Shown here: positions 1 through 36,607 of the stretch, one piece after another
Numbering within the stretch: position 1 is the first letter of the stretch
How the letters are laid out: each line of letters begins with the position of its first letter
Assembly (NCBI GenBank): GCA_015065175.1
Contig: SVQV01000009.1
Span: 1 to 36,607 of the forward strand
Source: Oscillospiraceae bacterium
GTDB lineage: Bacteria > Bacillota > Clostridia > Oscillospirales > CAG-272
Direction of reading: 5' to 3'
DNA: 36,607 bases
Translations under genes and position numbers: made by a program
The notes under the pieces: generated by a model
Database searches by the model: none
Seen by the model: the letters and a program-made list of their open reading frames with translations, nothing else
Told to the model about the DNA's origin: nothing

Positions 1-2300
1 TAAAGTCCTACGGTGACAGAGACGTAACTCTTACAAGTAATGTAATAGTAGACAGCTCGGGCTTCATTCCCGTCAGCAGTACGAACGATAAGTTAGCCTC
101 CCGCATACCCGAAGAGGCAAAGGACAAGATCTTTTTCGTAAACCTCTATGACCTCGGCTGGAAAGAGGATGATATAGTATCCATAACGAAGGAGAACGGT
201 CCTGCGCGCGTATATGTTGACGGAGAGGAATTTACTCTTGCGCAGTACCCTAACGCCTATTATGAGGACGGCACGAAGACAGATATAAAGGATCTTCTCT
301 ATTTCAAGTACGTTTATGATAGCGGAAGCGTTGTAAACCGCGATAACTCCGACCTTTACTGGCCTTGGGTAGAGCGTGCAAACGCAGACCCCAACCTCAC
401 ACCCGACTCTATTGTAGGCTGGGAGATGCGCGTAATCAACGAGCGCGACGGTCTTTCGGACAAGGGCGACGGAGCGATGGGAGACGAGATACTCTCATGG
501 GTAAACACCGGAGATATCTGGTACTACGGAAGCGTATTTGAGGGCTGGGAGTTCGGATATTACACCATTGACCCCAATTGCGTACACGGAGACGGACTGC
601 TCGGTCAGGCTAAGCCCGGCGGCTTTTATTCGCTCAAATCGGTACAGCCTAACGGATGGGGATGTAAGGTATCCGGCAACTCGACTGCAGGCAGAAACAC
701 ATTCGTGCTTCTCAATGCAATAGAAGCGCTTGACGCTCCGGGTGAGTGGTTTATAGATAAAGAGACGGGTAATTTCTATATTTATCCGAAATCCGATGAT
801 ATAACAAGCCAGCTTATAACCTATTCGGGCAGTAAGAGATTTGATCTCGTTACGGTAGAGAGCGCGGCAAATATAGTGCTTGACGGAATAGGCGCGAACG
901 GTGCTTCTCTTTCGGCTATACGCTTAAACAGATCGGATAATGTTGTAATTCAGAACGCAAGGACGAGAAACACGAAATCGCAATCAATAATATTCAATAA
1001 TACCACTAACAGCGCATTGCTTTATTCGGATCTTTCATATGCCTATGATGCTATGGTATACGTTGTAAACGAGGCTACAGTAAACGAGCTTCAGCCTATG
1101 AATATATTCATTCAGAACAACACCTTCTCGGATACACCGTCCACCGTATCAAATGCGATATCCGTAGGCGGCTGCCGTGCCGTAATTTCACACAACTATT
1201 TCTTGGACTGCTGTGTAAACGGACGGGGTGCGGAGCATATAGTTGAATACAATCTGTTCGAGGGCGGAAACAAGTTCGTAACAGACGGCGGTATGGTATA
1301 CTTCGGTACCTATAACGCAAGAGGCGTTCATATAAGAAACAACCTCTTCCACATGTTCAAGGCGACACACCAGGCAATCTACTTTGACGCAATGGGAAGC
1401 GGAATGTACGCATATAATAACATGATAAGCCTTCTTGGTGCACAGACGAATAATCACACTGCATGGTATTCATCAACAGGACACGGAAACGTATGCTACG
1501 GTAACATAATAGTACTCCGTAACAAGTCCCAGATAGATAAGCTTGACGGCAAAGATACAAACGAAGGAACGGAAGCTATAAAGAAGGGCGACGATATAAA
1601 CGAGTCGGGTCTCTTCTATTACTACTACGGAAACAATGCGAGCGGCAACAGCTTAGCAGGTCACTGGTGGATGGGTATTAAGGAAAAAGAGGTAAGAGAC
1701 AGACTTACACTCAGCAATCAGGACGCATGGAACGCACGTTATCCCGAATACATGAACTTCCTTGAAGGCACAAAGGCTATAAACGAAGCGTATGACTATG
1801 CGGACTATAAGGTTTACTACGAGGCACAGAAGCTGTCGGGGCTTACTCACGTATTCAAGACCGCTGACGATACAGTTATCTGGGTACCTTCTTATGAATA
1901 CCTTGACGAAAACGGAGCAAAGCAGACTAAGCCCGCTCAGACCTTGAAGGCAGAAAACGGGGAAATAGTACTGACATTCGACGACATAGCCGCAATGGAG
2001 CGACTCCGCCGTCAGCCCGCATTCAGCGTAATCAAAAACAACCTTATTTTGGGCGGTTCGACAAATCCGGATAATGTTATTACGAACAGTGCCGAAAAAT
2101 ATAAAGGACTTATCAAGGATGTAACAATAAAAGAAGACAACTACCTTGAATTCGATTATAACAAAATAATGGCGGATGCCGAAAACTGCGACTACAGGAT
2201 AAGCGATGAAGCATGGTCTATGCTTGAAAAAGAAATGGGCAAGGAATTCGTAGCTATCCTCAAGGGAATCGACTGCAAAAAGGCAGGACTTACATATTAA
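1..2300 (+). CDS. Right-handed beta-helix, GH141-like secreted protein (5' end outside window)
   Basis: The reading frame is open from base 3, so the gene begins upstream of the window and only its C-terminal ~765 residues are visible. The visible part is closely similar along its whole length to the next gene. Telling stretches are a 'VYVDGEEFTLAQYPNAYYEDG' type motif, 'NAIEALDAPGEWFIDKETGNFYIYP', and a run of beta-helix rungs such as 'NIFIQNNTFSDTP' and 'GVHIRNNLFHMF'. The 'LDAPGEWF-D-TG-YIYP' signature is what I know from beta-helix glycosidases around family GH141 (fucosidase or xylanase activities are known there), but I cannot assign a substrate. An internal ATG at 426 is in frame but is not the real start, because homology continues upstream of it. 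By analogy with its paralogue it should be an exported lipoprotein. A strong terminator follows at once. Confidence 0.8.
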   Translation, partial: KSYGDRDVTLTSNVIVDSSGFIPVSSTNDKLASRIPEEAKDKIFFVNLYDLGWKEDDIVSITKENGPARVYVDGEEFTLAQYPNAYYEDGTKTDIKDLLYFKYVYDSGSVVNRDNSDLYWPWVERANADPNLTPDSIVGWEMRVINERDGLSDKGDGAMGDEILSWVNTGDIWYYGSVFEGWEFGYYTIDPNCVHGDGLLGQAKPGGFYSLKSVQPNGWGCKVSGNSTAGRNTFVLLNAIEALDAPGEWFIDKETGNFYIYPKSDDITSQLITYSGSKRFDLVTVESAANIVLDGIGANGASLSAIRLNRSDNVVIQNARTRNTKSQSIIFNNTTNSALLYSDLSYAYDAMVYVVNEATVNELQPMNIFIQNNTFSDTPSTVSNAISVGGCRAVISHNYFLDCCVNGRGAEHIVEYNLFEGGNKFVTDGGMVYFGTYNARGVHIRNNLFHMFKATHQAIYFDAMGSGMYAYNNMISLLGAQTNNHTAWYSSTGHGNVCYGNIIVLRNKSQIDKLDGKDTNEGTEAIKKGDDINESGLFYYYYGNNASGNSLAGHWWMGIKEKEVRDRLTLSNQDAWNARYPEYMNFLEGTKAINEAYDYADYKVYYEAQKLSGLTHVFKTADDTVIWVPSYEYLDENGAKQTKPAQTLKAENGEIVLTFDDIAAMERLRRQPAFSVIKNNLILGGSTNPDNVITNSAEKYKGLIKDVTIKEDNYLEFDYNKIMADAENCDYRISDEAWSMLEKEMGKEFVAILKGIDCKKAGLTY

Positions 2301-2310
2301 ATAAAGCGGC

Positions 2311-2350
2311 GGAGCTGTCCCGAATAAAAATCAGGGACAGCTCCTTTTGT
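2311..2350 (+). terminator. Rho-independent terminator after the first beta-helix gene
   Basis: A perfect 11-bp stem (GGAGCTGTCCC at 2311-2321 with GGGACAGCTCC at 2334-2344), a 12-nt loop and a TTTTGT tail. It separates the two paralogous beta-helix genes into independent transcripts. From here to about 2560 I see no gene, repeat or RNA; the rest of the spacer holds the next promoter. Confidence 0.92.
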
Positions 2351-2565
2351 AATAAGTAAGCTTTTCAAGGAAAAGACATAGGAAAAAACGCCGTAAAGTT
2401 ATGATTTGAGCTGATTTTTGGGGTATGACTGCAAAAAATTAAAATCTGACATGTGTCGTTGTGAATTGTGCTTAAAAACACCGAAAAGTTTTTGGCTGTT
2501 TATCTTTCTTTTTTTGCAGTTTTTAACAAAACATTTGCAGATATTTTCATATGCACCGTTAAGTA

Positions 2566-2593
2566 TTTACTTTTTGCTACTTTATGATATAAT
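2566..2593 (+). promoter_or_regulatory. Promoter of the second beta-helix gene
   Basis: -10 TATAAT at 2588-2593 carries an extended TGA just upstream. TTTACT at 2566-2571 sits 16 bp before it as a 4/6 -35. A GAAAGG ribosome binding site follows at 2612-2617 before the ATG at 2629. Confidence 0.6.
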
Positions 2594-2628
2594 TTTTATA
2601 ACGAAAACCTTGAAAGGCAGAAACACAA

Positions 2629-5600
2629 ATGAAAAAAACAAAGCTTTTAGCGATTCTTTTTGTACTCGTTTTGGTTTTGGCGCTTGTTTCCTGCGGCGGC
2701 AATAAAAACCCCGTTGAAACAAACGGACCCGAGGTAACGCAGGAGCCTGTTGTTACCGAGCCTCCGAGACCTACGTATGAAATGACACCCTTTTCCAATT
2801 GGCAGGATTACACAATTGTTTATAAGGACGAAGCCGCTGCTGTGGTTTCGGGCGCATTCGTTCAGTTCAATCTGAAGCTGGGCGAGAAGTATAATTTCAT
2901 TCCCCGAGCAGAGTCCGACTTTATGATACCCGGCGAGAGCGCTCCCGTGGGAACTCTTGAAATTCTCGTCGGACTTACAAACCGCCCCGAGAGTACGCAG
3001 GCATATGAGTCTCTCAAGGCTAACGACTACTTTATCGGTATGATAAACAACCGTCTTGTAATTGTCGGCGGCTCGGACAATGCAACGGCTGCGGCGCTTG
3101 AGTATTTTATGCTTTATCTTATGGAAGCGGATGGACTTTACTATCCGACAGCAGGCTATACATATGAAGCCGATTATGTTGTCGACAAGCTCACCGTCGG
3201 CGGTGTTGATATTTCCGAGTACGTGCTTGTAAGAGGTAACGGAATGAGCACGAGCGAAAGAAATATGATAGATTTTCTCTGTCAGTCTGTCGCGGACATC
3301 TGTGGCGTTAATCTCAAAATGATCCTCCCCTCCGCAAAGGAACAGACATACGAGATACTTGTCGGTAACACAGGCAGAGACCTTACATCAAAGGAGCTTG
3401 CCGACGGCACCTATGCTATCGAGCAGACAGACACCAAGCTCGCGCTCTACGGAAAGGGCGAGAATGCGGATTCCTTTATATTAAAGCATCTCATTGTTGA
3501 CGTTTTAGCTAATATTCCGGAGGGAGAGAGCTATGATATCAAGCTTGAAAATATTTCCGGCGAGCCTTTTTCACTGCCTTCGCTTGTTTCGAGCAATCTT
3601 CCCAAAACCTTCGGAGACCTCAGAGATAAGTACGATTACGATGTTGTCTCGACAGATACTACGCTTGCCAGATTTTTGGCTACAGCCGAAGAATTGCCCG
3701 ATGAGGTCACTGTGTTGGATCCTATAAAGCTTGAAGATTATCCGCTTGTTTCGCACAAAAAGCAGATCTACGTTTCGGGCGTGAGCGGAGACGATAACAA
3801 TACAGGAACAAAGGCTTCTCCCTTTAAAACGATAGGCAAAGCCGTCAGTGCAATGAAAAATCAGGGCGGCGGCGTTATCTGGGTAGAAGGCGGAGATTAT
3901 CCGCTGACCGAGGCCGTATATATCGGCGCAACTCACAGTGGTACTATTCTTTCTCCCTTGTTTATCAAGTCTTACGGAGATATGGACGTTACTCTTACAA
4001 GCAACAAGATAATTGAAAGCGCAGGCTTCAAGCTTGTAGATACGGCGAAGGATAAGGTTGCCGCACGCTTGCACGATGAAGTTGAAAATAAGGTATATTA
4101 TGTAAATCTCTATGACCTCGGCTGGGAGGAAAGCGACATTGATTCCACAAAGTCGAAAATATATGTTGACGGTGAGGCGTTTGACCTTGCGCGTTATCCT
4201 AACGCCTACTACGAGGACGGCAAGACCCGTATAGATATATCCGACCTTCTTTACTTCAAGTATGTATATGACACGGGAAGCGTTACCGCGCGTGATGCCT
4301 CCGACCTCTACTGGCCCTGGATAGAGCGTGCGAATAACGACCCCAATCTTACCCCCGATTCTATCGTAGGCTGGGAGATACGTGTCCTTAACGATAAAGA
4401 CCGCCTTGCCGACAAGGGTGACGGCGCTATGGGAGACGAAATTCTTTCCTGGGTAAACACAGGCGATATCTGGTACTACGGAAGCGTATTCGAGGGATGG
4501 GAGCATGGCTCTTATAATATCGACCCCGCATGTGTGCATGACGGAAATCTTCTGGGCACTCTCAAGGATGACGGCTACTATTCACTTAAATCCTTAACGC
4601 CCAGTTCCTTGGGATGTAAGGCGTCGGGTAACTCTGCGGCAGGCAGAAACACCTTCTATCTCTTTAACGCTATAGAGGCGCTTGATGCTCCGGGAGAATG
4701 GTTCTTCGACAGGCAGACAGGTAATTTCTATATCTATCCGAAAACCGACGATATAACAAAACAGCATATCGCTTTTTCCGGCAGTAATACATTCAACCTT
4801 ATCAATTTTGACACCGCATCTCACGTGGTGCTTGACGGAATAGGCGCAGACGGCTCGGGCGGTCGTGCTATTAACGTATACGGAAGCACGAATATAGTAA
4901 TTCAGAATGCGACAATAAAGAACACGAAGAGCGAGTCTGTATTCTTCAACTTCTGCTCAAACAGCGCGCTTATTTATTCCGATATTTCTGCTTCCAATTC
5001 CGCTATGGTAAGTGTTTCAAATTACGATTCCGTGCTTTTGCTCAGACCTATGGACATATTTATCCAAAACAACACCTTCTCGGATACTCCTCCTACAGTC
5101 TCAAATGCCGTAGTTCTTGCAGGCTGCCGCGCAATAGTTTCGCATAACCACTTTATAGACTGCTGTCTGAACGGAACGGGCATGGAGCATATAATCGAGT
5201 ATAACAGATTTGAGGGCGGTAACAAGTTCGTGACCGACGGCGGTATGGTATACTTCAGTACCTACAGCGCAAGAGGCGTTCACATACGCTATAACCTTTT
5301 CCATATGTTCCACGCAACGCATCAGGCGGTATACTTTGACACTATGGGAAGCGGAATGTACGCTTATTACAACGTAATAAGCACTCTCGGCGCCGAGACA
5401 AACTCGCACAAGGCGTGGTATTCCTCCTCGGGTCACGGTAACGTTTGCTTTGGAAATATTATAGTGCTTCGTAACAGATCCCAGATAGATGCTGTTGAAG
5501 GAAAGGACACCGATGAAGGAACCGAAGCAATTAAGAAGGGTGACGATATCAACGAATCAGCACTTTTCTATTACTATTACGGTAACGGTGCCAAGAACAA

Positions 5601-6252
5601 CAGCTTGGCAGGTCACTGGTGGATGGGATACAGAACGAGCGAGGTCGATGTCCGCCTCGTAAAGAGCGACCGTGATGCATGGGATGCGCGCTATCCCGAT
5701 TATATGAACTACTTGGAGGCTATCAAGGCGGTCATCGAGGCGTATGATTACGTGGATTACAAGGTTTATTATAAGCCTCAGAAGCTTTCTTCAAAGACGC
5801 TTACATTCAAGACTGCCGACGATACTGTGATCTGGGTGCCTTCCTACGAATATCTTGACGAAAGCGGCGCGACTCAGACAAAGGCAGCTCAGGAGCTTAA
5901 GGCTGAAAACGGACAGATAGTTCTTAGCTTTGACGATGTAGCCGCAGTAGAGCGCTTGGGACGTCAGCCCGCATTCAGCGTTATAAAGAATAATCTTATT
6001 CTGGGCGGATCTACAACGCCGCATCATGTTATTACGAAATATCATGAGTCATACCCGGGAATTGTCAAGAACTCTTCGCTGAACGAAGACAACTATTTTG
6101 AGTTTGACTACGATAAGATAATGGCTGATGCCGAAAACTATGACTACACTATAAGCGACGAGACATGGGCAATGATCGAGAGCAAGATGGGCAAGGAGTT
6201 CGTTGCTATCCTGAAGGGCATCGATTATGAAAGAGCAGGACTTACAAAGTAA
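2629..6252 (+). CDS. GH141-like right-handed beta-helix lipoprotein, 1207 aa
   Basis: A type II signal peptide with lipobox LVSC (Cys22) is followed by a short Pro/Thr/Glu linker, so the protein is exported and lipid-anchored. Residues ~100-330 contain two copies of a small alpha/beta module with 'EILVG-T-R' cores, which I do not recognise by name. From ~378 a 'IYVSGVSGDDNNTGTKASPF' start marks a DUF1565/beta-helix glycosidase domain. It continues through 'KIYVDGEAFDLARYPN' and 'IEALDAPGEWFFDRQTGNFYIYP' into many beta-helix rungs (~770-950). The pattern matches the GH141 neighbourhood of polysaccharide-active enzymes; the substrate is unknown, and fucosylated or pectic glycans are only a guess. 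The start has GAAAGG 11 nt upstream. The gene is a tandem paralogue of the preceding gene, with its own promoter and terminator. Confidence 0.82.
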   Translation: MKKTKLLAILFVLVLVLALVSCGGNKNPVETNGPEVTQEPVVTEPPRPTYEMTPFSNWQDYTIVYKDEAAAVVSGAFVQFNLKLGEKYNFIPRAESDFMIPGESAPVGTLEILVGLTNRPESTQAYESLKANDYFIGMINNRLVIVGGSDNATAAALEYFMLYLMEADGLYYPTAGYTYEADYVVDKLTVGGVDISEYVLVRGNGMSTSERNMIDFLCQSVADICGVNLKMILPSAKEQTYEILVGNTGRDLTSKELADGTYAIEQTDTKLALYGKGENADSFILKHLIVDVLANIPEGESYDIKLENISGEPFSLPSLVSSNLPKTFGDLRDKYDYDVVSTDTTLARFLATAEELPDEVTVLDPIKLEDYPLVSHKKQIYVSGVSGDDNNTGTKASPFKTIGKAVSAMKNQGGGVIWVEGGDYPLTEAVYIGATHSGTILSPLFIKSYGDMDVTLTSNKIIESAGFKLVDTAKDKVAARLHDEVENKVYYVNLYDLGWEESDIDSTKSKIYVDGEAFDLARYPNAYYEDGKTRIDISDLLYFKYVYDTGSVTARDASDLYWPWIERANNDPNLTPDSIVGWEIRVLNDKDRLADKGDGAMGDEILSWVNTGDIWYYGSVFEGWEHGSYNIDPACVHDGNLLGTLKDDGYYSLKSLTPSSLGCKASGNSAAGRNTFYLFNAIEALDAPGEWFFDRQTGNFYIYPKTDDITKQHIAFSGSNTFNLINFDTASHVVLDGIGADGSGGRAINVYGSTNIVIQNATIKNTKSESVFFNFCSNSALIYSDISASNSAMVSVSNYDSVLLLRPMDIFIQNNTFSDTPPTVSNAVVLAGCRAIVSHNHFIDCCLNGTGMEHIIEYNRFEGGNKFVTDGGMVYFSTYSARGVHIRYNLFHMFHATHQAVYFDTMGSGMYAYYNVISTLGAETNSHKAWYSSSGHGNVCFGNIIVLRNRSQIDAVEGKDTDEGTEAIKKGDDINESALFYYYYGNGAKNNSLAGHWWMGYRTSEVDVRLVKSDRDAWDARYPDYMNYLEAIKAVIEAYDYVDYKVYYKPQKLSSKTLTFKTADDTVIWVPSYEYLDESGATQTKAAQELKAENGQIVLSFDDVAAVERLGRQPAFSVIKNNLILGGSTTPHHVITKYHESYPGIVKNSSLNEDNYFEFDYDKIMADAENYDYTISDETWAMIESKMGKEFVAILKGIDYERAGLTK

Positions 6253-6273
6253 GCTGTATTGCATTATAAAAGG

Positions 6274-6310
6274 AAAAGGATAGAGAATTTTCACGTTCTC
6301 TATCCTTTTT
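6274..6310. terminator. Bidirectional intrinsic terminator between convergent genes
   Basis: The stem GGATAGAGAA (6278-6287) pairs with TTCTCTATCC (6296-6305), extended by AAAA/TTTT. It has T-tracts in both directions, so it serves the plus-strand beta-helix gene and the minus-strand GH20 gene. Confidence 0.88.
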
Positions 6311-6315
6311 TAAAA

Positions 6316-6400
6316 CGGGCGATCGTGAATCGCCGCTACGATAATGCCGTATTCCCGCCCCGCCACGCAAGGTAGGGGGCTTGCTCCTCATGTTTTTTTG
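6316..6400. repeat. Possible dispersed intergenic hairpin element
   Basis: Between the terminator and the end of the GH20 gene lies a GC-richer stretch unlike its surroundings. It holds a perfect 6-bp hairpin (GGCGAT/ATCGCC, 6318-6334) and a second weak hairpin ending in a T7 run (6392-6398). It resembles short REP-like elements scattered between genes in Clostridia. Only one copy is in this window, so repeat status is inference. Confidence 0.35.
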
Positions 6401-6429
6401 ACCTATACCATGGCAACGATCAGGCGTAA

Positions 6430-8253
6430 TTATTCGGCGAGGAATTTGTAAAGCGAGTTTGCGCTGCAAATATATTCCCATGACCAGTTTAAATTCACTT
6501 GTTCGGGCAAAATATCTGCTTCAAGCTCTTCAATGCTCGTACGCTTGCCGCTCAGATATTCGATAATTAAAGTGCGACAGGCGCGAAGACGTTGAAGAAG
6601 ACCGCCGAGGCGCAGATCCTGCACGTCAAATCCGAACGGCTTGTTTTCCTTCATCCATTGCGCATGGAATTCGGTGTAGAATTTATCAAGCAATGCGGAT
6701 ATCTTCTTGCATTCGTCTGCGAGTGCGGCAAGCGTTTCCTTGTCGCCTGTCTGATATGCCGCACGCAAGCGGACTCCGAAATCTGCCTTCAGAATGAGCA
6801 ATTTCGCAAGCGCCTTCTGGGTGCGGAATATGTAGCCGAAGCTCTTGTTTTTTGAAAGGCAAGAAAGCGCGGGCAGGGCTTTGGCGGCGTTCTCCTTGAT
6901 CTCGGGGCGTTCCTTTGCCGTTATATCGAAGATACCGACAAGCGGATCGTTATACAACAGGGCTTTTGATAATCCTGCGCCGTTTTCGGGTGGAGCGGGC
7001 AGTTGGTTCATGCTGTCTACAGTCATAAAATCGTCGAACTTGATACCTGTCAAGGTATGAAAGAGCTTTTTTATAGCCTTCATGTCGAAATTGCCGTATG
7101 CCAGGCTTGCAGTATACGCCAAGGTGGGAAGAGTTGCATAGCGTGAGCATTCTCCGCCGTCGTCGCCCCACATAGTCAGAAAGAAATGCTTGATTTCGTG
7201 CTGTACACAGGAACGCACAGAGGGCTCGATCATGCTTTGCGCGGTTGCGTTCTGGGGTGTGAAGCAGATTGCAGAGCGAGCGTGGTTACAAAACAGAATT
7301 TCACGGTCAAATTTCTTGTGCGCCACGATCATTTCATCGTAACGCTCCTTTTCTGTATGATAATAATCCCAATAAACGAGGGAAATCTTTTCGGGCAGGT
7401 TGGAAAATACACGTTCGGGAATTTTGCATTCCTTGCCTTCCAGATAATATGATCCGTTTGTGGCAAGACGGAAATACATGTCGCTCCATATCATCGGACG
7501 GAAGCCGTATTTTTCGGCTATTTCACATACACGCTTCAAATGTGCGGAAAGAATATCAAAGCGGTCGCGGTAGCCGTTTTTGTCAAGATATTTGCCAAGA
7601 CCGACCATATGCGCCTCGTCCATTCCGATATTAATGCGGCGAGAGGTATAGCATTCCGCCATTGTTGCAAACATACGGTCGATCAAGGCTTCGACCTTCT
7701 CGTTGCCGCAGAGAAGAATATCGGCGCAATCGCGGTATCGGGACGCATACTTACTGCATTTAAACAGGGTGTTGAGGTGCGCAAGAACTTGAATGCAGGG
7801 GATCATTTCAATGCCAAGCTCTTTGGCGTAGGCGTCCAGCGCCTTCATTTCTTCTTTGGTATATCTGCCGCGCAGATAACCGAAATAAGGCTCTCCCTCT
7901 ATTTCGTATGTATCCTCTGTGTAGAGCTGAAGCATGTTATAGCCCATCAAAGCCAATAAACGCATGAATTGCTTCAGACTCTCGACCGTCATTACTGCGT
8001 TTCGTGAGCAATCCAGCATTATTCCAAGCATCTCAAATGAGCAGGCCTCTTCATGGGTATAGGCATGCTCAATGCCATATTGCTTGAGAAGAACAAGTCC
8101 GCGCGCAAGATCGGTGTTTGTTTTGTAAGTAAGGGCTGTGGCTTTACCGTCGCAAGAAATGGAGATGCCTTCACCGCCTTGTATCAGAGTAACACTATCA
8201 GGCAAAGTCCAGTTCAATTCTTTTTGTAATTCTGTAAGCAGCTCGGGTCTCAT
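6430..8253 (-). CDS. Family GH20-type beta-N-acetylhexosaminidase, cytoplasmic, 607 aa
   Basis: Probably removes terminal beta-linked N-acetylhexosamine from glycan fragments. No signal peptide, so it acts inside the cell on imported oligosaccharides. Residues ~1-75 form a small N-terminal alpha/beta domain. From ~78 ('GIMLDCSRNAVMTVESLKQFMRLLALMGYNMLQLY') a TIM barrel begins in classic GH20 style. The adjacent acid pair Asp212-Glu213 in 'NIGMDEAHM' occupies the position of the GH20 catalytic Asp-Glu (polarising Asp and acid/base Glu). The C-terminal ~200 residues are helical and unassigned. The start ATG has GAGGAGA 9 nt upstream. It is transcribed alone. Exact linkage specificity cannot be read from sequence. 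Confidence 0.8.
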   Translation of the reverse strand: MRPELLTELQKELNWTLPDSVTLIQGGEGISISCDGKATALTYKTNTDLARGLVLLKQYGIEHAYTHEEACSFEMLGIMLDCSRNAVMTVESLKQFMRLLALMGYNMLQLYTEDTYEIEGEPYFGYLRGRYTKEEMKALDAYAKELGIEMIPCIQVLAHLNTLFKCSKYASRYRDCADILLCGNEKVEALIDRMFATMAECYTSRRINIGMDEAHMVGLGKYLDKNGYRDRFDILSAHLKRVCEIAEKYGFRPMIWSDMYFRLATNGSYYLEGKECKIPERVFSNLPEKISLVYWDYYHTEKERYDEMIVAHKKFDREILFCNHARSAICFTPQNATAQSMIEPSVRSCVQHEIKHFFLTMWGDDGGECSRYATLPTLAYTASLAYGNFDMKAIKKLFHTLTGIKFDDFMTVDSMNQLPAPPENGAGLSKALLYNDPLVGIFDITAKERPEIKENAAKALPALSCLSKNKSFGYIFRTQKALAKLLILKADFGVRLRAAYQTGDKETLAALADECKKISALLDKFYTEFHAQWMKENKPFGFDVQDLRLGGLLQRLRACRTLIIEYLSGKRTSIEELEADILPEQVNLNWSWEYICSANSLYKFLAE

Positions 8254-8305
8254 CGGTATGTTCTCCTCGTTTTTTTCCTGTTTTCTTTTTTCGGAATATG
8301 ACTTT

Positions 8306-8334
8306 ATTATATATCACACAAATATGAAAATCAA
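8306..8334 (-). promoter_or_regulatory. Promoter of the GH20 gene
   Basis: On the minus strand TTGATT (8334-8329) is 17 bp from TATAAT (8311-8306), giving a ~50-nt leader before the ATG. Confidence 0.7.
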
Positions 8335-8433
8335 GTTGTTTTACAATAAAAAATGGCCTTTGCGGATGTGAGGCATCTTTTACACATCATCAGACAATCG
8401 TTCATGTTTCTTTGTTCACATCTTGTATTTATG

Positions 8434-8448
8434 GTGTGTTTTCCACAC
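8434..8448. promoter_or_regulatory. Short inverted repeat, possible XRE operator
   Basis: GTGTG-5-CACAC lies between the divergent GH20 and XRE genes, ~33 bp before a TATAAT (8482-8487) that serves the XRE gene. A regulator of this class often binds near its own promoter, but nothing here proves it. The rest of 8335-8433 holds no recognisable feature. Confidence 0.3.
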
Positions 8449-8528
8449 TTTTAGTTCGTTTTAATTTGCCTCTGTTCAATCTATAATATTAGTAAGGAAA
8501 TAGGACTATCAGTACGGGAGGCAAAGAC

Positions 8529-8852
8529 GTGAATAAACTTACTTTAGGCGATAGAATAAAAGAAGCTCGCAAGAATCAAAAGCTGACGCAAGAGCAAGTG
8601 GCGGAACGATTGGACATAAGCGTTGAATTTATAGGACAAATAGAGCGTGGTATTAAATTGCCGAGCATGCAGGTGTTCGTCAAGCTTATAGAGACGTTGA
8701 ACGTATCTGCCGATTATCTTTTGCGGGACTCTGTTTCTACAGGACAGCTTTTTGGAGATAATGCTATAGGCCGTAAGATTGAAAAGCTAAAGCCGAAACA
8801 ACGAATAGCATTGGAAGCTCTCATAGACACATATATACAATATCTTGATTGA
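8529..8852 (+). CDS. XRE-family helix-turn-helix regulator, 107 aa
   Basis: A Cro/CI-type DNA-binding domain fills residues ~6-65 ('LGDRIKEARKNQKLTQEQVAERL' through 'SADYLL'). A short helical C-terminal part (~75-107) may mediate dimerisation. The start is GTG with GGGAGG 7 nt upstream. The gene is monocistronic, with TATAAT at 8482-8487 and a strong terminator directly after the stop. Its target is unknown; candidates are its own promoter and the divergent GH20 gene. It has no phage neighbours here, so it looks like a stand-alone chromosomal regulator. Confidence 0.85.
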   Translation: MNKLTLGDRIKEARKNQKLTQEQVAERLDISVEFIGQIERGIKLPSMQVFVKLIETLNVSADYLLRDSVSTGQLFGDNAIGRKIEKLKPKQRIALEALIDTYIQYLD

Positions 8853-8854
8853 TC

Positions 8855-8887
8855 AGAAGAACCTTTAAAAAGGTTCTTCTTTTTTTC
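8855..8887 (+). terminator. Intrinsic terminator of the XRE gene
   Basis: A perfect 11-bp stem (AGAAGAACCTT 8855-8865 with AAGGTTCTTCT 8870-8880), a 4-nt loop and a T-run. Confidence 0.92.
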
Positions 8888-8927
8888 ATTCGACAGCGTG
8901 AATTGAGCTTTTTCGACAAAGAAAACG

Positions 8928-8936
8928 TGGTATAAT
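8928..8936 (+). promoter_or_regulatory. Extended -10 promoter of the AbrB-like operon
   Basis: TGG-TATAAT (8928-8936) forms an extended -10. No good -35 is visible 16-18 bp upstream, which is common for extended -10 promoters. Confidence 0.55.
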
Positions 8937-8991
8937 GTACTCACAGTTCGTATAAAGAACTAAAAGAACAAAAGAAAGAGGTCAAATTTCG

Positions 8992-9165
8992 ATGGAAATC
9001 AAGTTTAGTAGACAAATCGACGAGCTTGGCAGGATAGTGATACCTGCCGACATACGTAGAGAGTACGGATTAAAAGTCGGGGACAAGGTTTGCTTTAATG
9101 CATGTGATGACGGTATAATAATTTGCTTGGAGGATTGCAAAGATGATGAAAGAAAGAAAAAATGA
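8992..9165 (+). CDS. AbrB/SpoVT-type transition-state regulator, 57 aa
   Basis: Reads MEIKFSRQIDELGRIVIPAD and on to a KK-rich end at a TGA (9163-9165). The 'IDELGRIVIPADIRREYGLKVGDKV' segment is the swapped-hairpin beta-barrel DNA-binding domain of AbrB, MazE and SpoVT. The protein consists of that domain alone, as a homodimer-forming DNA-binding unit would. An AAAGAGGT ribosome binding site lies 11 nt upstream. Its last 23 nt overlap the start of the next gene, so the two are translationally coupled. AbrB relatives repress stationary-phase or sporulation genes, or act as antitoxins in MazE-like pairs. The downstream partner does not look like a known toxin. Confidence 0.85.
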   Translation: MEIKFSRQIDELGRIVIPADIRREYGLKVGDKVCFNACDDGIIICLEDCKDDERKKK

Positions 9166-9421
9166 GAAGGATCTTATTCTTTCGGACGCTGCGGTGTGTC
9201 ACGTGTTAAAGCGTGAGTCAGATGCGCTTGGGGTAAGCTTGGAAGAATACGTCGAGAGATTTCTTATGGCATTTTATGAAGAGCCTCAAAGGTTTTGTCG
9301 CGCGGCGGCGGTATCACTTTTTGAGAGGGCAAAGGATATCACGTATAGAGAGCAAAAAAGAGAGAGCTTCACAGTAATTAAAACCGTGTTACTCTCTCTT
9401 TTGTTTTTTTCGCTCGCATAG
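9143..9421 (+). CDS. Small helical protein of unknown function, 92 aa
   Basis: I do not recognise this family. The first ~75 residues are predicted mostly helical and charged ('LKRESDALGVSLEEYVERFLMAFYEE'), while the last ~12 are hydrophobic ('TVLLSLLFFSLA'). A GGAGG 9 nt before the ATG (9129-9133) and the 23-nt overlap with the AbrB-like gene support real translation. The oddity is that the hydrophobic tail is encoded by the intrinsic terminator at 9356-9410, which ends before the TAG at 9419-9421. Most transcripts may therefore lack a stop codon. Start 9146 is an alternative. Confidence 0.6.
   Translation: MMKERKNEKDLILSDAAVCHVLKRESDALGVSLEEYVERFLMAFYEEPQRFCRAAAVSLFERAKDITYREQKRESFTVIKTVLLSLLFFSLA
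9356..9410. terminator. Bidirectional terminator inside the end of the 92-aa gene
   Basis: An 11-bp stem, AAAGAGAGAG-type arm (9356-9366) with its complement at 9392-9402, and an inner CAC/GTG pairing. On the plus strand it has TTTTGTTTTTTT; on the minus strand it has CTCTCTCTTTTTT. It serves the convergent exonuclease gene as well as the AbrB-like operon. Confidence 0.82.
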
Positions 9422-9429
9422 GCGGTTTT

Positions 9430-10452
9430 TCACGCCGAGGTTACAGGGGGAGCGGGGGTTTGTGTTCGGCTTGCTTCGGGATTGTTTTCCGTCTGCTTTT
9501 TTCTTGAATGGGGGTGTCTTTTTCTCTTGCGCTTGGTCTTTTTGACCTCGCTTTCTTCAAGACGGCTCAGGTATTCCGCAATCTCGGTTTCCTTCGCTAA
9601 AAATACCGTCTTTCTCGCGCGCCATGTCTCGTCGAAGTTTTTCTGTAGCTTTATTTGCAGGAAAAGCGGACCGTGTTCTTCGCAATTAAGGAGAGTCAGA
9701 TATCTGCGACCCTTGCAGTGAAGCGTGCTGTGTTTGTCCGTAAGAGGCTTATCGCATTTCGGGCAGTGGGTGATGCTCGATTTCTCTTCCGCAAAGAATT
9801 CGGAAAATTCCACGTATCCGTCCTCGCCTATATTAGAGTCGCCGTAGGTCTCATCGAAAAGGTAATCCTCGTCTGCGCTGTGATACTGCTCCATTCCTTT
9901 TTTTAGATCCAGCTTCTGTGCGACAAGCGCGGTAAAGTAGGCATCATTCAACGCATCGTGAGAGGGAAGCGTCTGCTCGATATTGAAAAGCTCCATAGCG
10001 TATTCAAGAGAGCGTTGCTGCTTTTGTCCGTCCGTCTGGGAGTTGAATATAGGCTGAAGGTCGAAAACGTTGTCCAGCCAATCGGAGTTTATGTCGCAGA
10101 CTGCTAAATTCTCCTTCAGCATCGGAATGTCGTCGGGACCCCAGGTGAAGAACGCGAAGTCGTCTCCGCACCAGTCATGGAATTTGACTATAGCGCTTTC
10201 AAGCGGTATACCCATATCCATTTTTTCTTGAGTTATTCCCGTAAGGAGCATAACATGGCGGTGTATTTTACAAAAATATTTAGGCTTTACAATAACGCTG
10301 TAGCTTCCGCAGAAATTCATTTCCTCGTCCATCATTACAGCGCCTATTTGAATGACCTCTCCTCTCAGGCGCGCTGAAAGCCGCTTTTGCACCGCAATAG
10401 CCTTCTGCGCATATGCCTGATTCCATTCGAGGTCCAGCATAATGTATTTCAT
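9430..10452 (-). CDS. DEDDh-family 3'-5' exonuclease with C-terminal Cys/His ribbon, 340 aa
   Basis: A DnaQ/RNase T-fold exonuclease. ExoI motif 'MLDLEWNQ' supplies Asp and Glu, 'FTWGPDDIPML' is the ExoII region, and 'HDALNDAYFTALVA' supplies the His and Asp of ExoIII (DEDDh type). It probably degrades single-stranded DNA or RNA ends with two metal ions. After the ~190-residue nuclease domain and an acidic linker, CPKC at ~230 plus later Cys/His residues form a probable zinc ribbon. The tail is very basic (KKTKRKRKRHPHSRKK) and would bind nucleic acid. I start at ATG 10452 because the consensus promoter puts the transcript start near 10519. That would leave the upstream in-frame GTG (10518) without a leader or ribosome binding site. 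Confidence 0.8.
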   Translation of the reverse strand: MKYIMLDLEWNQAYAQKAIAVQKRLSARLRGEVIQIGAVMMDEEMNFCGSYSVIVKPKYFCKIHRHVMLLTGITQEKMDMGIPLESAIVKFHDWCGDDFAFFTWGPDDIPMLKENLAVCDINSDWLDNVFDLQPIFNSQTDGQKQQRSLEYAMELFNIEQTLPSHDALNDAYFTALVAQKLDLKKGMEQYHSADEDYLFDETYGDSNIGEDGYVEFSEFFAEEKSSITHCPKCDKPLTDKHSTLHCKGRRYLTLLNCEEHGPLFLQIKLQKNFDETWRARKTVFLAKETEIAEYLSRLEESEVKKTKRKRKRHPHSRKKQTENNPEASRTQTPAPPVTSA

Positions 10453-10525
10453 ATTCAATTCTCTCTCATATATAGATAAGGCTACGTCCGAAGGACAAGC
10501 CAAGCTATCGTTTTTCACAAATTAT

Positions 10526-10554
10526 ATTATACTTGATTTTGTTCCTTTTGTCAA
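10526..10554 (-). promoter_or_regulatory. Consensus promoter of the exonuclease gene
   Basis: Perfect TTGACA (10554-10549), 17-bp spacer and TATAAT (10531-10526) on the minus strand, back to back with the glnN promoter. Confidence 0.88.
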
Positions 10555-10658
10555 GGAGTATTTTATGGAGAAGGGCTTTTTTGCGGTATTTGTCGATTTT
10601 TGAAAGTTTTTTCTTGTTTGAGAAAAAATAACAGGCAAAAAGTAATAGCAAATATTTC

Positions 10659-10688
10659 TTGACAATCATACCCTGAATAGTGTATAAT
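10659..10688 (+). promoter_or_regulatory. Promoter of glnN
   Basis: TTGACA (10659-10664), 18-bp spacer and TATAAT (10683-10688), with a second TATAAT at 10691-10696. The leader is about 38 nt, with AGGAG at 10721-10725. Confidence 0.85.
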
Positions 10689-10732
10689 GGTATAATGAAG
10701 TAATTTGTAAATAAATCCGCAGGAGATAATAC

Positions 10733-12823
10733 ATGGAAAACGCAAAGAAGGTCCCCGAAATTTTCGGCAGTATGGTATTCGGCGATGCCGTTATGAGAGA
10801 GAGACTGCCAAAGGACATATACAAGGCATTAAAAAACACAATTGAGAACGGAGAGGCTTTGAAGCTCGATATAGCTAACTCTGTCGCTACCGCTATGAAG
10901 GAATGGGCTATGGAGAGAGGCGCTACTCACTTCACACACTGGTTCCAGCCTATGACGGGAATTACGGCAGAGAAGCACGATAGCTTTATAGAGCCGCTCG
11001 ACAACGGACAGATAATTATGCGCTTTTCGGGAAAGGCGCTCGTAAAGGGCGAGCCCGACGCTTCCTCTTTTCCGTCGGGAGGGCTTCGCGCCACCTTTGA
11101 GGCGAGAGGCTACACTGCTTGGGACCCCACCTCCCCCGCCTTTGTAAAGGAAGGTACACTTTACATACCTACCGCATTCTGCTCCTACGGCGGAGAGGTG
11201 CTTGATAAAAAGACCCCCTTGCTTCGCTCTATGCAGGTCATAGCGAAGTCGGTAAAAAAAATACTTGAGATATTCGGCAGAGACGACCTCACGCCCACCA
11301 CTACGGTAGGCGCGGAGCAGGAATATTTCCTTATTCCCAAGGAGCTTTATGACAGACGTGAGGACCTACAGTTCTGCGGAAGAACGCTTTTCGGCGCGAC
11401 ACCTCCAAAAAGACAGGAAATGGACGACCATTATTTCGGCGCTATTAAGCCTAAAGTAAAGGCGTTTATGGAGGAGCTTGATATTGAATTGTGGAAGCTC
11501 GGAGTCATGGCGAAGACCGAGCATAACGAGGCGGCTCCCGCGCAGCACGAGCTTGCTCCTATATTTTCTACTACAAATATCGCCTGCGACCACAATCAGC
11601 TCACAATGGAGATGATGAAAAAGGTAGCGGAAAAGCACGGACTTGTATGTCTTTTACACGAGAAGCCCTTTATGGGAGTCAACGGAAGCGGAAAGCATAA
11701 CAACTGGTCGCTTTCTACCACCTCGGGCATAAATCTTTTAGAGCCGGGCGATTCTCCGAATGAGAATTTGCAGTTCTTGCTTTTCATCGTTGCGGTAATT
11801 GCGGCGGTAGATGAATATGCTCCCTTGCTTCGCCTTACAGTAGCATCGGCGGGAAATGATTACCGTCTCGGCGCGAGCGAAGCACCCCCCGCTATCGTTT
11901 CTATTTTCTTGGGTGATGAGCTTACCGAAATATTCGAGGCTATCGAAAACGGTAAGGGCTACGACAAGAAGGGCAAGGTCTATATGGACATAGGCGCGGA
12001 TGTTCTTCCTAAGATACGCAAGGACAACACCGACCGAAACCGCACCTCTCCTTTTGCGTTTACGGGTAATAAATTTGAGTTCCGTATGCTCGGCTCGTCG
12101 CTGTCTATCGCAGAGCCTAACATTATACTTAACACTATCGTTTCGGATATTCTCGACAGATTTGCTGAGCGCCTTTCGGACGCTGATGACCTTCCTCAAG
12201 CGGTGCTTGAGCTTATAAAGGAGACCTATTCCGAGCATAAGAGAGTAATATTCAATGGCAACGGCTATTCTGACGGCTGGACAGAGGAAGCCGAAAAGAG
12301 AGGACTTCCCAATCTCAGAACCTCTGCGGCGGCTTTGCCCTATCTCCGCTCCGAGCAGAATGTGGCACTCTTTGAGCGTCACGGAATTTTCACCGCATCT
12401 GAGGTAAATTCCCGTTGCGATATAATGCTTGAAAGCTTCGCAAAGACCGTGCATATCGAGGCGCTTACGCTTATCGATATGATAAACAAGGAGATATTGC
12501 CCTCTGTTGCATCCTATATGAATTCGCTTACCGAGCTTGCGCTCAGAAAAGCGGAATTGGGCGTATCCTCGGGCTTCGAGCGTGACCTCGTGAAGAAGCT
12601 TTCCATAACCTGCGACAAGACCGCAAGCTCAGCCGCTAAGCTCGAAAGAGCAGTAAATACGGCAGAGAAAAAGGAAAACGTCTCCGAGCGCGCCGAGTAC
12701 TACGACAAGGATATCCGCAAGCTATTAAACGAGCTTCGCACATCCATCGATGAGCTTGAACAGAAAACCGCCAAAAAATATTGGCCCTATCCCACCTACG
12801 CGGATATGCTTTTCTATAACTGA
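10733..12823 (+). CDS. glnN: Type III glutamine synthetase (GlnN), 696 aa
   Basis: Makes glutamine from glutamate, ammonia and ATP in the cytoplasm. The length (~700 aa) and the N-terminal 'PEIFGSMVFGDAVMRERLP' identify the large GSIII class found in Bacteroidetes and anaerobic Firmicutes, not GlnA. Catalytic-domain landmarks are 'TTVGAEQEYFLIP' with metal-binding Glu, 'HNEAAPAQHELAPIF', the nucleotide-binding 'GVNGSGKHNNWSLST', and the Arg-rich 'NRTSPFAFTGNKFEFR'. A long helical C-terminal part follows. The start is fixed by AGGAG 7 nt upstream. It is a single-gene unit with its own strong promoter. I see no clear operator, riboswitch or adenylylation partner, and no convincing terminator after the stop. 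Confidence 0.95.
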   Translation: MENAKKVPEIFGSMVFGDAVMRERLPKDIYKALKNTIENGEALKLDIANSVATAMKEWAMERGATHFTHWFQPMTGITAEKHDSFIEPLDNGQIIMRFSGKALVKGEPDASSFPSGGLRATFEARGYTAWDPTSPAFVKEGTLYIPTAFCSYGGEVLDKKTPLLRSMQVIAKSVKKILEIFGRDDLTPTTTVGAEQEYFLIPKELYDRREDLQFCGRTLFGATPPKRQEMDDHYFGAIKPKVKAFMEELDIELWKLGVMAKTEHNEAAPAQHELAPIFSTTNIACDHNQLTMEMMKKVAEKHGLVCLLHEKPFMGVNGSGKHNNWSLSTTSGINLLEPGDSPNENLQFLLFIVAVIAAVDEYAPLLRLTVASAGNDYRLGASEAPPAIVSIFLGDELTEIFEAIENGKGYDKKGKVYMDIGADVLPKIRKDNTDRNRTSPFAFTGNKFEFRMLGSSLSIAEPNIILNTIVSDILDRFAERLSDADDLPQAVLELIKETYSEHKRVIFNGNGYSDGWTEEAEKRGLPNLRTSAAALPYLRSEQNVALFERHGIFTASEVNSRCDIMLESFAKTVHIEALTLIDMINKEILPSVASYMNSLTELALRKAELGVSSGFERDLVKKLSITCDKTASSAAKLERAVNTAEKKENVSERAEYYDKDIRKLLNELRTSIDELEQKTAKKYWPYPTYADMLFYN

Positions 12824-12866
12824 TGGAGGGGCTTTATCTGTAAAAAGTGTAAAAATAAAAAAGCAC

Positions 12867-12895
12867 TTGACAAAGCAATGCTTTTATGCTATTAT
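12867..12895 (+). promoter_or_regulatory. Promoter of the convergent antisense RNA
   Basis: TTGACA (12867-12872), 17-bp spacer and TATTAT (12890-12895), pointing at the 3' end of the minus-strand toxin-like gene. No protein gene follows it. Confidence 0.7.
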
Positions 12896-12901
12896 AATAA
12901 C

Positions 12902-12988
12902 GGAGAGAACCGATGACGGTTGCTCCCCTTATTACGATTAAAGAATTAACCGCTCAAAGTTGGATGCTGAGGCGGTTAATTCTTTTTA
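12902..12988 (+). ncRNA. Putative antitoxin small RNA, ~85 nt
   Basis: The predicted RNA starts near 12902. It opens with a hairpin (GGAG..AACCG-ATGA-CGGTT..CTCC, 12902-12926). It ends in a terminator stem GAATTAACCGC (12943-12953) with GCGGTTAATTC (12972-12982) and TTTTT. It is complementary to the 3' end and terminator of the toxin-like mRNA on the other strand. This is the layout of type I antitoxins such as RatA and SR4 of Bacillus. Boundaries are predicted from the promoter and terminator, not measured. Confidence 0.62.
12943..12985. terminator. Shared bidirectional terminator of toxin-like mRNA and antisense RNA
   Basis: An 11-bp perfect stem (12943-12953 with 12972-12982), followed by TTTTTATT on the plus strand and TTTAAT on the minus strand. 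Both convergent transcripts end in it, so their 3' ends are complementary. Confidence 0.78.
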
Positions 12989-13065
12989 TTATGATTATCA
13001 ATGTAAGACAAAAGAGTTATTAAAAATCCTGCGAACAGGAACAACAGCTCCCAAGTAACAAACAT
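12976..13065 (-). CDS. Hydrophobic holin-like type I toxin peptide, 29 aa
   Basis: On the minus strand a perfect GGAGGTGA (13078-13071) precedes ATG at 13065. The peptide starts MFVTWELLFLFAGFLITLLS and ends in a charged DNHNKKN. A short N-terminus, 'TWE', one ~17-residue membrane helix and a Lys/Asn tail are the hallmarks of the Firmicutes 'putative holin-like toxin' (Hol-Tox) and TxpA/BsrG-like peptides, which insert in the membrane and stop growth. It has its own TTGATA-17-TATAAT promoter and a ~100-nt leader. Its ribosome binding site lies in a stable hairpin. It faces a convergent antisense RNA. The next gene over is a tyrosine recombinase. Function is inferred from layout and composition only. 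Confidence 0.7.
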   Translation of the reverse strand: MFVTWELLFLFAGFLITLLSYIDNHNKKN

Positions 13066-13073
13066 GAGCATCA

Positions 13074-13091
13074 CCTCCCCTCTCGGGAAGG
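13074..13091 (-). promoter_or_regulatory. Hairpin sequestering the toxin ribosome binding site
   Basis: In the minus-strand mRNA CCTTCCC pairs with GGGGAGG (7 bp, one G-U) across a GAGA tetraloop. This buries most of the Shine-Dalgarno (13078-13071). Closed leaders of this kind keep type I toxin mRNAs untranslated until processing or refolding. Confidence 0.6.
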
Positions 13092-13175
13092 CAAAAAGAA
13101 TCTGCGTTCCCGATTAAGGGAAGCAACCGCCACCGTGTATGGTCCTCTTCGGGCGCTCTTTTGAGTGCCGTAATT

Positions 13176-13204
13176 ATTATACATTAATAGACAAAAAATA
13201 TCAA
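13176..13204 (-). promoter_or_regulatory. Promoter of the toxin-like gene
   Basis: TTGATA (13204-13199), 17-bp spacer and TATAAT (13181-13176) on the minus strand, with start near 13169. Confidence 0.72.
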
Positions 13205-13282
13205 CAAGTTTTTTCGATGGTTTTGAGGTGTTTTGCACGGATGATGTGTTGATTTTATTCCCATTTTCACTTGATTTAATGT

Positions 13283-13318
13283 TATACTTTAAACGAATAA
13301 AGGAAATCTTAAAGTATA
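13283..13318. repeat. 10-bp inverted repeat before the recombinase gene
   Basis: TATACTTTAA (13283-13292) and TTAAAGTATA (13309-13318), spaced by 16 nt, end at the GGAG ribosome binding site of the recombinase. It could be an operator, an arm-type recombinase site controlling its own gene, or an mRNA hairpin affecting translation. Confidence 0.5.
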
Positions 13319-13331
13319 AAGGAGCAAGGAA

Positions 13332-14171
13332 ATGAGAATTATAACAAAAGAAATTATCGGAAAATTTGAAAAATATTTGATAACAGAAGAAAAAGCCTTG
13401 GCGACACTCGAAAAGTATATTCGGGACGTCAGGGCTTTTTCTGCTTGGCTTGGAGGAAAGCGCGTAGATAAGCAAGAGATATTAAATTATAAATCGGAGC
13501 TTTGCGAAAAATACAGTGTCGCAAGTGTAAATTCTGTAATCTCTGCGCTGAATACCTTTTTCGCCTTCTGCGATTGGAACGAATTCAGAATTAAGGCGAT
13601 AAAAATGCAAAGACAGATATTTGCGAGCAAGGAAAAGGAGCTGACAAAGCAGGAATACGAGCGGCTTTTAAGGACTGCGGAAAGTAAGGGCAACGAAAGA
13701 CTGTATCTCTTGATGCAGACAATATGCTCGTCGGGTATCCGTGTATCCGAGCTGAAATATATCACAGTAGAAACCCTTAAAAGAGAACGTGCCGAAATAA
13801 ACTGTAAGGGCAAGCGCAGACAGGTGCTTCTGCCGACCGACCTCTGCAAAATGCTGAAAGCATATGCAGAGAGACAAAAAATAAAAAGCGGTCCTGTCTT
13901 TATAACCAAAACAGGAAAACCGCTCGATAGGTCAAATATATGGTCGGACATGAAAAAGCTCTGCCGCGAAGCAGGAGTCTCCGAAAAGAAGGTCTTTCCA
14001 CACAACCTCCGCCACCTCTTTGCCCGCACCTATTACTCAATCCAAAAGGATATAGTAAGACTCGCCGACATCCTCGGACACAGTAGCATAAACACCACCC
14101 GAATCTACACCATGGAAAACGGCGATGTCCACAGAAGACAAATTCAAAAATTAGGACTCCTCAGGTGCTAA
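13332..14171 (+). CDS. Tyrosine recombinase, likely DNA invertase, 279 aa
   Basis: An XerC/XerD-like site-specific recombinase. Residues ~1-95 form the SAM-like core-binding domain, and ~105-275 the catalytic domain. All catalytic residues are present: Arg137 (SGIRVSEL), Lys161 (KGKRRQV), His224 and Arg227 (HNLR), His250 (LGHSS) and nucleophile Tyr259 (RIYTM). It is short, with no arm-binding domain, like the promoter invertases of gut anaerobes and unlike long phage integrases. GGAG lies 7 nt before the ATG. Its stop codon is only 8 bp from an inverted repeat bounding a ~200-bp segment that carries a promoter, so it very probably acts on that segment. It is not the housekeeping Xer by context. 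Chromosomal dif processing cannot be excluded from sequence alone. Confidence 0.9.
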   Translation: MRIITKEIIGKFEKYLITEEKALATLEKYIRDVRAFSAWLGGKRVDKQEILNYKSELCEKYSVASVNSVISALNTFFAFCDWNEFRIKAIKMQRQIFASKEKELTKQEYERLLRTAESKGNERLYLLMQTICSSGIRVSELKYITVETLKRERAEINCKGKRRQVLLPTDLCKMLKAYAERQKIKSGPVFITKTGKPLDRSNIWSDMKKLCREAGVSEKKVFPHNLRHLFARTYYSIQKDIVRLADILGHSSINTTRIYTMENGDVHRRQIQKLGLLRC

Positions 14172-14179
14172 GAAAAGCG

Positions 14180-14206
14180 TTACAACATAATTTTCATTAT
14201 GTGGTA
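14180..14206 (+). repeat. Left inverted repeat of the invertible segment (recombination site)
   Basis: A 22-bp core (14185-14206) is an exact reverse complement of 14411-14432. With flanking TTAC the match extends to 26 of 27. The site is itself a dyad, ACATAAT-TTTC-ATTATGT, with roughly 11-bp arms and a short asymmetric centre, which is the architecture of tyrosine recombinase core sites. The T-run just after it may also help terminate the recombinase transcript. Confidence 0.88.
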
Positions 14207-14239
14207 CTTTTTTAAAAATTTTGCTTGATGTTATGATTT

Positions 14240-14268
14240 AGTATACAACTTTTTGAAAATAAAGTCAA
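14240..14268 (-). promoter_or_regulatory. Switch promoter, now pointing away from the surface-protein gene
   Basis: On the minus strand TTGACT (14268-14263), a 17-bp spacer and TATACT (14245-14240), with predicted start near 14233. In this orientation it reads through the left repeat into the antisense strand of the recombinase gene. After inversion its start would fall ~70 nt before the ATG at 14454. Confidence 0.82.
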
Positions 14269-14321
14269 GTGTTTTACATAAAAATGTTAAGGAAGAATTA
14301 AAAAAGGCATAACAAAAACTT

Positions 14322-14352
14322 CTCAAACCGTCTTCTAAAAGACAAACCTGAG
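14322..14352 (-). terminator. Insulating hairpin behind the switch promoter
   Basis: CTCA/TGAG and GTCTT/AAGAC stems enclose CTAA, with G-T wobbles between, and are followed by AAGTTTTTG on the minus strand. It is a weaker terminator candidate than others here. Its place directly upstream of the switch promoter, in the same direction, is suggestive. Confidence 0.5.
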
Positions 14353-14410
14353 AAAAAACAGAAAATTTTTTGAAAAAATCAAAAAACTTTGCTCCTATTT
14401 ACAGTTAAAT

Positions 14411-14437
14411 TACCACATAATGAAAATTATGTAGTAA
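14411..14437 (-). repeat. Right inverted repeat of the invertible segment (recombination site)
   Basis: Mirror copy of the left site, reading ACATAAT-GAAA-ATTATGT on the plus strand. The opposite asymmetric centre (GAAA against TTTC) means recombination inverts the segment instead of deleting it. The surface-gene ribosome binding site AGGAG (14441-14445) lies just outside, so it stays with its gene whichever way the segment faces. Confidence 0.88.
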
Positions 14438-14453
14438 AAAAGGAGACAAAGAA

Positions 14454-17400
14454 ATGACTAAAAGTATCAAGCTGAGAGTATTAATATATGCTCTCCTTGT
14501 TGCGCTTTTGTTTACAAACTTCAGCGCAATTATCGTTATGCCGACATCGGCAGCAGAATTGGATCCTGCGGCAAACAGCGGATCTATTGTAATCGAGGAG
14601 GGCAGGGCGCAAGCAGGCAAATCGGTAAGCCTTAATATTTTAATTGAGGACAATCCGGGCCTTGCCGCGCTCTCTATCACTCTTAATTATGACAAAACGG
14701 CACTTACACTTACAAATATTAAAAACGGAGAGATTTTCCCCACGTTAGATACAGGACGAAATCTTTTCTGGAGCGCAGACGAAAACTGTGTGGAAAACGG
14801 AGTTTTAGCTACGCTTACATTTGAAGTAAATGCTAATGCGGAAAAAAAGGACTACACGATAAGTGCTGTCCTGAATGAGTCGCTTGATGAAAACTATGGC
14901 GATGTTGAGATTGCGGTAGTCAGCGGAAAAATAACTGTTTATGATATTCTTTACGGAGACGTAAACGGAGACGGAGAAGTGGGTGCCGCTGATGTACTTA
15001 TGCTCAGAAAGTATATGGCTAACTATGACTATGAAACAGGAACTTCCACAATTTCCGTGCAGGCAGGCGCAGACGCTAACGGAGACGGAGATGTGGGCGC
15101 TGCCGATGTACTTATGCTCAGAAAGTATATGGCTAACTATGACTATGATAATGGTAGTTCAACTATAGTATTAGGCCCTAAAGTCGAGGAACATAAACAC
15201 ACCGAGGTCATCGATCCTGCGGTTGCTCCTACATATGAAAGCACAGGCTTGACAGAAGGCGCACATTGTTCATCCTGCGGAGCGATCCTTAAGAAACAGG
15301 AAGTTGTTGAAAAGCTTAAAGGTCAAGAAGTGTATGTTGAATATGATATTTATGGAAGCGACGCATATTTGGAGAGTGTTGTAGCGAAGAAGCTTGCAGC
15401 GGGTGAAGCTATCCATGACAATCCGGAAAAGATCAATACAACGGAAAGCGGATACACTTTTCTCAATATTCCCTCTAATGCAATTCCCGGATATACCTTC
15501 CTTGGTTGGTATGACGGATACGGAGACAACGCTGTACAAATTAAAACAATAGAAAAGGGTCAAGAAGGAAATATTCAGCTTTACGCTCATTGGAAAAAGG
15601 TTGTATATACAGTAACATTTGACTCTCCCGATGTTGATGTTACATATACATGGTATGATGAGGAGAAAGGTGAAGATACACCTCTCCGTAACAAAGCAAG
15701 ATTTACGGTAGACACAGGAGTAAAATTTACAAATCCTGAAATCAGAGGCTACACCTTTGTTGGATGGTCAATCGATGGTAAAATTGTATCAGGAATTCCT
15801 GTAGGTTTTGCGGGTGATGTAACTGTTCACGCCAATTGGACAAGCGACAGAAACAAAGGAGAGTCTATTAAAGCTTTAGCCAGTCCTAATATAATTGAGG
15901 ATATGGATAACGGAAGATATTATTTTGTTTACGAAATTGGAACTATACAGAAAGTTCCGTTAGCTGTTTTAAAGTATCATGGAAATCCTGACACATTAAC
16001 AATAACAAAAGGACAGTCATATACGACAACCATTGATGAAACTTTAGTAAATAAGTTAGCAAAAACAGTTTCAAATGCGACAACTACGACATCTTCTTGG
16101 ACACTTTCTGAAGAATGGAATCAAACTGCTTCTGCCACAAACGAGACGGACGAGCAAATTGGCAAAACAGAGGGGCGAGTTGACAGTGAAGGCAATGTAA
16201 CGGGTGAAAAATATTATGTAAGTAATGTTTCCGGTGGATCAACTGCTGTATCGACAAACTCGGGAGGATCATCTTCCTCTTCCTCCAAAGTAACCACAGG
16301 AGTTTCTACAGGCTTAACTGATTCATATCATGATGAAAGCGAAATCAATAAGAGTGTAGATGTAAACGTAAAAGCAGGTATGGGTGTTGGTTACGGTCCG
16401 TTTAAAGCGGAGGTCTCTGCGGAAATGGGGGCAAATGTGAGCACCCATGACAAGAGTACACATGACTTGGTTGAGACTCGTAATACTAATGTTGGTACAT
16501 ATAGAGAAAATAACAGCAGCAGTTATTGGGATACCAATAAGAGCTCTTCAAGCAGTTGGAACACAACAAACAGCTACGAGACAAGTGCCGAAGCAAGCCA
16601 AAGCACAGAGCTTTCAAAGGTTATTTCTGAGATTATATCTAACAGATATGGCTATACAAGTACAGATTCACATACAGAAAATAACAGTTCTACTATTACA
16701 AAGGGCGGAGAAGAGACTTTGACCGATGAATATGAAGTCACGGTTGAGTATTCTTTGGAAACCAAAACAGTAAGTTATGAAGAAGAGACAAGAACATATA
16801 CTAGTCCCGGGTATTGTCGTACGATTCTTGCAGGAACAGCACATGTGTTTGCTGTTGTTGGATACGATATTTCTACGTCTTCATATTTTACCACTACATA
16901 CACCGTTCTTGATAATGATACGTATGTAGATTTGGATTTTTCGGCAAAAGATCCGACATTTAATGATTGTGAGAATGCTATCATTCCTTTTGAAGTTCCG
17001 TATTATGTTCATGAATATATTTCCGGTATAATTGCAAGGTCTGAAGGATTGGTTGTTGATCCTACCACGGGATATATTACGGAGTATGAAGATCCTTACA
17101 AAAATATAGCTGTAGGCATCGGTCATGAACAGAATATTGTAATTCCCGAATATATTTCCGTTGATAACGGTGACGGTACTTATTCTGCGGTCAGAGTTCG
17201 CGGCATTGCATCGACTGCTTTTAAGGGCAGCAAGATTACAGGAATTTACTTGCCTAAATATATTTCTGAAATTCCGGACGGCGCATTTGAAGGATGTGCA
17301 AACCTGAATACTGTTATAGGTTATGGAATTACTGATATTGGAAATAATGCATTTAAGGGGTGCAAAAATCTTACAACATTTGTAATTGATGAGTATATTA

Positions 17401-19322
17401 AATCATTGGGAGAAAATGCTTTTGAGGATTGCATGGAAGTTCTTGCGACTCCGGCAAATGCAAGTGTAGCAGAGGCTGTTTTGAACTCCGGCGCAAAGAA
17501 GATCACACTTGATCTTACAAAGCTTTCGGAATCTTTCGACAACAAAGAGGTTGTAATTGCTGACTCTACTGAATATTTTGCATTGTTCGGCGGCGGAAAA
17601 ACCTTCACCAACCTTCAGATTGAATCTGATGCTGCTGAAACATTTATCAGCAACATCACATTTGCCGGAAATGTTGATACTCCTATAAAGCTGAGTTCAG
17701 ACACAATTACTCTCGGTCGTGTAACTGTAGAAAATGCTCCGGGATTTGCTCTTATTATCGACTCTGAATGCGCAGAAGTAAAGCTTTTGGGTGATATCAA
17801 TTTGAGCTCTAAGAGCGCAAATGCAGTTATAAGTAAAGATGTAATATTCAGTAAAGCTAATTCCGGTGTTGCGGGTTACATGAAGGTTACAGGCAAATAT
17901 CTGATTTGCGGTACGGTTACTAATGAAGGAATGTTACAGGCATCGGGCGGTATCCATTCTATCGATGAAGATACCTTTAACAGCATGTTGTCATCAAGCA
18001 TCGTTGCTTTTGACGCAAACGGTGGAAGTGTAGCCGAAGAAAGCAAAACGGTATATTACGATCAGTATTATGGATCTTTGCCTACACCTACCCGTGAAAA
18101 TTATACCTTTACAGGCTGGTATACAGAAGCCGAAGGCGGAGTGCAGATTACCGCTGATTCGATTGTAACCGCACTTGTTAATCAGACCTTGTATGCGCAC
18201 TGGTCTCCCAACCCATTTACCATTTACTTTGATGCAAACGGTGGTAATGTTTCACCTTCTTCCAAAACGCTAACTTTTGGTAATGCTCTTGGTTCATTGC
18301 CCACGCCTACAAGAGAAAACTATACTTTTGCCGGATGGTATGATGTAAACGGCAATCGTGTATATGATTCTACCGTTCCTGGCTCAGCTACAAACTTTAC
18401 CGTATATGCACACTGGACTCCAAATACATTTACGTTGTATTATGATGCAAAAGGAGGTTATGTCTCCACGTCCAGTAAAACATTGACCTTTGGGAACAGT
18501 TTAGGGTCGCTTCCTACACCTACGAGAGATTACTACAAATTCCTTGGCTGGTATGATGCAAACGGAAATCGCGTATATGACTCTACGGTTCCGGGTTCTG
18601 CAACCAATCTTACGATTTATGCATATTGGGAAATAAATCCTGCATATTGGGTTAAAGCAGCTGATATGCCAGAAAATGCTCAAGTTGTTTCAAGAAAATG
18701 GACTTATTCATTTACAGAAACAACTGAATCGACAAGTGCGACTTTGGATGGTTGGGTTCAAACAGGAAATTATTGGAAAGAAATTGGTTCGGGTTCTGTT
18801 AACTATGCTTCTTTCCCCTCTGGATTTGATACTTCAAATACATATTACAAATCGTTTGCTAAAGAGGCTTTTACCGCATATGATGATGGAAGTACAAAAC
18901 GCGTTGTAACTAATACTAAAGACGGTTGGATATATTGGCATTGGATGTATAATGTGCATTATGCGAATGTGACAGAAAGAGCGATTTCTAGCAAAAAAGG
19001 AACTTATAATAATCTTGCGTATGTATATTTTTATGCTATAAAGTCCAATGTAAATTGTCCTGAATTGGATAAGTATTATTGTAACAGCCAAAATATTATG
19101 GGATATAATTGCCATAGTATTTTGCCAAAAAGTACTAGTCCTACAGATGGCATGGGATGTCCAAGATTTTTCAGATTTCAATGCTATTTGAGCAGTTATG
19201 TGGATTACCAAAAAATATATCAATATACAAAGGTTACTGACAATATAGAATCTTCCACTGCAATATCTAACGGGGGACAGTATTCTAATGTAACAGAATG
19301 GGTATACTGTCGTTCTAAATAA
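14454..19322 (+). CDS. Giant secreted cohesin-dockerin-LRR-InlB-repeat protein, 1622 aa, probably phase-variable
   Basis: A signal peptide (1-34, ending PTSAA) shows export. Residues ~42-162 look like a cohesin domain. ~165-240 is a type I dockerin with two calcium loops (GDVNGDGEVG and DANGDGDVG, each followed by AADVLMLRKYM). Two InlB/Flg_new-like repeats (GY-F-GW...YAHW) occur at ~345-462. ~535-800 is a Ser/Thr/Asn-rich region I cannot assign; its alternating polar pattern resembles aerolysin-type toxins or fibrous adhesins, without a diagnostic motif. BspA-like leucine-rich repeats (AFKGC-NL) lie at ~920-995, and three more InlB-type repeats at ~1185-1392. A Trp/Tyr/Cys-containing C-terminal module closes it. 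There is no LPXTG, SLH or membrane anchor, so surface retention may go through dockerin-cohesin binding. AGGAG lies 8 nt before the ATG. Expression should depend on the adjacent promoter switch. Confidence 0.85.
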   Translation: MTKSIKLRVLIYALLVALLFTNFSAIIVMPTSAAELDPAANSGSIVIEEGRAQAGKSVSLNILIEDNPGLAALSITLNYDKTALTLTNIKNGEIFPTLDTGRNLFWSADENCVENGVLATLTFEVNANAEKKDYTISAVLNESLDENYGDVEIAVVSGKITVYDILYGDVNGDGEVGAADVLMLRKYMANYDYETGTSTISVQAGADANGDGDVGAADVLMLRKYMANYDYDNGSSTIVLGPKVEEHKHTEVIDPAVAPTYESTGLTEGAHCSSCGAILKKQEVVEKLKGQEVYVEYDIYGSDAYLESVVAKKLAAGEAIHDNPEKINTTESGYTFLNIPSNAIPGYTFLGWYDGYGDNAVQIKTIEKGQEGNIQLYAHWKKVVYTVTFDSPDVDVTYTWYDEEKGEDTPLRNKARFTVDTGVKFTNPEIRGYTFVGWSIDGKIVSGIPVGFAGDVTVHANWTSDRNKGESIKALASPNIIEDMDNGRYYFVYEIGTIQKVPLAVLKYHGNPDTLTITKGQSYTTTIDETLVNKLAKTVSNATTTTSSWTLSEEWNQTASATNETDEQIGKTEGRVDSEGNVTGEKYYVSNVSGGSTAVSTNSGGSSSSSSKVTTGVSTGLTDSYHDESEINKSVDVNVKAGMGVGYGPFKAEVSAEMGANVSTHDKSTHDLVETRNTNVGTYRENNSSSYWDTNKSSSSSWNTTNSYETSAEASQSTELSKVISEIISNRYGYTSTDSHTENNSSTITKGGEETLTDEYEVTVEYSLETKTVSYEEETRTYTSPGYCRTILAGTAHVFAVVGYDISTSSYFTTTYTVLDNDTYVDLDFSAKDPTFNDCENAIIPFEVPYYVHEYISGIIARSEGLVVDPTTGYITEYEDPYKNIAVGIGHEQNIVIPEYISVDNGDGTYSAVRVRGIASTAFKGSKITGIYLPKYISEIPDGAFEGCANLNTVIGYGITDIGNNAFKGCKNLTTFVIDEYIKSLGENAFEDCMEVLATPANASVAEAVLNSGAKKITLDLTKLSESFDNKEVVIADSTEYFALFGGGKTFTNLQIESDAAETFISNITFAGNVDTPIKLSSDTITLGRVTVENAPGFALIIDSECAEVKLLGDINLSSKSANAVISKDVIFSKANSGVAGYMKVTGKYLICGTVTNEGMLQASGGIHSIDEDTFNSMLSSSIVAFDANGGSVAEESKTVYYDQYYGSLPTPTRENYTFTGWYTEAEGGVQITADSIVTALVNQTLYAHWSPNPFTIYFDANGGNVSPSSKTLTFGNALGSLPTPTRENYTFAGWYDVNGNRVYDSTVPGSATNFTVYAHWTPNTFTLYYDAKGGYVSTSSKTLTFGNSLGSLPTPTRDYYKFLGWYDANGNRVYDSTVPGSATNLTIYAYWEINPAYWVKAADMPENAQVVSRKWTYSFTETTESTSATLDGWVQTGNYWKEIGSGSVNYASFPSGFDTSNTYYKSFAKEAFTAYDDGSTKRVVTNTKDGWIYWHWMYNVHYANVTERAISSKKGTYNNLAYVYFYAIKSNVNCPELDKYYCNSQNIMGYNCHSILPKSTSPTDGMGCPRFFRFQCYLSSYVDYQKIYQYTKVTDNIESSTAISNGGQYSNVTEWVYCRSK
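14991..15148 (+). repeat. 44-bp direct repeat inside the dockerin coding region
   Basis: Bases 14991-15034 and 15105-15148 are identical, offset by 114 bp (38 codons), and encode the two dockerin half-repeats. Identity at silent positions points to recent duplication or gene conversion. Confidence 0.8.
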
Positions 19323-19327
19323 TTTTT

Positions 19328-19362
19328 GGGGGCTGCAAGCTTTGGCTTGCGGCTCCTTTTTT
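19328..19362 (+). terminator. Intrinsic terminator of the surface-protein gene
   Basis: A GC-rich stem (19328-19340 with 19344-19356, minor wobbles and bulge) around TTT, followed by T6, 6 bp after the stop codon. Confidence 0.85.
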
Positions 19363-19378
19363 GAAGCGTAAATATTGA

Positions 19379-19423
19379 AAAGGCAGAGCTAATTGCTTTA
19401 AAAGCTTTCGGCTCTGCCTTTTT
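19379..19423. terminator. Second, bidirectional terminator before the convergent kinase gene
   Basis: GGCAGAGC (19382-19389) pairs with GCTCTGCC (19411-19418), with TTTTT on the plus strand and TTTT on the minus strand. It backs up the first terminator and ends the kinase transcript. Confidence 0.8.
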
Positions 19424-19516
19424 CAGTGGATTTTAGGTTTTTAATTTGGTTTGAAAAAATGCCTTTAGGTCAGCTCGGTGAACTTTATTTATTTTTCGAA
19501 TTTTGGGGAAGATTTG

Positions 19517-20440
19517 CTATTCAGATTCAAGCTGATGCATTAGGGCGGTGATTGTGGCTTTTTGGGGTGGGGTTGTGCCTTCGGTGAGGCAGGCGGCGGA
19601 GCCGCAGGAGACAGCGAATTTCAGGGTGTCGGGGGCTGGGCGGTGCGCTTGGGTTGCGGCTATGAAGCCTGCTATCATGCTATCGCCTGCGCCTACGGTG
19701 GAGAGCGCTTTTATTTTGGGGGCGGTTGAGGTAAATGAGCCTTCCTTGCAGGCGAGGACTGCGCCCTTGTCTCCGAGGCTTATTATTACGTTCTCCGCAC
19801 AGCTTTTTTGAAGCTCGGCGGCTGCTATTGCGGCGCTTTCGAGGTCGGTGACTTTGACACGGGAATACATTTGGATTTCTTCCTCGTTCGGCTTTATGAG
19901 CCACGGGTAAAGCTCTTTGATGTCATCGAGCTTGAAGGAGCGGGAGTCTATAACTATTTTTGCGCCCTTCGTTTTCAGCCCTTTGAGCATATTTTTTGCG
20001 TCCTCGACGTTTACTCCGTCGGGCAGACTTCCCGTAAACGTGACTACAGTGTCCGAGTCAACCTTGCCGCTAAGAGAAGCTTCGACACGGTGAAGCAATG
20101 ACGCATCTGCGGAAAAGCCTCGGAAGCTTATTCTCGTTTCGGGGGAATTTTCTGTGTGGAGCGTTATGTTTTCACGTGTACGTCCCTCAAGCTCTATGAA
20201 GATGCCGTCTGTTCCGTCTTTTGCGAGTGCCTGTCGGAATGCGTCTCCGTTTTCCTTTCCAAGCACTACGAGCGCCTTGTTTTCAACTCCGAGGGAGATG
20301 AGCGCGCGGGATATATTCACGCCCTTGCCACCCGCCTCAAGTGATGAGATATCGGCAAGGTTTTCGTGATATGGCTCAAATTTCTTTACAAAGCAATGCA
20401 GGTCAAAGGCGGGATTTAGTGTAAGAGTTATTATTTTCAT
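19517..20440 (-). CDS. PfkB-family sugar-phosphate kinase (1-phosphofructokinase / tagatose-6-phosphate kinase type), 307 aa
   Basis: Phosphorylates a hexose phosphate with ATP. It begins 'MKIITLTLNPAFDLHC' as FruK/LacC proteins do. It has the sugar-binding 'GGKGVNISRAL' and the C-terminal PfkB signature 'STVGAGDSMIAGF', whose Asp is the catalytic base. Length is normal for the family. Fructose-1-phosphate and tagatose-6-phosphate kinases cannot be told apart here. No fru PTS genes are adjacent, and galT elsewhere in the window is equally compatible with galactose-related use. The ATG lacks a close ribosome binding site. Instead a 15-bp hairpin sits ~10 nt upstream, so translation may depend on the upstream glycosidase gene, 63 bp away on the same strand. 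Confidence 0.85.
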   Translation of the reverse strand: MKIITLTLNPAFDLHCFVKKFEPYHENLADISSLEAGGKGVNISRALISLGVENKALVVLGKENGDAFRQALAKDGTDGIFIELEGRTRENITLHTENSPETRISFRGFSADASLLHRVEASLSGKVDSDTVVTFTGSLPDGVNVEDAKNMLKGLKTKGAKIVIDSRSFKLDDIKELYPWLIKPNEEEIQMYSRVKVTDLESAAIAAAELQKSCAENVIISLGDKGAVLACKEGSFTSTAPKIKALSTVGAGDSMIAGFIAATQAHRPAPDTLKFAVSCGSAACLTEGTTPPQKATITALMHQLESE

Positions 20441-20450
20441 ATTTTTGTTC

Positions 20451-20484
20451 AGAAAGCTTGAAGGAAAATTCCTCCAAGCTTTCT
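20451..20484. promoter_or_regulatory. Strong intercistronic hairpin before the kinase gene
   Basis: 15-nt arms (20451-20465 and 20470-20484) pair with one wobble around a 4-nt loop. In the minus-strand mRNA the arm contains the only GGAGG near the kinase start. No T-run follows in that direction, so it is an mRNA stability or translation element more than a terminator. Confidence 0.55.
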
Positions 20485-20503
20485 TTTAATTGATTTATTT
20501 GTA

Positions 20504-23236
20504 TTATTTTACGAAGATAAGGAATTCGTCGGGGGAGTATTTTCCTACGAGGAGTGAGGAGAATATACGGTCCTGCGGGAGAAGGTTGTCGGGGTGCTTG
20601 CCGTAACGTCTTACCGCAAATCGGAATGGCTCGTTCTCCTTCATAGCAAAGTCACGGCGCTTGAAGGTCAGCTCATAGTACTGAGTGCCGTCCTTGCTCT
20701 CGTGCTTTACAGAGTAGCTATTTCTTCTCTTTTCAACCTTGTCTCCGAAGAAGGAGTGGCTTAATCTTTCGTTGAGATAGAGGTTTCCGTCTGTAAGCGT
20801 GAACTGTGTGTGGAACTTAAAGAGCGGAAGCTCGGGGGAGATGATAAGCGAGTCGCCCTCGCTGTCCTTCATTGTGAAGGCGAGCGTTATCTTTCCGTTT
20901 TCTTCTCTTGCCCTGAGGCTTGTAAGCTCGGACTTTTCGTTGCTGTCGGGGCCCTTTACAAAATACATTTCCTCACATTCCTCTATAGGAGCGTCTGTAA
21001 GGGTGTAGCGTACCTGTTCTTCGTCCTCGCCGAGATAGAAGGTAAGCGGAGCTTTTCCTTCCTCGATTCTCTTTTCAACAAGCGGGAACTCGGTTTTTAA
21101 CAGCTCTTCAAGCTGTGCGATTCTCCATTTTATCTTTTCGGGGAAGAACTTATAGCCGTTAGCCTCGGAGTGATATCCGAGTCTCTTGTCCTGCTCGCAG
21201 AGAGGGATGAGCTTTTTACTGTTTTCTATTTCCTCGTAAACGAGCGCCTTCATTTCCGCAAGTATCGCCTTTACATCACCGTTCATAGTGCCGAGGTCAC
21301 GGCGGAGCTTATAGAAATGAATGAGGTTATAGCCGCTTTCAAAGAGAAGGGCAATAGCGTTGGCTACACTGTATTTTTCGAATACGTCCTCGCCTGCGCT
21401 GAGCTTGGCATCAGCAAGTATCTTTGAGCCTGCCTTGAAGTCTCGAACCATACGCGAAACGAGAATTTCGGCTTCCTCTACCGTGTGTCCGTCACGCAGA
21501 CAGTCGCAGATTCGGTCGCCGCCCGGCATGCTCTTGCAGAGCCAGCTCTCGGGCATGGGAAGGTCTATCGGGAGCAGACGGAGAGGAGACGCGGGGGCGT
21601 CCTGCATAGGTCCGTACCACTCGAATGAAACGCTGCAGGGGAAGTTCTTGTATCCGCGCTCGAAAAGCTCGTATGCGCGGCACATTTTGTCAAGCTCCTC
21701 GTTTCTGTAATAAATGCCGAGCAGGTGGTGTAAGAAGTCCTTTTTATCATCTATGAAGGGAAGGAATGACAGCTCGCAAGCCGCCTTGTTCATAAGACAG
21801 GGATAGTTTCCGAAGTACCAGCACATGAGCGCGCCGTGAATTCCGTTTTCAAGCATATACTTATACTTATCGTAAAGTATACCAGGGGCGGGCACGTAGG
21901 GAACTGTCGAAATTTCGTGAGAGGAGCAAGCCTGAATTTTAGCGTAGGTGGTTATGCCTCTCTTTTTGTTTTCCTCTACTGCTGTCTCCATGACCTTTCC
22001 GGGTCCGACATAGGAGAGCCAGTAGTCAATAGCGAGACGCTCCTTTGAAAGCTGACGGGGGAAGCCGTAGTCCTCAAAGTTCTCCATATGTATAACGTTC
22101 TTGTCGCGTGCGCGGCAGGCGTCTCTTATATCCTCAAATTTCCAGGTTCTCTGGCTGTAGGTCCAGCTTATAAATTCGGCATTGGGGGCAACTCTCTTCA
22201 TAGCGTCAGCCATTATCTTTTCTGTCGCGGCAAGGGTCTTTCCGAGAGAGCCGTATTTTGCTTTACATCTCTTACAGCTGAAGTAAGCGACAGAGCCGCA
22301 GCCCGATTCCGCTTCACCTGTTGTGATGTTTATAAGTCCCTTAAGGTTGGGGACAAGTGTAAAGAGCTTTTCTATAGCCTCGTTAAGATATTTTTCACAT
22401 GCGGGCAGAGAGGGGCAGAAGTGAGGTATCCAGGCGTTATCGTCGCCGTGAAGCTCCTTGTGGCTCTTGAATATCTCGTTCGCATATCCGCTTGCGGGCT
22501 CAACAACGAACAGATAGATAAATATACCGTACTTGCGGCACTTTTCTACTATCTGCTGTAATTTCGCTATTCTGCGCTTGCCGTCCTTTGCATATTCGGG
22601 AATTACAGAGCTTTCAAGGATATCACGGAAGTGAGCGCCTATCCAGAGTCCGTTTATTCCGTCATGCATAAGGCGGTTGAGGTATTCCTCGGGATAATAA
22701 TCAAGGTCATCGCAAAGCTCGTTTACGTAATCTCCGTCGGGGGAGTGGCTGGGGGAGGAGAAGAAGCATCTTGAAATACGTGTTTTAACAAAGGGTCTTC
22801 TTTCAATATTTCCCTTCGTGAGAATAGCGCCGTCATGACGTCTCATCTCGTCCTCAAGGAAGATAAGCGCGCGGCGTATACCTTCTGTGTCGTTTGCGGT
22901 AACCGTTATCTTTTTGTCTTCAATGAGAATGTGGTATTCCTCGAAAACCGAGGTCTTGCCCTTCTTTATTTCAAGGACTGTGTCGCCCTCGCCCTTTTCG
23001 ATATCCGCCATAGAAAGAAATCTGTCGAAGTCGGCAAAGGAGCTGTCGAGAAGTCCTTCCTTGTCCTCAAAGGTGGATTTTATAAAGAGCTTTTTGATTT
23101 CTGTTTCGCCCTTTTTGGCTTTTTTCTTCGTACCCGAAAAATACTTTTCGTTGTGTACGGGCTTTTTCAGGTCCTCGATAAAATCACGGGGAGGCTGTTT
23201 TGTATAAAAGGGGTCTGCAAGTTCTCTGAATCTCAT
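20504..23236 (-). CDS. Large cytoplasmic glycosidase-like protein, GH20-like barrel with CBM9-like C-terminus, 910 aa
   Basis: No signal peptide, so it acts on internalised sugars. Residues ~80-145 form the small alpha/beta domain that precedes barrels in GH20/GH67/GH84-type enzymes ('YHILIEDKKITVTANDTEG'). A TIM barrel of ~150-500 follows ('RPFVKTRISRCFF', 'LMHDGINGLWIGAHFRD'). Candidate catalytic acids are in 'NITTGEAESGCG'. The barrel carries a CKRC pair. The last ~200 residues ('FRFAVRRYGKHP--LLPQDRIFSSLL') resemble a family 9-like carbohydrate-binding domain. Activity is unassigned. I start at ATG 23236, with GAGG 8 nt upstream, not at the upstream in-frame GTG 23269, which has none. A TTGACT-17-TAAAAA promoter lies at 23302-23274, divergent from the symporter. 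Confidence 0.72.
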   Translation of the reverse strand: MRFRELADPFYTKQPPRDFIEDLKKPVHNEKYFSGTKKKAKKGETEIKKLFIKSTFEDKEGLLDSSFADFDRFLSMADIEKGEGDTVLEIKKGKTSVFEEYHILIEDKKITVTANDTEGIRRALIFLEDEMRRHDGAILTKGNIERRPFVKTRISRCFFSSPSHSPDGDYVNELCDDLDYYPEEYLNRLMHDGINGLWIGAHFRDILESSVIPEYAKDGKRRIAKLQQIVEKCRKYGIFIYLFVVEPASGYANEIFKSHKELHGDDNAWIPHFCPSLPACEKYLNEAIEKLFTLVPNLKGLINITTGEAESGCGSVAYFSCKRCKAKYGSLGKTLAATEKIMADAMKRVAPNAEFISWTYSQRTWKFEDIRDACRARDKNVIHMENFEDYGFPRQLSKERLAIDYWLSYVGPGKVMETAVEENKKRGITTYAKIQACSSHEISTVPYVPAPGILYDKYKYMLENGIHGALMCWYFGNYPCLMNKAACELSFLPFIDDKKDFLHHLLGIYYRNEELDKMCRAYELFERGYKNFPCSVSFEWYGPMQDAPASPLRLLPIDLPMPESWLCKSMPGGDRICDCLRDGHTVEEAEILVSRMVRDFKAGSKILADAKLSAGEDVFEKYSVANAIALLFESGYNLIHFYKLRRDLGTMNGDVKAILAEMKALVYEEIENSKKLIPLCEQDKRLGYHSEANGYKFFPEKIKWRIAQLEELLKTEFPLVEKRIEEGKAPLTFYLGEDEEQVRYTLTDAPIEECEEMYFVKGPDSNEKSELTSLRAREENGKITLAFTMKDSEGDSLIISPELPLFKFHTQFTLTDGNLYLNERLSHSFFGDKVEKRRNSYSVKHESKDGTQYYELTFKRRDFAMKENEPFRFAVRRYGKHPDNLLPQDRIFSSLLVGKYSPDEFLIFVK

Positions 23237-23406
23237 AAATTTTACCTCACGGTCTATTTTTTTATACACTTATTTTTTACCATATTTTCGTCCGAAAGTC
23301 AATAGAAATATTAAATATAAATGTATTAAAGCGATATTTGGGGAGAAAATATTTTTCTATAGAGAGTATTTCAAAATATGAGGCATACTGTACGGGAGAA
23401 ATTTTG

Positions 23407-24828
23407 ATGAAAAGGCAAAACGGCGTAAGACCATTCGGCTTAAGAGATAAAATAGGATATATGTTCGGGGATTTCGGAAACGATTTTACTTTTATTCTTT
23501 CGACAGTTCTGCTGACGAAGTTTTATACCGATGTTGTGGGAATTTCGGCGGCGGCGGTGGGAACAGTTATGATGATAGCGCGCTTTGTTGACGGCTTTAC
23601 CGATATTACTATGGGGCGCATATGTGACAGAAGCCGAGCGACAGCGGCGGGGAAGTTCAAGCCATGGCTTTTGCGTATGGCGATCCCTACGGCACTTTCC
23701 TCGTTTATTATGTATCAGCATGGGCTTTCTGACATGTCAAACATATTTAAGGTCGGCTATTTTGCGCTCACGTATATTCTTTGGGGCTCGTTTTTTTATA
23801 CCTCGGTAAATATTCCTTACGGCTCTATGGCATCCGCCATTTCAAGAGAGCCGAGCGACAGGCAGAGCCTTTCCACCTTCCGCACTGTCGGCGGTATGCT
23901 TGCGGGTGTTATAATAGGAACGGCGCTTCCGCTTATCGCTTATACGAGGAATGAAAACGGTGTGACCGTACTGCTCGGCGAGCGTGTCACGTTTGCCGCG
24001 GCTGTATTTTCCTTACTGGCGGTAATTTCCTATTTTCTTTGCTATTATCTGGTGAGCGAGCGTGTCGTTTTAAAGAAGGAGACCGACCGACAAAGAGAGA
24101 GCCATTCCTTCAAAAGAGTTCTGCACGGAGCATTTAAAAACCGAGCGCTGATTTCGATAATCGTTGCGTCTGTGGTCATGCTGCTCGCTCAGCTTACTAT
24201 GCAGAATATGGCGTCATATATTTATCCCGACTATTATAACAACGCATCGGCGCAGTCGGCATCTACCGCTATAATGGCGGTCTCAATGCTTATTGCCGCC
24301 TTTGCCGCAAAGCCGCTTGCCGAAAAATTCGGAAAAGCGGAGGTCTCTGCCGTATCTAACTTTTTTGCGGCGGCGGTGTCGCTTATTACCTTTTTCGCGC
24401 GTCCCGAAAGCGTGTGGGTATTCTGCGCGCTTCAAGGTCTCAACTGGCTCGGACTCGGTGTTTTCTCTATGGTGTCCTGGGCGCTCATTACCGATGTTAT
24501 CGATTATTCCGAGCTTAGAAACGGAGTGCGTGAGGACGGGTCAGTCTATTCTATATATTCCTTCGCCCGAAAGTTAGGGCAGGCACTTGCCGCAGGAGCT
24601 TCGGGCTGGCTTCTTACGCTTATAGGCTATGATACGGAGGCGGCAAGAGCGGGGCTCGGGCAGACAGAAGCGGTGCTTTCGGGAATTTTCGGTATATCCA
24701 CACTCATTCCCGCACTCGGCTTTTTTCTGCTCTCTCTCGTTCTGTGGTTCTGGTATCCCTTGCGAAAAAAAGAGGTAGAAAAAAACGTCTCCGCGCTTAA
24801 AATAAAGCACGGAGACGGGCAAATGTAA
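23407..24828 (+). CDS. GPH-family sugar:cation symporter, 473 aa
   Basis: A major-facilitator-fold transporter of the glycoside-pentoside-hexuronide family (MelB, UidB, XynP relatives). About 12 hydrophobic helices are visible. Family landmarks are 'LRDKIGYMFGDFGNDF' at the N-terminus, the 'DGFTDITMGRICDRS' helix 2-loop motif, and 'ALITDVIDYSELRNGVREDGSVYSIYSF' in the second half. It probably brings a glycoside or oligosaccharide into the cell with Na+ or H+, feeding the intracellular glycosidases encoded on either side. I start at ATG 23407, with GGGAG 8 nt upstream, not the in-frame TTG at 23338. Substrate unknown; fucosylated or hexosamine-containing sugars are a guess from neighbours. Confidence 0.88.
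   Translation: MKRQNGVRPFGLRDKIGYMFGDFGNDFTFILSTVLLTKFYTDVVGISAAAVGTVMMIARFVDGFTDITMGRICDRSRATAAGKFKPWLLRMAIPTALSSFIMYQHGLSDMSNIFKVGYFALTYILWGSFFYTSVNIPYGSMASAISREPSDRQSLSTFRTVGGMLAGVIIGTALPLIAYTRNENGVTVLLGERVTFAAAVFSLLAVISYFLCYYLVSERVVLKKETDRQRESHSFKRVLHGAFKNRALISIIVASVVMLLAQLTMQNMASYIYPDYYNNASAQSASTAIMAVSMLIAAFAAKPLAEKFGKAEVSAVSNFFAAAVSLITFFARPESVWVFCALQGLNWLGLGVFSMVSWALITDVIDYSELRNGVREDGSVYSIYSFARKLGQALAAGASGWLLTLIGYDTEAARAGLGQTEAVLSGIFGISTLIPALGFFLLSLVLWFWYPLRKKEVEKNVSALKIKHGDGQM
24786..24817 (-). terminator. Fucosidase terminator embedded in the symporter 3' end
   Basis: CGTCTCCG-C-GCTT (24786-24798) pairs with AAGC-A-CGGAGACG (24805-24817). A T-run follows only on the minus strand (TTTTTTTCTACC), so it ends the GH29 transcript while coding for the symporter tail. 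Confidence 0.75.
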
Positions 24829-24848
24829 TCTTTAGTTGTCAAAATTGA

Positions 24849-26093
24849 TTATATTCCCATAAATTCCACCGCATTCGGAGGAATGAGTCTGTATTCGGGA
24901 GCAGTGTCTCCGAAGTCCATATCGAACACCGTTATGTTGAGTATTTTTTCGGGGCATTCCTTCGGGAGATTTTTGAGTGTTATCACACCGTTTTCATATG
25001 AGAAGTCAAGCTCCTCTCCCGTGGTAACGCAGGTCACCTTTTTCGGTGGCTTTGTGTAGCCTGCTATTCTCATAGAATCACTATGCCATATCCAGTTCCA
25101 GAGGTAGACGTGATTGTTTCGCAGAGTAGCCGTACAGATGCCGTTTGCGCCTACGAAGCCTCTTGTGTTCGCACCGTAGACTGCGCTCGCATGCTTTTCT
25201 GTCCACTGACCGAATTTGGCAAGCTCCTCTGCCTCATATTCGGGAATTTCACCGAAGGCGTTTGGGGAGATGTTGAAGATCATATTTCCGCAGCCGTTTT
25301 CACATTTCGAAAGCAGCTTGACTATTCCGTTGGCATTGGTGCGGTAGGGGACGGCATACTTCTGGTCAAGACCGCCGAAGGCGATATCGGTAAAGCGCAG
25401 GCAGGCTTCCCAGTCGGTTTTTTGAGGCTGTACCTTGTCCTCGGGGGTTGCAAAGTCCTCTTCGAGCAACGAGCGGTTGTTTATGAGGATATCGGGCTGA
25501 AGCTCACGTACCATTTGGTTGCGTGCCTCGCTTTCCCATTTTTCTGCCGTGTTGAGCGGAGAGGGTACGTCATACCATAGGATATCTATTTTTCCGTAAT
25601 TGCTCATGAGCTCACGTACCTGTTCCTTTACATAAGAAACGAAGCGCACTCTTGCGCTCTCGTCCTGTGCGCATCTCATTCCGTCGGGGTGGTGCCAGTT
25701 CCAGAGCGAGAAGTAGAGTCCCGTTTTTATGCCGTGCTTTCTGCAGGCATCGGTAAATTCCTTCACTATATCGGTTTTCGCTCCGCAGTTTACAGAATTG
25801 AAGGGGTTTATTTTTGAGTCCCAGAGGGAGAATCCGTCATGGTGCTGGGTGGTCATAACGGCATATTTCATGCCCGCATTTTTTGCGAGCTTTACCCATT
25901 CTTCCGCCATTCCTTTTTTGTAAAGGAAGCCGTTTTTTGCGGTGTTTTCGTATTCCTCGTCCGATATTCCCTCACGTAGCTTTATCCACTCGCCTCTGTT
26001 GTACACCGAATAGATTCCGTAATGTATGAAAAGTCCTATTTTGGCATCACGCCACCAGGATATTCTTTGTTCTTTATCTTTTATGGTCTGCAT
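24849..26093 (-). CDS. Alpha-L-fucosidase, GH29, cytoplasmic, 414 aa
   Basis: Releases L-fucose from alpha-linked glycans by a retaining mechanism. 'WWRDAKIGLFIHYGIYSV' and 'GMKYAVMTTQHHDGFSLWDS' are standard GH29 barrel motifs. Asp175 in 'GKIDILWYDVPSP' is in the nucleophile position (usually WFD, here WYD). 'GCGNMIFNISPNAFGEIP' closes the barrel, and a small beta domain ends the protein. No signal peptide, so it needs imported substrate, consistent with the convergent symporter. AGGAGG is 9 nt before the ATG. Its promoter overlaps a cre-like site, suggesting carbon catabolite repression. Confidence 0.92.
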   Translation of the reverse strand: MQTIKDKEQRISWWRDAKIGLFIHYGIYSVYNRGEWIKLREGISDEEYENTAKNGFLYKKGMAEEWVKLAKNAGMKYAVMTTQHHDGFSLWDSKINPFNSVNCGAKTDIVKEFTDACRKHGIKTGLYFSLWNWHHPDGMRCAQDESARVRFVSYVKEQVRELMSNYGKIDILWYDVPSPLNTAEKWESEARNQMVRELQPDILINNRSLLEEDFATPEDKVQPQKTDWEACLRFTDIAFGGLDQKYAVPYRTNANGIVKLLSKCENGCGNMIFNISPNAFGEIPEYEAEELAKFGQWTEKHASAVYGANTRGFVGANGICTATLRNNHVYLWNWIWHSDSMRIAGYTKPPKKVTCVTTGEELDFSYENGVITLKNLPKECPEKILNITVFDMDFGDTAPEYRLIPPNAVEFMGI

Positions 26094-26126
26094 TTTGCTT
26101 TGCCTCCTGTGTTAAATCTCTCGTAG

Positions 26127-26155
26127 ATTATAACATATTTTGTAAGCGATTGCAA
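26127..26155 (-). promoter_or_regulatory. Promoter of the GH29 fucosidase
   Basis: TTGCAA (26155-26150), 17-bp spacer and TATAAT (26132-26127) on the minus strand. Confidence 0.75.
26141..26154. promoter_or_regulatory. cre-like CcpA operator
   Basis: TGTAAGCGATTGCA matches the catabolite-responsive consensus TGWNANCGNTNWCA at all but one defined position. It covers the -35 and spacer of the fucosidase promoter, where CcpA binding would repress. Confidence 0.6.
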
Positions 26156-26197
26156 GAAAAATATGCATAAAATACGTTGCTTTTTGACCTTTTTTAC

Positions 26198-26225
26198 TTG
26201 ACAAGTATTTTAAAAATGATATAAT
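26198..26225 (+). promoter_or_regulatory. Promoter of the pncC-galT-bioY operon
   Basis: TTGACA (26198-26203), a 16-bp spacer with extended TGA, and TATAAT (26220-26225). Confidence 0.85.
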
Positions 26226-26267
26226 AATTATGTCTTGAAAAGAGAGAGACGGGAGGAGGTACGGAAA

Positions 26268-26783
26268 ATGGGTCAGAACCTTGTTTTTGACGGAATAGGA
26301 GACTCGGAGATAACGGAGAAGGTAGTTTCGCTTTTGAAAGAGAAGGGCTACACTGTCAGCTTTGCCGAGTCCTGTACGGGAGGCGCGGCTGCTGCTCGGC
26401 TCGTCAGCATTCCCGATGCTTCATACGTTCTTTCCGCTTCGCTCGTCACGTATGCGAATGAGGCGAAAATAAGATATCTCGGCGTTTTGCCCGAAACGAT
26501 AGATGCTTACGGAGTAGTAAGCGAGGAGGTCGCTCGTGAAATGGCGGAGGGTGTTGCAAAGACAAACTCGGCAGAAATAGGCGTTTCGGTCTCGGGAATA
26601 GCGGGACCCTCGGGCGCAACAGAGAAAAAGCCCGTCGGAATGGTCTGCTTCGGCTTTTGTGTGCTTGGGAAAACATACACCTATACAAAATATTTCGGCG
26701 CGCTCGGCCGCAACAACGTAAGAAGCGCAAGCGTGGATTTTATCTATGAAAAGCTCTGCGAGCTTTTGTGTGAACTGAAATAA
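26268..26783 (+). CDS. pncC: Nicotinamide-nucleotide amidohydrolase (CinA C-terminal domain), 171 aa
   Basis: Deamidates nicotinamide mononucleotide to nicotinate mononucleotide in NAD salvage. This is the free-standing CinA C-terminal domain, without the MoCF-like N-terminal half. Signatures are 'VSFAESCTGGAAAARL' and 'GVSVSGIAGPSGATEKKPVGMVCFG'. I choose ATG 26268 because GGGAGGAGGT lies 7 nt upstream; the frame is open to a TTG at 26235 but that overlaps the leader. It is first gene of a three-gene operon, 12 nt before galT. Confidence 0.87.
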   Translation: MGQNLVFDGIGDSEITEKVVSLLKEKGYTVSFAESCTGGAAAARLVSIPDASYVLSASLVTYANEAKIRYLGVLPETIDAYGVVSEEVAREMAEGVAKTNSAEIGVSVSGIAGPSGATEKKPVGMVCFGFCVLGKTYTYTKYFGALGRNNVRSASVDFIYEKLCELLCELK

Positions 26784-26795
26784 AAGGAGACAGAA

Positions 26796-28298
26796 ATGAT
26801 AGATATAAACAGATGTATAAAGGAGCTTGTAGATTACGCTATAGCGCATAAGCTTGCTGAGGAATATGACAGGGCTTTTATAACCAATTCCTTGCTGTCG
26901 GCATTTCGTCTTGACTCATACGAGGAAACAGAGACGGAGAAGGAAAGATCGCTTGAGGAGATTTTGTGTGACCTTGGCGATTATGCGGCGCAGAACGGTA
27001 TTATCGAGTCGGACAGTGTAGTATACAGAGACCTTTTTGACACCTCACTTATGGGTATGCTCATAAAGAGACCGAGCGAGGTAATAAAGACGTTTTTTGA
27101 CCTTTACGCGGAGTCTCCCGAGAAGGCTACCGACTATTTTTACACCTTCTGCCGTGACTGCGATTATATACGTACATACAGAGTAAAAAAGGACCTTAAA
27201 TGGAAGGTAGACAGCAAATACGGAGAGATAGATATAACGGTTAACCTCTCCAAGCCCGAAAAAGACCCGAAGGCTATAGCCGCCGCAAAGAAGGCGAAGC
27301 AGAGCGGATATCCGAAATGCGCTCTCTGCCACGAAAACGAGGGCTATGCGGGCACGCTTTCGATGTCTCCCAGACAGAATCTGAGACAAATTCCGATAAC
27401 TATGGACGGAAAACGCTGGTATCTGCAATATTCGCCCTACGTTTATTATAACGAGCATTGCATTGCTCTTTCGAGCGAGCATACGCCTATGAAGATAGAC
27501 CGTTCCTCGTTTGTAAAGCTTCTCGATTTTGTCGAGATATTTCCACACTATTTCTTGGGCTCAAATGCCGATCTTCCTATAGTCGGAGGCTCTATTCTTA
27601 CGCACGATCATATGCAGGGCGGCAGATATTGCTTCGCTATGGAGAAGGCAGAAGCTGAAATTCCTCTGTCCTTTGAGGGCTTTGAGGATGTTTGCGCATC
27701 TATCGTTCGTTGGCCTATGGCGGTAATAAGAATTTCGAGCGAGAGCAAGGAAAGACTTGCCCTGCTTTCCGACAGGATACTTTCCGCATGGAGAGGATAT
27801 ACAGACGAAGCGGCTTTCATTTTCGCAGAGACAGACGGCGAATGTCACAACACTATTACACCCATAGCGCGCAGGAGAGGAGAGCTTTTTGAGCTTGATT
27901 TAGTGCTTCGTAACAACATAACAACAGAGGAGCATCCCTTGGGTGTTTATCATCCTCATGCGCAGCATCACAATATCAAGAAGGAAAACATAGGTCTTAT
28001 AGAGGTAATGGGACTTGCGGTGCTTCCTTCACGTCTTAAAAAAGAAATGGCTCTGCTCGCGGAATATGCTTCAGAGGGAAAGGACCCGAGAGAGTGCGAG
28101 GAGCTTTTAAAGCATGCCGACTGGTTCGATGCCTTTAAAGATAATTATACCTTTACTAAGGAAAATGCCGACGCTATTTTAAGAGAAGAGATAGGAAGGA
28201 CATTTGTTTCCGTTTTGGAGGATGCGGGAGTGTACAAATGCACCCCCGACGGCAGAGAGGCATTTTTGCGCTTTATAGATTATGTTAATAAAAAATGA
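26796..28298 (+). CDS. galT: UDP-glucose--hexose-1-phosphate uridylyltransferase, Firmicutes type, 500 aa
   Basis: Leloir-pathway enzyme that swaps UMP between UDP-glucose and galactose-1-phosphate. The ~500-residue length and 'GYPKCALCHENEGYAGTLSMSPRQNLRQI' identify the Firmicutes GalT class. The active site is in 'YHPHAQHHNIKKENIGLIEVMGLAVLP' (His386-Pro-His388-Ala-Gln390-His). The conserved 'GGSILTHDHMQGGRY' is also present. AGGAG precedes the ATG, 12 nt after pncC. galK and galE are not in the window. Its stop overlaps the start of bioY by 4 nt. Confidence 0.93.
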   Translation: MIDINRCIKELVDYAIAHKLAEEYDRAFITNSLLSAFRLDSYEETETEKERSLEEILCDLGDYAAQNGIIESDSVVYRDLFDTSLMGMLIKRPSEVIKTFFDLYAESPEKATDYFYTFCRDCDYIRTYRVKKDLKWKVDSKYGEIDITVNLSKPEKDPKAIAAAKKAKQSGYPKCALCHENEGYAGTLSMSPRQNLRQIPITMDGKRWYLQYSPYVYYNEHCIALSSEHTPMKIDRSSFVKLLDFVEIFPHYFLGSNADLPIVGGSILTHDHMQGGRYCFAMEKAEAEIPLSFEGFEDVCASIVRWPMAVIRISSESKERLALLSDRILSAWRGYTDEAAFIFAETDGECHNTITPIARRRGELFELDLVLRNNITTEEHPLGVYHPHAQHHNIKKENIGLIEVMGLAVLPSRLKKEMALLAEYASEGKDPRECEELLKHADWFDAFKDNYTFTKENADAILREEIGRTFVSVLEDAGVYKCTPDGREAFLRFIDYVNKK

Positions 28299-28849
28299 TG
28301 ACTTCAAGTATACGCGAACGGATAAAAAATATGGTATTCATTGCGCTGTTTGCGGTGATAATAGCCGTCTGCGCTTGGATATATATTCCTACCTTGCCGA
28401 TACCTTATTCGATGCAGAATTTCGGTGTGTTTATCGCTATAGGTATTCTGGGAGGCAGGCGTGCCTTTTTCGCCATAGCGGTATATCTTGCTATAGGCGC
28501 GGTGGGGATTCCTGTTTTTTCGGGCTTTACGGGAGGCTTCGGCAGGCTTTTCGGTGAGACGGGAGGCTTTCTGCTCGGCTTTCTTGCGATTGCCTTGATC
28601 TCTTGGTGTATTACCTCGTTTTTTAAGAGGGGAACGGCTTCTGTTTTTGTTTCGATATTGATAGGTCAGCTCGTCTCTTATGCCATAGGCGTTTTCTGGT
28701 ATTGGTTTTTCTATGCGGAGGGCGGAAGTGACGCTTCGTTTTCGGGCATTTTAGCTATGTGTGTATTGCCGTTCTTAATTCCCGATATTGTAAAGATATT
28801 TGTAGCGACAGTGATTTCCGACCGAGTGAAAAGGATATTGAAGATTTGA
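28295..28849 (+). CDS. bioY: Biotin transporter substrate-binding subunit BioY, 184 aa
   Basis: Membrane S-component that binds biotin, working alone or with an ECF module. About six hydrophobic segments are visible. BioY landmarks are 'LPIPYSMQNFGVFIAIGILGGRRAF', 'GFTGGFGRLFGETGGFLLGF' and 'VLPFLIPDIVKIFVA'. The ATG overlaps the galT stop (ATGA), with a second ATG directly following. No ribosome binding site of its own is clear, so it is probably translated by coupling with galT. I saw no biotin operator upstream, and the pairing with galT is unexpected. Confidence 0.88.
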   Translation: MMTSSIRERIKNMVFIALFAVIIAVCAWIYIPTLPIPYSMQNFGVFIAIGILGGRRAFFAIAVYLAIGAVGIPVFSGFTGGFGRLFGETGGFLLGFLAIALISWCITSFFKRGTASVFVSILIGQLVSYAIGVFWYWFFYAEGGSDASFSGILAMCVLPFLIPDIVKIFVATVISDRVKRILKI

Positions 28850-28863
28850 AAAGCACTTTTATC

Positions 28864-28896
28864 TTGAGGGACTTTTTTGCAAAAAAAGTCCCTCAA
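28864..28896. terminator. Terminator hairpin after bioY
   Basis: TTGAGGGACTTTTTT (28864-28878) pairs with AAAAAAAGTCCCTCAA (28881-28896) around GC. It is symmetric, with U-rich arms. This very regular hairpin may also be a dispersed element. Confidence 0.7.
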
Positions 28897-28981
28897 ACTC
28901 TTCAAAAAACCTTAAAGGAATATTTTTTTATGTAAACCTTGGATAAATTCGCTTTCAAATTTTGATTTCCCAAAGGGATAA

Positions 28982-29202
28982 GCATCCCAAGGGATGCAAA
29001 TGTCGGTGTGGGCTACGCCCTACCGAATTTGTGATGTTGCCTTGCAGATAAATTGCAATTGTTTATGTAAATTATATAATCGTCTTTGTTACTTCAAGCT
29101 GTGACGAAGTCACATCATAACTATGCGCAGCGCAGCATATCATAGCTCATAACTTGCCCGAAGGGCAATCATAACTGAGTCTGTTGCCTTTGCAACAGAC
29201 TC
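28982..29202. repeat. Array of short hairpins with a recurring ATCATAAC linker
   Basis: A non-coding stretch packed with palindromes: GCATCCC/GGGATGC (28982-28997), an imperfect TCGGT..ACCGA stem (29003-29026), GTGAC/GTCAC (29101-29113), TATGC/GCATA (29122-29139), TTGCCC/GGGCAA (29054+100, i.e. 29154-29168) and an 11-bp GAGTCTGTTGC stem (29177-29202). ATCATAAC occurs at 29114-29121 and 29168-29175, and CTCATAAC at 29146-29153. Stems differ but linkers are conserved. It is not CRISPR, because the units are hairpins of changing sequence with no constant repeat. The rest of 28897-29314 shows no gene. Confidence 0.65.
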
Positions 29203-29314
29203 TTAAATTGCATTTTTCTGATGATTTGGGCAGGAAGAATTGCGAGCTGTGGCAAATTTGGGATTAAATTGGCTTAAATATTGAAAATTATTTATATTTT
29301 AATTGAAAAAACAC

Positions 29315-29343
29315 TTGACTTTTTGCTGAAAGTGTGCTATTGT
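29315..29343 (+). promoter_or_regulatory. Promoter of the his operon
   Basis: TTGACT (29315-29320), 17-bp spacer and TATTGT (29338-29343). The next good ribosome binding site is that of yerC, and no terminator occurs until past the window end. Confidence 0.75.
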
Positions 29344-29344
29344 A

Positions 29345-29356
29345 TTAGCGTGCTAA
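29345..29356. promoter_or_regulatory. Palindromic operator at the his start site (probable YerC/HisR site)
   Basis: TTAGC-GT-GCTAA lies just after the -10, over the predicted start point. A related half (GTGTGCTA, 29332-29339) lies one and a half helical turns upstream. The palindrome placement fits repression by the TrpR-like protein encoded directly downstream. The exact YerC motif was not checked. Confidence 0.6.
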
Positions 29357-29393
29357 AGTGATAAAACACAAAAGCGATTTAGGAGAAATGAAA

Positions 29394-29681
29394 ATGAACT
29401 ACCGTAATGAATCCGTAGATAAGCTTTTTGAAGCTATTTTATCTTTAAAAACTACAGATGAATGCTACCGCTTTTTTGAGGACGCCTGCACTGTCAAGGA
29501 GATACTTGACATAGCTCAGCGCTTTGAGGTTGCGAAGATGCTTTCGGACAAAAAGAGCTATGCGGTAATAGCGAAGGAGACGGGAATGTCTACCGCCACT
29601 ATCAGCCGTGTAAACCGTGCGCTTATGTATGGCACGGGTGGATATAAGCTCGCAATGGAAAGAACAGAGGAGAAAAAATAA
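29394..29681 (+). CDS. yerC: TrpR-like regulator YerC, probable histidine-operon repressor, 95 aa
   Basis: A TrpR-superfamily DNA-binding protein, recognised by 'FFEDACTVKEILDIAQRFEVAKML' and the helix-turn-helix 'SYAVIAKETGMSTATISRVNRALMYGTGGY'. It is known as YerC/YecD in Firmicutes and is called HisR where it regulates histidine genes. Placement as first gene of a complete his operon supports an autoregulatory, histidine-responsive role. I start at ATG 29394, with AGGAG 8 nt upstream. The ATG at 29388 is too close to it, and the upstream GTG 29358 overlaps the operator. Its stop overlaps the hisZ ATG. Confidence 0.88.
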   Translation: MNYRNESVDKLFEAILSLKTTDECYRFFEDACTVKEILDIAQRFEVAKMLSDKKSYAVIAKETGMSTATISRVNRALMYGTGGYKLAMERTEEKK

Positions 29682-30778
29682 TGAGAATAGATGACAGTTT
29701 GCTCAGAAGCGAGGAAAAGGTAATCTTCAATCTGCGAAGCCTTTACCGCTCGTATGGATATACTTGCTTCAAGATGAGCAAGTTTGAGGAATATGACCTG
29801 TACAGCAGAAACAAGGAATTTCTTCTGTCGGACGGAGTAATAACCTTTACCGACACGAGCGGAAAGCTGATGGCTCTCAAGCCCGACGTTACGCTCTCGA
29901 TAGTCAAGAATACCGCCGACACACCGAATGTTACCGAGAGACTTTACTATAATGAGAATGTCTACAGAATTTCGGACAGCACACGCCATTATAAGGAGAT
30001 AATGCAGTCGGGTATCGAGTGTATAGGCGACCTTAATGAATACAATCAGAGCGAGGTGTTATATCTTGCCGCAAGAAGCTTGCAGACCATTTCTTCGGAG
30101 TGCGCGCTCAATATTTCGCATTTGGGAATAGTTTCGGCCTTGCTTGACGGAGAGGAGCTTGGAGAGTCCCGCCCGTCTCTTTTGAAGTGCGTAGGAGAGA
30201 AAAATCCTCACGGAATAAAAGAGATCTGCGCCGAGTGCGGAATAGGAGAAGAAAAGCAAGCGCTTCTTATAGCTCTTACCGAGTCTTACGGAGACGTAAA
30301 CGAGGTTGTTTCCTCACTCAGACAAAAGACAGATAACGAGGCTTTGCTCTCGGCTCTTTGTGAGTTTGAGAATATAGTAAAGCTGCTCGGAGACGTCTCG
30401 GGCGTGCGCATATGCGCCGACTTCTCGCTTATAGGAGACATGAGCTATTATAACGGAATTATCTTCCGCGGCTACGTAAAGGGTATTCCGACCAGCGTGC
30501 TTACAGGCGGACAGTATGACAGACTTATGGAGAAGATGGGAAAAAGCTCACGCGCCATAGGATTTGCCGTATATCTTGACCTGCTCGCAAGGCTTGAAGC
30601 GCCTGCGGAATTTGACGTTGACCTGCTTTTGCTTGCCGACAGAGATACAGACCCCTCACTTATCGCAAGGAGAGCCGAGAGCCTGACACGTGAGGGAAAG
30701 AGCGTAGCGGTGCAGTATGAAATACCGAGCAAGCTTCGCTACCGCGCGATAGAGAGATTGACAAAGGAGAACAAATGA
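29681..30778 (+). CDS. hisZ: ATP phosphoribosyltransferase regulatory subunit HisZ, 365 aa
   Basis: A histidyl-tRNA synthetase catalytic-core paralogue lacking the anticodon-binding role. It forms the hetero-octamer with short HisG and is needed for that enzyme's activity and histidine feedback. 'SDGVITFTDTSGKLMALKPDVTLSIVKN' (motif 2 region), 'RHYKEIMQSGIECIG' and 'TGGQYDRLMEKMG--RAIGFAVYLD' match the family. It overlaps yerC by one base (TAATG) and hisG by four. Confidence 0.92.
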   Translation: MRIDDSLLRSEEKVIFNLRSLYRSYGYTCFKMSKFEEYDLYSRNKEFLLSDGVITFTDTSGKLMALKPDVTLSIVKNTADTPNVTERLYYNENVYRISDSTRHYKEIMQSGIECIGDLNEYNQSEVLYLAARSLQTISSECALNISHLGIVSALLDGEELGESRPSLLKCVGEKNPHGIKEICAECGIGEEKQALLIALTESYGDVNEVVSSLRQKTDNEALLSALCEFENIVKLLGDVSGVRICADFSLIGDMSYYNGIIFRGYVKGIPTSVLTGGQYDRLMEKMGKSSRAIGFAVYLDLLARLEAPAEFDVDLLLLADRDTDPSLIARRAESLTREGKSVAVQYEIPSKLRYRAIERLTKENK

Positions 30779-31416
30779 TGTCGGAGATGCTTCAGATAGC
30801 TCTGCCTAAAGGACGGCTGGGCGAAAAGGTTTATAAGATGTTCGCGGAAGCGGGCTATGAGTGTCCCGAGGCGCTTGAGGACACAAGAAAGCTTATTTTT
30901 GAAAATAAAGAAGCGGGTGTTTGCTATTTCTGGGTAAAGCCCTCGGATGTTGCTATATATGTTGAGAGAGGCGCGGCTGATATAGGAGTTGCGGGCAAGG
31001 ATATTCTTATGGAGTCGAAGCCCGAGGTCTTTGAGCTTCTTGACTTGAATATGGGAAAATGCCGTCTTGCCGTTGCGGGCAAGGTCGGCTTTTACGACAG
31101 GACAGAGCATACTTTGAGAGTAGCGACAAAATTCCCGAATATTACAATGGATTATTACGGACGCAGGTGCAGAGATATAGATATAATAAAGCTGAACGGC
31201 TCAATAGAGCTTGCGCCTATATTGGGGCTTTCCGACGTAATACTCGATATAGTGGAAACAGGTAAAACATTAAAGGAAAACAATTTGGAGCCCTTCGAAA
31301 CGGTGGCGGAGGTAAGCGCTCGCCTTGTGGCGAACCGCTCCGCATATCAGTTCAAATATGAAGCGATAAGTCGCTTGCTCGAAAAGATGAAGGCGCTGGT
31401 GGAGGCAAAAAAATGA
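30775..31416 (+). CDS. hisG: ATP phosphoribosyltransferase catalytic subunit, short form, 213 aa
   Basis: First step of histidine synthesis: ATP + PRPP to phosphoribosyl-ATP. At ~213 aa it is the short HisG class without the C-terminal allosteric domain, which explains hisZ next to it. 'LQIALPKGRLGEKVYKMF', 'VKPSDVAIYVERGAADIGVAGKDIL' and the PRPP-binding 'LGLSDVILDIVETGKTLKENNL' are visible. ATGATG allows start at 30775 or 30778. The stop overlaps hisD by 4 nt. Confidence 0.95.
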   Translation: MMSEMLQIALPKGRLGEKVYKMFAEAGYECPEALEDTRKLIFENKEAGVCYFWVKPSDVAIYVERGAADIGVAGKDILMESKPEVFELLDLNMGKCRLAVAGKVGFYDRTEHTLRVATKFPNITMDYYGRRCRDIDIIKLNGSIELAPILGLSDVILDIVETGKTLKENNLEPFETVAEVSARLVANRSAYQFKYEAISRLLEKMKALVEAKK

Positions 31417-32696
31417 TAAGCATATTGAAATACGGAGAAGTAGAAAACAGCAAGATATTCGCGCGTGTAGAGCCGAAGGTCGATGTCGGGGCTATCGTTG
31501 CGGATATCATTGAAAATGTCCGTAAAAACGGCGACCGAGCGCTTTATGAATACTGCGAAAAATTCGACCGCGCAAAGCTTTCTTCTCTCGAAGTAAGCGA
31601 AGCGGAATTTGAGGAGGCTATGAAGCTCGTAGACGGTGACTTTATAAGAATTTTAAAGACCGCCGCGGAGAATATACGCCGCTTCCACTCCGCGCAGGTC
31701 AGACAGAGTTATGTCATAAACGGAGAAAAGGGCGTAATACTCGGACAGAGAATAATCCCTATCGAAAAAGCGGGACTTTACGTACCCGGCGGCACTGCCG
31801 CTTATCCTTCGACAGTTCTTATGGATTCAATTCCCGCTAAAATCGCGGGCTGCTCCGAGATAGTTATGGTGACTCCGCCTAACTCTGAAGGAAAGGTAAG
31901 CGCTCCCATTCTTGCCGCCGCAAGAATAGCGGGTGTAGACAGAGTATTCAAGATAGGCGGCGCACAGGCTATAGCCGCTTTAGCTTACGGCACAGAGAGC
32001 GTGCCGAGAGTAGATAAGATAGTAGGCCCCGGAAACGCCTTCGTCGCGGAAGCGAAAAAGCAGGTGTTCGGTCAGGTATCCATAGATATGATAGCGGGAC
32101 CGAGTGAGATATTGGTAGTAGCCGACAAAACAGCTTCCGCAAAGAATGTGGCGGCAGACCTGCTTTCACAGGCAGAGCATGATAAGCTCGCATCAGCAGT
32201 GCTTGTTACCGACAGTATGGAGCTTGCGCTTGCGGTAAGAGACGAGCTTGAGAGACAGATACCTCTGCTTGAAAGAGAGGAAATAGCAAGAGCTTCTATT
32301 GATAATAACGGAAAGATAATAGTAGCGGACACGCTTGATGTCGTTATAGATATATCGAATGAGTTAGCTCCAGAGCATCTTGAGCTTTGCGTGGACAATC
32401 CCTTTGATTATCTCGGAAGAATAAAGAACGCAGGCTCGGTGTTTATGGGTAAGAACTGCCCCGAAGCGCTCGGCGACTATTACGCGGGACCTAACCACAC
32501 GCTCCCTACAGGCGGTACGGCGAGATTTTCAAGCCCTCTGTCTGTAGATGACTTCATTAAAAAGTCTCAGTTCATATATTATCCCGAGGAGGCATTTAAA
32601 GACGTGGCGTACGATGTTGACAAGTTCGCGCGCACCGAGGGCTTGACCGCTCACGGAAGAAGCGCTACCGTTCGAATGGAGGAAAATGAAAAATGA
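31413..32696 (+). CDS. hisD: Histidinol dehydrogenase, 427 aa
   Basis: Catalyses the last two steps, L-histidinol to L-histidine, using NAD+ and Zn2+. Signatures: 'GLYVPGGTAAYPSTVLM', 'KIGGAQAIAALAYGTESVPRVDKIVGPGN', 'DMIAGPSEILVVAD', 'LLSQAEHDKLASAVLVT' (zinc ligands and base) and 'GPNHTLPTGGTARFSSPLS'. The length is typical. Joined to hisG and hisC by ATGA overlaps. Confidence 0.97.
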   Translation: MISILKYGEVENSKIFARVEPKVDVGAIVADIIENVRKNGDRALYEYCEKFDRAKLSSLEVSEAEFEEAMKLVDGDFIRILKTAAENIRRFHSAQVRQSYVINGEKGVILGQRIIPIEKAGLYVPGGTAAYPSTVLMDSIPAKIAGCSEIVMVTPPNSEGKVSAPILAAARIAGVDRVFKIGGAQAIAALAYGTESVPRVDKIVGPGNAFVAEAKKQVFGQVSIDMIAGPSEILVVADKTASAKNVAADLLSQAEHDKLASAVLVTDSMELALAVRDELERQIPLLEREEIARASIDNNGKIIVADTLDVVIDISNELAPEHLELCVDNPFDYLGRIKNAGSVFMGKNCPEALGDYYAGPNHTLPTGGTARFSSPLSVDDFIKKSQFIYYPEEAFKDVAYDVDKFARTEGLTAHGRSATVRMEENEK

Positions 32697-33748
32697 GCCG
32701 ATTTTTCAGTGAACGCTACTCACGTCTTAAGGCATATACCCCCGGTGAGCAGCCGAAGGACACGGTATATATAAAATTGAACACGAACGAGTCGCCTTTC
32801 CCTCCTTCAGAGAGCGTTTTAGATGCTGTCTCACGGGAAGCGGGCAGACTTCAGCTCTATTCCGACCCCGAATGCAGAGACTTGAACGAAAAGGCGGCGG
32901 GGTTTTACGGGGTATCGAAAAATCAGATACTTATGACAAACGGCTCGGACGAGATACTGAACTTTGCGTTTATGGCATTCGGAGACGAAAATCACCCCTT
33001 TGCTTTTCCGAAGCTGACCTACGGCTTTTATCCCGTTTTCGCACAGTTGAACAGAATTCCGTATAAGGAAATTCCCTTGAAGGAGGATTTTTCTATAGAT
33101 GTCTCGGACTACGAAAATCTGGGAATGAATATCGTTATAGCCAATCCGAACGCTCCGACAGGGCTTTTGCTCTCGCTTGATGAGATAGAGAGGATAGTAA
33201 AGACGAACAGAGAAAACGTCGTTATAATAGACGAGGCATATATAGATTTCGGTGGAGAAAGCGCATTGCCGCTTGTAGACAAATACGATAATCTCATAGT
33301 GACTCGCACCTTCTCGAAGTCCTATTCCATGGCGGGCGCAAGACTCGGCTTCGGTATAGCGAACGAGTCTCTTATTGCCGATATGAATACTATAAAGTAT
33401 TCGACGAACCCCTATAACGTCAACAGAATGACCATGGCGGCAGGATATGCGGCGCTCTGCGACTCGGATTATTACAAGAAAAACTGCGAGACTGTCATGG
33501 AAAACAGAGAAGAAGCAAAGAAGGCGCTTCGAGGCCTGGGCTTTTCTCTTACCGATTCAAAGGCTAACTTCATTTTCGCAAAGCACGAAAAAATAGGCGG
33601 CGAGGAGCTTTATCTTGCATTGAGAGAGCGCGGCATTTTAGTGCGCCATTTCTCTCTTCCCGAGATAAAGGATTACAACAGAATTACAGTCGGCACGAAA
33701 GAGCAGATGGACAGTCTCATTTCGGCAGTCGAAGAAATAATCAAATGA
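32693..33748 (+). CDS. hisC: Histidinol-phosphate aminotransferase, 351 aa
   Basis: A fold-type I PLP aminotransferase converting imidazole-acetol phosphate and glutamate to histidinol phosphate. '[13 protein letters not shown]' at the N-terminus is typical of HisC. '[11 protein letters not shown]' and '[11 protein letters not shown]' bind PLP, and '[17 protein letters not shown]' carries the Schiff-base lysine. ATGA overlap with hisD. Confidence 0.95.
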
Positions 33749-33764
33749 TAAAAGGATTAAAAAA

Positions 33765-34352
33765 ATGAGAACAGGCATTATAAAAAGAAAAACAAAGGAA
33801 ACCGATATTTCTCTCGAGCTGAATATTGACGGAAAGGGCATTTCTGAAATAAATACGGGCTGCGGATTTTTGGACCATATGCTCACGCTTTTCGCCTCTC
33901 ACGGTCTCTTTGACCTTAATGTCTCCTGCAAGGGCGACTGTGAGGTGGATTATCACCATACCTCAGAGGATATAGGAATAGCGCTCGGACAGGCATTTTT
34001 GCAGGCTATGGGAGATAAGAAGGGAATCGCGCGCTACGGAGACAAGCTTCTTCCTATGGACGAAGCTCTTATTCTCTCGGCTGTCGATATTTCGGGCAGA
34101 GGTATGCTCGTTTATGACCTTTCTATTCCCACCGAGAAGGTAGGAGATTTTGATACCGAGCTTGTAAAGGAATTTTTCATTGCGTTTGCAAACAATGCTA
34201 ACATAACTTTACATTTAAGAAGCATTTGCGGAGAAAATTCGCACCACATAATCGAGGGCGCATTCAAGTCTGTCGCAAGAAGCCTTGCCTTTGCGCTCGC
34301 CTTCGACGAAAGAAGGGCGGGACAGCTTCCGTCCACCAAGGGAGTACTTTGA
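33765..34352 (+). CDS. hisB: Imidazoleglycerol-phosphate dehydratase, 195 aa
   Basis: The monofunctional HisB; no histidinol-phosphatase domain is fused, and no phosphatase gene is visible in the operon up to the window end. Mn-binding motifs '[18 protein letters not shown]', '[17 protein letters not shown]' and '[19 protein letters not shown]' are intact. AGGA 8 nt before the ATG. This is the only his gene here with a real gap (16 nt) before it. Confidence 0.96.
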
Positions 34353-34353
34353 T

Positions 34354-34974
34354 ATGGTTATAGTCGATTACGGAGTAGGCAACCTGTTTTCGCTCAAAAG
34401 CTCCTTTGCCTTTATAGGACAGGAGGTTACTGTAAGCGGAGACAGAGATGTTATAGCAAAAGCCGACCGCATAATATTGCCGGGTGTCGGCGCGTTTGCC
34501 GATGCCGCAGAGAAATTGAGACAGAGCGGTCTCGATAAGGTGATATGCGAAAAGGTGAAGTCGGGCACACCTCTTATGGGGATATGTCTCGGAATGCAGA
34601 TGCTTTTCGAGCGCAGTCTCGAATACGGCGAGCATAAGGGGCTTTCTCTCATAAAGGGAAGTGTAAAATATATAGGCGACGTAATTCCGAGTGATTTGAA
34701 AATTCCTCATATCGGTTGGAATGCTCTGCATTTCGGAGAGAAAAAGCACCCGATATTCAAGTACGTAAACGAGGGCGACTGTGTTTATTTCGTTCACTCC
34801 TTTTACGGCGCGGACTGTGACTCTTCTGTCATAGCGACAGCGGAATACGGCGCGTCTCTTACGGCGGCTGTGGCTTCGGGCAACGTCTGCGGCTGTCAGT
34901 TCCACCCCGAAAAGAGCGGAAAGACAGGTCTTGCTATCCTGAAAGCGTTTTGCGAGTGGGAGGGAGAAGAATGA
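34354..34974 (+). CDS. hisH: Imidazole glycerol phosphate synthase glutaminase subunit HisH, 206 aa
   Basis: A class I glutamine amidotransferase that delivers ammonia to HisF. 'MVIVDYGVGNLFSL' marks the start. 'GTPLMGICLGMQMLFE' has the nucleophile Cys, and 'CGCQFHPEKSGKTG' supplies His and Glu of the triad. The frame is open further upstream inside hisB, but GGGAG 9 nt before ATG 34354 and the conserved N-terminus fix the start. It overlaps hisA by 4 nt. Confidence 0.95.
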   Translation: MVIVDYGVGNLFSLKSSFAFIGQEVTVSGDRDVIAKADRIILPGVGAFADAAEKLRQSGLDKVICEKVKSGTPLMGICLGMQMLFERSLEYGEHKGLSLIKGSVKYIGDVIPSDLKIPHIGWNALHFGEKKHPIFKYVNEGDCVYFVHSFYGADCDSSVIATAEYGASLTAAVASGNVCGCQFHPEKSGKTGLAILKAFCEWEGEE

Positions 34975-35684
34975 TAATATTTCCCGCTATAGACTTATAC
35001 GACAAAAAGGCGGTAAGGCTCTACAAGGGAGACTACGCGCAGATGACCGTGTATAACGAAAATCCGCTGTCTGTCGCAAAGGATTTCGAAAAGAGCGGAG
35101 CGACACACATACACTTGGTAGACCTTGAGGGCGCAAAGGACGGAACTACTCCAAATATTGAGGTCGTTTCGGAAATTGTAAATAAAACTTCACTTTTTGC
35201 GGAGATTGGGGGCGGAATACGCTCTCTTGAAACAATAGAAAAATATCTTTCGGTAGGTGTCGGACGTGTCATTTTAGGCACGGCGGCGGTAACCGATGAG
35301 AGCTTTCTTTTGCGTTCTGTTGAAAAATACGGAGAAAAGATTGCCTTGGGCGTGGATATAAAGGACGGATATGTAGCTATAAAGGGCTGGACCGAAAAGA
35401 GCGCCTACACCTTGCACGAGCTATGCGAAAAGGCAGAGAAGATAGGAGTAAAAACTCTTATCTGTACCGATATTTCGAAGGACGGCGCAATGCAGGGAAC
35501 GAACAGAGAGCTTTATTCAGAGCTGTCGCGCAGATACGGCATCGACATAGTAGCGTCGGGCGGCGTTTCCTCTCTTGATGATATAAAGGCTCTGCGCGAA
35601 ATGAACCTTTACGGCGCGATAATAGGAAAGGCTTATTATATAGGTGCGATAGATATTTCTTCTGCTATCGAGGTGGCAAAATGA
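34971..35684 (+). CDS. hisA: ProFAR isomerase HisA, 237 aa
   Basis: A TIM-barrel isomerase of the N'-phosphoribosylformimino-AICAR-phosphate ribonucleotide. 'MIIFPAIDLYDKKAVRLYKGDY' has the catalytic N-terminal Asp. 'LAEIGGGIRSLETIEKYL' style and 'VDIKDGYVAIKGW', 'ICTDISKDGAMQGTN' (second catalytic Asp) and 'DIVASGGVSSLDDIKAL' are the phosphate-binding and half-barrel repeats. The start at 34971 overlaps the hisH stop; an upstream in-frame ATG lies inside hisH and lacks family similarity. Confidence 0.95.
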   Translation: MIIFPAIDLYDKKAVRLYKGDYAQMTVYNENPLSVAKDFEKSGATHIHLVDLEGAKDGTTPNIEVVSEIVNKTSLFAEIGGGIRSLETIEKYLSVGVGRVILGTAAVTDESFLLRSVEKYGEKIALGVDIKDGYVAIKGWTEKSAYTLHELCEKAEKIGVKTLICTDISKDGAMQGTNRELYSELSRRYGIDIVASGGVSSLDDIKALREMNLYGAIIGKAYYIGAIDISSAIEVAK

Positions 35685-36439
35685 TTACAAAGAGAATAAT
35701 ACCCTGCCTTGACGTCCGTGACGGGCGTGTGGTAAAGGGGACGAATTTTGAGGGCTTGCGAGACGTAAATTCTCCTGTAGAGCTTGCTCGTTATTACAGC
35801 GATAACGGCGCGGACGAGCTTGTTTTCTATGATATTACGGCATCTGCCGAGGGCAGAGCGCTCTTTACGGATATACTTACAGAGGTTGCAAAAACCATCT
35901 TCATTCCTCTGACGGTCGGGGGTGGCATCAACACGCTTGACGATTTCGACAGGGTGCTTAAATGCGGAGCCGACAAGGTAAGCGTCAATTCGGGAGCTAT
36001 AAAAAATCCCGACCTGATAAGAGCGGCGGCTGAAAAATACGGAGACCAGTGCGTCGTGCTTTCGGCAGACGTTAAGCGAGTTGACGGACGTTTTACAGTC
36101 TTTGCCAAGGGCGGCAGGGAGAACACGGGAATGGATGCGCTCGAATGGATAAAGAGGTGCGTGGATATGGGCGCAGGCGAGGTAGTTTTAAACTCTATAG
36201 ACACCGACGGAGTCAAAAATGGCTTCGACCTCGAGATGCTTGACGCGGTCTGCAATATAGTAAACGTGCCTGTAATTGCCTCGGGCGGCGCAGGCTCGGT
36301 CGATGATTTTACAGAGCTGTTCAAGACATTGCCGAAGGTTGATGCGGGTCTTGCGGCTTCTGTTTTCCACTTCGGAGAAATAAAAATTCCCGAGCTTAAA
36401 AAAGAGCTACACAAAAATCAGATAACAGTGAGGTTGTAA
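35681..36439 (+). CDS. hisF: Imidazole glycerol phosphate synthase cyclase subunit HisF, 252 aa
   Basis: TIM-barrel cyclase partner of HisH, releasing IGP and AICAR. 'MITKRIIPCLDVRDGRVVKGTNFEGL' with catalytic Asp, 'FIPLTVGGGINTLDDFDRVLKCGADKVSVNS', 'VVLNSIDTDGVKNGFDLEML' (second Asp) and 'VIASGGAGSVDDF' are diagnostic. ATGA overlap with hisA. Confidence 0.97.
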   Translation: MITKRIIPCLDVRDGRVVKGTNFEGLRDVNSPVELARYYSDNGADELVFYDITASAEGRALFTDILTEVAKTIFIPLTVGGGINTLDDFDRVLKCGADKVSVNSGAIKNPDLIRAAAEKYGDQCVVLSADVKRVDGRFTVFAKGGRENTGMDALEWIKRCVDMGAGEVVLNSIDTDGVKNGFDLEMLDAVCNIVNVPVIASGGAGSVDDFTELFKTLPKVDAGLAASVFHFGEIKIPELKKELHKNQITVRL

Positions 36440-36441
36440 TT

Positions 36442-36607
36442 ATGATAAACATAGACGAATTGAAATTTGACGAGCGAGGACTTATTCCCGCAATAGTTGT
36501 TGACGCTATAGACAAGAAGGTGCTTACTCTCGCTTATATGAACAAGGAAAGCCTTAAGATATCTATGGAAAAGGGGCTTACCTGCTTCTACAGCCGTTCG
36601 AGAGACG
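36442..36607 (+). CDS. hisI: Phosphoribosyl-AMP cyclohydrolase HisI, or HisIE (3' end outside window)
   Basis: The first 55 residues are visible. 'IPAIVVDAIDKKVLTLAYMNKESL' and 'EKGLTCFYSRSRD' are the conserved N-terminal HisI motifs, directly before the zinc-binding part. It cannot be seen whether the protein is fused to a HisE pyrophosphohydrolase domain. It begins 2 nt after the hisF stop. Confidence 0.9.
   Translation, partial: MINIDELKFDERGLIPAIVVDAIDKKVLTLAYMNKESLKISMEKGLTCFYSRSRD

Follow-up and report, generated by a model that had tools for sequence, protein, structure and literature searches.

Introduction

Promoter inversion by tyrosine recombinases is well known, and the dif site is familiar as a 6-bp centre with a short inverted arm on either side. 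In Escherichia coli the recombinase gene, the invertible promoter and the surface gene stand in the order fimE-fimS-fimA, and passages of PMC2784873 state that the orientation of the segment affects fimE. The RecV switches of C. difficile (cwpV, flagellar) join a clostridial tyrosine recombinase to short inverted repeats and a large surface protein as target; according to parts of PMC2784873 and PMC5903667, RecV has its gene elsewhere and serves several switches, and the cwpV promoter lies outside the segment. In Bacteroides fragilis one serine recombinase, Mpi, serves many regions, as outlined in a section of PMC5903667. Among published sets, inverton group 139 together with invertase group 35 comes nearest; for it the main text of PMC11892184 gives 33 invertons, 32 of them from the class Clostridia. 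Nearly all members of group 139 are described there as having a nearby tyrosine recombinase of one group, and changes of orientation in reads are reported; the two named examples are Clostridium sp. D5 (257 bp, 26-nt arms) and Intestinimonas butyriciproducens DSM 26588 (255 bp, 14-nt arms).

The locus described here lies in the window, which is the whole stretch of DNA that was analysed (36,607 nt) and the whole of contig C149 in a 2.34-Mb assembly of 187 contigs that is 92% complete. In the window, a recombinase gene is followed after 8 nt by an inverted repeat, behind which come a ribosome binding site and then an ORF of 1622 aa (Table 1). This is the order of fimE-fimS-fimA, and as in fim the orientation of the segment could also affect the recombinase transcript. 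With the RecV switches the locus shares a clostridial tyrosine recombinase, short inverted repeats and a large surface protein as target; unlike RecV and cwpV, each switch of the window type has an adjacent recombinase and a promoter match inside the segment. Several regions with like sites occur in one genome, as they do for the Mpi promoters in the account of PMC5903667, and the difference from Mpi, which places the locus outside that type, is that a tyrosine recombinase (by its Pfam match) is copied beside each pair of sites.

The likeness to group 139 is one of description: the window switch has 258 bp, 31-nt arms, a host judged clostridial from named relatives, and an adjacent tyrosine recombinase, and it may be a member. 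Movement of whole cassettes and cohesin-dockerin targets, both reported below, are not met with in the passages of PMC11892184 on group 139; the terms 'spacer', 'crossover' and 'palindrom' are absent from its main text. A literature search over listings of open-access papers and passages of PMC11892184, PMC5903667 and PMC2784873 returned no description of pair-matched centres, of a mobile clostridial switch or of a four-copy arrangement. If group 139 is the same family, the flipping of such switches has already been shown, and the novelty would lie in the pairing code, in the portability, in four copies with the same code and in cohesin-dockerin proteins as targets.

Organization of the locus

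The two arms are 94% complementary over 31 nt and contain a perfect 22-nt core (14185-14206 and 14411-14432) with 204 nt between the cores; shuffling the window 100 times gave no inverted-repeat match. Two inverted repeats thus flank a short segment beyond chance, as in an inverton. The initial annotation had described facing sites with a 22-bp perfect core (26 of 27 positions matching), set immediately behind a recombinase gene and immediately before a giant exported protein, and each of these elements was found again at the same places. No Rfam family matched the window at the gathering threshold.

Table 1. Features of the switch locus, in window coordinates (ON and OFF refer to the predicted state for the 1622-aa ORF)
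Feature	Position	Strand	Description
Recombinase leader	13255-13331	+	Conserved with the C95 copy, its last part also with C150; probable promoter, palindrome and ribosome binding site
Tyrosine recombinase, 279 aa	13332-14171	+	Pfam Phage_integrase, 2.4e-29; alignments with XerC-like, XerA and XerD chains; open frame
Left recombination site	14180-14210	+	31-nt arm; ACAACATAA and TTATGTGGT on either side of a 6-nt centre, TTTTCA (14191-14196)
Invertible segment	14211-14406	.	Predicted OFF as assembled; once reverse-complemented, identical to the C42 segment in 162 of 198 alignment columns
Promoter match TTGACT-17-TATACT	14240-14268	-	Points away from the target, toward the recombinase gene; same hexamers in C95 and C42, TTGATT-17-TATAAT in C163
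Terminator-like hairpin	14309-14353	-	Stem-loop 14321-14353, then T-run; same strand as the promoter match and upstream of it; putative function
Right recombination site	14407-14437	-	31-nt arm; centre TGAAAA on the + strand, the reverse complement of the left centre
Ribosome binding site AAAGGAG	14439-14445	+	Fixed outside the right site; aligned among the four copies
Target gene, 1622-aa ORF	14454-19322	+	Signal peptide by eye; cohesin (46-162), dockerin (167-226), LRR_5 (918-994), Listeria-Bacteroides repeats

The recombinase has the R, K, HxxR, H and Y positions, which we take to be the catalytic ones, aligned with those of XerC-like, XerA and XerD chains, in keeping with the claim that a full catalytic set is present. 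The relation to Xer/dif comprises this sequence similarity, the short inverted arms and the 6-bp centre; unlike Xer/dif, the sites are paired and local, and the XerD and XerA equivalog models stay under their cut-offs (133.5 of 329.6 and 148.7 of 220 bits), so that neither identity was retained. A fim-type identity was likewise rejected: the window recombinase, here unlike fim, scores far below NF007370 and NF007371, presumably the models of fim-type tyrosine DNA invertases (32.4 of 221 and 29.6 of 222 bits). A phage origin found no support, as no relatives were confirmed in viral contigs and the best match to a phage record was 44.7% identical.

The leader of the recombinase gene is a probable promoter with the extended -10 element TGTTATACT. 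A perfect 11-nt palindrome, TTATACTTTAA/TTAAAGTATAA (13282-13319), lies over this probable -10 and beside the ribosome binding site of the recombinase; it is kept in C95 and nearly so in C150, and may be an operator or a leader hairpin.

The target ORF is open throughout, and the signal peptide read by eye suggests an exported protein, as had been proposed. When parts of the target were searched separately against Pfam, LRR_5 was the only match over the cut-off. Structure prediction of the unassigned residues 470-899 was of no use (mean pLDDT 33), and these residues were matched in one of 69 genomes of the genus, the genome of the window itself (E limit 1e-8). Behind the target, positions 19530-20154 of the window are 75.8% identical in DNA to positions 6266-6860 of L009 (contig C42), behind the target of another cassette in the same genome; the stretch is within a pfkB-like gene in the window, and in C42 no long ORF matches it. 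It looks as if target and neighbour had been duplicated together.

Four cassettes in one genome

ACATAA-N6-TTATGT occurs at exactly eight places in the assembly, which make four pairs, all with the centre TTTTCA. Each pair directly follows a recombinase gene and precedes a different large ORF (1622, 1623, 1698 and 697 aa). All four target proteins have cohesin and dockerin domains, and those of C42 and C163 also have long LRR_5 stretches. With the recombinase of the window (C149) as reference, protein identity is 95% for C95, 96% for C42 and 99% over the last 100 residues for C163; the C42 and C163 contigs begin within the gene. A fifth recombinase fragment ends contig C150 (97% identity over residues 1-220) and is probably the other end of the C163 cassette, since 123 identical nt are common to it and to the start of the C163 gene.

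The 1623-aa target in C95 (L010:2060-6931), a candidate for phase variation, combines its cohesin and dockerin with a MACPF and a C-type lectin domain.

Both orientations of the segment exist among these paralogues. The C42 segment aligns to those of C149, C95 and C163 in inverted orientation (scores 248-294, against 31-40 directly), whereas the latter three align to each other directly (235-250, against 30-47 reversed). By the direction of the promoter match the assembled state is ON in C42, where it faces the ORF, and OFF in the other three. The C42 segment is the same DNA reversed, which is comparative evidence that segments of this kind have turned around; the window copy may do so as well. 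Since the pairs of these four recent copies have one centre, each recombinase can probably act on all of them, and cross-talk among the four cassettes is possible.

A family of recombinase-linked inverted repeats

Family loci came from a scan of named genomes (60 loci), from 69 genomes of the genus (14 with a match at 1e-30, that of the window included) and from the copies just described. Out of 79 recombinase loci (L066-L139, the four own ones and L046), 76 were used, the own four included; L125 and L138 (<40% identity) and L046 (ending at residue 220) were dropped. An inverted repeat lies behind the recombinase in 64 of the 76 loci. With at least 400 nt available behind the gene the count is 61 of 64 (own four included), and with less it is 3 of 12. 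This adjacency makes the window recombinase the candidate enzyme for its sites. Across the family the sites face each other at a median distance of 241 nt. A second set of loci behaved in the same way (repeat in 37 of 40 with at least 400 nt, none in 3), and relatives at 1e-60 or better occur in 110 of 394 genomes drawn from the order.

Control windows from family loci had arms of at least 17 nt in 1 of 438 cases and paired motif sites in 0 of 460; the repeat loci set beside them ('61 of 61') had been preselected for repeats, and only the control side of the comparison is informative. Two other tyrosine recombinases of the same genome (L029, L030) had neither long arms nor paired motif sites. 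At L081, L110 and L119 the recombinase is followed by enough sequence, yet no inverted repeat was found and each has only one good site; these are perhaps locked or decayed switches.

In eight loci (L132, L101, L090, L086, L092, L103, L133 and L139) one centre occurs at three or four sites rather than two, and some of these sites are direct repeats; deletions could happen there, as could alternative inversions.

Matched centres of paired sites

Tyrosine recombinases demand an identical overlap between the sites that they recombine. We searched the family loci for sites with fixed arms (at most 2 mismatches of 12), leaving the middle six bases free. At least two motif sites were present in 63 of the 76 loci, and in 62 of these the first centre recurs, exactly reverse-complemented, at a later site. 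When the partner was chosen blindly, by arms and distance only and with the centre left out of account, the 61 resulting pairs had no centre mismatch at any of 366 positions. The two loci lost between these counts are L081, without a partner in range, and L105, which failed the flank-length filter although its centres match. Between loci, the six centre positions differ in 18, 58, 75, 72, 72 and 43% of comparisons. The bases a few places beyond the arms vary within pairs as much as between loci.

The second set gave matching centres in 27 of 28 pairs, the exception being L155 with a difference at 1 nt; 8 of these 28 loci repeat the first set and 20 are new, but two of the new ones, L168 and L170, are one place. 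The arms of L114, L116 and 9 further second-set repeats are off the motif, and they stand outside the centre counts.

On the recombinase tree (72 rows, 59 of them labelled with a centre) 49 changes of centre are required, and recombinases that are close relatives have different centres (L084 versus L088; L067 versus L070). Centres thus change often and still match within pairs, which indicates that both sites change together. Given the demand for identical overlaps, the matched centres are evidence for strand exchange.

Where a genome has two cassettes, their centres usually differ (L088/L094, L092/L106, L097/L111 and, in G035, L126/L139), and the closed genome G401 has five different ones (L170-L173 and L175, with L172 and L173 read by eye; L174 is without a repeat). 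The like-centred exceptions are L098/L100 and the genome of the window, with four of four alike.

Promoter matches, hairpins and assembled states

The promoter match within the window segment is the best one in 14100-14500 (10 of 12 positions, minus strand), where 3 promoter-like sites were found against 1.7 expected in shuffles. The match by itself is within chance, and its support is therefore its conservation in the paralogues: the -35 and -10 hexamers are kept in three of the four copies in this genome, with a close variant in the fourth. Its direction, toward the recombinase and away from the 1622-aa ORF, bears out the earlier statement on this point and suggests that the window switch is assembled OFF. 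The same annotation had proposed that inversion would place the start about 70 nt before the ATG. Reflection about 14180+14437 would bring the -10 box to 14372-14377, 76 nt before the ATG, and in the naturally ON copy in C42 the -10 box ends 73 nt before the ATG. The ribosome binding site lies beyond the right site, as claimed, and would stay in place.

A hairpin with a T-run had also been proposed as insulation behind the promoter. Folding predicts a good hairpin of this kind for one strand of the window segment, namely that which would be read in the ON state (-12.3 kcal/mol); the one on the OFF strand is weak (-5.9). A simple terminator scan with stricter settings gave no hit in the window, and taken as a whole the segment does not fold unusually compared with shuffles (z -1.2). 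Of 59 segments across the family, 35 have a terminator-like hairpin of -8 kcal/mol or lower on the ON strand and 37 have one on the OFF strand, compared with about 6 in block-shuffled ones. Many of them, by eye, have the form CCAATG...CATTGG, and they could stop read-through from the recombinase.

This abundance of hairpins on both strands, well above shuffles, is what would be expected if the segment inverts but controls the target through a terminator, a fixed upstream promoter (that of the recombinase) being read through or stopped. The recombinase does have a conserved leader of its own, and cwpV is a precedent, a 195-bp switch with its promoter outside, according to part of PMC2784873. 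The conserved hexamers in the four copies speak against this arrangement, as does the clearly better promoter match of one segment strand in 59 of 64 loci, and we consider it very unlikely.

By the promoter match, 50 of the 64 assembled loci are OFF, 9 ON and 5 unclear, L123 (Anaerotignum lactatifermentans DSM 14214) and L124 (Lachnoclostridium sp. An131) being among the last; the second set, whose loci overlap the first, has 19 OFF, 6 ON and 3 unclear. Orientation calls from promoters and from homology agree in 151 of 180 cases, and the 29 that disagree all have E-values of 9.5e-10 or weaker. With 57 rows of the recombinase tree labelled by state, the 9 that are ON require 9 changes. Both orientation and centre thus change often, with the two halves of a pair of centres changing together. 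In the OFF state the promoter faces the recombinase gene, and transcription would be expected to begin some 60 nt from its stop codon; an antisense transcript could damp the recombinase and so hold the switch OFF, much as orientation affects fimE.

The dominance of OFF (50 of 59 callable loci) means that some copies could be locked. Should this apply to the window switch, the repeats would be relics of a former switch, and the target would be permanently OFF or read from elsewhere; the single good sites of L081, L110 and L119 would fit such decay. That the window switch is so locked is scarcely credible, as its recombinase frame is intact, its centres are identical, its target is open over 1622 codons and the sister copy in C42 is ON.

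Proposed mechanism

We conclude, with a probability of about 0.88, that the locus is a self-contained phase-variation cassette in which the recombinase inverts a promoter segment before the gene of a secreted protein. The sites, the pairing of their centres, the reversed paralogue and the adjacency of the recombinase are observed; from them we infer activity of the promoter and the terminator, action of the window recombinase, cross-talk and flipping of the window copy in living cells. In the proposed mechanism the recombinase would bind two 24-bp sites, each with 9-bp arms (consensus ACCACATAA/TTATGTGGT) and a 6-bp asymmetric centre, and strand exchange within the centre would turn the intervening segment around. 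In the ON state the promoter of the segment would drive the secreted protein through the ribosome binding site outside the sites. In the OFF state it would read back toward the recombinase gene, and the terminator-like hairpin may limit read-through. As the strands must pair across the centre, the centres of a pair would stay identical while different cassettes drift apart, and such drift would insulate the cassettes from each other.

An invertible promoter beside its recombinase, assembled in the OFF state, had been the initial reading and is still the best one; its strongest new support comes from comparison of sequences, namely the reversed C42 paralogue and the pair-matched centres of the family. 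The picture of a single locus has to be widened, since the switch is one of four in its genome and one of a family that stands before unrelated genes.

Portability of the cassette

Close pairs of loci were listed only from 80% identity and 700 nt of aligned length upward (n = 36). In 14 of the 36 the homology stops -1 to +9 nt from the end of the right site; of the remaining pairs, 4 run 19-51 nt beyond this site, 17 end earlier and 1 (L121/L123) continues for more than 1 kb. The homology extends, counted from the recombinase ATG and from the right site, from -56 to +2 in L069/L074, from -54 to +1 in L067/L074 and from -56 to +3 in L069/L071. All 14 pairs come from one cluster (L067-L078) and are therefore not 14 independent cases. 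Within this cluster the genes beyond the right site are unrelated, and by such alignments the cassette of recombinase and sites is a portable unit.

Upstream, L069, L070 and L076 have 0.8-1.2 kb of common DNA with genes of mobile-element type, whereas their downstream sequences differ; L069 and L070 have 2.07 kb in common in one piece and no common downstream gene. TnpV, DUF6809 and HTH genes lie upstream of the recombinase in L069 and L070, and some of these also in L067, L076, L112 and L135. No site was seen, by eye, at the left end of the cassette.

The L121 and L123 genomes have 8 kb at 90% identity. In these two loci a 268-aa ORF behind the inverted repeat resembles another tyrosine recombinase, and two members match Phage_int_SAM_1.

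Downstream proteins were taken from 55 of the 64 repeat loci (in 4 the ORF lay reversed and in 5 none was found); the choice of ORF followed a fixed rule and may be wrong in some cases. Their Pfam matches include Listeria-Bacteroides repeats (13), LRR_5 (11), cohesin (11), TetR_N (5), dockerin (4) and SLH (3), with SPFH, ABC, acyltransferase and others in single proteins. An alignment of all 55 was discarded as meaningless, with a mean column identity of 5%. The five TetR-type regulators lie behind the switch in loci that were identified by eye (L072, L092, L103, L107 and L139), and with such targets the switch may control regulons besides surface proteins.

Homologous recombinases before unrelated genes, homology that ends at the right site in 14 of 36 pairs, the common upstream and different downstream DNA of L069, L070 and L076 and the single centre of the four own pairs would also be expected if the sites served mainly for rearrangement between cassettes, through exchange of targets or movement of cassettes, with promoter inversion as a secondary effect. 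We regard this as unlikely: the sites face each other at a short distance, most loci have an oriented promoter in the segment so enclosed, products of excision or exchange were not observed, and a left-end site was missing by eye.

Promoter inversion by a cassette that also travels is a more tentative extension, which we hold at somewhat less than even odds. The switch would be a small mobile module made up of the recombinase and the invertible promoter, accompanied in some cases by TnpV, DUF6809 and HTH genes. Its own recombination site would form the outer boundary, and any gene that the module lands before would become phase-variable. Its 6-bp code would drift in step at both sites and so separate cassettes; fresh duplicates would share a code and could cross-react, leading to networked switching or exchange of targets.

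Implications

The family offers dozens of naturally occurring recombinase-site pairs whose matched centres differ from pair to pair and which could be tested for orthogonality. It also bears on how a genome with many invertible switches avoids having its chromosome scrambled. It suggests a route by which phase variation spreads as a unit to new genes. In the genome of the window, a population would vary four cohesin-dockerin proteins, one of them with MACPF and lectin domains, and if all four cassettes switch, it could hold up to 16 combinations of these proteins.
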